Source: a virus. From it: DNA of 40,272 bases. This document shows positions 1-40,272 of this stretch, piece by piece. A model generated the notes under the pieces. The model made no database searches. It worked only from the letters and a program-made list of their open reading frames with translations, and was not told where the DNA came from. Numbering within the stretch: position 1 is the stretch's first letter; every line of letters starts with the position of its first letter. The stretch is from IMG/VR virus record IMGVR_UViG_3300042453_000475, positions 1 to 40,272 of that record, one strand, 5' to 3'. A program made the position numbers and the translations under genes.

Positions 1-76
1 ACGCTCTTGCGGCACCCGGACACGGTGCGTCAACTGGCGCAAACGTCACCATGACCCCGACTGGCGGATTCGGCAT
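1..76. repeat. Terminal direct repeat, left copy
   Basis: These 76 bases are identical to the last 76 bases of the window (40197-40272). The repeat lies wholly inside a coding sequence that reads in frame across the joined ends. That is what an assembler leaves when a circular or circularly permuted molecule is opened. True terminal repeats of T7-type phages are usually longer and lie between genes, so an assembly overlap is the better reading, but the sequence alone cannot exclude a short physical repeat. Confidence 0.93.
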
Positions 77-167
77 CGCGCAGACGTTCGCCATCACCGG
101 GCAGATTGCAACCGCCAACGAGTTCATCACGCTTGAAGCATGGAATCTCAAGATCACCAGCACGTGA
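1..167 (+). CDS. Virion structural protein, C-terminal part (gene split by window ends)
   Basis: This is the end of the gene that starts at 39569. Base 1 is the second base of an Asn codon, and the frame runs to the TGA at 165-167. Joining the two parts over the 76-base overlap gives 795 bases, or 264 residues. This tail part is rich in Thr, Ala and Gly with alternating beta-type sequence and has no motif I recognise. It is followed one base after the stop by a candidate late promoter and then by the Bbp19-like, scaffold and capsid genes. A place between portal and scaffold suggests a virion component such as a head fibre or decoration protein; that is inference from position and composition. 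Confidence 0.8.
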   Translation, partial: ALAAPGHGASTGANVTMTPTGGFGIAQTFAITGQIATANEFITLEAWNLKITST

Positions 168-168
168 C

Positions 169-201
169 GGTGCCCGTACAAAATCTGGCATTTCATAAAT
201 T
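169..201 (+). promoter_or_regulatory. Candidate late promoter, copy A
   Basis: GGTGCCCGTA at 169-178 is followed after exactly 17 bases by TAAATT at 196-201, which fits TANNNT. The same 10-mer, spacer and TANNNT recur at 17782 and 37000, each within one base of a stop codon at the head of a late operon. The predicted transcription start falls at about 207-208, which is the GTG start of the next gene, so that mRNA could be leaderless. The -35-like part does not resemble TTGACA, so an activator or altered host polymerase would be expected. Confidence 0.55.
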
Positions 202-207
202 CCCGAC

Positions 208-555
208 GTGAGCAACTACGACCCGCTTGACCTGCGCAGCCAGGATCGCAGCAAGGCAGAACGCGAACTGCGTGAACGGCTGGCTCGGGAGAATGAAGAG
301 GCGGATCTCAAATGGCTCATGGGCAACAAGCGGGGCCGCCGCGTCATTTGGCGGCTTCTGGATCAGGCAGGAGTGTTCCGTTCGTCGTTCAACACCAACG
401 CGATGGCAATGTCATTCGCCGAAGGTCACAGGAACTACGGGCTTCGCATTCTGGGCATGATCCACACGCAATGCCCGGAACTGTATCCAACCATGATGAA
501 GGAGCAGACAGCAGATGAACGAACCAACGATGATGGAAGCCGCAACTCCAACTAA
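208..555 (+). CDS. Bbp19-like phage protein
   Basis: A 115-residue protein starting with GTG. It has a charged N-terminal helix rich in Arg and Glu, then a conserved-looking block around residues 40-85 (GRRVIWRLLDQAGVFRSSF and an AEGHRN stretch). This pattern matches the small Bbp19-like family found between portal and scaffold in BPP-1-type phages; its role is not known to me. No Shine-Dalgarno sequence is visible before the GTG, and the candidate late promoter would start transcription almost on the start codon. The 3' end overlaps the scaffold gene by 41 bases, implying coupled translation. Confidence 0.8.
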   Translation: MSNYDPLDLRSQDRSKAERELRERLARENEEADLKWLMGNKRGRRVIWRLLDQAGVFRSSFNTNAMAMSFAEGHRNYGLRILGMIHTQCPELYPTMMKEQTADERTNDDGSRNSN

Positions 556-1189
556 CGGCTCCCAGGCATCTTCGGCACCTAGCGGCGCTTCTGCGACGGC
601 AGAGGCGCTTTATGGTGATGGGCAGAAGGCAACTGCGCCGAAGGACTCTTCAGCCGCCGAGCCGGCCACGGAGAGCAAGGCTGCGGACAACGTGACGGAG
701 ACCAAGGCCGAAACGCCGAAGGCTCCTGAAAAGTACGAATTCAAGGCGCCAGAAGGCCGCGAGTTCGACTCGGAGGTGGTGAAGAACTTCTCCGAGGTTG
801 CACGCGAATTGAACCTGACGCAGGATGCCGCGCAGAAGATTCTCGACCGTATGGGCCCAACGCTGGCCCAGCGTCAAGAATCGCAGGTCAAGGCCATTCG
901 TGGCGAGTGGGTTGCGTCAGCCAAGTCTGACCAGGAGTTCGGCGGCGACAAGCTGGCCGAGAACCTGTCCACTGCCAAGAAGGCTCTTGACACGTTCGGC
1001 ACGTCCGAACTTCGCACGCTGCTCAACACGTCTGGCCTGGGCGATCACCCGGAAGTAATCCGGTTCATGTACCGCGCAGGCAAGGCAATCAGTGAGGATC
1101 GGATTGTCACCGGAAGTGTCGGACAGGCCAAGAACGGCCCGAAGACGTTTGGTGACTTCGCCGATGCTCTGTACCCAAGTAACACCTAA
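515..1189 (+). CDS. Capsid scaffolding protein
   Basis: A 224-residue acidic, largely helical protein immediately before the major capsid gene, the usual place for a scaffold. The first 75 residues or so are low-complexity Ala, Thr, Ser, Glu and Lys. The rest is predicted helical, with a segment around residues 85-150 (ELNLTQDAAQKILDRMGP) typical of podovirus scaffolds, and a C-terminal part containing LGDHPEVIRFMYRAGKAI, as in scaffolds of BPP-1-like phages. Scaffold guides procapsid assembly and leaves the head before or during packaging. The start at 515 has AAGGAG 11 bases upstream; a start at 530 is possible. No protease active site is visible. Confidence 0.85.
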   Translation: MNEPTMMEAATPTNGSQASSAPSGASATAEALYGDGQKATAPKDSSAAEPATESKAADNVTETKAETPKAPEKYEFKAPEGREFDSEVVKNFSEVARELNLTQDAAQKILDRMGPTLAQRQESQVKAIRGEWVASAKSDQEFGGDKLAENLSTAKKALDTFGTSELRTLLNTSGLGDHPEVIRFMYRAGKAISEDRIVTGSVGQAKNGPKTFGDFADALYPSNT

Positions 1190-1210
1190 TCCCACGAAAG
1201 GGAAATCACA

Positions 1211-2236
1211 ATGGCAACTCTCTCCACTTCTAACCTGACGCTCGCCGATTGGGCGAAGCGAACCGATCCCGAGGGCCGCGTGCCGGTCATCGCGGAGCTG
1301 CTGTCCCAGAGCAACGAAATCCTCGAGGACTGCGTTTTCAAGGAGGGCAACCTGCCCACCGGCGAGCGCGTCGTGATCCGCACTGGTCTGCCAGGCGTCT
1401 ACTGGCGCGCGCTGAACCAGGGCATCCCGAGCAGCAAGAGCACGACCGCGCAGGTGGACGAGGCTTGCGGAATCCTCGAGGCTCGCAGCGAGGTGGACAA
1501 GGATCTTGCGATGCTGAACGGCAACACCGCGCAGTTCCGCCTGTCCGAGGACGTGGCCTTCCTTGAGGCCATGAACCAGACCCAGGCGACCACGATGTTC
1601 TATGGCAACCCCTCCACCGATCCGAAGCAGTTTCTCGGCCTGGCGCCGCGTTACTCGTCGTTGTCCGGATCAAACAATACGCAGAACGTAATCACCGCCG
1701 GCGGCAGCGATGCCACCAGCAACACGTCGATTTACCTCGTCGTGTGGGGTGACAACACCGTGTACTGCCCGTTCCCCAAGGGCAGCGCGGCTGGCCTGAT
1801 CCACGAGGATCTTGGCGAGCAGACCGTCTACAACAGCGATGGCACCCGTCTCCAGGCGTATGCCACCCGCTACCAGTGGAAGAACGGTCTTGTGGTCAAG
1901 GACTGGCGCTACGTGGTCCGCATTTGCAACATCGACACCGATGACCTGATTGCGCAGGCCACGACGCAGGCTCCCGGAGCTGCTACGGCCATCATCAAGC
2001 TGATGAGCCGTGCCCTGTACCGCATTCCCAACATGGGCATGGGTCGGGCTGCGTTCTACATGAACCGCACTGTCCACAGCGGCCTCGCGATTGCTGCGCT
2101 CGACAAGAGCCAGTACGTCCTGAAGGTCAATGAGGGCCTGTCGCAGTTCGGAATGCCGTACAGCTGGCTGTCGTTCCAGGGCGTGCCTCTGCGCCGCGTG
2201 GATGCCATCGTCAACACCGAAGCCGTCGTGTCCTGA
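1211..2236 (+). CDS. Major capsid protein (Bbp17-like)
   Basis: A 341-residue protein right after the scaffold, preceded by AAAGGGA. It begins MATLSTSNLTLADWAKRTDP and carries the blocks LPTGERVVIRTGLPGVYWRA (about residues 55-75) and the region around KDWRYVVRICNID (about 235-250). These match the major capsid proteins of BPP-1-like podoviruses, which have the HK97 fold. It should form the icosahedral head together with the cement protein encoded next. The length is normal for this family. No slippery sequence or frameshift is evident, and the codon usage is GC-rich and regular, as expected for a highly expressed gene. Confidence 0.92.
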   Translation: MATLSTSNLTLADWAKRTDPEGRVPVIAELLSQSNEILEDCVFKEGNLPTGERVVIRTGLPGVYWRALNQGIPSSKSTTAQVDEACGILEARSEVDKDLAMLNGNTAQFRLSEDVAFLEAMNQTQATTMFYGNPSTDPKQFLGLAPRYSSLSGSNNTQNVITAGGSDATSNTSIYLVVWGDNTVYCPFPKGSAAGLIHEDLGEQTVYNSDGTRLQAYATRYQWKNGLVVKDWRYVVRICNIDTDDLIAQATTQAPGAATAIIKLMSRALYRIPNMGMGRAAFYMNRTVHSGLAIAALDKSQYVLKVNEGLSQFGMPYSWLSFQGVPLRRVDAIVNTEAVVS

Positions 2237-2262
2237 TAGACCCGACAGAAAGGAAAACAACA

Positions 2263-2721
2263 ATGATTACTGACAAGTTTCTCGTTGTGTCCGGGTCCAA
2301 CACCCCCGGCTCCGCCATTACGGGTCAGGCGATTACCGCTGACGCCGTTTCGACCGACACCATTGACCTCGGCACCGCCCGAGACATCGGTGAGGGTTCG
2401 GATCTGTTCATGGTGTTCACCGTGGTTGAGGCATTCAACACTCTCACCAGCCTCGACCTCGAGGTGGTGATTTCTGCGAATGCCAACCTCTCGTCGCACA
2501 CCGTTCTTGCAGAGACGAACGTCCTGCTCGCTGGCCTGACCGCCGGCAAGCAGTACGTGGTCGCTCTGCCGCCGCAGATCGCAAGCCTCGGCCTGCGTTA
2601 CCTCGGCGCCCGCTACGATGTGAACGGCACCAATCCGACCACTGGAAGCATCCTTGCCGAGATCGTGCACAACGTGCAGGACGGACGCAAGTTCTACGCC
2701 AGTGGTTTCCGGGTGACGTGA
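2263..2721 (+). CDS. Capsid cement protein (Bbp16-like)
   Basis: A 152-residue protein directly after the major capsid gene, preceded by AAAGGAAA. It begins MITDKFLVVSG, is predicted to be beta-rich, and ends GRKFYASGFRVT. Sequence type and position fit the Bbp16 cement protein of phage BPP-1, which binds the outside of the capsid and stabilises it. It is very probably co-transcribed with the capsid gene, since only 26 bases separate them. The function is taken from family resemblance; no catalytic motif is present. Confidence 0.85.
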   Translation: MITDKFLVVSGSNTPGSAITGQAITADAVSTDTIDLGTARDIGEGSDLFMVFTVVEAFNTLTSLDLEVVISANANLSSHTVLAETNVLLAGLTAGKQYVVALPPQIASLGLRYLGARYDVNGTNPTTGSILAEIVHNVQDGRKFYASGFRVT

Positions 2722-2738
2722 TTCAAGGAGCCTGATCC

Positions 2739-2960
2739 ATGCCAAAGGTCCGCGCGAATACTGTGTGCTTCGTAGACAACGGCCTCCGCAAGGAGGGTGA
2801 AGTCTTTGAGTACAACGGCCCGCCGAACGGCAATCTGACCGTCCTAGACGGACAGTTTGCACGGCCAGTCCAAGAAGCGCTTGCTGTTGCGGAAACTCCG
2901 CTTCAGCGGCGACCTGGCCGGCCACGCAAGGCGGTTTCGCACGATCAGCAGCAGGGATAA
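2739..2960 (+). CDS. Small hypothetical protein after cement gene
   Basis: A 73-residue protein with AAGGAG upstream. The first 45 residues look like a small beta domain (ANTVCFVDNGLRKEGEVFEY). The C-terminus is basic and includes RRPGRPRK, an AT-hook-like GRP core often found in DNA-contacting tails. Small proteins in this place occur in BPP-1-like phages but I cannot name a function. It ends just before a strong hairpin that separates head genes from tail genes. Confidence 0.7.
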   Translation: MPKVRANTVCFVDNGLRKEGEVFEYNGPPNGNLTVLDGQFARPVQEALAVAETPLQRRPGRPRKAVSHDQQQG

Positions 2961-2983
2961 GGCGATGTGAGTTCGCAGTGACA

Positions 2984-3018
2984 GGAGGGGAGTCGCGGGG
3001 CAACCCCGGCTCCCCTCC
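2984..3018 (+). promoter_or_regulatory. Strong RNA hairpin between head and tail genes
   Basis: GGAGGGGAG (2984-2992) pairs perfectly with CTCCCCTCC (3010-3018), and inside it CGGGG (2996-3000) pairs with CCCCG (3004-3008) around a CAA loop. There is no run of T after it, so it is not a standard intrinsic terminator. It lies 17 bases before the next start codon, just before the AGGAGG ribosome site. It could be a processing site, an mRNA 3'-end protector for the abundant capsid message, or a brake on translation of the tail genes. Confidence 0.7.
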
Positions 3019-3035
3019 ATCACTAGGAGGCAGGC

Positions 3036-3716
3036 ATGGCATCCGAAGTCGAAATCTGCAATCTGGCACTGGCGCACCTTGGCGACGATGCAACAGTCGC
3101 CAGCATTGATCCGCCGGAGGGATCTGCACAGGCGGAGCATTGCGCGCGGTTCTATGCGATCGCTCGAGACAGCCTGCTGCAAATGCACAACTGGAACTTC
3201 GCGTCGCGCCGCGTGGCACTTGCCAGCGTCACGATGCCATACACGATGTGGCGTTACGCCTACGCATGCCCAGGCGACATGATGGTTGCGGTGTCTGTTC
3301 TCCCTCCCGAGGTCGAGAACGACTACACCATTCGACCGTACCCGGCCGACCGTTACGGCTGGGGCTGGATCAACACTCCGTTCGTTGGTGCCGGCGTGTA
3401 CGTGCCGCAGGAATACTCGATTGAGACTGACACCAACGGCAACAAGGTCATCTACACGAATCAGGAAGGTGCGATCCTGCGCTATCAGGCGCTTGTGACC
3501 GATCCGACCAAGTTCGATCCGCTGTTCGTGATGGCGCTTTCGTGGCATCTTGCATCGATGCTGGCTGGTCCAGTCATCAAGGGCGACCAGGGCGCAGCTG
3601 AAGCGAAGCGTTGCACCCAGATGATGATGGGCTACATGCAGCAGGCTCGCATGTCTGACGCGAACCAGCGCAACATCAAGCCGGAACACATCACGACCTG
3701 GATGAGCGGGCGCTGA
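3036..3716 (+). CDS. Head-to-tail adaptor / tail tubular protein A-like
   Basis: A 226-residue protein preceded by AGGAGG. It opens with SEVEICNLALAHLG, a start typical of tail tubular protein A (gp11-type adaptor) in podoviruses, followed by LQMHNWNFASRRVALA, another common block in this family. It should form the ring that joins portal to tail nozzle. The next gene, three bases on, is the nozzle-like protein, matching the usual order. The length is close to T7 gp11 (about 200 residues). The assignment rests on these blocks and on order. Confidence 0.85.
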   Translation: MASEVEICNLALAHLGDDATVASIDPPEGSAQAEHCARFYAIARDSLLQMHNWNFASRRVALASVTMPYTMWRYAYACPGDMMVAVSVLPPEVENDYTIRPYPADRYGWGWINTPFVGAGVYVPQEYSIETDTNGNKVIYTNQEGAILRYQALVTDPTKFDPLFVMALSWHLASMLAGPVIKGDQGAAEAKRCTQMMMGYMQQARMSDANQRNIKPEHITTWMSGR

Positions 3717-3719
3717 CAT

Positions 3720-6635
3720 ATGCCGCAGACCCGCACTTACAACCGATCCTTCGCAGGCGGCGAGGTGTCGCCCGAGATGTGGGGCCGGCTGGATGACATC
3801 AAGTTCCAGACCGGCGCTGCCACGATGCGGAACTTCATTGCGACGCCGCAGGGTCCGGCAGAGAACCGGGCCGGCACGGCGTTCGTGCGCGAGGTCAAGG
3901 ACAGCACCAAGCGCACCCGCTTGATTCCGTTCACGTTCAGCACCACCCAGACGATGGTGTTGGAGATGGGTCCGAACTACTTCCGATTCCATACGCAGGG
4001 TGCGACGCTCGGGCCCGGCAGCCCATCTGCATATGTGCCTGGCACTACGGTCACGATTACTCAATCGCAGCAGGCAACTGTCACCATCACGATTGCAAGT
4101 CCCGGAGTCGTGACGTGGACTGGTCACACACTGTCAAACGGAGATCGCGTCATTCTGTCAACGACAGGAGCATTGCCAACTGGATTGCTGCCTGGAGTCG
4201 TGTACTACGTCGTGAACTCCGCCTTGAATACGTTCAGGTTGTCGCTGACATCTGGCGGAACGGCTATCGACACAACCGGGTCGCAGTCAGGAACACACAC
4301 GGCCAGCACGCCGACCGTCATCAACTGGTCGGGACATGGCCTTGCAAACGGAGCAGAAGTCGGATTCACAACTACTGGATCGTTGCCGACAGGCATGCTG
4401 CCTGACACCGTGTACTACGTCATCAACGCGGCGACGAACACGTTTGAAATCGCGACCGCAGCCGGCGGCATTCCAATCGTCACAAGCAGCGCAGGCAGTG
4501 GCGTCCACACTGGCGCGACGCCGTATGCAATTGGATCTCTGGTTTCGTCCGGAGGCGTCAACTATTACTGCATTGCCAAGGCGATCAACAAGACGCCGCC
4601 CAATGCGACGTATTGGTATCCACTTCCTGCCGGCATCTATGAGATCCCGACCCCGTATGCCGAGGCAGACCTGTTCGATATCCACTACGTGCAGTCGGCT
4701 GACGTGCTGACGCTGGTGCATCCGAACTATGCGCCGCGTGAGCTGCGCAGGCTTGGTGCCACGACCTGGACCCTGACCACGATCAATTTCGCGGCGTCTG
4801 TTACTGCGCCGACCGGCGTGACTGCGACCTTGACTGGACTCGGATCAGGCATCGACTATTCGTATGTGGTGACGGCAGTCGCGGATGACGACGTCAGCGA
4901 AAGTGTGCAGAGCAGTTCCGCCACGGTGTCTGTTGATTTCGGCAATTCGACTCCAGGATTCGTGACCATCGCATGGACTGCTGTCGCCGGCGCATCACGC
5001 TACAACGTCTACAAGTTGCAGGGCGGGTTGTATGGATTCATCGGCCAGACGGCTTCAACGTCCATCAACGACGACAACATCGCGCCCGATACTGGCATCA
5101 CGCCGCCTGTGTATGACACCGTCTTCAGCAGCGTCAACAACTACCCCGGCGCGGTCAGTTACTTCGAGCAGAGGCGTCTGTTTGCTGGCACGAACAACGC
5201 GCCGCAAACGATCTGGATGACCAAGAGCGGCACCGAAAGCGACATGTCGTATTCGATCCCGACAGAGGACACGGATCGAATCAAGTTCCGCGTCGCCGCT
5301 CGAGAGGCAAACACGATTCGCCACCTTGTCCCGCTGACGCAGCTGCTCGCATTGACGAGCGCGGCGGAATGGCGGATCAGTCCGGTCAATAGCGATGTCA
5401 TCACGCCGACCACAATTTCGGTGCGGCCGCAGTCATACGTTGGTGCCAGCAATGTCCAGCCGTCCATCGTGAATAACACGGTGGTTTATGGCTCTGCCCG
5501 TGACGGCCATGTGCGTGAACTTGGCTATTCGTGGCAGGCCAGCGGATTCGTGACCGGCGACCTGTCGCTGCGCGCAACGCACCTGTTTGATGGACTGTCC
5601 ATCACGGACATGTGCTACAGCAAGGCTCCGCACCCATTGCTTTGGTTCATCTCGAGCAATGGCGACATGCTGGGCCTGACCTATATCCCGGAGCAGCAGG
5701 TGGCTGCCTGGCACAGGCACGACACGGACGGTGACTTTGAGTCTTGTACTGCTGTTGCCGAGGGCACCGAGGATGCGCTCTACGTCATCGTGAAGCGCAC
5801 AATCGGAGGCAACACGAAACGGTACGTCGAGCGGTTCGCAACGCGGTCCGTGTCCACGCTTGAGAACTGTTTCCACGTCGATAGCGGCCTGACGTACAAC
5901 GGCACGAACACGACGGCAACGACGGTCACGGTTACGGGCGGCACGGTTTGGACGCCGGCAGAGGTGCTGACGATCACTGCCAGCAGCGCGATCTTCCAGT
6001 TCCCGGCCACGACCGATGTCGGTGACGTGATCGTGCTTACTGGATCAGATGGCACGAAGTACAGGCTCACGATCCTGTCCACGACCAGCACGACGGTAGC
6101 GACTGCGCGAGTGGACAAGACGCTGGCGGTTGCCCTGCGAGGCGTGGCCACGGCGGTCTGGGCTTGGGCTCGCGACACGGTCAGCGGCCTATCGCACCTC
6201 GAGGGCAAGACCGTCAGCGTGCTGGGTGATGGCGCTGTCATGCCGCAGGTTGTGGTGACTGGTGGATCGGTCACGATCCAGCGTCCGTCCACAATCATCA
6301 CGGTGGGCCTGCCATACGAGAGCGACTTGCAGACGTTGCCGTTGACGTTGCAGATTGAGGCATTCGGTCAGGGCCGAGCCAAGAACATCAACGAGGCGTT
6401 CGTGCGCGTCTACAGGTCAAGCGGTCTGTTTGTGGGACCGAGCGAAAACAAGTTGGTTGAGGCCAAGTGGCGCACGACGGAACCATACGGATCGCCGCCA
6501 TCGCTGAAGACTGACGAGGTTGGCGTGAAGCTGACGCCGACCTGGCAGCAAAATGGTCAAATCTATGTGCGGCAGGTTGATCCGCTGCCGCTGACGATTG
6601 TTGGACTCACCCTCGAGGTCGCTATCGGAGGCTGA
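3720..6635 (+). CDS. Tail nozzle / tail tubular protein B-like protein with inserted domains
   Basis: A 971-residue protein beginning QTRTYNRSFAGGEVSPEMWG and containing GPAENRAGTAFVREV, the signature of large nozzle-like tail proteins in BPP-1-type podoviruses. The core should form the tail tube below the adaptor. Inserted near the N-terminus are two related beta repeats (about residues 130-193 and 198-264) sharing LPTG.LP..VYYV(V/I)N..TNTF; then a segment with NYYC and NATYWYPLP at about 264-305 that resembles carbohydrate-binding modules; then a fibronectin-III-like domain at about 363-460. These extras could touch host surface glycans during adsorption. The gene is about 170 residues longer than T7 gp12, which the inserts may explain. 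Confidence 0.85.
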   Translation: MPQTRTYNRSFAGGEVSPEMWGRLDDIKFQTGAATMRNFIATPQGPAENRAGTAFVREVKDSTKRTRLIPFTFSTTQTMVLEMGPNYFRFHTQGATLGPGSPSAYVPGTTVTITQSQQATVTITIASPGVVTWTGHTLSNGDRVILSTTGALPTGLLPGVVYYVVNSALNTFRLSLTSGGTAIDTTGSQSGTHTASTPTVINWSGHGLANGAEVGFTTTGSLPTGMLPDTVYYVINAATNTFEIATAAGGIPIVTSSAGSGVHTGATPYAIGSLVSSGGVNYYCIAKAINKTPPNATYWYPLPAGIYEIPTPYAEADLFDIHYVQSADVLTLVHPNYAPRELRRLGATTWTLTTINFAASVTAPTGVTATLTGLGSGIDYSYVVTAVADDDVSESVQSSSATVSVDFGNSTPGFVTIAWTAVAGASRYNVYKLQGGLYGFIGQTASTSINDDNIAPDTGITPPVYDTVFSSVNNYPGAVSYFEQRRLFAGTNNAPQTIWMTKSGTESDMSYSIPTEDTDRIKFRVAAREANTIRHLVPLTQLLALTSAAEWRISPVNSDVITPTTISVRPQSYVGASNVQPSIVNNTVVYGSARDGHVRELGYSWQASGFVTGDLSLRATHLFDGLSITDMCYSKAPHPLLWFISSNGDMLGLTYIPEQQVAAWHRHDTDGDFESCTAVAEGTEDALYVIVKRTIGGNTKRYVERFATRSVSTLENCFHVDSGLTYNGTNTTATTVTVTGGTVWTPAEVLTITASSAIFQFPATTDVGDVIVLTGSDGTKYRLTILSTTSTTVATARVDKTLAVALRGVATAVWAWARDTVSGLSHLEGKTVSVLGDGAVMPQVVVTGGSVTIQRPSTIITVGLPYESDLQTLPLTLQIEAFGQGRAKNINEAFVRVYRSSGLFVGPSENKLVEAKWRTTEPYGSPPSLKTDEVGVKLTPTWQQNGQIYVRQVDPLPLTIVGLTLEVAIGG

Positions 6636-6636
6636 T

Positions 6637-7395
6637 ATGGGATTCGTGACAACCACGCCGAATACGCCGGGCTTCAGTTTCCCAGGCATGGACAACACCA
6701 TGCTGACGCAGGCGCAGAACTACCCGTACCTGACGAGCATGCAGAATCAGGCCATTGCTGCGAATGCGCCGGCTGCGGCAGCGCCATCGACCGCAGCGCA
6801 GTTCGCCGAGGCGTTCAGCGTGGCTGGCCCGATCATGGCGATTTTTGGATCTGCGACCAGCGCCATCGGCTCGTACTACTCGGCGCAGAGCCAGCAGAAC
6901 CAGCTCAAGATGCAGGCGCAGAACCAGCGGTTCGCCGCCGAGATGGCCCGCATCAACCAGGGCATGGCCCGGTTCACGGCTGGCGAAATCAGCCGCGAAG
7001 GGCAGGAGCGGTTCGGCAGGTACGCCATGCAGGCCGGCCAGGCACGCGCCGGCGCGAAGGCGGCAATGGCTGCTCGAGGCATCTCGCTTGGCGAGGGCAC
7101 GCCTACCGAGGTGCTGGGCAGCATGGATCTCATCAAGGAGATTGACCGCTTGAGCATGAACGCGCAGACGGTGCGCGCAGCCGAGGCTGCCAAGTTGCAG
7201 GCGTTCAACATCGGCGTCGGTGCGACGATGGCCGACATCTCGGCCCAGAACTTGCAGGCGACTGCCGGCACGATCTATCCCGGTCTGGCGCTTGGTACGA
7301 GCCTGCTTGGCAGCGCGGCGGACATTGGCGGCATGTGGGCTCGTAACCGCCGCATCGAGGAACTGTTGGCTGGCGTGAGCCAGCAGAGGACGTAA
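6637..7395 (+). CDS. Ejection (internal virion) protein, gp14-type
   Basis: A 252-residue protein. The start at 6637 follows the GGAGG at 6627-6631 just after the nozzle stop region; an upstream in-frame ATG at 6598 would overlap the nozzle gene. A hydrophobic Ala- and Gly-rich stretch at about residues 63-85 (VAGPIMAIFGSATSAIG) looks like a membrane segment. After it comes a long helical Gln- and Ala-rich part containing QAGQARAGAKAAMAARGI, common in small podovirus internal core proteins. A second Gly-rich hydrophobic stretch lies near the C-terminus. Such proteins leave the capsid with the DNA and help build a channel across the outer membrane. It is the first of three ejection genes in a row. 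Confidence 0.8.
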   Translation: MGFVTTTPNTPGFSFPGMDNTMLTQAQNYPYLTSMQNQAIAANAPAAAAPSTAAQFAEAFSVAGPIMAIFGSATSAIGSYYSAQSQQNQLKMQAQNQRFAAEMARINQGMARFTAGEISREGQERFGRYAMQAGQARAGAKAAMAARGISLGEGTPTEVLGSMDLIKEIDRLSMNAQTVRAAEAAKLQAFNIGVGATMADISAQNLQATAGTIYPGLALGTSLLGSAADIGGMWARNRRIEELLAGVSQQRT

Positions 7396-7398
7396 TCC

Positions 7399-9156
7399 AT
7401 GCCGACCGTACCTACCACGTTCGTACCGCAGGTCGCGCCGGGAGGCGCAGGCGACATCGGAATGGTGCAGGCACCGCAGGTGGCAGTCACCGAGAACCTT
7501 GCCGCCCAGCAGCAGGTGCAGTTTGGCCGTGCAATGACGCAGGCCGGCGACGTTGCATTCCGCATCGGCAGTGCGATTCAGGACGCGATTGACGAGTCAA
7601 AAGCCAAAAACTTTGAATTGGAGTCGATGCGGCAATTCAATAGCGTTCTGCGAGGTCAGGATGGTTACTTGCGGTCATCCGGTCTGGCAGCTGCGGAGCG
7701 ATTTGCGCAAACGGAAGATGCGATGGCGCAGATCGTTGGTGGAAGCCTTGACAGTCTTGACAACGATACACAGAAGTCCATGTATCGAAACGTCATGGCT
7801 CGCCACATGATGTCTGCGCAGACGCAGATGTTGAATCACCGCGATGCCGAGGTCAAGAAAGCAACGGTCGAATCCGCTCGTGCGCGTGGAGAGCAGTTCA
7901 TTCAATTGGCAATTGAGGACCACGAGAATCGCGATGTTCCGATGTCTGATTATGCGATCAACCTCGGCGTCGCCGAAAACGAGATCCGCACCGCTGGCAG
8001 GGCACTTGGCTTTACAGAGGATTCTCCACAGATGAAGGCTTTGGTCATTCAGGTGCGCACGCAGGTCACGGATGGCGTTGTCAATCGGTTGATGCTCGAG
8101 AGCGACTATGACGAGGCATACAAGTTTGTGAAGGCGGAACTGAAGGCCGGCAACCTCGAGGAGAAGGCCGCGCAGCCATTGCTGTCCAGCATCGACGCCA
8201 ACCGTGACCGATGGATGATCGACCAGTACGCGACCACGATCCGTGGCTATGGCAGGGTCGGGATGCCTGACGATGAGGCCAACAACCCGCAGGAAGCGCC
8301 AGGATCGCTCCGGGACGCTTTGGACATTGCGGACGGCATCAAGGATCAGGAGATCCGCAAGGGCGTCCAGGCGGCTCTACGGACGCAATACGGGCAGGAG
8401 GAGGCTCTCCAGCGGCAGGAGTATGGCCTGCTGATCGACCGTATGGAGCAATTCCTTGCCGCGCCCGGCAATACGGTGGCGAATGTCCCGCCGTCTGCTT
8501 GGGGCCGGCTCAAGCCACAGGATCAGGCCAAGTTCCTCAAGGCCCAGCGACAGACGGATGAGCTGGATGTCATGGAGGAGATCGCACGCAATCCAGGCGT
8601 TCTGACTCGGGAATACCTCGAGGACAACCGTGGCAGGATGACCCGAGACACCTATATCAAGCTACTCGGCGACGTGAATGCGCCAGGCAAGGTGATCGCA
8701 GCCACGGTCGATGCCGACCAGTTGGAGGCAACGCTGTTTGCCAACAACATGACGAAGATGGCAGATCCGAAGTCGGATGAGGACAAGCAGGCTTCGCTCA
8801 TGTTCCGCAATTCGGTCAAGACCATGATTGACGCCGAGCAGGAGCGACAGAAGCGGCCACTGTCACGCGAGGAGAAGCAGCGGGTGATCGACGGTGCGAT
8901 CATTCAGTACGGTGAGCAGGCGTATGTCGAACGCAGTTGGTGGTGGGACAAGCAAATGAGCCTCGGTGCAATGACGCCAGAGCAGCGTCAATCCGCATAC
9001 GTCATGGTCGGAGATGCGCAGGTAAAGTTGATGGACATGCCGCAGACATGGATTACTGGAACTGCACTGCCGGCTTTCCGCAAGGCAGGCGTCAGCAATC
9101 CGACGATGACTCAACTCGCCGACTATTGGATTCGTAAGGGCAAGCCAGCACAATGA
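7399..9156 (+). CDS. Ejection (internal virion) protein, gp15-type
   Basis: A 585-residue, mostly helical protein rich in Gln, Glu, Arg and Ala, with no signal peptide and no clear membrane segment. It begins MPTVPTTFVPQVAPGGAGDI and contains LRGQDGYLRSSGLAAAERF near residue 78, a pattern common in middle internal-core proteins of podoviruses. It lies between the small gp14-type gene and the giant gene and overlaps the latter's start by four bases (ATGA), so translation is probably coupled. By analogy with T7 gp15 it would form part of the ejected tube in the periplasm. No enzymatic motif was found. Confidence 0.78.
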   Translation: MPTVPTTFVPQVAPGGAGDIGMVQAPQVAVTENLAAQQQVQFGRAMTQAGDVAFRIGSAIQDAIDESKAKNFELESMRQFNSVLRGQDGYLRSSGLAAAERFAQTEDAMAQIVGGSLDSLDNDTQKSMYRNVMARHMMSAQTQMLNHRDAEVKKATVESARARGEQFIQLAIEDHENRDVPMSDYAINLGVAENEIRTAGRALGFTEDSPQMKALVIQVRTQVTDGVVNRLMLESDYDEAYKFVKAELKAGNLEEKAAQPLLSSIDANRDRWMIDQYATTIRGYGRVGMPDDEANNPQEAPGSLRDALDIADGIKDQEIRKGVQAALRTQYGQEEALQRQEYGLLIDRMEQFLAAPGNTVANVPPSAWGRLKPQDQAKFLKAQRQTDELDVMEEIARNPGVLTREYLEDNRGRMTRDTYIKLLGDVNAPGKVIAATVDADQLEATLFANNMTKMADPKSDEDKQASLMFRNSVKTMIDAEQERQKRPLSREEKQRVIDGAIIQYGEQAYVERSWWWDKQMSLGAMTPEQRQSAYVMVGDAQVKLMDMPQTWITGTALPAFRKAGVSNPTMTQLADYWIRKGKPAQ

Positions 9157-12100
9157 TTCCGTTTACACCAGACGAGCGCCGCGCAGAGTTCGCACCATCG
9201 CAGAACCAGGGCGGCCCGGTCGATCCGGATGTTTTGGCTGTCATCGGACAGCCGGTGTCGCAAGAGCCTGCGATGTCGCAGCCAACGATTCCAGAGCCCG
9301 TTGATCCGGACGTGCTTGACATCGTGAACCGGGACCAGATCCCGTTGATGTCATCGCTAATGAGCGCGTCCCGTGTGAACCCTGACCAGGCTGCGGAGGC
9401 ATCACGGCTCGGTGCGCGTATCGGTGTCGGGCAGGACGTTGCGCTTCGGAACATGGACGAGGTGCGTCAGCGCGCGTTTATGGCCGACATGCAGGCGCGT
9501 GACATCGCGCGGACAAACCCGGTGCTGGCATCGTTCCTGATGGACAGGACGTTTGCCAACCAGGCAAGCGATGACGTTGGAACGCTGGAGAAACTTGCGC
9601 AGACAATGGATTATGTTTCGGAGCTGCCGAGCGAATTCATGGCAGGCTTCCGAACAGGAAGAATTACAACCGAGGCTGGGTTGCTTGGCACAACCGCACA
9701 ATTGCGTGGAAAGCCAACCGAAGATGAACAGCGCCAATGGAATGCATACCAGCAGGAGTTGGCGGATCTTGCCGGAGATACTGGTTTCTGGCGTCAAACC
9801 GGAGAACTGCTTGGACAGATTGAGCGCACCGCAGAAGAATCAGTAAAAGGCGCTGTGATTGGTGGCGGTATTGGTGCTGGCGGAGCATTGCTCGCCGGGC
9901 AATTTGGACCACAAATCTTCTTGCCGGAAGAAATAGTCACGGTGCCTGCTGCAACCATCTTTGGAATGGGCGCTGGTGCAACTAGCGCAATGATTTCGAC
10001 ATCTGGACGAGTGATGGCCGGCAACAACTACATGAAGAATCTGGATGCCGGAATGGACCCAGATGTTGCTCGCGTTACTGCGCTTGGCGTTGGATTGCTT
10101 GGCGGTGCGCTTGAGGTATACGGTGTCAAGTTGCTGGCCGCTCCGTTCAAGGGCGTGTGGTCGCGGATGGTGATGGATGCCGCCAATGAGGCGGTGACAC
10201 GCCCAACCGTTGGCAAGGCGATCGCTAACTTCGGCACGTCATATGCCAAGGGTGTCGGTGGTGAAATTGGTACTGAAGTCAGCCAGCAGGTTGTCGAAAT
10301 CGCGTTCGATGAAATGGGTGGTTATATCTCTGATCCAGAGGCATTCCAATCCAGACTTGCCACACGTGAAGGCCGCCAGAGCATCAAGAATGAGTTGACG
10401 GATGTAATTGTTCGGACTGCGCTTGGCGTGTCCGCAATCGGCGGCATCGGCCCAGGAATCAACATTGCGATTGATTTGCGACGTGCAAAGCAAACAACGA
10501 AGCAAACCAAGTTCTTTGAGAGCCTGACCCAAAACGCGACCGAGAGCAAGGTGCGCGGTCGTGATGTCGGCGCATACGAGCGTTTCGTGGCTGCGCAGGC
10601 GGCTGGCACCAACGCCGAGACCGTGTTCGTGGACGGAGCCACCATGCGCGGCGTCCTCGAGCAGGCCGCCGTGACCGACTCGCAGCTTGACGCCGTGGTG
10701 CCAGGGCTGGCCCAGAAGGTGCGCGATGCCGCTACCACGGGCAGCGATGTGACGATCCCGACCGCGCAGTACGCGGCCCGGCTGGCCGGCACGGATCTTG
10801 GCAACGCATTGCTGCCACATATGCGGCTCGCTCCGGACGCGATTAGCGCGACCGAGGCGCAGGCCGTTGAGGCGTCACGTGCGGAGATTGTCGCCCAGGC
10901 CGAGAAGTTGATGGAGGAGAAGCAGACGGTCGATGCCGCGTTCGTGCAGTCGGCGCAGGCGGTCGAGGATTCGATCTTCAACGCGGTGAAGGCGGTCGGC
11001 TATTCAGACGTGCAGGCCCGCACATACGCGAAGATCCACCAGGCGATGGCGGTAGTAGATGCCGCTGCGATGGGCATCACGCCGGAGGAATACAACCGCA
11101 AGTATCCGCCGACGATTGTTGGCGAAGGGATGCCAGTTCAGGCGATGGAGCAGGCGGCGCGTATTGATACGAATTACATGGCTGCCGTCGAGCGCGGCGA
11201 CATGGCGACCGCGCAGCGCATGGTGGACGAGGCGGCAAAGGCAAGTGGACTAACGGAAATTGTTTGGCGTGGAGATCGTAACGCAGCACAAATCACGGAA
11301 TATCGGCGAGGCGCACGACGAGAACCCGGAATCTTCACGACTACAAATCAGTATGTCGCTGACAAATATGCTGGCAAAGAAGGTGGTGCCAGACGCTTCT
11401 ATGTTGGCGGACGAACGCTTGACTTGACAAATCAAACACCAGAAGTCATTGCATGGATTCGTAAATGGTCTGAAGATGGGAATTGGGATTTTGTTGATCG
11501 TGCTTCTGGAGAATCCGTTACTCCTGAAGACGCTGTTATGAGCGGTCGCCTTTATGACTGGGAAGGAACAGGGAGCGGACGAAGGTGGAAAGATATTCAG
11601 GCAACCGCTGCGGAAGATGGATACGACATTGTCAAGTTGATTGATGAGGACCCGGATGCGGTAGATGGAACATTCATTTCTACCGTTGTCTTGAACGAGA
11701 ACAAGATCAAGCTTGCAGACGCCGTAACCCGCGACGAGGCTGGCAATATCGTCCCGCTGTCGCGCCGGTTCAATGTTGGTAGCCCAAAGATTTTTGAGCA
11801 GGCCGCCATCTCCAGCATGGACGCCGACTACATGACTGCCGTTGAGCGCGGAGACACCGCGACCGCGCAACGGATGGTTGATGATGCCGCATACCAGGCC
11901 GGGTACACAATTGAAGCAGAACATCAAACCAATCAATGGTTTTCGGAGTTCAAAGCAGGAGAACTTGGATTTCACATTGGCGCTGGCATTCCCGAAGGAA
12001 TGCTAGGCCAGCGCACGATGAAACTTCGCGCACGGATTGCTAATCCGTTGCGCCTCAAGGATCTCGGTGTGTGGTCAGCAGATCGGGTGATCTACTCTTT

Positions 12101-15100
12101 GCCCGAAGCAATTATTACGGAGCGTCAGAGATCCGAACTGCTAGACGAAATACCAGAAGAAATGCGTGCTGGTTCGCCGGAAAGCGGCGACATGTTTGCG
12201 TACTACGATGCACTTGCTCCAATTCGTGATTTTCTAGTTAGCAAGGGTTATGACGGAATCGTTTATAAGAACGAAGCAGAGGGTCGTGAAGACTCCTATA
12301 TCGCCTTTGATTCGGAACAACTGAAATCCGCCGACCCCGTAACCCGCGACGAGCAGGGCAACGTCGTCCCGCTGTCGCGCCGGTTCGACATCACCAGCCC
12401 CAAGGTGTTTGAGCAGGCGGCAACTGGGCCGCGCTTGATGGCAGTACACAATCTGTCCGCTGACAATCTGCAATTCGCCGAGCGGATGGGTGGTCTTGCG
12501 GTTCCTTCAATCGGAGTCATTACAGAGGAAGCAGGCGGCGTTGAGGGCTTTGGTGAAATCACGCTGCTCGGTACACGCGAGATGGCCGAGCCTCGTACAA
12601 CGCCAGTATTTGAGGCCGATGCATATTCGGCTAGGTTCCCACGCCCGGAATGGCCGAAAGTTTCGACTGCAAAGGCAGATGCCGTTGTCGCGTCAATTCG
12701 TGATCTACAAACCGAGTTTGATGACGTAGGACTGGTTGATAGCACATTTAATTTTCTCGTCAACGAACCAGATGCCAACAAATTAGCGGAGCGTTGGTTG
12801 CGTTCGCCAGCAATCATGGCGATGTACTTGCGAGAGCGTGGAATTGAAATCGCTCCAATACTGGAAACACGACCAACATTGTCGCGCCTGACATGGGAGG
12901 CAATTGATCGTTTGACTCCAATTTATTTGGCAGTCGATCAACAGCAGGCATATGACGTGATGGAGGCTAGTCCTGAATACGCTGCTCTCAAGATTGCATA
13001 CGCCGATGAAGTGCGTAGGCAATATCAGGGCGTTGCAGAAGAACTACCAGAAGGACGTGTTGAAGAATGGGCAAAACAATTCACGCCCACGACACTGCAA
13101 CGATTGAGCAGGGATGTTCAAGAAACTAACCGTCAGCGTGTGGCGCGGGAAGCGACAGCGAATGCGTTGACAGAGAAACTGGAACCGTCATACGCGGAAT
13201 ACAAGACCTGGGTTGATAAGAAAACGCGAGGACAGTTTGGTGCGCCATTCCTTCGTGATGGCAAACTAAAGCGTCCATATACGCTTGGAAATATCGTTGA
13301 CTTTATGGCTTCTGCTAAGGTCAAGGGTGAGGAAAAGGGATTGACATTTGGAGCTGGTGCAGCACGGGCAAAGCGTGCACGTGCATTCCCGGATCTTGAA
13401 GAAATGCGAGAAGCCGCAAAGACGGCCATTGTCAATCCGGATGAATACAGCAAGGCGCGAAAGGAATCGGAAAAAACGCTTGAGGCGTATCGTCTAGCGG
13501 TTGTGGACTACACGCGGCTTACTGATTGGCGTGGAAAGCAAGACACATGGGCTGCAATGGATGCGTCTATGAAGGCGCTGGCTCGGTATGGAAAGCGCAA
13601 GAAGCGAAGCGCAAAGGCAATGCGCGAAGCATTGAGCCGTGAGCAATTTGCCATTGGCAGCATGCCAGCGGAAACTATCGAACAGGCCATTGATGCCGCT
13701 GATGCATTGTTCAATGCGCCAGTGCCATACTTTGAAGCCAAGCCACAGCGTGCGGTGCGACTGGATGAGTTTGCTGGCGCAGTAATTCCGACAGATGCAT
13801 CACAGCAAACCCGCGACATTCTTGAGCGCAGTGGCATCCCATACATGTCATATATCGCTGGGAATGAACAGGATCGCCAAAGGGCGGTGCGCCAGATGTC
13901 TGTTTCTCCAGAGGCGCGTGGTGAAGTGCTGTTTCAGGCCATGCCGTCACCTGGCCCAGCCCGAGGCGGACACGACCCGCGCACGCTAACAACTGTCATC
14001 AACAAGGGTGCCGATGTCACCACCCTGTTCCATGAACTCATCCACTACAAAGTGGAAGTTTATCTTCGCATTGCTAGTGCGCCCGACGCGCCGGCGAGGA
14101 TCAAGGCTGACCTGGACGAACTGTTCAAGTTCATGGGCGTTGCCGGCGCAACCTTCGAGGAACGGCTGGCGACGTACAACGGGCTGACCTTCGAGCAGCG
14201 CAGGCCGCTCGAAGAGAAGATCACCTACAACTTTGAGGACTACCTGCTCGAGGGCAAGGCTCCCAGCGTCGAGATGCGCGGCGTGTTCGACAGGATCGCG
14301 GCATGGATGCGGCGCGTGTACAAGTCGCTGCGCGACGATCTGAACGCGATCTACCGCCGGGAGTTCGGCACTGACCTTCCGATCCTGACGCCGGAGATCC
14401 GGTCCGTCTTCGATCGGATGCTCGCGAGCGAGGAGCAGATCAAGCGTGCCGAGGCCGTGAACAACATGAAGGGTCTGTTCCAGACGCAAGAGCAGTCTGG
14501 CATGGACGATACGGAGTGGGCTGCATACCAGGCCATGCAGAAGGAGGCCACGGACGTGGCGATCGCGGCCCTGACTACCGACACGATGAAGCAGGTGGAG
14601 TGGATGAGCAACGCTCGCAGCAAGAAGCTGAAGGAGTTGCAGAAGGCCCATGACACCCAGCGGAAGGAAGTGCGCGACCAAGTCATGGCCGAGGTGCGGC
14701 AGGAGCCCATCTATCGTGCGATGGAGTACCTGAAGCGCGGCACCCTGATCGGCCCGGACGGCAGCGAAACCACGGTCGAGGGCGTCCACAAGATCAACAC
14801 GGCGCTGGCCCGCGAGTTCGTGCCGGGCCTGGACATGGCGAAGATGGGCCGTGGCAAGTACGGCTACCTAGCCGAGGACGGACTGCACCCGGATGTAGTG
14901 GCCGAGATGTTTGGCTTCCCCGCCGGCTCGGCCCTGCTACAGGCGCTGGCCGACGCCAAGCCCATGCGCGAGGTGGTGGACGCCCGGACGGACGAAATCA
15001 TGGTCCGGGACTACTCCGAGATGGGCGACCCGAAGGCGCAGGAGGCGGCGGTCAACCGTGCCATCCATAACGAAGCCAGAGCCCGTCTGGTGGCCGTTGA

Positions 15101-17780
15101 GGCCCGGTGGCTGTCCAAGGCCACCCAGCCCGTCCGGGTCATCCAGGAGGCCGCTAGGCAGGCTGCCGTGGACGCGGTCGGAAACACAGTTATCCGCGAC
15201 CTGCGGCCAGACCAGTACGCGGCGGCGGAGGCTAGGGCGTCACGGGATGCCATTGAGGCGGCCCGAGGAGCCGATACCAAGCGCCTGCGGGAGCGGTACG
15301 GTGCGGACGCCACCCGCGAGCAGATCATGCTCCAGGCCAAGCGGCAGCAGCTCTACCAGAACGCGCTGGCGACCGAGGCCCAGAAGGCCGATGACGCGAT
15401 TCAGAAGGGACTGAAATACCTCCGCAGGGTGCTGCGCGACAGCAACCGCCAGCGGATGGGTGCGGACTATGCCGATCAGATCACCGGCATTCTGGACAGG
15501 TTTGAACTGGCACCTATCAGCCGGACAGAGGCTGCCCGCCGGGCCGACTTGGCCGCGTGGGTGGAAGCCAAGCGGGCCGAAGGACTTGAGCCAGACATTG
15601 ATCCTGAAGTGCTGGCTGAATCGAACCGCAGGCCGTGGCGCAACCTGACTGTCACGGAATTCAACGCGGTCATGGATGCCGTGAAGCAGATTGAGTTCAT
15701 GGGCAAGAATGAGCGGAAGATCAAGTTGGCTGCGGAGAAGGCCGACTTCGAGAAGGTGCGCGACGAGATTGTGACGAGCGTGATCGCCAATGCCGGCGAC
15801 CGCAAGGCGAACGCCCGGACCGCGACCACGAACATCGGTCGAGCCATCACCACGCTCAAGGGTTTCATCGGCGCACACCTGAAGGCGGCATCCATCGCCC
15901 GGATCCTGGACGGAGCCCAGGATGGAGGCCCGGTGTGGAACTACCTGATTCGTTCGGCAAACGATGCCGGCGACAAGGAAACGACCATGCGGGCGCAGGC
16001 GACCGAGCGCCTGACGGCGATGTTCGCGCCGATCTTCAAGCTCGGCAAGATGGGTGGCAAGGGCCAATACTTCCCGACCGTGGATCGCAGTTTCAACCGC
16101 GAGGCTAGGCTTGTCATTGCCCTGAACATGGGCAACGACGGCAACATTCAGCGGCTTCTCAATGGCGAGAGTTGGTCGATTGAGCAGATCACGCCGATTC
16201 TCCAGTCGTTGACGGAGGATGAATGGAACCTCGTTCAGCAAGTTTGGGACTACTTCGAGACATACCGACCGGAGATCGCTGCGAAGGAGCGCGAGTTGTA
16301 CGGAAAGGAGCCGAACTGGGTTGAGCCGAAGCCATTGATCGTGCAGACGGCGGATGGCAAGACGGTCACGCTGCGAGGTGGCTATTACCCGATCAAGTAC
16401 GACCCTCGAGCATCCATGCGTTCGGAAACGATGTCCGACGCAGAGGTTGCCAAGCGAGACCTGGCTGGTGCATTCACCAGCGCGACCACGCGCCGCAGTT
16501 ACACAAAGGCTCGCGTTGAGGAGTTGAAAGATAAACGACCACTGCTCTACACGTTGGCTGGCATGTACGGCGGCGTCAATGAGGTCATCCATGACCTGTC
16601 GTGGCACCGATGGCTGATTCAGGCTAATCGCCTCATGCGCTCTCAGGCGTTTGACGAGGCCGTGCGTGAAAAGTATGGCCCAGAGTTCATCGGCCAGTTG
16701 AAGACTTGGATCAAGGATGTCGCTGCCGGCGAGCGCGGTGTGCAGAACGAAGCCGAGATGGCCCTGAACTTCCTGCGCCAGGGCATCAGTTCCGCAGGCC
16801 TCGGCTTCAACGTGGTCAGCGCGGCATTGCAGATCACAGGCTTCAACCAGTCCATCGTCAGGGTTGGCGTGAAGTGGATCGGTCGTGGCATCGCCGCCGT
16901 CGCACAGTCGCCGTTGCTGTCTATGAAGATGGTCAACGAGAAGTCTGATTTCATGGCGAATCGTTCTCGCACGCAGTTCCGCGAGTTGAACGAACTGCGG
17001 AACATGGTGCAGGGCGACAGCGTTGCCATGCGCCGCATCAAGATGGGCACCTATTTCCTGATGATGCGGATGCAGCGGATGGTCGATGTCCCGACTTGGA
17101 TCGGTGCCTACGAGAAGGCACTGTACGAGGGCCGCGACGAGGACACTTCCATCGCGCTGGCTGACCAGGCCGTGATCGATTCGCAGGGCGGCGGCATGCT
17201 GAAGGACTTGAGCCGTGTTGAGCGTGGCGGTGCCGGCCTGAAGTTGTTCACGGTGTTCTACGGTTACATGAACACGGTCTACAACATGGCTGCGGTTCAG
17301 ACCATGACTGCCAAGAACAAGGGCAAGCTGGCTGCCGACTATGCGATGCTGTTCGTGGTTCCTGTCGTGCTGGGCCAGTTGATCCGAAAGGCGATGGTGC
17401 CAAAGACGGAGGACGAGCCCGAAGACCTCGAGGACATTGCCCGCAAGTTGGCTGCCGAGCAGTTGTCATACTTGATGGGCACGATGGTCATCGTCCGCGA
17501 GTTTGGCGAGATCAGCAAGATCGTTGCTGGTGCCGAAGGACCGCGCATGGGATACGGCGGCCCTGCCGGCCTGCGAGCGGTTGGCGAGACATACAACTTC
17601 GCGACGCAGGCAAGCCAGGGCGAATTCGACAAGGCATTCCGAAAGTCTGCCGTCAACCTCATCGGCGCGTTTACTGGCCTGCCATCTGCACAGATCAACC
17701 GCACGCTGGATGGGTTGGATGCGCTATACGAGGGCGAGACAGAGAACGTCCTTGCTCCTGCAACAGGCGTGCGGCGTTGA
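9153..17780 (+). CDS. Giant multi-domain ejected protein (ART x2, metallopeptidase, LPD38-like end)
   Basis: A 2875-residue protein, the largest in the genome, in the place of T7 gp16. From the N-terminus: a helical region with Gly- and Ala-rich hydrophobic segments around residues 230-330; two tandem ADP-ribosyltransferase-like units (about 700-875 and 917-1080), the second with GFHIG, ARIANPLRLKDLG and SKGYDGIVYKNE; a module opening HNLSADNLQFAERMGGL (about 1095) and ending near EVLFQAMP (1597); a zinc metallopeptidase-like domain with HELIH at 1627-1631 and a candidate third ligand Glu at 1695; long helical regions; and a C-terminus resembling the LPD38 domain of phage polyvalent proteins. 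It would enter the host with the DNA. GC falls sharply across the ART units and the module after them. No transglycosylase motif was seen. Confidence 0.88.
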   Translation: MIPFTPDERRAEFAPSQNQGGPVDPDVLAVIGQPVSQEPAMSQPTIPEPVDPDVLDIVNRDQIPLMSSLMSASRVNPDQAAEASRLGARIGVGQDVALRNMDEVRQRAFMADMQARDIARTNPVLASFLMDRTFANQASDDVGTLEKLAQTMDYVSELPSEFMAGFRTGRITTEAGLLGTTAQLRGKPTEDEQRQWNAYQQELADLAGDTGFWRQTGELLGQIERTAEESVKGAVIGGGIGAGGALLAGQFGPQIFLPEEIVTVPAATIFGMGAGATSAMISTSGRVMAGNNYMKNLDAGMDPDVARVTALGVGLLGGALEVYGVKLLAAPFKGVWSRMVMDAANEAVTRPTVGKAIANFGTSYAKGVGGEIGTEVSQQVVEIAFDEMGGYISDPEAFQSRLATREGRQSIKNELTDVIVRTALGVSAIGGIGPGINIAIDLRRAKQTTKQTKFFESLTQNATESKVRGRDVGAYERFVAAQAAGTNAETVFVDGATMRGVLEQAAVTDSQLDAVVPGLAQKVRDAATTGSDVTIPTAQYAARLAGTDLGNALLPHMRLAPDAISATEAQAVEASRAEIVAQAEKLMEEKQTVDAAFVQSAQAVEDSIFNAVKAVGYSDVQARTYAKIHQAMAVVDAAAMGITPEEYNRKYPPTIVGEGMPVQAMEQAARIDTNYMAAVERGDMATAQRMVDEAAKASGLTEIVWRGDRNAAQITEYRRGARREPGIFTTTNQYVADKYAGKEGGARRFYVGGRTLDLTNQTPEVIAWIRKWSEDGNWDFVDRASGESVTPEDAVMSGRLYDWEGTGSGRRWKDIQATAAEDGYDIVKLIDEDPDAVDGTFISTVVLNENKIKLADAVTRDEAGNIVPLSRRFNVGSPKIFEQAAISSMDADYMTAVERGDTATAQRMVDDAAYQAGYTIEAEHQTNQWFSEFKAGELGFHIGAGIPEGMLGQRTMKLRARIANPLRLKDLGVWSADRVIYSLPEAIITERQRSELLDEIPEEMRAGSPESGDMFAYYDALAPIRDFLVSKGYDGIVYKNEAEGREDSYIAFDSEQLKSADPVTRDEQGNVVPLSRRFDITSPKVFEQAATGPRLMAVHNLSADNLQFAERMGGLAVPSIGVITEEAGGVEGFGEITLLGTREMAEPRTTPVFEADAYSARFPRPEWPKVSTAKADAVVASIRDLQTEFDDVGLVDSTFNFLVNEPDANKLAERWLRSPAIMAMYLRERGIEIAPILETRPTLSRLTWEAIDRLTPIYLAVDQQQAYDVMEASPEYAALKIAYADEVRRQYQGVAEELPEGRVEEWAKQFTPTTLQRLSRDVQETNRQRVAREATANALTEKLEPSYAEYKTWVDKKTRGQFGAPFLRDGKLKRPYTLGNIVDFMASAKVKGEEKGLTFGAGAARAKRARAFPDLEEMREAAKTAIVNPDEYSKARKESEKTLEAYRLAVVDYTRLTDWRGKQDTWAAMDASMKALARYGKRKKRSAKAMREALSREQFAIGSMPAETIEQAIDAADALFNAPVPYFEAKPQRAVRLDEFAGAVIPTDASQQTRDILERSGIPYMSYIAGNEQDRQRAVRQMSVSPEARGEVLFQAMPSPGPARGGHDPRTLTTVINKGADVTTLFHELIHYKVEVYLRIASAPDAPARIKADLDELFKFMGVAGATFEERLATYNGLTFEQRRPLEEKITYNFEDYLLEGKAPSVEMRGVFDRIAAWMRRVYKSLRDDLNAIYRREFGTDLPILTPEIRSVFDRMLASEEQIKRAEAVNNMKGLFQTQEQSGMDDTEWAAYQAMQKEATDVAIAALTTDTMKQVEWMSNARSKKLKELQKAHDTQRKEVRDQVMAEVRQEPIYRAMEYLKRGTLIGPDGSETTVEGVHKINTALAREFVPGLDMAKMGRGKYGYLAEDGLHPDVVAEMFGFPAGSALLQALADAKPMREVVDARTDEIMVRDYSEMGDPKAQEAAVNRAIHNEARARLVAVEARWLSKATQPVRVIQEAARQAAVDAVGNTVIRDLRPDQYAAAEARASRDAIEAARGADTKRLRERYGADATREQIMLQAKRQQLYQNALATEAQKADDAIQKGLKYLRRVLRDSNRQRMGADYADQITGILDRFELAPISRTEAARRADLAAWVEAKRAEGLEPDIDPEVLAESNRRPWRNLTVTEFNAVMDAVKQIEFMGKNERKIKLAAEKADFEKVRDEIVTSVIANAGDRKANARTATTNIGRAITTLKGFIGAHLKAASIARILDGAQDGGPVWNYLIRSANDAGDKETTMRAQATERLTAMFAPIFKLGKMGGKGQYFPTVDRSFNREARLVIALNMGNDGNIQRLLNGESWSIEQITPILQSLTEDEWNLVQQVWDYFETYRPEIAAKERELYGKEPNWVEPKPLIVQTADGKTVTLRGGYYPIKYDPRASMRSETMSDAEVAKRDLAGAFTSATTRRSYTKARVEELKDKRPLLYTLAGMYGGVNEVIHDLSWHRWLIQANRLMRSQAFDEAVREKYGPEFIGQLKTWIKDVAAGERGVQNEAEMALNFLRQGISSAGLGFNVVSAALQITGFNQSIVRVGVKWIGRGIAAVAQSPLLSMKMVNEKSDFMANRSRTQFRELNELRNMVQGDSVAMRRIKMGTYFLMMRMQRMVDVPTWIGAYEKALYEGRDEDTSIALADQAVIDSQGGGMLKDLSRVERGGAGLKLFTVFYGYMNTVYNMAAVQTMTAKNKGKLAADYAMLFVVPVVLGQLIRKAMVPKTEDEPEDLEDIARKLAAEQLSYLMGTMVIVREFGEISKIVAGAEGPRMGYGGPAGLRAVGETYNFATQASQGEFDKAFRKSAVNLIGAFTGLPSAQINRTLDGLDALYEGETENVLAPATGVRR
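11145..12422 (+). repeat. Tandem ADP-ribosyltransferase cassettes with duplicated boundaries
   Basis: Two units lie head to tail inside the giant ejection gene. Each opens with an EQAA motif and a linker (YM.AVERGD.ATAQRMVD) at about 11172-11238 and 11826-11892, and closes with VPLSRRF. Exact 17-base (11722-11738 / 12337-12353) and 21-base (11751-11771 / 12366-12386) repeats are 615 bases apart. The boundaries are GC-rich and nearly identical; the cores are different and AT-richer. By hand count, G+C is 28 of 60 at 11341-11400 and 25 of 60 at 11461-11520, against 42 of 60 at 14941-15000. Confidence 0.85.
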
Positions 17781-17781
17781 T

Positions 17782-17814
17782 GGTGCCCGTACTGGATCAC
17801 GTTGAATCTAGGTT
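17782..17814 (+). promoter_or_regulatory. Candidate late promoter, copy B
   Basis: GGTGCCCGTA at 17782-17791 starts one base after the stop of the giant gene. TAGGTT at 17809-17814 follows after 17 bases, the same layout as the copies at 169 and 37000. The predicted start near 17821 leaves a leader that contains the AGGAG at 17830-17834 before the tailspike start at 17842, so this copy makes good sense as a promoter for the receptor-binding operon. Confidence 0.55.
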
Positions 17815-17841
17815 TCCTCAAGCCTTCTAGGAGTCGATTGG

Positions 17842-20058
17842 ATGACGATTAGCAGCACAGTCCGAACGGCAGGACCATTCATCGGGAACGGCACGGCATC
17901 CGTGTTTCCGTTCACGTTCAAGGTGTTTTCCGCTGCGGATCTTGATGTCATCAAGCTAACCACAAGCACTGGCGTCGAGGCGACGCTGGTCCTGAACACC
18001 GATTACACGGTGAGCCTGAACGGCAACCAGAACACCAACCCGGGCGGCAGCGTGACGCTGACTGCTGGCGCGCTTGCCACCGGTTTCACGCTGACCCTGA
18101 CATCTGACATCGCGAACCTCCAGCCAACGGACCTGACCAATCAGGGTGGGTTTTATCCCGAGGTCATTACTGATTCATTTGACAGGTCCACGATCCAGAT
18201 TCAGCAGATGGCCGATGATCTGACGCGGTCAATCAAGACCCCGATCAGCGACGGCCTGAACCTGAACATGGAGCTGCCGACGGCGGCCCAGCGGGCAAAC
18301 TCATTCCTGGCCTTCGACGCTAGTGGCGAGCCGACGGTGGTCACGGCTGGCTCGAGCGGTGCGCCAGCCACGATTACCCGGCAGGTCTTCAGCGGCACCG
18401 GGTCGCAGACGGTATTCACGCTGGCAAGCGATCCGGGCGCGCTCGGCAACAGCGCCCAGGTCTACATCGGTGGCGTGTATCAGCAGCGCAGCACGTACAC
18501 GATTGCCGGCACGACGCTGACGTTCTCGGCTGCTCCGGTGGCCGGGACCGACAACATCGAGTTCGTGAACTTCCTGACGAGCAACATCGGCAGCACCAGC
18601 GCGGACCTCGTCACTTACACGCCGAGCGGTACGGGCGCGGTCGCACGCAGCGCGGCGAGCAAGTTTGGTGATGTTGTTAGCCTGAAGGACTTTGGTGCTG
18701 TCGGAGACAACGTTGCAGATGACACGGCAGCACTCAATGCCGCCCTCGCATTCTGCAACACCAACAGCAGGACGCTGTTCATACCTAGCGGCAATTACAA
18801 GATCACGTCTAACATCACTGTCCCGGTGGCACCAAGTACGGGACGCTCATTCGGGATCATCGGAGAAGGCAAGCACTTTGAGCAGAGCGTTCTCAGGTTT
18901 ACTGGCGCATCGGTCACGACCGGGCTAACGCTCCAGTCCCCGATTGGAACCTACCAGTATCGCGGGTTGTTCTCCGGTTTCATGCTGTATTTCTCAAGCG
19001 GCGCAACCGGCGGAATGACGATCTCATACGCACACCACCCGGAAGTCAATTCGATCTGCGTCTACAACACGGTTGGAGGAGCTGGATCTCCTGGACTGAC
19101 GCTTGACAACTGCAACGCACCGAGGGTTTCAAACTGCCTGATGCTTGGGTGCGGTTCATCGACCAAGGGCGCGATGTACCTGAATAAATGCACAGTCGCA
19201 TACGTTGATTGCAACTACCTGTCAGGGCAAGTGTTTGCTGGAATTCAAGTCGAGCGCGGCACTGCAACGCTTCAATCAAATGCGATTGAATCTTCCGGAT
19301 ACCTCATCTTGGCCGGCGAGGAATCAGAATCAACGTTTGCAACTAACATTTATGCGTTCAGCAACAATCTTGAGAATCCGATCGGATCGTATATCAGGGT
19401 CGGACAAGGAGTGACCGGAGGAGCAGCATCGGCGACCTCGGCGACAATCCGTGACAACGTCGGATCTCCTTCTGGTTCGACCTCAATCAACCATTGCATC
19501 GACATTGGAAGCATCGGCGATGTTGAGATTGTGAACAACAGTTTCGGAGGCGAAACCGTTTCGACAATTGCCATCGGTTCGCAAAACACTCGATGCAGGA
19601 TTCCATCCCAGTTTGGTTTGTATCGAAACCCAACGACTGTTCCATACATCACGATTGGCGGCGTCCATCTTTCGCATGCGACCGCATTAGCGACACTTGA
19701 TGTTCGCTCTGGCTCGTATGGATTGGCACAGCAGAACCAGTCAATCACGGTTTCGACCGCCATCATTCAGAACGCGCTCGTCAACGGAGGCGGCGGCCTG
19801 TATTCGCGTCTCTACCTGACAACGCCGTCAGCGCAGACCGTGACGAACACGCTCAACTATCCGCCGTCATCCTTATCAAATTTCGCAACCGGAATGGAAA
19901 TCACATTGATCCCGACTGATGGCAACCTCACGCTAGCACACGCGTCAGGCGGGCTTGGAAGTTTTCACATGACCGGAGCTGCAAACCTGACGCTTGCGGC
20001 AAATGCAGCATATCGGTTCATGTACAACCTAAACACCGGACGCTGGACGCAGATTTGA
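17842..20058 (+). CDS. Tailspike/tail fibre with T7-type N-terminus and pectate-lyase-like fold
   Basis: A 738-residue protein. Residues 1-150 match the N-terminal anchor of T7-type tail fibres (FIGNGTASVFPFTFKVFSA, a region with TLTSDI, and IQQMADDLTRSIKTP), which docks to the tail. At about residue 283 the DFGAVGDNVADDTAALNAAL block begins a pectate-lyase-type beta-helix, the usual fold of polysaccharide-binding or -cleaving spikes. The C-terminus is beta-rich and ends in RFMYNLNTGRWTQI, common in tail spikes. It likely determines receptor use, perhaps with depolymerase activity; catalytic residues cannot be assigned by eye. It is the first gene after a candidate late promoter. Confidence 0.88.
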   Translation: MTISSTVRTAGPFIGNGTASVFPFTFKVFSAADLDVIKLTTSTGVEATLVLNTDYTVSLNGNQNTNPGGSVTLTAGALATGFTLTLTSDIANLQPTDLTNQGGFYPEVITDSFDRSTIQIQQMADDLTRSIKTPISDGLNLNMELPTAAQRANSFLAFDASGEPTVVTAGSSGAPATITRQVFSGTGSQTVFTLASDPGALGNSAQVYIGGVYQQRSTYTIAGTTLTFSAAPVAGTDNIEFVNFLTSNIGSTSADLVTYTPSGTGAVARSAASKFGDVVSLKDFGAVGDNVADDTAALNAALAFCNTNSRTLFIPSGNYKITSNITVPVAPSTGRSFGIIGEGKHFEQSVLRFTGASVTTGLTLQSPIGTYQYRGLFSGFMLYFSSGATGGMTISYAHHPEVNSICVYNTVGGAGSPGLTLDNCNAPRVSNCLMLGCGSSTKGAMYLNKCTVAYVDCNYLSGQVFAGIQVERGTATLQSNAIESSGYLILAGEESESTFATNIYAFSNNLENPIGSYIRVGQGVTGGAASATSATIRDNVGSPSGSTSINHCIDIGSIGDVEIVNNSFGGETVSTIAIGSQNTRCRIPSQFGLYRNPTTVPYITIGGVHLSHATALATLDVRSGSYGLAQQNQSITVSTAIIQNALVNGGGGLYSRLYLTTPSAQTVTNTLNYPPSSLSNFATGMEITLIPTDGNLTLAHASGGLGSFHMTGAANLTLAANAAYRFMYNLNTGRWTQI

Positions 20059-20065
20059 GGAACCA

Positions 20066-20329
20066 ATGGCATTAAGAACAACGATCATCCATGATGTCAA
20101 TTTCGTCGGCCCAACCGAACTGGATGCCTATGCACGCATTTCCGGCATCAATTGCACGCAGACGCATACCATCGCCGTCGTTTCCTGGCACCATGTTGAC
20201 CGCGATGGCCTAGTAATCAAGTCGCATGGATTCCGGTTTCAAACCGACCATGACGGCCCTGCGGTCTTCTCGCAGGCATATTCGCATCTAAAGACGCTGC
20301 CCGAGTTCGCCACGGCCACCGACTGCTGA
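20066..20329 (+). CDS. Small hypothetical protein between tailspikes
   Basis: An 87-residue protein starting seven bases after the tailspike stop, with GAGG upstream. It includes MALRTTIIHDVNFVG, VVSWHHVDRDGLVIKSHGF and a Cys at the end. There is no signal peptide or membrane segment and I do not recognise a family. Being between two spike genes, it could be a spike accessory or chaperone, but nothing in the sequence proves that. Confidence 0.65.
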   Translation: MALRTTIIHDVNFVGPTELDAYARISGINCTQTHTIAVVSWHHVDRDGLVIKSHGFRFQTDHDGPAVFSQAYSHLKTLPEFATATDC

Positions 20330-20337
20330 GCATCCAT

Positions 20338-21690
20338 ATGCCTCAAACCAAGCCAACCTCTGAACAGGTCACGTTCCTCGCAGCCGGCTCCGGCGCGACG
20401 CAGCGCACCGCGCTCGACAAGCTCCGCGATGTCGTGAGCGTAAAGGACTTTGGGGCGGTAGCCGATGGAGTGACAGACAACACCGCTGCCATTTTGAGCA
20501 TGGCAATCAACAGCGGCCAGAAGTTGATTGAAATCCCTTATAACGTCAAGTTTGATCGTGCCGCGTTGCTTGCCGACGCGACATTCCCGGTAGACGTCGT
20601 GTTGGTTGATTACTCTGTAATCAACGACTTTTCGTACACCAAGCACATCGGGATTTCGTCGCGTGACACCGCTGCCGATGACACGACGTTTGCGATCAAC
20701 AGCGGCCACTTCCCGGTACTTACGCTGAACAACTTCGGAACCGCAGGGACTGCGTCTGCCGCAGCGAGGCAGGCAGCAATTCAATGGAATACTGGACAGG
20801 TTGCAAGCGGCGGATTTAGAGGTGCTGCCTTTGAAGGCTATCGCAAGATTTCTAGCATAGACATGTGGGAGCGAACATGGCGTTCGCTTGCTCCGTGGGT
20901 CGCCATCGCAAACAACTGGGAATACTGGGCGTCTGGCCAGGTCATCACCATCGGAACGTATCGCGTCGGGCCGACATCGCAGGTATACGTTTCGGCGACC
21001 GCCGGAACCACCGGAGCAACCGGGCCAACGCACACCAGCGGAACGGTCAGCGACGGCGGCGTGGACTGGACGTGGGTCGATTCCGCTGACCGGACGCTCA
21101 TGAGCTTGCGAGAGGATGGACGAATTGCTTGGAACTCTAGTGCGAATAATGCGTCCATGACCTTTCGGGTGTCAGTGGTAGACACGCAAGGCGAATTCGT
21201 ATTTCGCGGCGAATCACGCGGAGCATCAAAATACTCGGCGTTGCAATTGCGGCCAACAGACGCAGGTGGGACAGTCATCTCCGCGCCGTATCTGCTGGCT
21301 GATGCAAACGGCGTGCTAAACATCATGCGGAGTGATTCCGCAACTGCGATTGCACAGTTCAGCGATGCAGATGGCTTCAAGCCACGCGAGGTCGTTCTCA
21401 CATTTACGAGCAACGCATCGACCGGGGCGACCCCAAACGTGGACGGAGTGAGCGTGCTTTCCGTGCAGAACGGTTCCGCCACGACAATTACAGGATTTGC
21501 CGGTGGTTCCGAAGGTCAGTTCGTGCATCTGTATTTCAGCAACGGAAATACGACGCTTCAGGATTCTGCCGCGTTCAGACTTGCTGGATCGACGAACGTG
21601 ACACCGACCACGTCATCGGTCGTGACAATGATGAAGATTCCTCCCGGAATCTCGAACCAGTGGGTTGAAGTGAGCCGCTCCATCAAGTGA
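20338..21690 (+). CDS. Second tailspike-like protein
   Basis: A 450-residue protein. The first 36 residues lead directly to DVVSVKDFGAVADGVTDNTA, the same hinge and beta-helix entry as in the first spike, but without the long T7-type anchor, so it must attach differently, perhaps to the first spike. Around residues 200-245 is a Gly- and Thr-rich segment (ATAGTTGATGPTHTSG, then VDWTW) of a kind common in fibre and carbohydrate-binding parts. The C-terminus (after about 350) is beta-rich and ends WVEVSRSIK. A role in receptor binding is inferred. Two branched spikes on one tail are known in other podoviruses. Confidence 0.78.
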   Translation: MPQTKPTSEQVTFLAAGSGATQRTALDKLRDVVSVKDFGAVADGVTDNTAAILSMAINSGQKLIEIPYNVKFDRAALLADATFPVDVVLVDYSVINDFSYTKHIGISSRDTAADDTTFAINSGHFPVLTLNNFGTAGTASAAARQAAIQWNTGQVASGGFRGAAFEGYRKISSIDMWERTWRSLAPWVAIANNWEYWASGQVITIGTYRVGPTSQVYVSATAGTTGATGPTHTSGTVSDGGVDWTWVDSADRTLMSLREDGRIAWNSSANNASMTFRVSVVDTQGEFVFRGESRGASKYSALQLRPTDAGGTVISAPYLLADANGVLNIMRSDSATAIAQFSDADGFKPREVVLTFTSNASTGATPNVDGVSVLSVQNGSATTITGFAGGSEGQFVHLYFSNGNTTLQDSAAFRLAGSTNVTPTTSSVVTMMKIPPGISNQWVEVSRSIK

Positions 21691-21694
21691 CATT

Positions 21695-21919
21695 ATGACT
21701 ACCCCTCACCACGACGAACTGTTCCTCGCCATTGGCCGCCTGGAGGGCAAGGTCGATAGCCTGCTGTCGATGCAGGGCCAGCAGCAGGATCAACTCAAGG
21801 GCCACGACGCTAGGATTCGCGTGCTGGAGCATGCGCGCGGACAGATCATGGGCTATGCAGCAGCGATTGGAGCCGGCATGAGCATCATCGTGAACTACTT
21901 CAGCAAGCACCTCTCGTAA
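21695..21919 (+). CDS. Holin-like / XhlA-like small membrane protein
   Basis: A 74-residue protein. Residues 5-50 form an amphipathic, coiled-coil-like helix (RLEGKVDSLLSMQGQQQDQL). Residues 52-69 form one hydrophobic segment (GYAAAIGAGMSIIVNYF), followed by a short polar end. This layout matches XhlA-type and related one-pass holin-associated proteins. It sits among the receptor-binding genes just before other membrane proteins, so a lysis role is plausible. The class cannot be settled from sequence alone. Confidence 0.6.
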   Translation: MTTPHHDELFLAIGRLEGKVDSLLSMQGQQQDQLKGHDARIRVLEHARGQIMGYAAAIGAGMSIIVNYFSKHLS

Positions 21920-21928
21920 GGACGAACA

Positions 21929-22480
21929 ATGCCTACCGACATCACCATTTCAACCGACAAGCCGAGCTACCTGGTCACGACCAGCATGCCGATCACCGGC
22001 AACCTGACCGGAAACTACGACGCCTCCGTCCCGACCGCGACGCTGCCTTCGACGACCAACCAGACGTTCCTAATCCCGACCAACCTCGGCGACAAGCCGA
22101 GCCTGATTCGGTTGATCCCGTTCGCTAGCGTGAGCAACGGAGCCACCCCTGGCTTCCGCGTGATCGGGTGGACGACCTACGTGCAGACGAGCGGAACGCC
22201 GATCTACGTCCCGACGATGCTCGCCGACTGCGCTTGCGCGTACAACGCCACGTCTGGCAGCATCCCGAGCCTGTCGGTCAATAGCGTGACGCAGCACTTC
22301 TTCCACCAGATCACGGTCGGAACGGGCGTCCCCACGGTGAACGTCTACAGCCCTGGTACGGCCGCTGCTGCTGGCACGCCTCCTGCCTGCGTGGTGCTTG
22401 ACACCATCGGAGTGCAGTACGTGACCGTGCAGTTTGAGTCGAGCACGGGCACGATGGGCGCCTTCTACGCTTTCCTCTGA
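21929..22480 (+). CDS. Putative virion (tail-associated) protein
   Basis: A 183-residue protein, preceded by AAGGA. It is rich in Thr, Pro, Ser and Gly with alternating beta-type sequence throughout (DITISTDKPSYLVTTSMPIT near the start; a C-terminal part with YVTVQFESSTGTMGAFYAFL). It has no signal peptide or membrane segment, and its GC is high. Its stop overlaps the start of the glycine-rich adhesin (TGATG), so the two are probably made together. I read it as a tail-tip or fibre-base protein; this rests on composition and neighbours. Confidence 0.65.
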   Translation: MPTDITISTDKPSYLVTTSMPITGNLTGNYDASVPTATLPSTTNQTFLIPTNLGDKPSLIRLIPFASVSNGATPGFRVIGWTTYVQTSGTPIYVPTMLADCACAYNATSGSIPSLSVNSVTQHFFHQITVGTGVPTVNVYSPGTAAAAGTPPACVVLDTIGVQYVTVQFESSTGTMGAFYAFL

Positions 22481-23361
22481 TGCGATACGACCTCGGCAGA
22501 TTCCGAAGGCCCATGCGGCGCTCCACAGCTACTCAACTGCTGTCGCTTGTGTCGTTGAGTAGCCCATACGAAGCGCAGGTCCTTATCGTTGCTGGCGGTG
22601 CTGGTGGTGGTGCAAGCGCGGGCGCGAACGTCGGCGGCGGTGGCGGTGCTGGCGGTATGCGGACACCGACTCTGACATTGGTGCCTGGCACGATCTATAC
22701 CGTTGTTGTTGGTGGTGGTGGATCTGGTGCAACGACTGGCACTGGTTCGCCTGGTTCGACATCGACATTCGATGCGACATCCAGCACTGGTGGTGGTGGA
22801 GGCGGTGCATCTGGAGCAACTGCTGCCGGCGTATCTGGCGGTTCTGGTGGCGGCGCGGGTTCAAATAATGCGACTGCTGCTGGTGGTACTGGTACGTCTG
22901 GACAAGGCAACAACGGCGGCACGAATACTCTCGCGCTCAATGCTGGATCTGGTGGTGGCGGTGCCGGTGCTGTTGGAGTTGCATCAAGCGGCTCGAACAG
23001 TCCTGCAACAAGTTGCGTGGCAGGAAACGGCGGAAACGGATCTGCATTCACGCCAAACGGAACCACCTACGCTGGCGGCGGCGGTGGCGGCAACTTCTAC
23101 GGAACAGGCGTCCTTGGCACAGGCGGAACTGGTGGCGGCGGTAACGGCGAACGCCGCACGGTTTCTTCTGCCGGCAATGGCACTGTCAATACTGGCGGTG
23201 GCGGCGGTGGCGGATTCAACGCAGGCGGCAACGGCGGCAGCGGAATCGTGATTGTGGCGTACCTTGGTGCCCAGCGTGGCACTGGTGGCACGATTTCGAC
23301 CTCTGGCAGCTACACGCTGCACTCGTTCACCACGACTGGCACATTCACCTACACGGGCTGA
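22480..23361 (+). CDS. Glycine-rich adhesin-like tail protein
   Basis: A 293-residue protein in which residues about 40-255 are dominated by Gly runs (GGGGGAGG, GGGGGGASGA, GGGGGGGFNAGG) separated by Ser, Thr, Asn and Ala. This is the pattern of polyglycine-II receptor-binding domains, as in the tip adhesins of T-even phages and in many tail proteins. A hydrophobic beta strand before the Gly part (QVLIVAGGAGGG) and GGSGIVIVAY near the end match glycine-rich tail-tip domains. It would give a third receptor-binding element. The repetitive codons make the region prone to recombination and copy-number change. Confidence 0.78.
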   Translation: MRYDLGRFRRPMRRSTATQLLSLVSLSSPYEAQVLIVAGGAGGGASAGANVGGGGGAGGMRTPTLTLVPGTIYTVVVGGGGSGATTGTGSPGSTSTFDATSSTGGGGGGASGATAAGVSGGSGGGAGSNNATAAGGTGTSGQGNNGGTNTLALNAGSGGGGAGAVGVASSGSNSPATSCVAGNGGNGSAFTPNGTTYAGGGGGGNFYGTGVLGTGGTGGGGNGERRTVSSAGNGTVNTGGGGGGGFNAGGNGGSGIVIVAYLGAQRGTGGTISTSGSYTLHSFTTTGTFTYTG

Positions 23362-23363
23362 AC

Positions 23364-23696
23364 ATGGCACACTTCGCAGAAATCAACGGCGACAACATTG
23401 TGCAGCGCGTGATCGTTGTGCCAGATGAGCATGAGGCTGCTGGCGCTGCTTGGTGCGCTAACCTGCTTGGCGGCACATGGATTCAGACTTCGTATAACGC
23501 GACGATCCGCAAGAACTACGCTGGCATTGGCTACAGTTATGACGCGGTGCGCGATGCCTTCATTGCTCCAAGACCATATCGGTCGTGGATCTTGAATGAG
23601 TCCACTTGCAGGTGGGAGGCACCTACTCCGATGCCGAGCGGTGGCCCGTGGTATTGGGATGAGGATGCCGGCGAATGGATGCTCGAGGTTGCCTGA
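23364..23696 (+). CDS. Conserved phage protein of unknown function
   Basis: A 110-residue protein starting two bases after the adhesin stop. It opens MAHFAEINGDNIVQRVIVVP and has a YNATIRKNYAGIGYSYD segment and a Trp-rich end. Proteins of this type are common near tail fibre genes of podoviruses and marine phages; I know the pattern but no proven role. Co-location suggests help with fibre assembly. The last 22 bases overlap the next gene in another frame. Confidence 0.75.
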   Translation: MAHFAEINGDNIVQRVIVVPDEHEAAGAAWCANLLGGTWIQTSYNATIRKNYAGIGYSYDAVRDAFIAPRPYRSWILNESTCRWEAPTPMPSGGPWYWDEDAGEWMLEVA

Positions 23697-24202
23697 TCGC
23701 TTGCGCTCTGTTGCTCGGCTGCTCTGCTTCCGAGCGGATCGCGGTTGAGGCCAGCGGCATCGGCGATAGAGCAGGCACGATTCACGCGCTCGCTGTCCGC
23801 ATCGGTGAGGCTAGCGACCAGCCGGAGGTCATTGAGGACGCGGCGACCATCGCAACCGAGGCCATGCAGATTCGTCATGGCGTGGCGGAAATACATACCG
23901 CCCTGCCTGGTGTGACGGACAAGGTGTCACCTATTTGGGCTACGCTGAAGTGGGTTTCGATCGCAGCAGCCGGCGCAGCCGCAGTGTGGCTGCTGACGGC
24001 CTCTGGCATCCTCGGTGCAGTAAGGGCTGCACTGGGCTGGATTCCCAAGCCCAAGGCAAGGGCGGCAAGCCTGCTGGCTGCGGCCGTCGATGACAGCCGT
24101 CCAGAAACGACCCGTGAGGCAATTGCTGCAATGCGGGCGCAGGATGCCGAGTTCGACGCAGCGTTCCGCCGTGCGTTACAATCACAGTCGAAAGGAACCT
24201 AA
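23675..24202 (+). CDS. Putative lipoprotein with one membrane segment (lysis candidate)
   Basis: A 175-residue protein. The N-terminus MDARGCLIACALLLGCSASE is a short hydrophobic signal ending in LLGC, a lipobox, so Cys16 could be lipid-modified. A second hydrophobic stretch lies at about residues 95-115 (SIAAAGAAAVWLLTASGIL), then a helical Ala- and Arg-rich end of about 55 residues. A lipobox plus a later membrane segment recalls unimolecular spanins, but the long tail after the segment is unusual. Spanins join the two membranes during lysis. It lies between fibre genes and a tiny membrane protein at the end of the late operon, a likely lysis position. Confidence 0.6.
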   Translation: MDARGCLIACALLLGCSASERIAVEASGIGDRAGTIHALAVRIGEASDQPEVIEDAATIATEAMQIRHGVAEIHTALPGVTDKVSPIWATLKWVSIAAAGAAAVWLLTASGILGAVRAALGWIPKPKARAASLLAAAVDDSRPETTREAIAAMRAQDAEFDAAFRRALQSQSKGT

Positions 24203-24204
24203 CC

Positions 24205-24327
24205 ATGGAATTCATCCGCAACGCTATCGGTACTGGCTTCTTCACCATCGTCGTCTTCGTGGCTGGCGCCCTCATTGGGCAGCCGCTCTGGAAGTGGATC
24301 TGGTCGAAGCTGCCGTTCTCCAAGTGA
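24205..24327 (+). CDS. 40-residue membrane protein (possible holin)
   Basis: A short gene with AAAGGAA before its ATG, two bases after the previous stop. The protein has a hydrophobic helix at about residues 9-26 (TGFFTIVVFVAGALIG) and an aromatic, basic end (WKWIWSKLPFSK). One membrane segment and a positive C-terminus are seen in small holins and in other phage membrane peptides. It is the last gene before the late terminator. The function is a guess from form and place. Confidence 0.65.
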   Translation: MEFIRNAIGTGFFTIVVFVAGALIGQPLWKWIWSKLPFSK

Positions 24328-24380
24328 CCCGCATGGGCGTGGGCTAACGCCTGCGTCCATGTTTCGGCACCCTCTGTGCC

Positions 24381-24412
24381 CGCCCGATTGCGAAAGCGTC
24401 GGGCGTTTTATT
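24381..24412 (+). terminator. Intrinsic terminator ending the late operon
   Basis: CGCCCGA (24381-24387) pairs with TCGGGCG (24399-24405), and the loop contains GC-GAAA-GC, a stable tetraloop. TTTTATTT follows at once. It stands 53 bases after the last late gene and overlaps the stop of the convergent minus-strand gene, so it marks the meeting point of the two transcription units. Confidence 0.88.
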
Positions 24413-24698
24413 TGCGGCCTAGTCGGTGCTGGATTCGATCATGAAGCATCGGATCCATGCTGGTCCCGCGCCTAGATTTCATCTGGTGCCTGATGTTCAG
24501 GATGTTGCGGATCTCGTCAGCCCATAGGCAATCGCCATACTTCGTGAGATCCAGCATGCAGCGCAGCGCCTCATAGACGGCCTCGACTTCGCCGGCGAGA
24601 GCATCCATGTGTTGCTCGCGTAGTTTGGTTGCGGTGCGCTCGAGCGCAACCATGAGGTCTGCTGGTGGTTTTGGTCTAGGCATCCTTGCCATGCCCAT
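24408..24698 (-). CDS. Small hypothetical protein at the end of the left early region
   Basis: A 96-residue protein on the minus strand. The N-terminus is basic and Pro-rich (MGMARMPRPKPPADL), the middle is helical with REQHMDALAGEVEAVYEALR, and the end is basic. An ATG at 24758 would put the intrinsic terminator at 24705-24740 inside the gene, so I prefer a start at 24698, 24692 or 24683. No good ribosome site is visible before any of them, and the gene begins within a few bases of the terminator's T run. It may therefore be expressed by readthrough, or from its own weak promoter (TTACGCT lies just upstream). Confidence 0.55.
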   Translation of the reverse strand: MGMARMPRPKPPADLMVALERTATKLREQHMDALAGEVEAVYEALRCMLDLTKYGDCLWADEIRNILNIRHQMKSRRGTSMDPMLHDRIQHRLGRK

Positions 24699-24704
24699 AG
24701 CGTA

Positions 24705-24740
24705 AGAAAAAACTCCCGACTGACGGAAGTCAGCCAGGAG
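24705..24740 (-). terminator. Intrinsic terminator of the left early operon
   Basis: Read on the minus strand, CTCCTGGCTGAC pairs with GTCAGTCGGGAG around a TTCC loop. This 12-pair stem includes two G-U pairs and is followed by TTTTTTCTT. It stands 40 bases after the stop of the gene at 24780-25274, where the compact minus-strand operon ends. Confidence 0.85.
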
Positions 24741-24779
24741 CCTTGGAGACCAGTGCATGCCTGCACCGATCAGGCGAGT

Positions 24780-25274
24780 CTACAGAGTTACCGTGCGTTG
24801 ATCGCCGAAGATGTTCTGAATATCAGAGTCTTCGCTCCAGCGTGCAACCCACGACCCATCGCGAGCAAGCCAGCATTCATTGCCTTGTCTGTCGATGCGC
24901 GCGATCGCATACATGATCTCGGTTGCCGACTTGCATCCACGCTCAATGATGTCCAGTTCCATTTCGATGGACCTAGTGATGATGGGTCCGATGGCTGAAT
25001 CGGCCTCGTCCGATTCCTCTCGGAAAGATTCGATGGTCTGCAAGTACAGGGTGTGAATCCGGCCCAGGTCGCCATCGCCGAGCATGATCCAAGCAATGTG
25101 CGTTGCGTCCCACGGCAGCTCGCGACCGTGCCAAGGGATTACACGTTCCTGCTGAATCTTGGCGGCTGGGCTGCCTGGTGTTGCGACGCGCATCTTCGCC
25201 TCGACCTTGTGGTTGAGATAGAAGATGCCGGCAACCAAGACCAGCAGGATCGTAATGATGATCCAATCAGTCAT
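24780..25274 (-). CDS. Membrane-anchored early protein
   Basis: A 164-residue protein. I chose the start at 25274, since it opens MTDWIIITILLVLVAGIFYL, a clear N-terminal membrane anchor, and overlaps the end of the upstream gene by only eight bases; a longer form from 25379 would overlap by 113. The rest is soluble and charged, with SFREESDEADSAIGPIITRS and a GNECWLARDGSWVARW segment. It would sit in the inner membrane with its bulk on one side. I recognise no family. Last gene of the left early operon before its terminator. Confidence 0.7.
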   Translation of the reverse strand: MTDWIIITILLVLVAGIFYLNHKVEAKMRVATPGSPAAKIQQERVIPWHGRELPWDATHIAWIMLGDGDLGRIHTLYLQTIESFREESDEADSAIGPIITRSIEMELDIIERGCKSATEIMYAIARIDRQGNECWLARDGSWVARWSEDSDIQNIFGDQRTVTL

Positions 25275-25605
25275 TCTCGACTCCCAGCCTGGCGTCAAGG
25301 GACGCCAAAAGTTCGCGTGCCTGCACAAGCGCATCTTCGCTGCGCGGGTGGGTTTGGCCCTCGAGCGCGGCATCTGCATCGGCTTGCACCTGGCACCGGA
25401 TCACGTTCTGGTAGGCGAGACCACGGCACCGGGCCAACAGTCGATGCAGGCACTCCTCCTCGTCCAGCGCATTGCTGATCGCTTGCCGGAGGCTGGCGAT
25501 AGTGCGAATCGGAATCATCTGCACAGATCCAGCGGATTCGGCTGCAACCTGAATCGTGCCGAGGATGTCGTGAGCGGTTTGTGTTGGTGTCATTGTGTTT
25601 GTCAT
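25267..25605 (-). CDS. Hypothetical early protein
   Basis: A 112-residue helical protein starting MTNTMTPTQTAHDILGTIQV; a second in-frame ATG lies four codons on. It contains DEEECLHRLLARCRGLAYQN and a C-terminal helix with ALVQARELLASLDARL. An AAGAAG ribosome site lies before the start. No membrane segment, signal or known motif was seen. It overlaps the next gene by eight bases, so the two are probably co-expressed early after infection. Confidence 0.65.
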   Translation of the reverse strand: MTNTMTPTQTAHDILGTIQVAAESAGSVQMIPIRTIASLRQAISNALDEEECLHRLLARCRGLAYQNVIRCQVQADADAALEGQTHPRSEDALVQARELLASLDARLGVEND

Positions 25606-25644
25606 TGTAAGGCTTCTTTCCTTGTGGCTCTCGCTAGTAAGCGA

Positions 25645-25845
25645 TCACTCCCTACCTTCCGGGAACAGATCCGCAAAGATGTTGCGTTCGCGACGGTGCG
25701 GAATGCGCTCGTCCATTGCGGACAGCACGTTCTCGGCCATGATCGCGTCGGGCCCGCGCTCGTTCATCACGATCAGGCGCAGGCGATCACGCAGGAAGCG
25801 AGCTTCAGTATCAGACAGGTGCAGATGCAGCATGGTGGTCTCCAT
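25645..25845 (-). CDS. Small early protein
   Basis: A 66-residue protein beginning METTMLHLHLSDTEARFLRD, with a helical, Arg- and Glu-rich body and RIPHRRERNIFADLFPEGRE at the end. Its ATG shares one base with the stop of the winged-helix gene upstream, a sign of coupled translation. Small acidic and basic proteins like this in early operons often alter host functions, but I see nothing specific here. Confidence 0.6.
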   Translation of the reverse strand: METTMLHLHLSDTEARFLRDRLRLIVMNERGPDAIMAENVLSAMDERIPHRRERNIFADLFPEGRE

Positions 25846-26255
25846 TAGATTCGCCTCCGCTCGGAATCAGGCAACGCGCCAAATGCCAGGTCGAAGGCAT
25901 TCCAGTTTCCGGTGCGTCGTGCGTCGATTGCCGCACGAATCACCGCACGAAATGCATCGGTCCTGCTGGGCTTGGCACTTGAGAACAGATTCGGAAATTC
26001 CTGATAGACATAGATCGCGGCTGGATTCCCGCTGCGCGTATTGCGTTTGTTCGGGGTGCGGACGATAAGGCCGCGCTGCTCGAGGTCCGTGAATCTCGGG
26101 CTGGCGGACTGGTGCGTGAGTCCGAGGGTTGCAATCGCCTCATCGCAGGTTGCGCCGTGCTGGCCGGCGCTCTGAATGAACTCCAGCACACGCTGCGCGA
26201 TCTCTCCGATGTTGGTCGCCTGGTATGCGATCCTGCTGGTTTCGCGGTAGGTCAT
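25845..26255 (-). CDS. Winged-helix DNA-binding protein
   Basis: A 136-residue protein. Residues about 15-75 fit a winged helix: AQRVLEFIQSAGQHGATCDE, then ATLGLTHQSASPRFTDLEQR as the recognition helix region, then GLIVRTPNKRNTRSGNPAAI as the wing. This layout is common in phage proteins that read DNA, including small regulators. The C-terminal third is helical with no motif. Its start overlaps the previous gene by four bases (ATGA). As the clearest DNA-binding protein of the left operon, it is a candidate regulator of the divergent promoters at 27029-27158 or of the late promoters; the target is inference. Confidence 0.75.
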   Translation of the reverse strand: MTYRETSRIAYQATNIGEIAQRVLEFIQSAGQHGATCDEAIATLGLTHQSASPRFTDLEQRGLIVRTPNKRNTRSGNPAAIYVYQEFPNLFSSAKPSRTDAFRAVIRAAIDARRTGNWNAFDLAFGALPDSERRRI

Positions 26256-26503
26256 TGGCGACCCTCCAGCAGTGGCACCACCTCCACCCGGAATAGCCGC
26301 TCGTACTCCTCGATCGACTCCTGATACTCATTCCACAAATCGCTATTGAGGCCATGCCGGAAGTGGCCGTTCGTGCGCATGCGCTCAAGTTGCGTGCGCT
26401 CGCCATGCAGATCCTCGACGATTTCGCGCGCCCAATCGGGCAACGTCTCCAGCACGTCATCGGTCATTGCCAAATCGAACAGCACCTCATACTTGTGCTT
26501 CAT
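26252..26503 (-). CDS. Small hypothetical early protein
   Basis: An 83-residue acidic protein, MKHKYEVLFDLAMTDDVLET at the start, then charged helices with ERTQLERMRTNGHFRHG and ESIEEYERLFRVEVVPLLEG. It has no membrane segment. Both ends overlap neighbours by four bases (ATGA), so it is tightly coupled in the left early operon. Its acidity and small size are like host-inhibitor proteins of other phages, but I cannot assign a target. Confidence 0.65.
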   Translation of the reverse strand: MKHKYEVLFDLAMTDDVLETLPDWAREIVEDLHGERTQLERMRTNGHFRHGLNSDLWNEYQESIEEYERLFRVEVVPLLEGRQ

Positions 26504-26709
26504 CGGTTGATCTCCCGGTTGTAGCCGTATGCAATCAGGGCCGCGCGCAGCTTGAGCAGCGCGGATGCGTGTGCGTGCTTCACCTGCTCAATCGTCAGGT
26601 GCATGTGCTGCGCGATCTCATCCATCCGCAGGATCGGTTCGTGCGGCGCGACGCGAGGATTGTGGTCCTTGCTGCGATCTTGATTGGTCCAGCGTGGAAC
26701 GGTCCTCAT
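26500..26709 (-). CDS. Small helix-turn-helix protein (sigma region 4-like)
   Basis: A 69-residue basic protein; the start at 26709 overlaps the upstream stop by four bases (an ATG at 26733 is less likely). The C-terminal half reads RMDEIAQHMHLTIEQVKHAH followed by ALLKLRAALI. This has the form of sigma-70 region 4 or a related helix-turn-helix, in which the second helix enters the major groove and a following Leu-Arg helix packs against it. With only this domain, it could act as a small transcription factor or anti-sigma decoy. It is a second candidate partner for the unusual -35-like motif at the late promoters. Confidence 0.62.
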   Translation of the reverse strand: MRTVPRWTNQDRSKDHNPRVAPHEPILRMDEIAQHMHLTIEQVKHAHASALLKLRAALIAYGYNREINR

Positions 26710-26996
26710 GGCTGCACCTCCAGGTTTCCGCACAGCCTGATGAACGAATCAGTAGCGATCGCATACGCATCCTGCGCAGCGTCGCAGGCATCCTCGGCGT
26801 CGGCGATGTCTCCGGTCAGTGTGCCGGCTCGGATTTCCGACAGCCGCGCGTATGCCTCGTCGGCGACGCGGTCGGCGGCAACCAGCACGAATGCAGCCTC
26901 GAGTTGCGATGGAGTCATTCCGGCTCGCTCCCAGATGGTGCGAGCCAGGTCGGCGGCGCGCTTCTCCTGCTCAATCAATTTCGATACGGTCGGCAT
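26706..26996 (-). CDS. First gene of the left early operon, hypothetical
   Basis: A 96-residue helical protein, MPTVSKLIEQEKRAADLART at the start, rich in Ala, Asp and Glu, with ERAGMTPSQLEAAFVLVAAD near the middle. The start at 26996 is chosen because AGGAGA stands just before it and the promoter at 27029-27056 lies 33 bases upstream; a longer frame to 27191 would run through that promoter. As the promoter-proximal gene it is likely made first and in quantity. No known family was recognised. Confidence 0.7.
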   Translation of the reverse strand: MPTVSKLIEQEKRAADLARTIWERAGMTPSQLEAAFVLVAADRVADEAYARLSEIRAGTLTGDIADAEDACDAAQDAYAIATDSFIRLCGNLEVQP

Positions 26997-27028
26997 GTTG
27001 TGTCTCCTGCGCGGAATTGCGCACGACC

Positions 27029-27056
27029 AATGTAACGCGGGGTAACAATATGTCAA
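27029..27056 (-). promoter_or_regulatory. Left early promoter
   Basis: On the minus strand TTGACA (27056-27051), a perfect host -35, is followed after 16 bases by TACATT (27034-27029). The gene start is 33 bases on. After the -10 come six bases and then GCGCAATTCCGCGCA and GGAGA, which the right early promoter repeats almost exactly. The inverted repeat TGCGC-GGAATT-GCGCA (27008-27023) lies in the leader. Confidence 0.8.
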
Positions 27057-27065
27057 GCGGATAGC

Positions 27066-27126
27066 CGGACACATTTCGGACACATCCATTGCGCCTACGA
27101 GAATATGGCAAGATTGTGGAATATGG
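27066..27126. repeat. Direct repeats between the divergent early promoters
   Basis: CGGACACAT occurs at 27066-27074 and again at 27077-27085, 11 bases apart (one helical turn). GAATATGG occurs at 27101-27108 and 27119-27126. Pairs of short repeats on one helical face between divergent promoters are typical of operators. Which protein would bind is unknown; the winged-helix and HTH proteins of the left operon are candidates. The rest of 27057-27130 holds nothing else I can see. Confidence 0.6.
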
Positions 27127-27129
27127 GTG

Positions 27130-27158
27130 TTGACAAGATGCTGGCGATGGATTACCGT
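27130..27158 (+). promoter_or_regulatory. Right early promoter
   Basis: TTGACA (27130-27135), then 17 bases, then TACCGT (27153-27158). The -10 is weak but keeps T1, A2 and T6. Six bases later comes GCGCAATACCGCGCA, then GGAGA and the ERF start at 27192. The match in layout to the left promoter, including the six-base gap and the shared leader, makes this call firmer than the -10 alone would. Confidence 0.68.
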
Positions 27159-27191
27159 GGTGCCGCGCAATACCGCGCAATGGAGATACAC

Positions 27192-28073
27192 ATGCCTGAA
27201 CCCAAGACATCACTTGCCAGCGCGTTGCTGGCCGCACAGAGCGCCCTGCCCAGCGTGGGCAAGGACTCCAAGAACAGCTTCCACCACTACGCCTACACGA
27301 GCAGTGAGGCCATGATCGGCGCGTGCCGGACCGTGCTGCACGGTGCCGGCCTGGTCCTGCGCCGGGCCGGCTGGAAGTTTGATGGGACAGCCGAGGGTGG
27401 CGTCGTGACAAGCCAGTTCATTCTGTCATGCCCGGCCAGTGGCGAGAGCGTCACCGACGAGGTTGGCTGGGTGGCGATCCCGGAGAAGGGCCGTCCCATC
27501 GATAAGGCGCTTGCCGGCGCCCTGACCGCCAGCATGGGCTACTACCTGCGTGACCTGCTGCTCGTTCCGCGCGAGGACGAGAACGAGATGGATAAGCGCG
27601 ATGACCGAACGTTCGAGCCTCGCAAGGCTGCGCCAGCACCAGCAGCCCGCCAGACGCAGCAGGAGGCTCCACGATCCATTCCGGCTCCGAAGGCGGCTCC
27701 GGTATCGCCGAAGGCGTCGGAGCCAGCCAAGGCGGCTGCTGGAGCGTATAACGAGGTTCTGGCATCTAGGCCAGCCAAGGACTGCGCATGGCGTGGCGGT
27801 ATGGTGGTCAAGAAGGTCGGCCAGGGCAAGGCCACCAAGAACGGCGGCCAGCGGTGGCCGATCCTGTTCGAGTCTGACGCAGGCGAGGAGTGGGCGAGCT
27901 GCTTCGACGAGAACATCATGCTGGCCGCGCAGGACTGCATGGGTGGCGATCCGGTCGATGCATTTGTTCAGTCGGGTCAGTACGGGCTCACCCTGTACGG
28001 CATCCGCATAACGGTAAACTCCGAGCAGCCGGCGGCGGCGACGGTGCCAGCCGAGGACGAGATTCCATTCTGA
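27192..28073 (+). CDS. erf: ERF-family single-strand annealing protein with SSB-like C-terminal tip
   Basis: A 293-residue protein; the start at 27192 has GGAGA six bases before it, while an ATG at 27105 would lie upstream of the promoter. Residues about 5-125 match the ERF family (LAAQSALPSVGKDSKNSFHH, YTSSEAMIGACRTVL and LAGALTASMGYYLRDLL), which anneals complementary single strands in phage recombination. A Pro- and Ala-rich linker follows, then a second domain from about 190 (CAWRGGMVVKKVGQGKATKN, GGQRWPILFESDAGEEW) that may be an OB-like fold. The last residues EDEIPF closely match the acidic tip of bacterial SSB (DDDIPF), which recruits repair and replication proteins. No separate ssb gene was found. 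Confidence 0.87.
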   Translation: MPEPKTSLASALLAAQSALPSVGKDSKNSFHHYAYTSSEAMIGACRTVLHGAGLVLRRAGWKFDGTAEGGVVTSQFILSCPASGESVTDEVGWVAIPEKGRPIDKALAGALTASMGYYLRDLLLVPREDENEMDKRDDRTFEPRKAAPAPAARQTQQEAPRSIPAPKAAPVSPKASEPAKAAAGAYNEVLASRPAKDCAWRGGMVVKKVGQGKATKNGGQRWPILFESDAGEEWASCFDENIMLAAQDCMGGDPVDAFVQSGQYGLTLYGIRITVNSEQPAAATVPAEDEIPF

Positions 28074-28085
28074 CGCACCCGGAAG

Positions 28086-28116
28086 GCCCGGGCGGTGAAG
28101 CGATTCCCGCTCGGGC
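28086..28116 (+). terminator. Hairpin after ERF gene, possible weak terminator
   Basis: GCCCGGGCGG (28086-28095) pairs with CCGCTCGGGC (28107-28116), ten pairs including one G-U, around an 11-base loop. Only TATTT follows, so termination would be partial. It would lower expression of the genes that follow ERF, or protect the ERF message. Confidence 0.5.
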
Positions 28117-28143
28117 TATTTCCACCACACACGAAAGAACAAC

Positions 28144-28365
28144 ATGGTACGCGATGAATTGCAGGCACAGATTGCAGAACTAACAGAGAAGATTTCGAAA
28201 TTGGAACGCACGCTGATGATCGTGTTTCTGGCTGGATCACGGGCCACACAGGTCGCAATGAATGCCGGACTTGATCCGAAGATTCCAGAAGACGAATTGG
28301 CAAGCCTGATGGCGATGATTGAACGTGGCGAATTGAAGATCAACATTCCGAAGGAGACAGCATGA
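28144..28365 (+). CDS. Small coiled-coil protein
   Basis: A 73-residue protein. Residues 4-30 form a heptad-like helix (ELQAQIAELTEKISKLERTL), then a short hydrophobic stretch LMIVFLAGS and a polar end with GLDPKIPEDELASLMAMIER. Its stop overlaps the next start by four bases. The AT content is a little higher than in neighbours. I do not recognise a family; the coiled coil suggests an oligomer. Confidence 0.68.
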   Translation: MVRDELQAQIAELTEKISKLERTLMIVFLAGSRATQVAMNAGLDPKIPEDELASLMAMIERGELKINIPKETA

Positions 28366-28886
28366 GCAACGCAATCACGCGACTGTACGAGGCGACTGCT
28401 GCGGCGCAGGAACTGGAGGAGATGATCCAGGCCAGCGCGGAATCCGGCGGAGACATCACCGAACTGGATGGACACTTCGACATACTCGCTCGGCAGGCTG
28501 ACTCGCTGCCGGCGGCGATCGACGATGTGCTCTCGCTGGTGCGTGACATCGAGGCGCGAGCCGAGGCACGCAAGGCAGAGGCTGACCGGATGCGTCAGCG
28601 GGCCAAGCGCGACCAGGCGGTAGCCGATTGGTTCCGGTCGCACGTCCTGCGCGTCATGCAGGCAGAGGGCATGAAGAAGCTAGAGACATCTCGCTGGCGC
28701 GTCACGCTCGCGATGCCAGGTGGCAAGCAGGCGCTCGAGATTGTGGACGCGATCCCGGATGCTTATTACCGCGAGGTGGTCACGCGAGAGATCGACAAGG
28801 AAGCAATCCGTGCGGCGCTTGAGGGCGGTAATGTCCTGCCGTTTGCGCGTCTGGTCGAGAAGCAGACCACGTTGAGGATTTCCTGA
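28362..28886 (+). CDS. Gp157-like phage protein
   Basis: A 174-residue protein matching the siphovirus Gp157 family: an N-terminal helix around LYEATAAAQELEEM, a long coiled coil (RDIEARAEARKAEADRMRQR), then MKKLETSRWRVTLA and AIPDAYYRE with KEAIRAALEGGNVLPFARLV at the end. The family is found beside recombination genes in many phages; a link to phage resistance in Streptococcus has been reported, but the biochemical role is unclear. Its place after ERF fits a recombination partner. ATGA overlap with the gene before and TGATG with the gene after. Confidence 0.85.
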   Translation: MSNAITRLYEATAAAQELEEMIQASAESGGDITELDGHFDILARQADSLPAAIDDVLSLVRDIEARAEARKAEADRMRQRAKRDQAVADWFRSHVLRVMQAEGMKKLETSRWRVTLAMPGGKQALEIVDAIPDAYYREVVTREIDKEAIRAALEGGNVLPFARLVEKQTTLRIS

Positions 28887-29194
28887 TGTATCACCAGAAG
28901 CCAGCACTTGAGGGCGTGAAGCGGGCGCTGGCCGGGCGTGGGTTTGCCTGGCCGGCGAAGGGCGTAAAGGACAAGGACAGCGTCATCGCCAGGTTGATGG
29001 CGTTCGACGCGCTGCACAATCTGACCGGGCTATCGGCGAGTCGCATTGCCGTGTTGGTCTCAAGCGCACCGAGCAACACGAAGAACATGCTCGGACGCGT
29101 GGAGCGGTGCTACCGAAACCAGAGCGACCGAGCTGCGTGGATTCAGGAGGCGCGTGATGCAATCGTGGAGGAACTTGCGAAATGCGCTACCTGA
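28886..29194 (+). CDS. Hypothetical protein before methyltransferase
   Basis: A 102-residue basic protein, MYHQKPALEGVKRALAGRGF at the start. The segment MAFDALHNLTGLSASRIAVL and then SSAPSNTKNMLGRVERCYR suggests a small helical DNA-contacting fold, but no family is clear. It overlaps the methyltransferase start by 13 bases, so the two are translationally linked. It could be a partner or regulator of the methyltransferase; that is inference from overlap only. Confidence 0.65.
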   Translation: MYHQKPALEGVKRALAGRGFAWPAKGVKDKDSVIARLMAFDALHNLTGLSASRIAVLVSSAPSNTKNMLGRVERCYRNQSDRAAWIQEARDAIVEELAKCAT

Positions 29195-30213
29195 GCGTCT
29201 GCTCTGGCATCGAGGCCGCGAGCGTTGCGTGGCATCACCTCGGCTGGGAGCCAGTCGGATTCAGCGAGATCGAACCATTTCCGAGCGCCGTGTTGGCGCA
29301 TCGGTTTCCTGCCGTAACGAACTACGGCGATATGACCAAGTTTCAGGAGTGGCCCATTGAGCCAGGAAGCATCGACATCCTTGTGGGGGGAACCCCTTGC
29401 CAAAGCTTCAGCGTCGCCGGCCTCCGGCAAGGGCTCGCAGATCCGCGCGGCAACCTCATGCTCATATACCTTGCGATTGCTGCTCGGTTCAAGCCTCGAT
29501 GGGTTGTCTGGGAAAATGTTCCCGGTGTCCTGTCATCCAATGGAGGATGGGACTTTGGCACCTTCCTCCGGGCGTTGGGCGAACTCGGGTATGGGTGGTC
29601 CTACCGAGTGCTGGACGCTCAATACGTGCGAGTGGGCCGATGGCCCAGAGCCGTCCCGCAGCGCCGGCGACGTGTGTTCGTTGTCGGATGTCTTGGAGAC
29701 TGGACCGCTGCCGCCGAGGTTCTCGCTATCCGCGAAGGCTTGCAGCGGAATCTTGAGGCGAGCGGAAAGACGCGGAAAGGCGCTGCCTCCGATGCTGAAG
29801 GTGGCGTTGCTCGCTGCGTCACAACAGGAGAAGGAAAGCGACAGGACTACGAAACCTGCACGGTGATCGCACAACCTGTTCCATACGACCTGTTTCAGAT
29901 CACAGCGCCAGTCAACCGGCAGAATCGAAAGCCTGGCGATCCGTGCCACACACTTGCACGCGATAACGCGGCGCATGCGGCGGTGGCGCAGGCCATGACC
30001 GTGCGACGCCTGACACCTCGCGAATGCGAGAGGCTTCAGGGATTCCCGGATGACTGGACGCTGATCCCGTGGCGCGGAAAGCCATCCGAGCAATGCCCAG
30101 ATGGCCCGCGCTATAAGGCGCTCGGCAATAGCATGGCGTGTAACTGCATGGCATGGATTGGCGAGCGGATTGCAGCGGTACACTCAAGGCATGACCAGCG
30201 AGCCGCGCCGTGA
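29182..30213 (+). CDS. DNA (cytosine-5) methyltransferase
   Basis: A 343-residue protein with the ordered motifs of C5-cytosine methyltransferases: motif I YLSVCSGIEAAS at 3-14 (AdoMet binding), motif IV GGTPCQSF with catalytic Cys73, motif VI ENV at 111-113, motif VIII QRR at 160-162, and motifs IX-X near the end (ECERLQGFPDDW, then ALGNSMACN). The stretch between VIII and IX is the target-recognition region and is short. No restriction enzyme is present, so it is a solitary enzyme, probably masking phage DNA from host restriction. All key residues look intact. The gene overlaps both neighbours. Confidence 0.95.
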   Translation: MRYLSVCSGIEAASVAWHHLGWEPVGFSEIEPFPSAVLAHRFPAVTNYGDMTKFQEWPIEPGSIDILVGGTPCQSFSVAGLRQGLADPRGNLMLIYLAIAARFKPRWVVWENVPGVLSSNGGWDFGTFLRALGELGYGWSYRVLDAQYVRVGRWPRAVPQRRRRVFVVGCLGDWTAAAEVLAIREGLQRNLEASGKTRKGAASDAEGGVARCVTTGEGKRQDYETCTVIAQPVPYDLFQITAPVNRQNRKPGDPCHTLARDNAAHAAVAQAMTVRRLTPRECERLQGFPDDWTLIPWRGKPSEQCPDGPRYKALGNSMACNCMAWIGERIAAVHSRHDQRAAP

Positions 30214-30400
30214 TATCCATGACCGCCTGCTATTGCACGCGACGATGGCGGAGGACTCGATCCAGCGCCGGCAGCGAGCAATGGCCGAGTACACGCTGGC
30301 GCACTACGAATCGGCTTTGTTTCGCGAGGCAGCTCGCGAGATCGAAAATCTGCGAGCGCGCGTGCAGGACTTGCAATCCAAGCTGAAGTCGGCACAATAA
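30191..30400 (+). CDS. Small coiled-coil protein
   Basis: A 69-residue protein. The start at 30191 has CAAGG before it and overlaps the methyltransferase end by 23 bases; an ATG at 30101 would overlap by more than 100. The protein is helical and charged and ends in a heptad pattern (REIENLRARVQDLQSKLKSA), so it probably forms a coiled coil. No function recognised. Confidence 0.6.
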   Translation: MTSEPRRDIHDRLLLHATMAEDSIQRRQRAMAEYTLAHYESALFREAAREIENLRARVQDLQSKLKSAQ

Positions 30401-30406
30401 GCGAAA

Positions 30407-30450
30407 CGGCCCGCCATCGTAGGGCGAGCCGCTTCTAACCCCATAGCGGC
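30407..30450 (+). promoter_or_regulatory. Overlapping hairpins in leader of replication gene
   Basis: CGGC-C-CGCC (30407-30415) can pair with GGCG-A-GCCG (30423-30431). Alternatively GCCGCT (30428-30433) can pair with AGCGGC (30445-30450). The two share bases 30428-30431 and cannot form together. They lie just before the AGAGAGG ribosome site of the DUF1376-type gene, so they could act as a switch on it. No run of T follows either one. Confidence 0.4.
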
Positions 30451-30474
30451 GTATCAGGCCGCAGAGAGGCTGCG

Positions 30475-31278
30475 ATGAGTTTACAACCCGAAGGTGCGCT
30501 CGGCTTCATGCCGTTCTATTACCAACGCTTCGCGTGGTCGACGCGAGGCTGGCCCGCCGATGCCGCGATGGCGTACCTGTTCCTGCTCTGCGAGCAGTAC
30601 AGCAACGGTGGCTTGAACCCTGATCCGCAAGTGCTGGAGGAGATCGCTCCCGGCACGGTCGAGCATTGGGATCGCATCAAGCGCAAGTTCACGCATGGGC
30701 CGGACGGCCTGCTACGGAACATCCGGTGCGAGGAGATCCGATCCCGGAGCCTTGCGGCAGGCGACAGGAAGCGGCAGCAGGCTCGCAATGCGGCGGCAAT
30801 GCGGTGGCATAGCGGGAGCAATGCTCGAGCAATGCAGAACGATGCCAACGATAACGATAACGATAACGATAACGATAACGATAACGATAACGAAAGCGAT
30901 ACCGATAGCGAGATCGGGAACGAGAGCGAAAGCGTGAATCCAATCTCGCTCAACGGCCTTGCCGTCGAGCCTGATTCATCCGTAAATGATCCGAAGCCGA
31001 ACCGCCGAGCCACGATCCCGCAGGCCGCGCTGGATGCCCTTTGGCTCAAGTTCCCGCGCAAGGTGGGCAAGAAGAAAGCGATGGCCCTGCTAGACAAGGG
31101 CGTGCGCGAGATCATGGAGGACATCGAGCACGACGAGCCGACCGACGCGCTGATCTACATGGGCGAGCGCATCGACGCGCTGGCGCACAAGCATCGCACG
31201 ACCGACCCGAAGTTCATCCCGCACCCGGCGACTTGGTTGAGCCAAGGCCGCTATCTTGACCCGGAGGAGACCGCATGA
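30475..31278 (+). CDS. DUF1376-type replication protein
   Basis: A 267-residue protein. The N-terminal 110 residues fit DUF1376 (FMPFYYQRFAWSTRGWPADA and MAYLFLLCEQYSNGGLNPDP), a winged-helix-like domain of phage replication initiators. Then comes a linker made mostly of Asn-Asp pairs, encoded by a GATAAC repeat. The C-terminal part (ALDALWLKFPRKVGKKKAMA, then KFIPHPATWLSQGRYLD) matches the end domain of DnaT/O-like primosome proteins. It would bind the phage origin and bring in the host helicase; no helicase is encoded here. The next gene starts within its stop (ATGA). Confidence 0.8.
   Translation: MSLQPEGALGFMPFYYQRFAWSTRGWPADAAMAYLFLLCEQYSNGGLNPDPQVLEEIAPGTVEHWDRIKRKFTHGPDGLLRNIRCEEIRSRSLAAGDRKRQQARNAAAMRWHSGSNARAMQNDANDNDNDNDNDNDNDNESDTDSEIGNESESVNPISLNGLAVEPDSSVNDPKPNRRATIPQAALDALWLKFPRKVGKKKAMALLDKGVREIMEDIEHDEPTDALIYMGERIDALAHKHRTTDPKFIPHPATWLSQGRYLDPEETA
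30847..30888 (+). repeat. AACGAT hexamer repeat, 7 perfect copies
   Basis: Seven perfect copies of AACGAT stand in tandem and are followed by degenerate copies (AACGAA, AGCGAT). Each copy adds an Asn-Asp pair, so change in number keeps the frame and only changes the length of the linker between the two domains of the replication protein. It is the only microsatellite I noticed in the window. Confidence 0.95.
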
Positions 31279-31733
31279 GACCCGAAACCGGAGCCACGAT
31301 CCTTGAGCATTTCGCAGGCAGCACATGGGCCAAGCCCGACTCCAAGCGGCACGACGAGGCCGCGAAGGTGCTGGCGGAGTTCACCCACGAGGAGATCGCT
31401 GCCGCCTGCAAGTCCATGCGGCGCACACTTTCTCGCTCCCATGTCAAGCCGGAGGAACTGGTCGGAGAGATCAAGCGGAACAAGCGGCGCGAGGTAGTGC
31501 AGGCGCAGGCATGGCGCGAGGGAATCAATCCAGCCGAGGTAGACCGCGAACGCGAAGAAATGAAGCGCATGCTCATGCTTGCGACCCGCGAGGAGATCGC
31601 GGTAGGTGTCTCCTATGCGAGACAGGTCGGCGCGCTCGGCGGCGAGCCGCTACCTGGAAAGGTCGAGGAGTGGAGTGCGTACTCCACCGGAATCGTTTGG
31701 GCAGCGATGGAAACGAAAGGAATCTTCGCATGA
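31275..31733 (+). CDS. Hypothetical protein after replication gene
   Basis: A 152-residue charged, helical protein. It includes HDEAAKVLAEFTHEEIAAAC and KSMRRTLSRSHVKPEELVGE near residues 26-68, then a basic helix KRNKRREVVQAQAWREG, and ends with AYSTGIVWAAMETKGIFA. It overlaps the replication gene and the next gene by four bases each (ATGA). A role beside the initiator, such as helicase loading, is possible, but no P-loop is present. Family unknown. Confidence 0.7.
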   Translation: MRPETGATILEHFAGSTWAKPDSKRHDEAAKVLAEFTHEEIAAACKSMRRTLSRSHVKPEELVGEIKRNKRREVVQAQAWREGINPAEVDREREEMKRMLMLATREEIAVGVSYARQVGALGGEPLPGKVEEWSAYSTGIVWAAMETKGIFA

Positions 31734-32011
31734 CACAGGACATTATCGACGCGCTGCGGAAAGTCGCAGCGAAGTTTGAGGACAAGTTGGGCGATGCAAA
31801 CCTACTGGCAGTCGCGGCGGATGAGATTCAACGGCTGGTTGGGATGCTTGAGGTGCAGGACGAGATGATGAAGCACTATGTGCAGGAGCGCGACGATGCA
31901 CGTCGGGAAATCTGCCAGCTGCTTGCGCAAGCGCCAGGATCGCGGGCGTCGGAGACTTACGCGGAGGAACGGGGCTGGCAATATCTGAATGCTCGTGATG
32001 CTGGTAAATGA
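31730..32011 (+). CDS. Hypothetical helical protein
   Basis: A 93-residue protein starting MTQDIIDALRKVAAKFEDKL, chosen because the ATG overlaps the upstream stop (ATGA) and AAAGGAA stands before it; the frame stays open far upstream without a better start. The centre is a charged helix with VQDEMMKHYVQERDDARREI, probably a coiled coil. No motif or family recognised. Confidence 0.68.
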   Translation: MTQDIIDALRKVAAKFEDKLGDANLLAVAADEIQRLVGMLEVQDEMMKHYVQERDDARREICQLLAQAPGSRASETYAEERGWQYLNARDAGK

Positions 32012-32035
32012 TATTTGGGGTGTTACGCTGAATGG

Positions 32036-32290
32036 ATGACGCTACCGGCCGAACGGTTCAACTCAATCTCGCGTAGCCGGCATTTCCTCGGCGCGCTATG
32101 CGATCCGAAACGGACTCCGGGCGTCCCATCAGCCATCCGTGAAGAAGCCCGGCGCTGTTTGAAACACTTCCCGACGGCGCTGGACATGGAGGAGGCCAGG
32201 CACGGGCTTCGCCTGGCAGCGCAAATCTGGGCTGCTGTCGAGCCACTGCCTCGCCGGCTCCGCCGACCGAGAACGTCGGATGATGAGTAG
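32036..32290 (+). CDS. BPSL0761-like small phage protein
   Basis: An 84-residue protein starting MTLPAERFNSISRSRHFLGA. The layout (short N-terminus, RSRHFL, a Pro-rich turn with GVPSAIREEARRCLKHFPTA, then a second helix) matches the BPSL0761-type family found in phages and mobile elements of proteobacteria; no function is established to my knowledge. A TTG start at 32015 would add seven residues. Little Shine-Dalgarno signal is seen before either start, and TTACGCT lies 11 bases upstream, as it does near the start of the gene at 24698. Confidence 0.65.
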   Translation: MTLPAERFNSISRSRHFLGALCDPKRTPGVPSAIREEARRCLKHFPTALDMEEARHGLRLAAQIWAAVEPLPRRLRRPRTSDDE

Positions 32291-32302
32291 GATGCGCACA
32301 CA

Positions 32303-32761
32303 ATGACGGGCGAGCGGCCACGGACGGCCTCAGCCCTTGCGGTCATGCTCCGTGCGTGGCAGGATGCGCTTATGCCCGACGTACTCACAGTCACGGTTGG
32401 GATACCGGCTCGCAGCCTTCAGCCCAATTCGAGGGTGCACTGGGCTATCCGTTCAAAGGCAACAAAGAAGGCGCGCGTCGAATCGTGGGCCGCGACCCAG
32501 GTCGCAATGCACGAAGCCGGCGAGCAGGGCGCGTGGAAAGAGGCGACCTGCGCCGTCCATTGGTACGCATCCACGAATCGCAAGCGGGATAAAGACAACT
32601 GTCTGGCAGCTCTCAAGGCCACATTCGATGGACTGGTCGATGCCGGCCTGCTCGTCGATGACTCGGCACTGACGCACCTGCCAATGGTCATCATGGTCGA
32701 TGCCAAGAATCCGCGAGTTGAACTTCACCTGAAGCGATGGGAGGTCAAAAATGGCGCGTAA
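32303..32761 (+). CDS. rusA: RusA-like Holliday junction resolvase
   Basis: A 152-residue protein from 32303, or 129 residues from 32372, which has AGGA at better spacing and a length closer to RusA (120). The core has IPARSLQPNSRVHW at the start of the fold, then KRDKDNCLAALKATFDGLVD and LLVDDSALTH; the Asp residues in DKDN and in VDD are the metal-binding acids of RusA. The enzyme cuts four-way junctions and, in phages, resolves branched DNA before packaging. It works naturally with the ERF protein encoded upstream. Its end overlaps the next gene by 11 bases. Confidence 0.85.
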   Translation: MTGERPRTASALAVMLRAWQDALMPDVLTVTVGIPARSLQPNSRVHWAIRSKATKKARVESWAATQVAMHEAGEQGAWKEATCAVHWYASTNRKRDKDNCLAALKATFDGLVDAGLLVDDSALTHLPMVIMVDAKNPRVELHLKRWEVKNGA

Positions 32762-33710
32762 GTGCGACAAGGCCCGAATCCGCGAGGAGTTGAAGAATCA
32801 CCATTGGCGCGACGGAATCACGCCTGGTACGCAATGGACAGTCGAGAAACTATCCCGAAACATCCACCGCGTGACGATGCTCTGCGAGACGCCGCACCAG
32901 TTTGAATGGTGGGCGTTGATCGACTCCGACCGACATTTCGATAACGCGCACAGCGATCTTCCGATGCAAAAGCAGCACATGAACGAGATCACGAAGCGCA
33001 AGGGCGGCGTGATTTCCTGTGGGGATTTCCATGACTGCATGAATGGAAGGTGGGATCCGAGAGCAGACCGCTCGGCCATGCGCGAGGAGTACCAATGCGG
33101 CGACTACCTCGATGCAATTGTGCGCGAGGCCGTCAAGTTCTTCTCGCCGTGGCAGGATCGCTTCGTGGTAGTGGGGCGCGGAAATCACGAAACAGCCATA
33201 GGCAAAAGACATGAGGTTGACCTGACAGAGCGCACTTGCGCCGGGTTGAGTGCGGCAGGTCCAGCCCCGGTCTACTCCGGCGGCTACGGCGGCTGGGTGC
33301 TGTTCCGGCTCGTGTCGCGGAATGGCGGAACCTTTTCGTTCAAAATGCGCTATTTCCACGGCAGCGGCGGCGGGGCGATGATGACCCACGGCGTACTCGA
33401 CACCAGACGCCACGCCAGCCTGTACCCGGATGCTGACCTTGTAGTAACCGGGCATTCGCACCACCATTGGATCGTTCCGATTGCAAGGGAGCGGCTGCGA
33501 ATGTTCCTAGGCAACGCGGAGGTTGTGCTAGACGAACAAATTCATTGCCGAGTCGGAACGTACAAGGACGAGCATCACGATGGTTTCGGAGGTTGGAGCG
33601 TGGAGAAGGGATTGCCACCGAAGGGCAAGGGCGCGGTCTGGATGCGCCTTCACATCGCGGGTACGCAGAAGGAATACAGGCTCGCAGCGGAGTTGACACG
33701 TGCGCAATGA
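32751..33710 (+). CDS. Calcineurin-like metallophosphoesterase
   Basis: A 319-residue protein with the metal-binding blocks of the family in order: DSDRH at 58-62 (in place of the usual D.H), GDFHD at 91-95, GNHE at 144-147, an H at 203 (YFHGS) and GHSHHH at 234-239. Two metals held by these residues would cleave a phosphodiester or phosphomonoester. The substrate is not known; phage members near recombination genes may be nucleases like SbcD/Mre11, but no partner ATPase is encoded here. The first motif carries an extra residue between Asp and His compared with D.H (58-D-S-D-R-H-62, so D60.H62 fits). Confidence 0.85.
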   Translation: MARKCDKARIREELKNHHWRDGITPGTQWTVEKLSRNIHRVTMLCETPHQFEWWALIDSDRHFDNAHSDLPMQKQHMNEITKRKGGVISCGDFHDCMNGRWDPRADRSAMREEYQCGDYLDAIVREAVKFFSPWQDRFVVVGRGNHETAIGKRHEVDLTERTCAGLSAAGPAPVYSGGYGGWVLFRLVSRNGGTFSFKMRYFHGSGGGAMMTHGVLDTRRHASLYPDADLVVTGHSHHHWIVPIARERLRMFLGNAEVVLDEQIHCRVGTYKDEHHDGFGGWSVEKGLPPKGKGAVWMRLHIAGTQKEYRLAAELTRAQ

Positions 33711-34014
33711 GGCCAGACTCACGATCAACTCAAGGCGGTGGCGAATCAAGCTCGTGCGGTCGAAGGACCTGCCGAAGGACTGGCTCGGAGACTGCGATCA
33801 CCCACCAGGACCGCACCCAACCATCCGGGTGCGACGGAACCTGCCGCAGCAGCGACTCGCATCGGTCATTGCCCACGAAGTCCTTCACGCCGCTGTACCG
33901 GCATTGGATGAAGCGACGGTCCAGGCCGCAGGAGATGCGATAGGCCGGGCATTGTTTGTGCTACAGTTCCGCCGAGTCGGAACATCCAAGCCTCCGACGA
34001 AAGGACAACCATGA
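33700..34014 (+). CDS. Small HExxH metalloprotein (SprT-like)
   Basis: A 104-residue protein starting with GTG, overlapping the phosphoesterase end by 11 bases. IAHEVLHAA at 57-65 is a zinc-binding HExxH helix; Glu71 or Asp81 in the following helix could be the third ligand. Small proteins of this kind in phages resemble a minimal SprT-type metallopeptidase. The N-terminal half is a basic beta-type region (RRWRIKLVRSKDLPKDWLGD). Its substrate is unknown; a DNA-protein crosslink or host protein is possible by analogy. Confidence 0.72.
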   Translation: MRNEARLTINSRRWRIKLVRSKDLPKDWLGDCDHPPGPHPTIRVRRNLPQQRLASVIAHEVLHAAVPALDEATVQAAGDAIGRALFVLQFRRVGTSKPPTKGQP

Positions 34015-34274
34015 AGCCAGCCAAAGGCAAGCGATTCGTCAAGGTCGTGAAGAACCCAAAGACCGGGCGCACCAACAGGGTCAGTTACGGGCAGGCCGGC
34101 AAGGCCAAGGGCGGCGGCGACCGGATCAAGCCAGGCACTGCCAAAGGTGATGCATACTGCGCACGAAGCTGGGGCCAGATGCAGCGCAGCCCGGCAGCAG
34201 CCAAGAACCCAAACAGCCCGCTGCGGCTCTCGCGCGCCAAGTGGAAGTGCAGCGGCAAGACATCGCGACGCTAA
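34011..34274 (+). CDS. Small basic protein with Cys pair
   Basis: An 87-residue, very basic protein with AAGGA upstream and an ATGA overlap. It has KRFVKVVKNPKTGRTNRVSY, a Gly- and Lys-rich middle, then DAYCARSWGQM and KWKCSGKTSRR. This type occurs near terminase genes in many podoviruses and siphoviruses. The high charge suggests nucleic-acid contact. Function unknown. Confidence 0.72.
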   Translation: MKPAKGKRFVKVVKNPKTGRTNRVSYGQAGKAKGGGDRIKPGTAKGDAYCARSWGQMQRSPAAAKNPNSPLRLSRAKWKCSGKTSRR

Positions 34275-34819
34275 TGCCGCGCCACGCGAACCTGCCGTTT
34301 CACCTGTACGTCACCGTACCGAACCACCTGCTCGGGCCTGGCATGCCTGCCGGCACCACCAGAGGCATTTGGCACGCTGTCTATTCACGACCAGGCCAAA
34401 TGCTGATGACGCATGTCCTGCTCGAGAGCGGCGCACATTGGTGCGGCCTACCCATGCACGGACTGCTGGCGACCGACGATGGCGGCTTCTGGCACGATCG
34501 ACATGACCTGGAACCGTGGGGCGGAATGGGCGAACATTTGGAATGTCTCCATCTGCACTATCTCGAAGGACTCGAGGTAGTTACGATCAAGTACGGATGG
34601 AAGGGCCGGCACACCGGAATCGTGATCGACTGGGCAGACGGCTTCTCTCGCTACCCGCAGGAACACAAGCCGCTCAACCTGCTCGAGATGGACACAGGCC
34701 AGTTCGCCCTGCTGCCGAATAACTACGTCACCTACTCGGACAAGCACCTCGTCAACCCGAGCAAGCGTGAAGACTTGAAGAACTACCGACGAGGAGAAAC
34801 CACCTACTGGGAAGGCTAA
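34274..34819 (+). CDS. Hypothetical protein, upstream of terminase region
   Basis: A 181-residue protein; the start at 34274 overlaps the upstream stop (TAATG), while an ATG at 34241 is also in frame. It is rich in His, Trp, Tyr and Gly: HLYVTVPNHLLGPGMPAGTT, then GAHWCGLPMHGLL, HDRHDLEPWGGMGEHLECLH. The mix of His, Cys and Asp could bind a metal, but no known pattern fits. The C-terminus is basic and Tyr-rich. Its stop shares bases with the next start (TAATG). Confidence 0.7.
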   Translation: MPRHANLPFHLYVTVPNHLLGPGMPAGTTRGIWHAVYSRPGQMLMTHVLLESGAHWCGLPMHGLLATDDGGFWHDRHDLEPWGGMGEHLECLHLHYLEGLEVVTIKYGWKGRHTGIVIDWADGFSRYPQEHKPLNLLEMDTGQFALLPNNYVTYSDKHLVNPSKREDLKNYRRGETTYWEG

Positions 34820-34950
34820 TGGCAAAGAAAACCAAGAACTCTCTCGTCGGAAACATCAACCGCAGGCGCAAGGCCGGCACCAGCCGATCCAAGTCAAAGT
34901 CCACCGTGAGCCCAAAGGCATATGCGCAACTCAAGAAGGGATGGAAGTGA
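34819..34950 (+). CDS. Tiny basic protein, 43 residues
   Basis: MAKKTKNSLVGNINRRRKAG at the start, then a Ser- and Lys-rich part ending KAYAQLKKGWK. Almost one residue in three is Lys or Arg. Very similar small proteins stand just before terminase genes in many tailed phages, so I am fairly sure that it is real although short. Its stop overlaps the next start (TGATG). It may bind DNA or RNA; the role is unknown. Confidence 0.75.
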   Translation: MAKKTKNSLVGNINRRRKAGTSRSKSKSTVSPKAYAQLKKGWK

Positions 34951-35075
34951 TGCCATTCAAGTCCAAGGCACAGCAGCGTTTCATGTACGCGAAGCACCCA
35001 AAGATCGCCAAGAAATGGGCAAAGAAGACAAGCAGCTTCAAGAGCCTGCCAGCCCGCGCAAAGAAGCGCAAGTAA
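34950..35075 (+). CDS. Tiny basic protein, 41 residues (KSKAQQRFMYAKHP type)
   Basis: MPFKSKAQQRFMYAKHPKIA followed by a Lys-rich end. The KSKAQQRFM.AKHP block is a well-known short phage protein, usually near packaging or head genes; no activity is known to me. It starts on the stop of the previous gene, and its last 61 bases also encode the start of the HTH protein in another frame. Confidence 0.8.
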   Translation: MPFKSKAQQRFMYAKHPKIAKKWAKKTSSFKSLPARAKKRK

Positions 35076-35299
35076 TCGCGCTCAATGAGCATGGGCACCG
35101 CATCGGCGAGACCCACCACAATGCCACGATCCCGGAAGAAACCGTCCAGCGACTCCGATACCTCCACGAGGAGGAAGGCATCGGATACCGGCGACTCGCC
35201 AAGATGTTCAACCTCCGCAGAGACACAGTCATCAAAATCTGCAGATACGAGCGACGTGGGCAAATCGCTCATGCCTGGAGGCGCAAGGCGACCGGGTAG
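35015..35299 (+). CDS. Helix-turn-helix protein before terminase
   Basis: A 94-residue protein. Residues about 45-85 read PEETVQRLRYLHEEEGIGYR and RLAKMFNLRRDTVIKICR, a clear helix-turn-helix of the resolvase/Hin type. The start at 35015 overlaps the tiny basic gene by 61 bases; no later in-frame ATG precedes the domain. The C-terminus overlaps the terminase small subunit start by 29 bases. It could recognise the packaging site with the terminase or regulate the late genes; both are inference. Confidence 0.7.
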   Translation: MGKEDKQLQEPASPRKEAQVIALNEHGHRIGETHHNATIPEETVQRLRYLHEEEGIGYRRLAKMFNLRRDTVIKICRYERRGQIAHAWRRKATG

Positions 35300-35681
35300 G
35301 CCAAGCACGCCGATATCTCGGGACATTATCGAAGGCCTGCTGCGCTGGATTGCAGAGGGCAAGACGCTTCGGGAGTGGTGCAGACAGCCCGGCAATCCGC
35401 ACTACACAACGGTTTACGATTGGATCAACGCAAATGAGCAACTTATCCTACGCTTCGCGCGCGCGCGCGAGGATGGATACGACGCTATTGCCGAGGAATG
35501 CCGCATGCTGGCAGACACGCCGCCGCAGGACCAGGTCGAGGTGCAATGGCGCAGGCTTCAGATCGACACGCGCCTGAAACTGCTCGCCAAGTGGAGTCCG
35601 AATAAGTACGGCGACAAGGTCGGAATCGACCACGGCGGATCGGTCACGATCAATGTCGTGACGGGACTGCCGGATGACTAG
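35271..35681 (+). CDS. terS: Terminase small subunit
   Basis: A 136-residue protein. I chose the ATG at 35271 (MPGGARRPGRPSTP), since the frame upstream is Ser- and Thr-rich and overlaps another gene. The order GRPSTPISRDIIEGLLRWIA, EGKTLREWC, YTTVYDWINANEQL, ARAREDGYDAIAEECRMLAD and LLAKWSPNKYGDK matches the Sf6 gp1-type small subunits, with an N-terminal helix-turn-helix that binds the packaging site and a helical part that forms a ring. It overlaps terL by eight bases, as usual. No strong ribosome site is seen; coupling to the gene upstream may supply one. Confidence 0.85.
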   Translation: MPGGARRPGRPSTPISRDIIEGLLRWIAEGKTLREWCRQPGNPHYTTVYDWINANEQLILRFARAREDGYDAIAEECRMLADTPPQDQVEVQWRRLQIDTRLKLLAKWSPNKYGDKVGIDHGGSVTINVVTGLPDD

Positions 35682-36999
35682 TTTCACGGTGCCGCTGGGA
35701 TTCACGCCGAGGCCGTGGCAACTCGAGTGCTACCAGCGCCGCAAGCGGTTCACCGTGCTGGCCCTGCACCGCCGCGCCGGCAAGACCGAACTGGCGCTTG
35801 TGCGTTTGCTGCACGCCGCGATCAAGTGCCGGGATCAGATGCCGTTCTTCGTGTACGTCGCGCCATTTCTGAAGCAGGCCAAGACCATCGCTTGGGCACG
35901 CCTGAAGCGCAAGGTCGAACCCATGCTTCGGTATGGCGGCGTCGAGATCAACGAGGTGGACCTAGCCGTTACTCTGAAATCCAACGGTGCCACGATCCGC
36001 CTGTTTGGTGGAGACAACCCAGACGCGCTGCGTGGCGTGCGCCTTGATGGCTGCGTCATTGACGAGGTGGCCCAGATCAAGCCCGAAGTCTGGAACGACA
36101 TCATCCAGCCGGCGCTGTCAGACCGTAAAGGCTGGGCCATGTTCATCGGCACGCCGGCGGGCATCAACCTGTTCAGCGAGTTGTTCTACCGGGCTGGGAC
36201 GCTGCCTGATTGGTATGCGGCCCGGTACACGGTCAACGACACCGACGCGCTGGACCGCGACGAGGTCGAGCGCCTGCGTCGCGACATGCCGGAGGCCGCG
36301 TTTGCGCGAGAGTATCTGTGCGACTTCAGCGCAGCCGGGTCGGATCAGCTCATCAGCCTGTCAGATACCGAGACAGCGGCAGGCCGCGAGTACAAGGACA
36401 GCGAGGTACTCGAGTTCCCGCTGGTCGTCGGAGTCGATCCGGCCAGGTTCGGCGATGACCGCAGCGTGATCGTGCTGCGGCAAGGGCTGCGCATGGAAGA
36501 CCCGATCATCTACCAGGGCATGGACAACATGCAGCTGGCCGCAGCCGTTGCCAACGTCATCGAGGACCGCGATCCGGACGCCGTGTTCATCGACTCCGGT
36601 GCCGGCGCTGGCGTCATCGACCGCCTGCGGCAGTTGGACTATTTCGTGGTCGAGGTGCCGTTCGGAGGCAAGGCGACCCAGCCGAACCTGTTCCTGAACA
36701 AGCGAGCCGAGATGTGGTGGCTAGTCAAGGAATGGATCGACAACGGCGGCGCGATCCCGGATGACAACACGCTCAAGGCCGAACTGTCCACGCCGACGTT
36801 CTGGTACGACCAAGTCGGTCGCCGCGTTCTCGAGAGCAAGGACGAGATCAAGAAGCGGCTACAGGGCGGCGGCAGCCCGGACATCGCCGACGCGCTGGCT
36901 CTGACGTTCGCCTATCCGGTTGCCAAGCAGTTGCCTCGCGAAGTGCGCGAGAAGATCGACCCACGCCCGAAGGACTATGACCCGTACGAGGAGGTGTGA
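35674..36999 (+). CDS. terL: Terminase large subunit
   Basis: A 441-residue packaging motor. HRRAGKT at 32-38 is the Walker A loop, CVIDEVAQ at 127-134 holds Walker B with the catalytic Glu131, and FIGTPAG at 157-163 is the coupling motif. The nuclease domain begins with VVGVDPARFGDDRS (Asp255), continues with VFIDSGAGAGVIDRL, and ends with PDIADALALTFAYP, giving the three acidic residues of the RNase H-type site. It drives DNA into the procapsid through the portal and cuts it. The gene is full length for this family. The overlap with terS suggests coupled synthesis. Confidence 0.95.
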   Translation: MTSFTVPLGFTPRPWQLECYQRRKRFTVLALHRRAGKTELALVRLLHAAIKCRDQMPFFVYVAPFLKQAKTIAWARLKRKVEPMLRYGGVEINEVDLAVTLKSNGATIRLFGGDNPDALRGVRLDGCVIDEVAQIKPEVWNDIIQPALSDRKGWAMFIGTPAGINLFSELFYRAGTLPDWYAARYTVNDTDALDRDEVERLRRDMPEAAFAREYLCDFSAAGSDQLISLSDTETAAGREYKDSEVLEFPLVVGVDPARFGDDRSVIVLRQGLRMEDPIIYQGMDNMQLAAAVANVIEDRDPDAVFIDSGAGAGVIDRLRQLDYFVVEVPFGGKATQPNLFLNKRAEMWWLVKEWIDNGGAIPDDNTLKAELSTPTFWYDQVGRRVLESKDEIKKRLQGGGSPDIADALALTFAYPVAKQLPREVREKIDPRPKDYDPYEEV

Positions 37000-37032
37000 G
37001 GTGCCCGTAGTGAATATGAACATTTCTAGCGT
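37000..37032 (+). promoter_or_regulatory. Candidate late promoter, copy C
   Basis: GGTGCCCGTA (37000-37009) begins on the base after the terL stop, and TAGCGT (37027-37032) follows after 17 bases, as in the copies at 169 and 17782. It heads the GNAT, membrane protein and portal operon. A caution: the expected start near 37039 would remove most of the GGAGG ribosome site at 37036-37040, so the exact start, or the promoter reading, needs a test. Confidence 0.5.
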
Positions 37033-37044
37033 TTGGAGGTCAGC

Positions 37045-37491
37045 ATGATTCGTTTGGCTACTGCCGATGACGAGGATGCGATCCTTGGCATGGCCAAGGA
37101 TTTCGTGGCATTCTCGCCATATGCGGACTTCACTTCTGCAACTGAAGAAGAATTACGAACCACAATCCAATGGCTAATAACGAACGCAACTGTTTTCATT
37201 GCGGAAAAGGACGGCAGCCCAATAGGACTGTTGGTGGCGATGATTGCGCCATTGTGGTACGCACCAAGAGTGCGTGTTGCAAGCGAAATGGCGTGGTGGA
37301 TCAACAAGGAGCATCGACGCAGCACGGCAGCGATACGTCTTGTGCAAGCGTTCGAGCAATGGGCGCAAAGCAATGGCGCTGTTGCAATTTGCATGAGCAA
37401 TCTTGATGGAGAAAATGCCAGTGCCGTATCTGGCATGCTGAATCGAATGGGTTACAACCGAACAGAACAAACTCACACAAAGAGGATTTGA
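37045..37491 (+). CDS. GNAT-family acetyltransferase
   Basis: A 148-residue protein starting MIRLATADDEDAILGMAKDF, a typical GNAT opening. The centre has FIAEKDGSPIGLLVAMIAP, then EMAWWINKEHRRSTAAIRLV, where the Arg- and Ser-rich turn before a helix corresponds to the acetyl-CoA pyrophosphate loop (motif A), followed by the end strand-helix with MLNRMGYNRTE. It would acetylate an amine of a small molecule or protein. Similar GNAT genes are often seen between terminase and portal in podoviruses. The coding GC is visibly lower than in terL and portal, hinting at separate origin. The start at 37045 follows GGAGG. Confidence 0.85.
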   Translation: MIRLATADDEDAILGMAKDFVAFSPYADFTSATEEELRTTIQWLITNATVFIAEKDGSPIGLLVAMIAPLWYAPRVRVASEMAWWINKEHRRSTAAIRLVQAFEQWAQSNGAVAICMSNLDGENASAVSGMLNRMGYNRTEQTHTKRI

Positions 37492-37493
37492 AC

Positions 37494-37838
37494 ATGGCAG
37501 CACTATCAACAATTCTCATTGGCGCATTGGCTGGTGCGGCTGCGGCTGGAACCGGCTATTCGGTTTATGCTGGCGAGCAGGGCAAGAAGGCGCAGGAAGA
37601 TGCCATGCGCAAGCAGGAGGCTGCCCAGGCCGAGGCTGCCAAGCAAGCGCAGTTGCAGACCGAGGCTTCAATGGGTGCTATGCGCGCAGCGAATCGTCGC
37701 GCACCTGACGTCGCCGGCATCATGCAGGCAGCGCAGGAGGTCGGCGGCGGCGGGCCCGCCGGCACCATGCTCACAGGGCCGATGGGCGTCAACCCGCAGG
37801 ATCTTCAGCTCGGACGCAGTTCCCTTCTCGGTGGCTAA
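37494..37838 (+). CDS. Small virion-associated membrane protein
   Basis: A 114-residue protein with AGAGGA before the ATG at 37494. Residues 3-25 (ALSTILIGALAGAAAAGTGY) form a Gly- and Ala-rich hydrophobic helix; then a Gln- and Ala-rich helix (KKAQEDAMRKQEAAQAEAAK) and a Gly-rich end. This looks like the small internal-core proteins encoded just before the portal in podoviruses and like the N-terminal part of the protein at 6637-7395. A role in ejection or portal assembly is inferred. Confidence 0.72.
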   Translation: MAALSTILIGALAGAAAAGTGYSVYAGEQGKKAQEDAMRKQEAAQAEAAKQAQLQTEASMGAMRAANRRAPDVAGIMQAAQEVGGGGPAGTMLTGPMGVNPQDLQLGRSSLLGG

Positions 37839-37841
37839 ACC

Positions 37842-39557
37842 ATGAGCGAATACCCCGGCGATAACCGCAGTTACAAGAACGCTCCGCAGCGTGATCGACT
37901 GTTCACTCGCTGGGGTCAGCTCAAGTCCGAGCGTGCATCGTGGTTTGCGCACTGGCAGGAGATCACTTCCTACCTGCTGCCGCGCAACGGTCGCTACTTC
38001 CGTCAGGACCGCGACAAGGGCTGGCGTCGCCACAACAACATCTACGACAACACCGGCACGCGGTCGCTCCGCACGCTCGGCGCTGGAATGATGGCCGGCG
38101 CAACCAGCCCGGCGCGGCAGTGGTTCCGGCTGGCGACGCCTGATCCTGAACTGAACTCGTATCAGCCCGTGAAGTTGTGGCTGGACGATGTGACCAAGCG
38201 CATGCAGTTGGTGTTCCAGAAGTCGAACACCTACCGCACGTTGCACCAGATGTACGAGGAACTTGGTGCGTTCGGCACGGCGGCCACTATCATCATGCCG
38301 GACTTCAACCAGGTCATTCACCACTACCCGCTGACCTGCGGCGAGTATTGCATTTCGACCGACGCGCAGGGCCGCGTCTGCACGCTCTACCGCGAATTCG
38401 AGATGACCGTGTCGCAGATGGTCAAGGAATTCGGATACGACAACTGCTCGACCGGCGTGCAGAACATGTACGACACTGGCACGCTGGATCAGTGGGTGCC
38501 TGTCATCCACGCCATTGAGCCTCGAGCAGACCGCGACATCACGAAGAAGGACAGCAAGAACATGCCGTTCGGCTCGTTCTATTTCGAGGTCGGCGGCGAG
38601 GACGGCGTGTTCCTGCGCGAGAGCGGATTCCAGTATTTCCCATGCTTGGTGCCACGCTGGGCCACCGCCGGCGGCGACATCTACGGGAACAGCCCGGGCA
38701 TGGAGGCGCTTGGCGACGTGAAGCAGCTCCAGCATGAGCAACTGCGCAAGGCGCAGGCCATCGACTACCAGACCAAACCTCCGCTTCAGGTGCCAACAAG
38801 CATGAAGAACCGGGACGTGGAAACGCTGCCTGGCGGCATCTCGTTCGTTGACGGTGCAAGCATGGGCATCAAGACCGCGTTTGAGGTGAACCTGAACCTG
38901 CAATACCTGCTGGCCGATATTCAGGACGTGCGAGAGCGCGTTCGTGGATCGTTCTACGCAGACCTGTTCCTCATGCTTGCAAATGCACCCTACACCCGCA
39001 TGACCGCAACCGAGGTCGCCGAGCGACATGAGGAAAAACTCCTGATGCTGGGGCCGGTGCTCGAGCGACTGCACAATGAGCTGCTGGACCCGCTGGTTGA
39101 CATCACGTTCAACCGGATGATTACGAGCGGTGCTGTTCCGCCGCCGCCGCCGGAACTGATGGGCATGGATCTGAACGTGGAGTTCGTGTCCATGCTGGCG
39201 CAGGCCCAGCGTGCAATCGGCACGAACGCCGTGGATCGCTTCGTCGGAAACCTCGGCCAGATCGCCACGATGAAGCCGGACATTTTGGACAAGTTCGACA
39301 GCGATCAGTGGGCCGACATCTACGCCGATATGCTTGGCGTCGATCCGTCCCTGATCGTGGCCGACAAGGACGTGGCTATGGTGCGTCAGGCCCGCAACCA
39401 AGCAATGGCCGCCAAGGAACAGGCGGCGGTGTTGCAGCAGCAGTCGCAGACGGCGAAGAATCTGGCGCAGGCACCGACCGCCGGCGAGCCGAATGCATTG
39501 ACTGACGTGATGAACATGTTCAGCGGATACGGTTCTCCATCACCACTTGAACTCTGA
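37842..39557 (+). CDS. Portal (head-to-tail connector) protein
   Basis: A 571-residue protein of the podovirus head-tail connector family. Residues 10-80 contain RLFTRWGQLKSERASWFAHW, EITSYLLPRN and YDNTGTRSLRTLGAGMMAGA, followed by TSPARQWFRL; these blocks are highly typical. Further along are YEELGAFGTAATIIMP and the region ADLFLMLANAPYTRMTATEV. The last 60 residues are Gln- and Ala-rich. Twelve copies form the ring through which DNA is packaged and ejected. It stands after the terminase genes and before the scaffold and capsid genes, the normal order. Confidence 0.95.
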   Translation: MSEYPGDNRSYKNAPQRDRLFTRWGQLKSERASWFAHWQEITSYLLPRNGRYFRQDRDKGWRRHNNIYDNTGTRSLRTLGAGMMAGATSPARQWFRLATPDPELNSYQPVKLWLDDVTKRMQLVFQKSNTYRTLHQMYEELGAFGTAATIIMPDFNQVIHHYPLTCGEYCISTDAQGRVCTLYREFEMTVSQMVKEFGYDNCSTGVQNMYDTGTLDQWVPVIHAIEPRADRDITKKDSKNMPFGSFYFEVGGEDGVFLRESGFQYFPCLVPRWATAGGDIYGNSPGMEALGDVKQLQHEQLRKAQAIDYQTKPPLQVPTSMKNRDVETLPGGISFVDGASMGIKTAFEVNLNLQYLLADIQDVRERVRGSFYADLFLMLANAPYTRMTATEVAERHEEKLLMLGPVLERLHNELLDPLVDITFNRMITSGAVPPPPPELMGMDLNVEFVSMLAQAQRAIGTNAVDRFVGNLGQIATMKPDILDKFDSDQWADIYADMLGVDPSLIVADKDVAMVRQARNQAMAAKEQAAVLQQQSQTAKNLAQAPTAGEPNALTDVMNMFSGYGSPSPLEL

Positions 39558-39568
39558 AAGGGATCACT

Positions 39569-40272
39569 ATGCCATACCTTGTGCAAGGCTCTAATTTCCT
39601 TTACGACAATACGACCAACGACATCGTTGGCATCAAGGACGCGGACGGAGGCGAGAAGTACTTCCCGATCATGCGGAACGAGCCGACTTACGCCACTACA
39701 ACCACAGCCGTGTCAATCGTCGCTCCTGCGGCGACTTTCACCACGCTGACCTACGAGGACAGCAGCGGCAGCGTGCGTCTGGTGAGCGCCGGCATTCACA
39801 GCCTCACGAATGCTGTCGCGCAGAACAAGCTTGTTCGCGTCACCTGGGCTGGCGGTACTGGCGTCAACGGCCTGTACGCGGTCACCGATGTCAGCGCGGC
39901 CACTACGAAGATCACCATCAACTACCCGCACGCTGCCGGTCTTGGCACTCCAACCGTGACGGTTGTCGGTAACGACATCACTCTTGCTTCGGTGACCATT
40001 CCGGCGAACGCGATCAAGCCAGGCATGGAACTTGAGATTGACGCGCTGTTTGCGATGACAGCAAGCGCCAACAACAAGATTTTCAAGGTAAACATCGGCG
40101 ATGCCGGATGGTATTCGCAGACGGTTGCCGCATCGAACGCGAGCCTGTCCGTTGATAAGCAGGCGTGGGCGAACACAGCCACGACCCTAGTTTCAAACGC
40201 TCTTGCGGCACCCGGACACGGTGCGTCAACTGGCGCAAACGTCACCATGACCCCGACTGGCGGATTCGGCAT
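39569..40272 (+). CDS. Virion structural protein, N-terminal part (continues at window start)
   Basis: The start at 39569 has GAAAGGG upstream and stands 11 bases after the portal stop. The frame runs open to the end of the window and rejoins the piece at 1-167, giving 264 residues in total. It starts MPYLVQGSNFLYDNTTNDIV, has a beta-rich middle (LVRVTWAGGTGVNGLYAVTD) and then TIPANAIKPGMELEIDALFA, a pattern like the fold of tail-fibre or receptor-type end domains. It may be a head fibre or decoration protein; I do not recognise a named family. Confidence 0.82.
   Translation, partial: MPYLVQGSNFLYDNTTNDIVGIKDADGGEKYFPIMRNEPTYATTTTAVSIVAPAATFTTLTYEDSSGSVRLVSAGIHSLTNAVAQNKLVRVTWAGGTGVNGLYAVTDVSAATTKITINYPHAAGLGTPTVTVVGNDITLASVTIPANAIKPGMELEIDALFAMTASANNKIFKVNIGDAGWYSQTVAASNASLSVDKQAWANTATTLVSNALAAPGHGASTGANVTMTPTGGFG
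40197..40272. repeat. Terminal direct repeat, right copy
   Basis: Identical to bases 1-76. The repeat begins at the second base of an Asn codon and ends in an Ile codon of the split gene, so there is no sign of a packaging site at the border. It supports a complete, circular or permuted genome of 40196 unique bases. Confidence 0.93.

Follow-up and report, generated by a model that had tools for sequence, protein, structure and literature searches.

The polyvalent proteins of phages and conjugative elements, as described by Iyer et al. (2017, PMC5512222), are large, are encoded beside virion genes and each combine numerous effector domains that are unrelated to one another. ADP-ribosyltransferases (ARTs) are frequent among these domains, a single protein having as many as 12 of them, and PBECR and metallopeptidase domains are present. 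Mosaicism is noted, Helicobacter jhp1044 showing about 50 combinations, and for a kinase locus the recombination of cassettes is suggested. The paper makes no mention of linkers, and a description of paired ART flanks as arms, silent-site evidence, empty units or an xQAA joint was not found in it. Ejection proteins are mosaic and swap domains (PMC8954989), and phage recombinases of the Rad52-like type, Erf of phage D3 among them, act on diverged sequences (PMC3945230).

The locus described here, from a window of 40,272 nucleotides (the whole stretch of DNA that was analysed; IMG/VR record IMGVR_UViG_3300042453_000475), resembles relaxed phage recombination in its Rad52-like recombinase and in the exchange of diverged DNA. 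It differs from both of the latter accounts in exchange within one gene, repeated frame-keeping flanks and 26 core families. Polymorphic toxins (CDI, Rhs, MafB; PMC3482391), to which an earlier note had likened the locus, also exchange effector domains beside conserved sequence, and to this extent the likeness holds. However, their variable toxin is C-terminal after a constant N part, whereas the variable modules here are internal (residues about 670-1600), flanked on both sides, tandem or absent, and located in a phage protein of virion type. Polyvalent proteins are already known, as are the ARTs in them and their mosaicism; the flank pair as arms, the empty units and the second level of exchange at joints appear to be new.

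As judged from sequence comparison, the giant gene of the window quite probably encodes swappable tandem effector units in an ejection-type protein, exchanged through homology arms formed by flanks and joints. Each unit would hold an ART core, with a conserved N flank in the form of a helical hairpin ahead of it and a conserved C flank behind, and the modules would be linked through short [FLMI]xQA[AS] joints. Co-infecting phages or prophages would exchange single cores, entire units or adjacent modules by homologous recombination with the reading frame preserved, and short arms could serve for this because flank and joint DNA is nearly alike in every unit and related phage. To the question of how domains are exchanged in frame without breaking a 3,000-residue protein, the lineage thus offers a testable answer, with flanks and joints as the arms.

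Organization of the giant gene and its units

The giant gene lies among virion genes, with a tail protein, an internal virion protein and an endolysin upstream and tail proteins downstream. The order of tail protein, internal virion protein, endolysin, giant protein and tail protein is common to Bordetella phage BPP-1, whose bbp10 product shares 50% identity with the giant protein across residues 1601-2874. As in polyvalent proteins, at least two domains of disparate activities (two ART folds, PBECR5, LPD22 and a zincin motif) are joined in one polypeptide, and the neighbourhood is that of virion genes, as seen from the flanking tail genes and the synteny with BPP-1. The features of the gene are as follows.

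9153..17780, + strand: giant protein of 2875 aa, of the polyvalent/ejection type, orthologous to Bbp10 of Bordetella phage BPP-1 (identity and gene order)
11145..11159, + strand: joint 1, MEQAA, residues 665-669 (joint motif)
11166..11234, + strand: N flank of unit 1, DTNYMAAVERGDMATAQRMVDEA, residues 672-694, modelled as a helical hairpin (repeat, relatives, AlphaFold2)
11235..11717, + strand: ART1 core, residues 695-855, ART fold, arginine (WRGD) at the family's histidine position (model, alignment)
11718..11783, + strand: C flank of unit 1, DAVTRDEAGNIVPLSRRFNVGS, residues 856-877 (repeat, relatives)
11793..11807, + strand: joint 2, FEQAA, residues 881-885 (joint motif)
11820..11888, + strand: N flank of unit 2, DADYMTAVERGDTATAQRMVDDA, residues 890-912 (repeat, relatives, model)
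11889..12332, + strand: ART2 core, residues 913-1060, matching AcrIF11 (6KYF) and a chain of the cyanophage A4 pre-ejectosome (9K3A) in fold (model, Pfam below cut-off)
12333..12398, + strand: C flank of unit 2, DPVTRDEQGNVVPLSRRFDITS, residues 1061-1082 (repeat, relatives)
12408..12422, + strand: joint 3, FEQAA, residues 1086-1090 (joint motif)
12432..12914, + strand: PBECR5 RNase-like domain, residues 1094-1254, following the two ART units as the third effector module (Pfam, E 7.6e-17)
14031..14045, + strand: HELIH zincin-type motif, residue 1627, where the conserved C part (residues 1601-2875) begins (sequence motif)

Residues 665-1090 thus form two units, each in the order of joint, 23-residue N flank, core, 22-residue C flank and joint, with cores that are low in GC and unrelated to each other. 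The PBECR5 nuclease directly behind ART2 was absent from the earlier note. The segment 700-1000 of Bbp10 has served as a zincin seed (PMC3650047). Two independent contigs, IMGVR 3300044858_000678 (covering the whole gene) and 3300042556_000014 (covering it up to residue 971, within ART2), are 100% identical to the window in this region, and assembly error is therefore not the source of the tandem arrangement.

The N-side repeat is present at 11175-11237 and again at 11829-11891, a spacing of 654, with 83% identity over 63 nt. The C-side repeat (11715-11806 and 12330-12421) has a spacing of 615 and 80% identity over 92 nt, and its two copies share exact stretches of 17 and 23 bases. The earlier note had given exact repeats of 17 and 21 bases, 615 apart; the place, the 17 bases and the C-side spacing were recovered, whereas the longer stretch is 23 bases and the N side is spaced differently. 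Its near-identical GC-rich boundaries and low-GC cores were found in the window and are general in relatives: over 58 filled units GC was 0.68 in the N flank, 0.65 in the C flank, 0.50 in the core and 0.60 in the whole gene, and the core was below both flanks in 56 of the 58 and below its own gene in all 58. The GC of 42 in 60 reported downstream applies further on; directly behind the region, as far as about 13,000, GC is 0.48-0.58.

The joint motif [FLMI]xQA[AS] occurs 94 times in 38 variable regions, as compared with 6.5 +- 2.6 times after shuffling, and the joint DNA GAGCAGGCSGC is present in 54 of 100 joints. The xQAA joint was also considered as a capsid-protease site, but the motif was not found in the window's other virion proteins.

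Fold and family of the two cores

Both units take the ART fold in AlphaFold2 models (built on shallow alignments), in agreement with the earlier claim of two tandem ART-like domains and with the structure prediction proposed as its check; the N and C flanks are mostly confidently folded in both models. The ART1 model matched viral ART-PolyVal models with E 1e-10 and PDB entries weakly (best E 0.09), and the best solved-structure match of ART2 was AcrIF11 (6KYF; E 1.3e-3, probability 0.99). Foldseek TM-scores were low (0.2-0.5), and hhalign of the two cores to H-type cores gave 95.8% and 98.7%. When solved structures were searched by sequence, neither the two ART profiles nor the whole protein gave a credible hit, and NCBIfam yielded no match. 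The direct profile comparison of ART1 with ART2 was negative, and therefore the cores are related solely through other ARTs.

Among the window units, Pfam matched ART2 alone (ART-PolyVal, 26.1 bits versus a cut-off of 31.2, residues 1028-1061) and ART1 not at all, so the gathering score of ART-PolyVal (PF18760) was missed by both; some units of relatives pass it, and ART-PolyVal was matched at E <= 0.01 by 25 of the 40 units or variable regions of orthologs. Both cores are like the ART-PolyVal/Tox-ART-HYD2 clade in fold and profile, but neither has its pattern of H in strand 1, Y in strand 2 and D in strand 5 by alignment-based assignment: ART1 has R for H, and ART2 keeps H with F-H at the expected Y. 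The predicted activity of ART1 is uncertain because of this arginine. AcrIF11 is an anti-CRISPR ADP-ribosyltransferase with the key residues H-F-H-D (PMC12421852), which, judged by eye, resemble EHQT/GFHIG/D of ART2. However, AcrIF11 is small and free-standing, whereas ART2 is a module in a giant protein, and a sequence match between them was not found.

On the basis of synteny with BPP-1, family knowledge and the pre-ejectosome fold match, the giant protein probably travels in the virion and is ejected together with the DNA. From synteny and family knowledge we infer that the current set of ART1, ART2 and the PBECR5 nuclease would modify host or defence targets as infection starts.

Flanks, joints and exchange in related loci

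The collection was scanned with the empty-unit protein as the query, since the flanks alone were too short. The relatives are metagenome contigs; the evidence is comparative and the pairs are not independent. In 178 related loci 65 distinct units were found, 58 filled ones representing 26 core families and seven empty ones, in which the N flank is fused to the C flank in several module contexts. One core family is AcrIF11-like, that is, like an anti-CRISPR ART, and the 26 families are candidates for early counter-defence. The sequence between the AVERGD..AQRMVDEA and PLSRRF flanks may serve as a search route to new injected effectors, including ARTs missed by Pfam. For unrelated-core pairs drawn from loci fetched by the C-terminal part alone, amino acid identity was 0.82 in the N flank, 0.82 in the C flank and 0.29 in the core, so that flanks and cores diverge at unequal rates, as the earlier note had expected of relatives.

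The earlier proposal of core exchange between conserved boundaries is supported in these alignments by shared cores in diverged backbones, changepoints, flank shuffling and empty units. Pairs with a shared core are 23-52% identical in DNA outside it and 98-100% identical within it, the transition being in or near the flanks and joints. ART1 of the window and locus L004, for instance, are 33-51% identical outside, 65-78% in the outer N flank and 98-100% over most of the core, and on the C side 68-86% in the flank and then 42-60% outside. At loci L039 and L003 the modules differ although the phages are 97-98% identical downstream, and different core families were found in 37 of the 44 pairs with a backbone above 90%. 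The mosaic borders lie in diverged homology, as in relaxed recombination.

Exchange is on two levels, cores within flanks and whole modules between joints. In all ten pairs with core identity of at least 0.98 and unlike upstream DNA, the N flank was less identical than the core, for which breakpoints within the flanks are needed. Certain changepoints on the N side are found upstream of the flank, at a distance of 90-110 nt, which points to exchange of the whole module rather than the core. Of eight single changepoints on the C side, six fell in the joint (+84 to +102), one fell within the flank (+54) and the remaining one lay at +134. These positions, together with the recurrent GAGCAGGCSGC, would suit exchange of whole modules at the joints by illegitimate or very short homology, with the flanks as mere passengers; this reading has some weight but is unlikely, given the ten pairs above and the internal shuffling of the flanks. 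Four-gamete incompatible site pairs made up 57% in the N flank and 65% in the C flank, against a backbone mean of 26% and maximum of 46% (287 windows). These fractions were used in place of a distance-based (PHI-like) test, which was not significant inside the flanks (p 0.25-0.30), and therefore recurrent mutation at a few sites may contribute to the signal.

At a backbone identity of 0.50-0.65, four-fold-site identity was 0.65 in the N flank, 0.78 in the C flank, 0.44 in the backbone and 0.33 in the core, and it was 0.51 at most in backbone windows with equal protein conservation. By bootstrap over 25 ORFs, silent-site identity exceeded that of the backbone by 0.34 [0.27-0.41] for the C flank and 0.21 [0.14-0.28] for the N flank, and flank similarity was nearly constant over backbone identities of 0.5 to 1.0. 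It can be proposed, tentatively and with more doubt than confidence, that the flank pair is a dedicated exchange platform, with the DNA itself and not the protein alone under selection. If so, the ART cores of an injected protein could be inserted, exchanged or removed in frame by unrelated phages, as a viral counterpart of polymorphic-toxin cassettes run by the phage's annealing recombinase.

Flanks of the same type accompany ARTs across bacterial phyla (Clostridia, Armatimonadota, Verrucomicrobiota and others); they were found in almost no isolate phages (1 record) and in no plasmids. Because of this distribution they belong to the ART unit, as a helical hairpin ahead of the core and a C-terminal tail behind it, and are conserved, as the earlier note had stated, but not mere linkers. 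The distribution and the confident folding favour ART-unit ends kept by purifying selection, in units duplicated and inherited, with fast-evolving cores. This holds for what the flanks do in the protein but is false as a complete explanation, and it is improbable as a replacement for exchange through arms: it leaves unexplained the silent-site conservation above equally conserved backbone, the four-gamete excess, near-identical cores in diverged phages and unrelated cores in near-identical ones, and flanks retained without a core. Certain cores also occur without these flanks (as at locus L008).

Several flank codons are nearly fixed (CCG CTG TCG CGC; GAG CGC GGC GAC; GCG CAG CGC ATG GTG) despite broader gene-wide usage, as would be expected if the flank DNA were kept for another DNA or RNA function, such as a site-specific recombination site, RNA structure or an internal start. 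This has a slighter chance still, since the changepoints are scattered rather than at a single site, adjacent codons for one residue differ in conservation, and at the protein level other phyla have the same flanks. An assembly chimera or a diversity-generating retroelement, suggested by the metagenomic origin of the relatives and by such a retroelement for a tail gene in the related BPP-1, was rejected as scarcely credible, because the two independent contigs are identical to the window, the cores are unrelated proteins of differing length rather than point-mutated copies, and the pattern is repeated in dozens of contigs.

Recombinase and available homology

Two further genes of the window bear on exchange through the flank and joint arms.

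27105..28073, + strand: Erf-type single-strand annealing recombinase, candidate driver of exchange (PHROG E 3e-13; Pfam ERF 31.7 bits, cut-off 25)
28362..28886, + strand: Gam-like/Gp157 protein (profile matches)

The former, of the ERF family, is a phage Rad52-like annealing protein. Between units of different core families, the longest exact match had a median of 18-20 nt on each side and reached at least 20 nt in 45-52% of the pairs, as compared with 6 nt, and at least 20 nt in 0%, for the core segments. The flank matches (about 20 nt) are typically shorter than the minimum of ~30 nt quoted for Red-beta (PMC3945230). The Erf-type protein probably acts on the flank and joint arms and would drive the swaps. 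Gam-like/Gp157 proteins are customary companions of phage recombinases.

Giant protein and its variable middle

The window is a 40,272-bp phage record related to the podovirus Bordetella BPP-1, and both have the gene order tail protein, internal virion protein, endolysin, giant protein and tail protein. Its giant protein was assigned as the BPP-1 Bbp10 counterpart according to this order and 50% identity over residues 1601-2874. The features are as follows.

9153-17780: ORF of the giant protein, 2,875 aa
Residues 665-669: joint (short motif between modules), MEQAA
Residues 672-694: N flank, unit 1
Residues 695-855: ART1 core
Residues 856-877: C flank, unit 1
Residues 881-885: joint, FEQAA
Residues 890-912: N flank, unit 2
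Residues 913-1060: ART2 core
Residues 1061-1082: C flank, unit 2
Residues 1086-1090: joint, FEQAA
12432-12914: PBECR5 nuclease domain of RNase-like type, immediately behind ART2 (E 8e-17)
Residue 1627: zincin-type HELIH motif, start of the conserved C part

PBECR5 is the third effector module in this row, and the related locus L019 has it after a different ART unit as well. The repeats reported in the earlier note were real, with small corrections to their length, their spacing and the downstream GC. The tail protein at 3720-6635 has 971 aa versus 712 in its PHROG model, which suggests an insertion.

A scan with the conserved C-terminal part alone as the query gave 53 loci. Residues 1-669 and 1601-2875 were common to the relatives, and the stretch between them was replaced, even in phages 97-98% identical downstream (L039 and L003). 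At least one flank motif was present in 31 of the 38 orthologs with a complete middle. After further scans, 65 distinct N-flank/C-flank units were counted in 178 loci, and unpaired flanks were few (10 among those listed). The 58 filled units held 26 core families (50% identity); in the 7 empty ones, which precede differing downstream modules, just 6-7 residues separated the flanks (e.g. AQRMVDEA-ARVQGQ-EAVTRDEQGNVVPLSRRF). DUF7178 (E to 4e-23) was a recurrent variable-region module, found in L030, L031 and three other ortholog middles. The laboratory phage BPP-1, an isolate, lacks the cassettes: in its bbp10 (L221, 3313-9471), the corresponding site between the conserved parts is occupied by ~170 unrelated residues, with no flank unit.

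ART fold of the cores

AlphaFold2 models of the two units (pLDDT 80 and 85; pTM 0.78 and 0.79) had the same plan, in which the N flank formed a confident helical hairpin, the core behind it was rich in strands and the C flank had short strands plus a helix. By structure comparison, ART2 matched the anti-CRISPR ADP-ribosyltransferase AcrIF11 and a cyanophage A4 pre-ejectosome chain (both E 1.3e-3, probability 0.99). Matches of ART1 to viral ART-PolyVal models reached E 1.3e-10, and its top matches among solved structures, including diphtheria toxin, NatT, MbcT, tankyrase and KptA, were weak. Core-only profiles matched the ART cores of relatives (H-type) with probabilities of 95.8% for ART1 and 98.7% for ART2, and gave no alignment when compared directly with each other. 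Both cores thus take an ART fold, as the earlier note had proposed; the activity of ART1 is uncertain because WRGD stands at the position of the family's HGT. Putative delivery of the giant protein by ejection and putative ADP-ribosylation of host targets are reasonable.

Evidence for exchange of cores between flanks

Rates were compared in pairs with unrelated cores, from a set fetched without the use of flanks. Identity was 0.82 in each flank, 0.62 in the backbone (the conserved gene parts outside the middle) and 0.29 in the core. At four-fold silent sites, for backbones 50-65% identical, it was 0.65 and 0.78 in the flanks, 0.44 in the backbone and 0.33 in the cores, versus 0.51 in backbone windows of equal protein conservation; the differences survived bootstrap over ORFs. 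Above 50% backbone similarity, flank similarity was nearly flat, which fits the expectation for a freely exchanged element. Four-gamete incompatibility was 57% in the N flank and 65% in the C flank versus a backbone mean of 26% (maximum 46%, 287 windows). Within the flanks, a PHI-like distance-dependence test gave no significant result; they accordingly look fully shuffled, not blockwise, and recurrent mutation may contribute.

The ART1 core and its L004 counterpart shared 97% protein identity, and the compared backbone segment of L004 was 54% identical. For this pair, DNA identity stood at 33-51% upstream, reached 65-78% in the outer part of the N flank and was 100% from GCGCAGCGCATGG on; on the C side it fell to 68-86% in the flank and 42-60% beyond. 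Changepoints were fitted for eleven pairs with near-identical cores, ten of them with unlike upstream DNA; in all ten the N flank was less identical than the core, which places crossovers within the flanks. Single changepoints lay mostly at the joint behind the flank on the C side and were scattered from the flank to ~110 nt upstream on the N side, and therefore whole-module exchange also happens. The [FLMI]xQA[AS] joint occurred 94 times in 38 middles versus 6.5 +- 2.6 in shuffles, with the DNA GAGCAGGCSGC in 54 of the 100 joints counted. In L008, LEQAA and MEQAA joints bounded an ART-like module that had neither an N nor a C flank; this suggests that joints are sufficient to set the limits of a module.

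The rate contrast between flanks and cores, the near-identical cores in diverged phages and the changepoints at flanks and joints support the cassette exchange between conserved boundaries that the earlier note proposed; its observation is confirmed. Polyvalent proteins, ARTs in them and mosaicism were already known (PMC5512222, PMC9503650, PMC8954989); linkers are not mentioned in the text of PMC5512222, and nothing was found in the literature searched that describes paired flanks as arms for exchange.

Candidate machinery and flanks in other phyla

The window phage encodes an ERF-family annealing protein, a Gam-like/Gp157 protein and a weakly predicted exonuclease. Such annealing enzymes, including Erf of phage D3, recombine diverged DNA without the need of RecA (PMC3945230). 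Those of the window phage might act on the flank arms to exchange cores. The longest exact stretch common to units with different cores had a median of 18-20 nt per side (at least 20 in about half of the pairs) versus 6 nt in the cores; the shorter matches are marginal, since the minimum for Red-beta is quoted as about 30 bp (PMC3945230).

Prophage-like or element-like genes from Clostridia, Armatimonadota, Verrucomicrobiota and others had the same flanks, in the form AVERGDMETAQRMVDEA / VIPLSERF, beside ARTs. The flanks therefore have a function at the protein level alongside ARTs and predate the window's clade; they were absent from some ARTs. In loci L178-L220, DIR[YFW] occurred 26 times in 32 polyvalent ORFs versus 1.0 +- 0.9 in shuffles, often just behind the C flank. 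It is possibly a lineage-specific joint, the counterpart of xQAA in the window's clade, and either motif may be a protease site. In a Clostridiales MAG (L195, ORF from 6294), the start of an N flank was fused to a C flank (DRDYISAVERGDIPLSERFKTDNKDIRFQDRES), a second and different collapse of the ART unit. In L188 and L193, no obvious ART or C flank stood behind the N flank (in L193 this was the case at two N flanks of a single protein), and the N flank may travel without ARTs as well.
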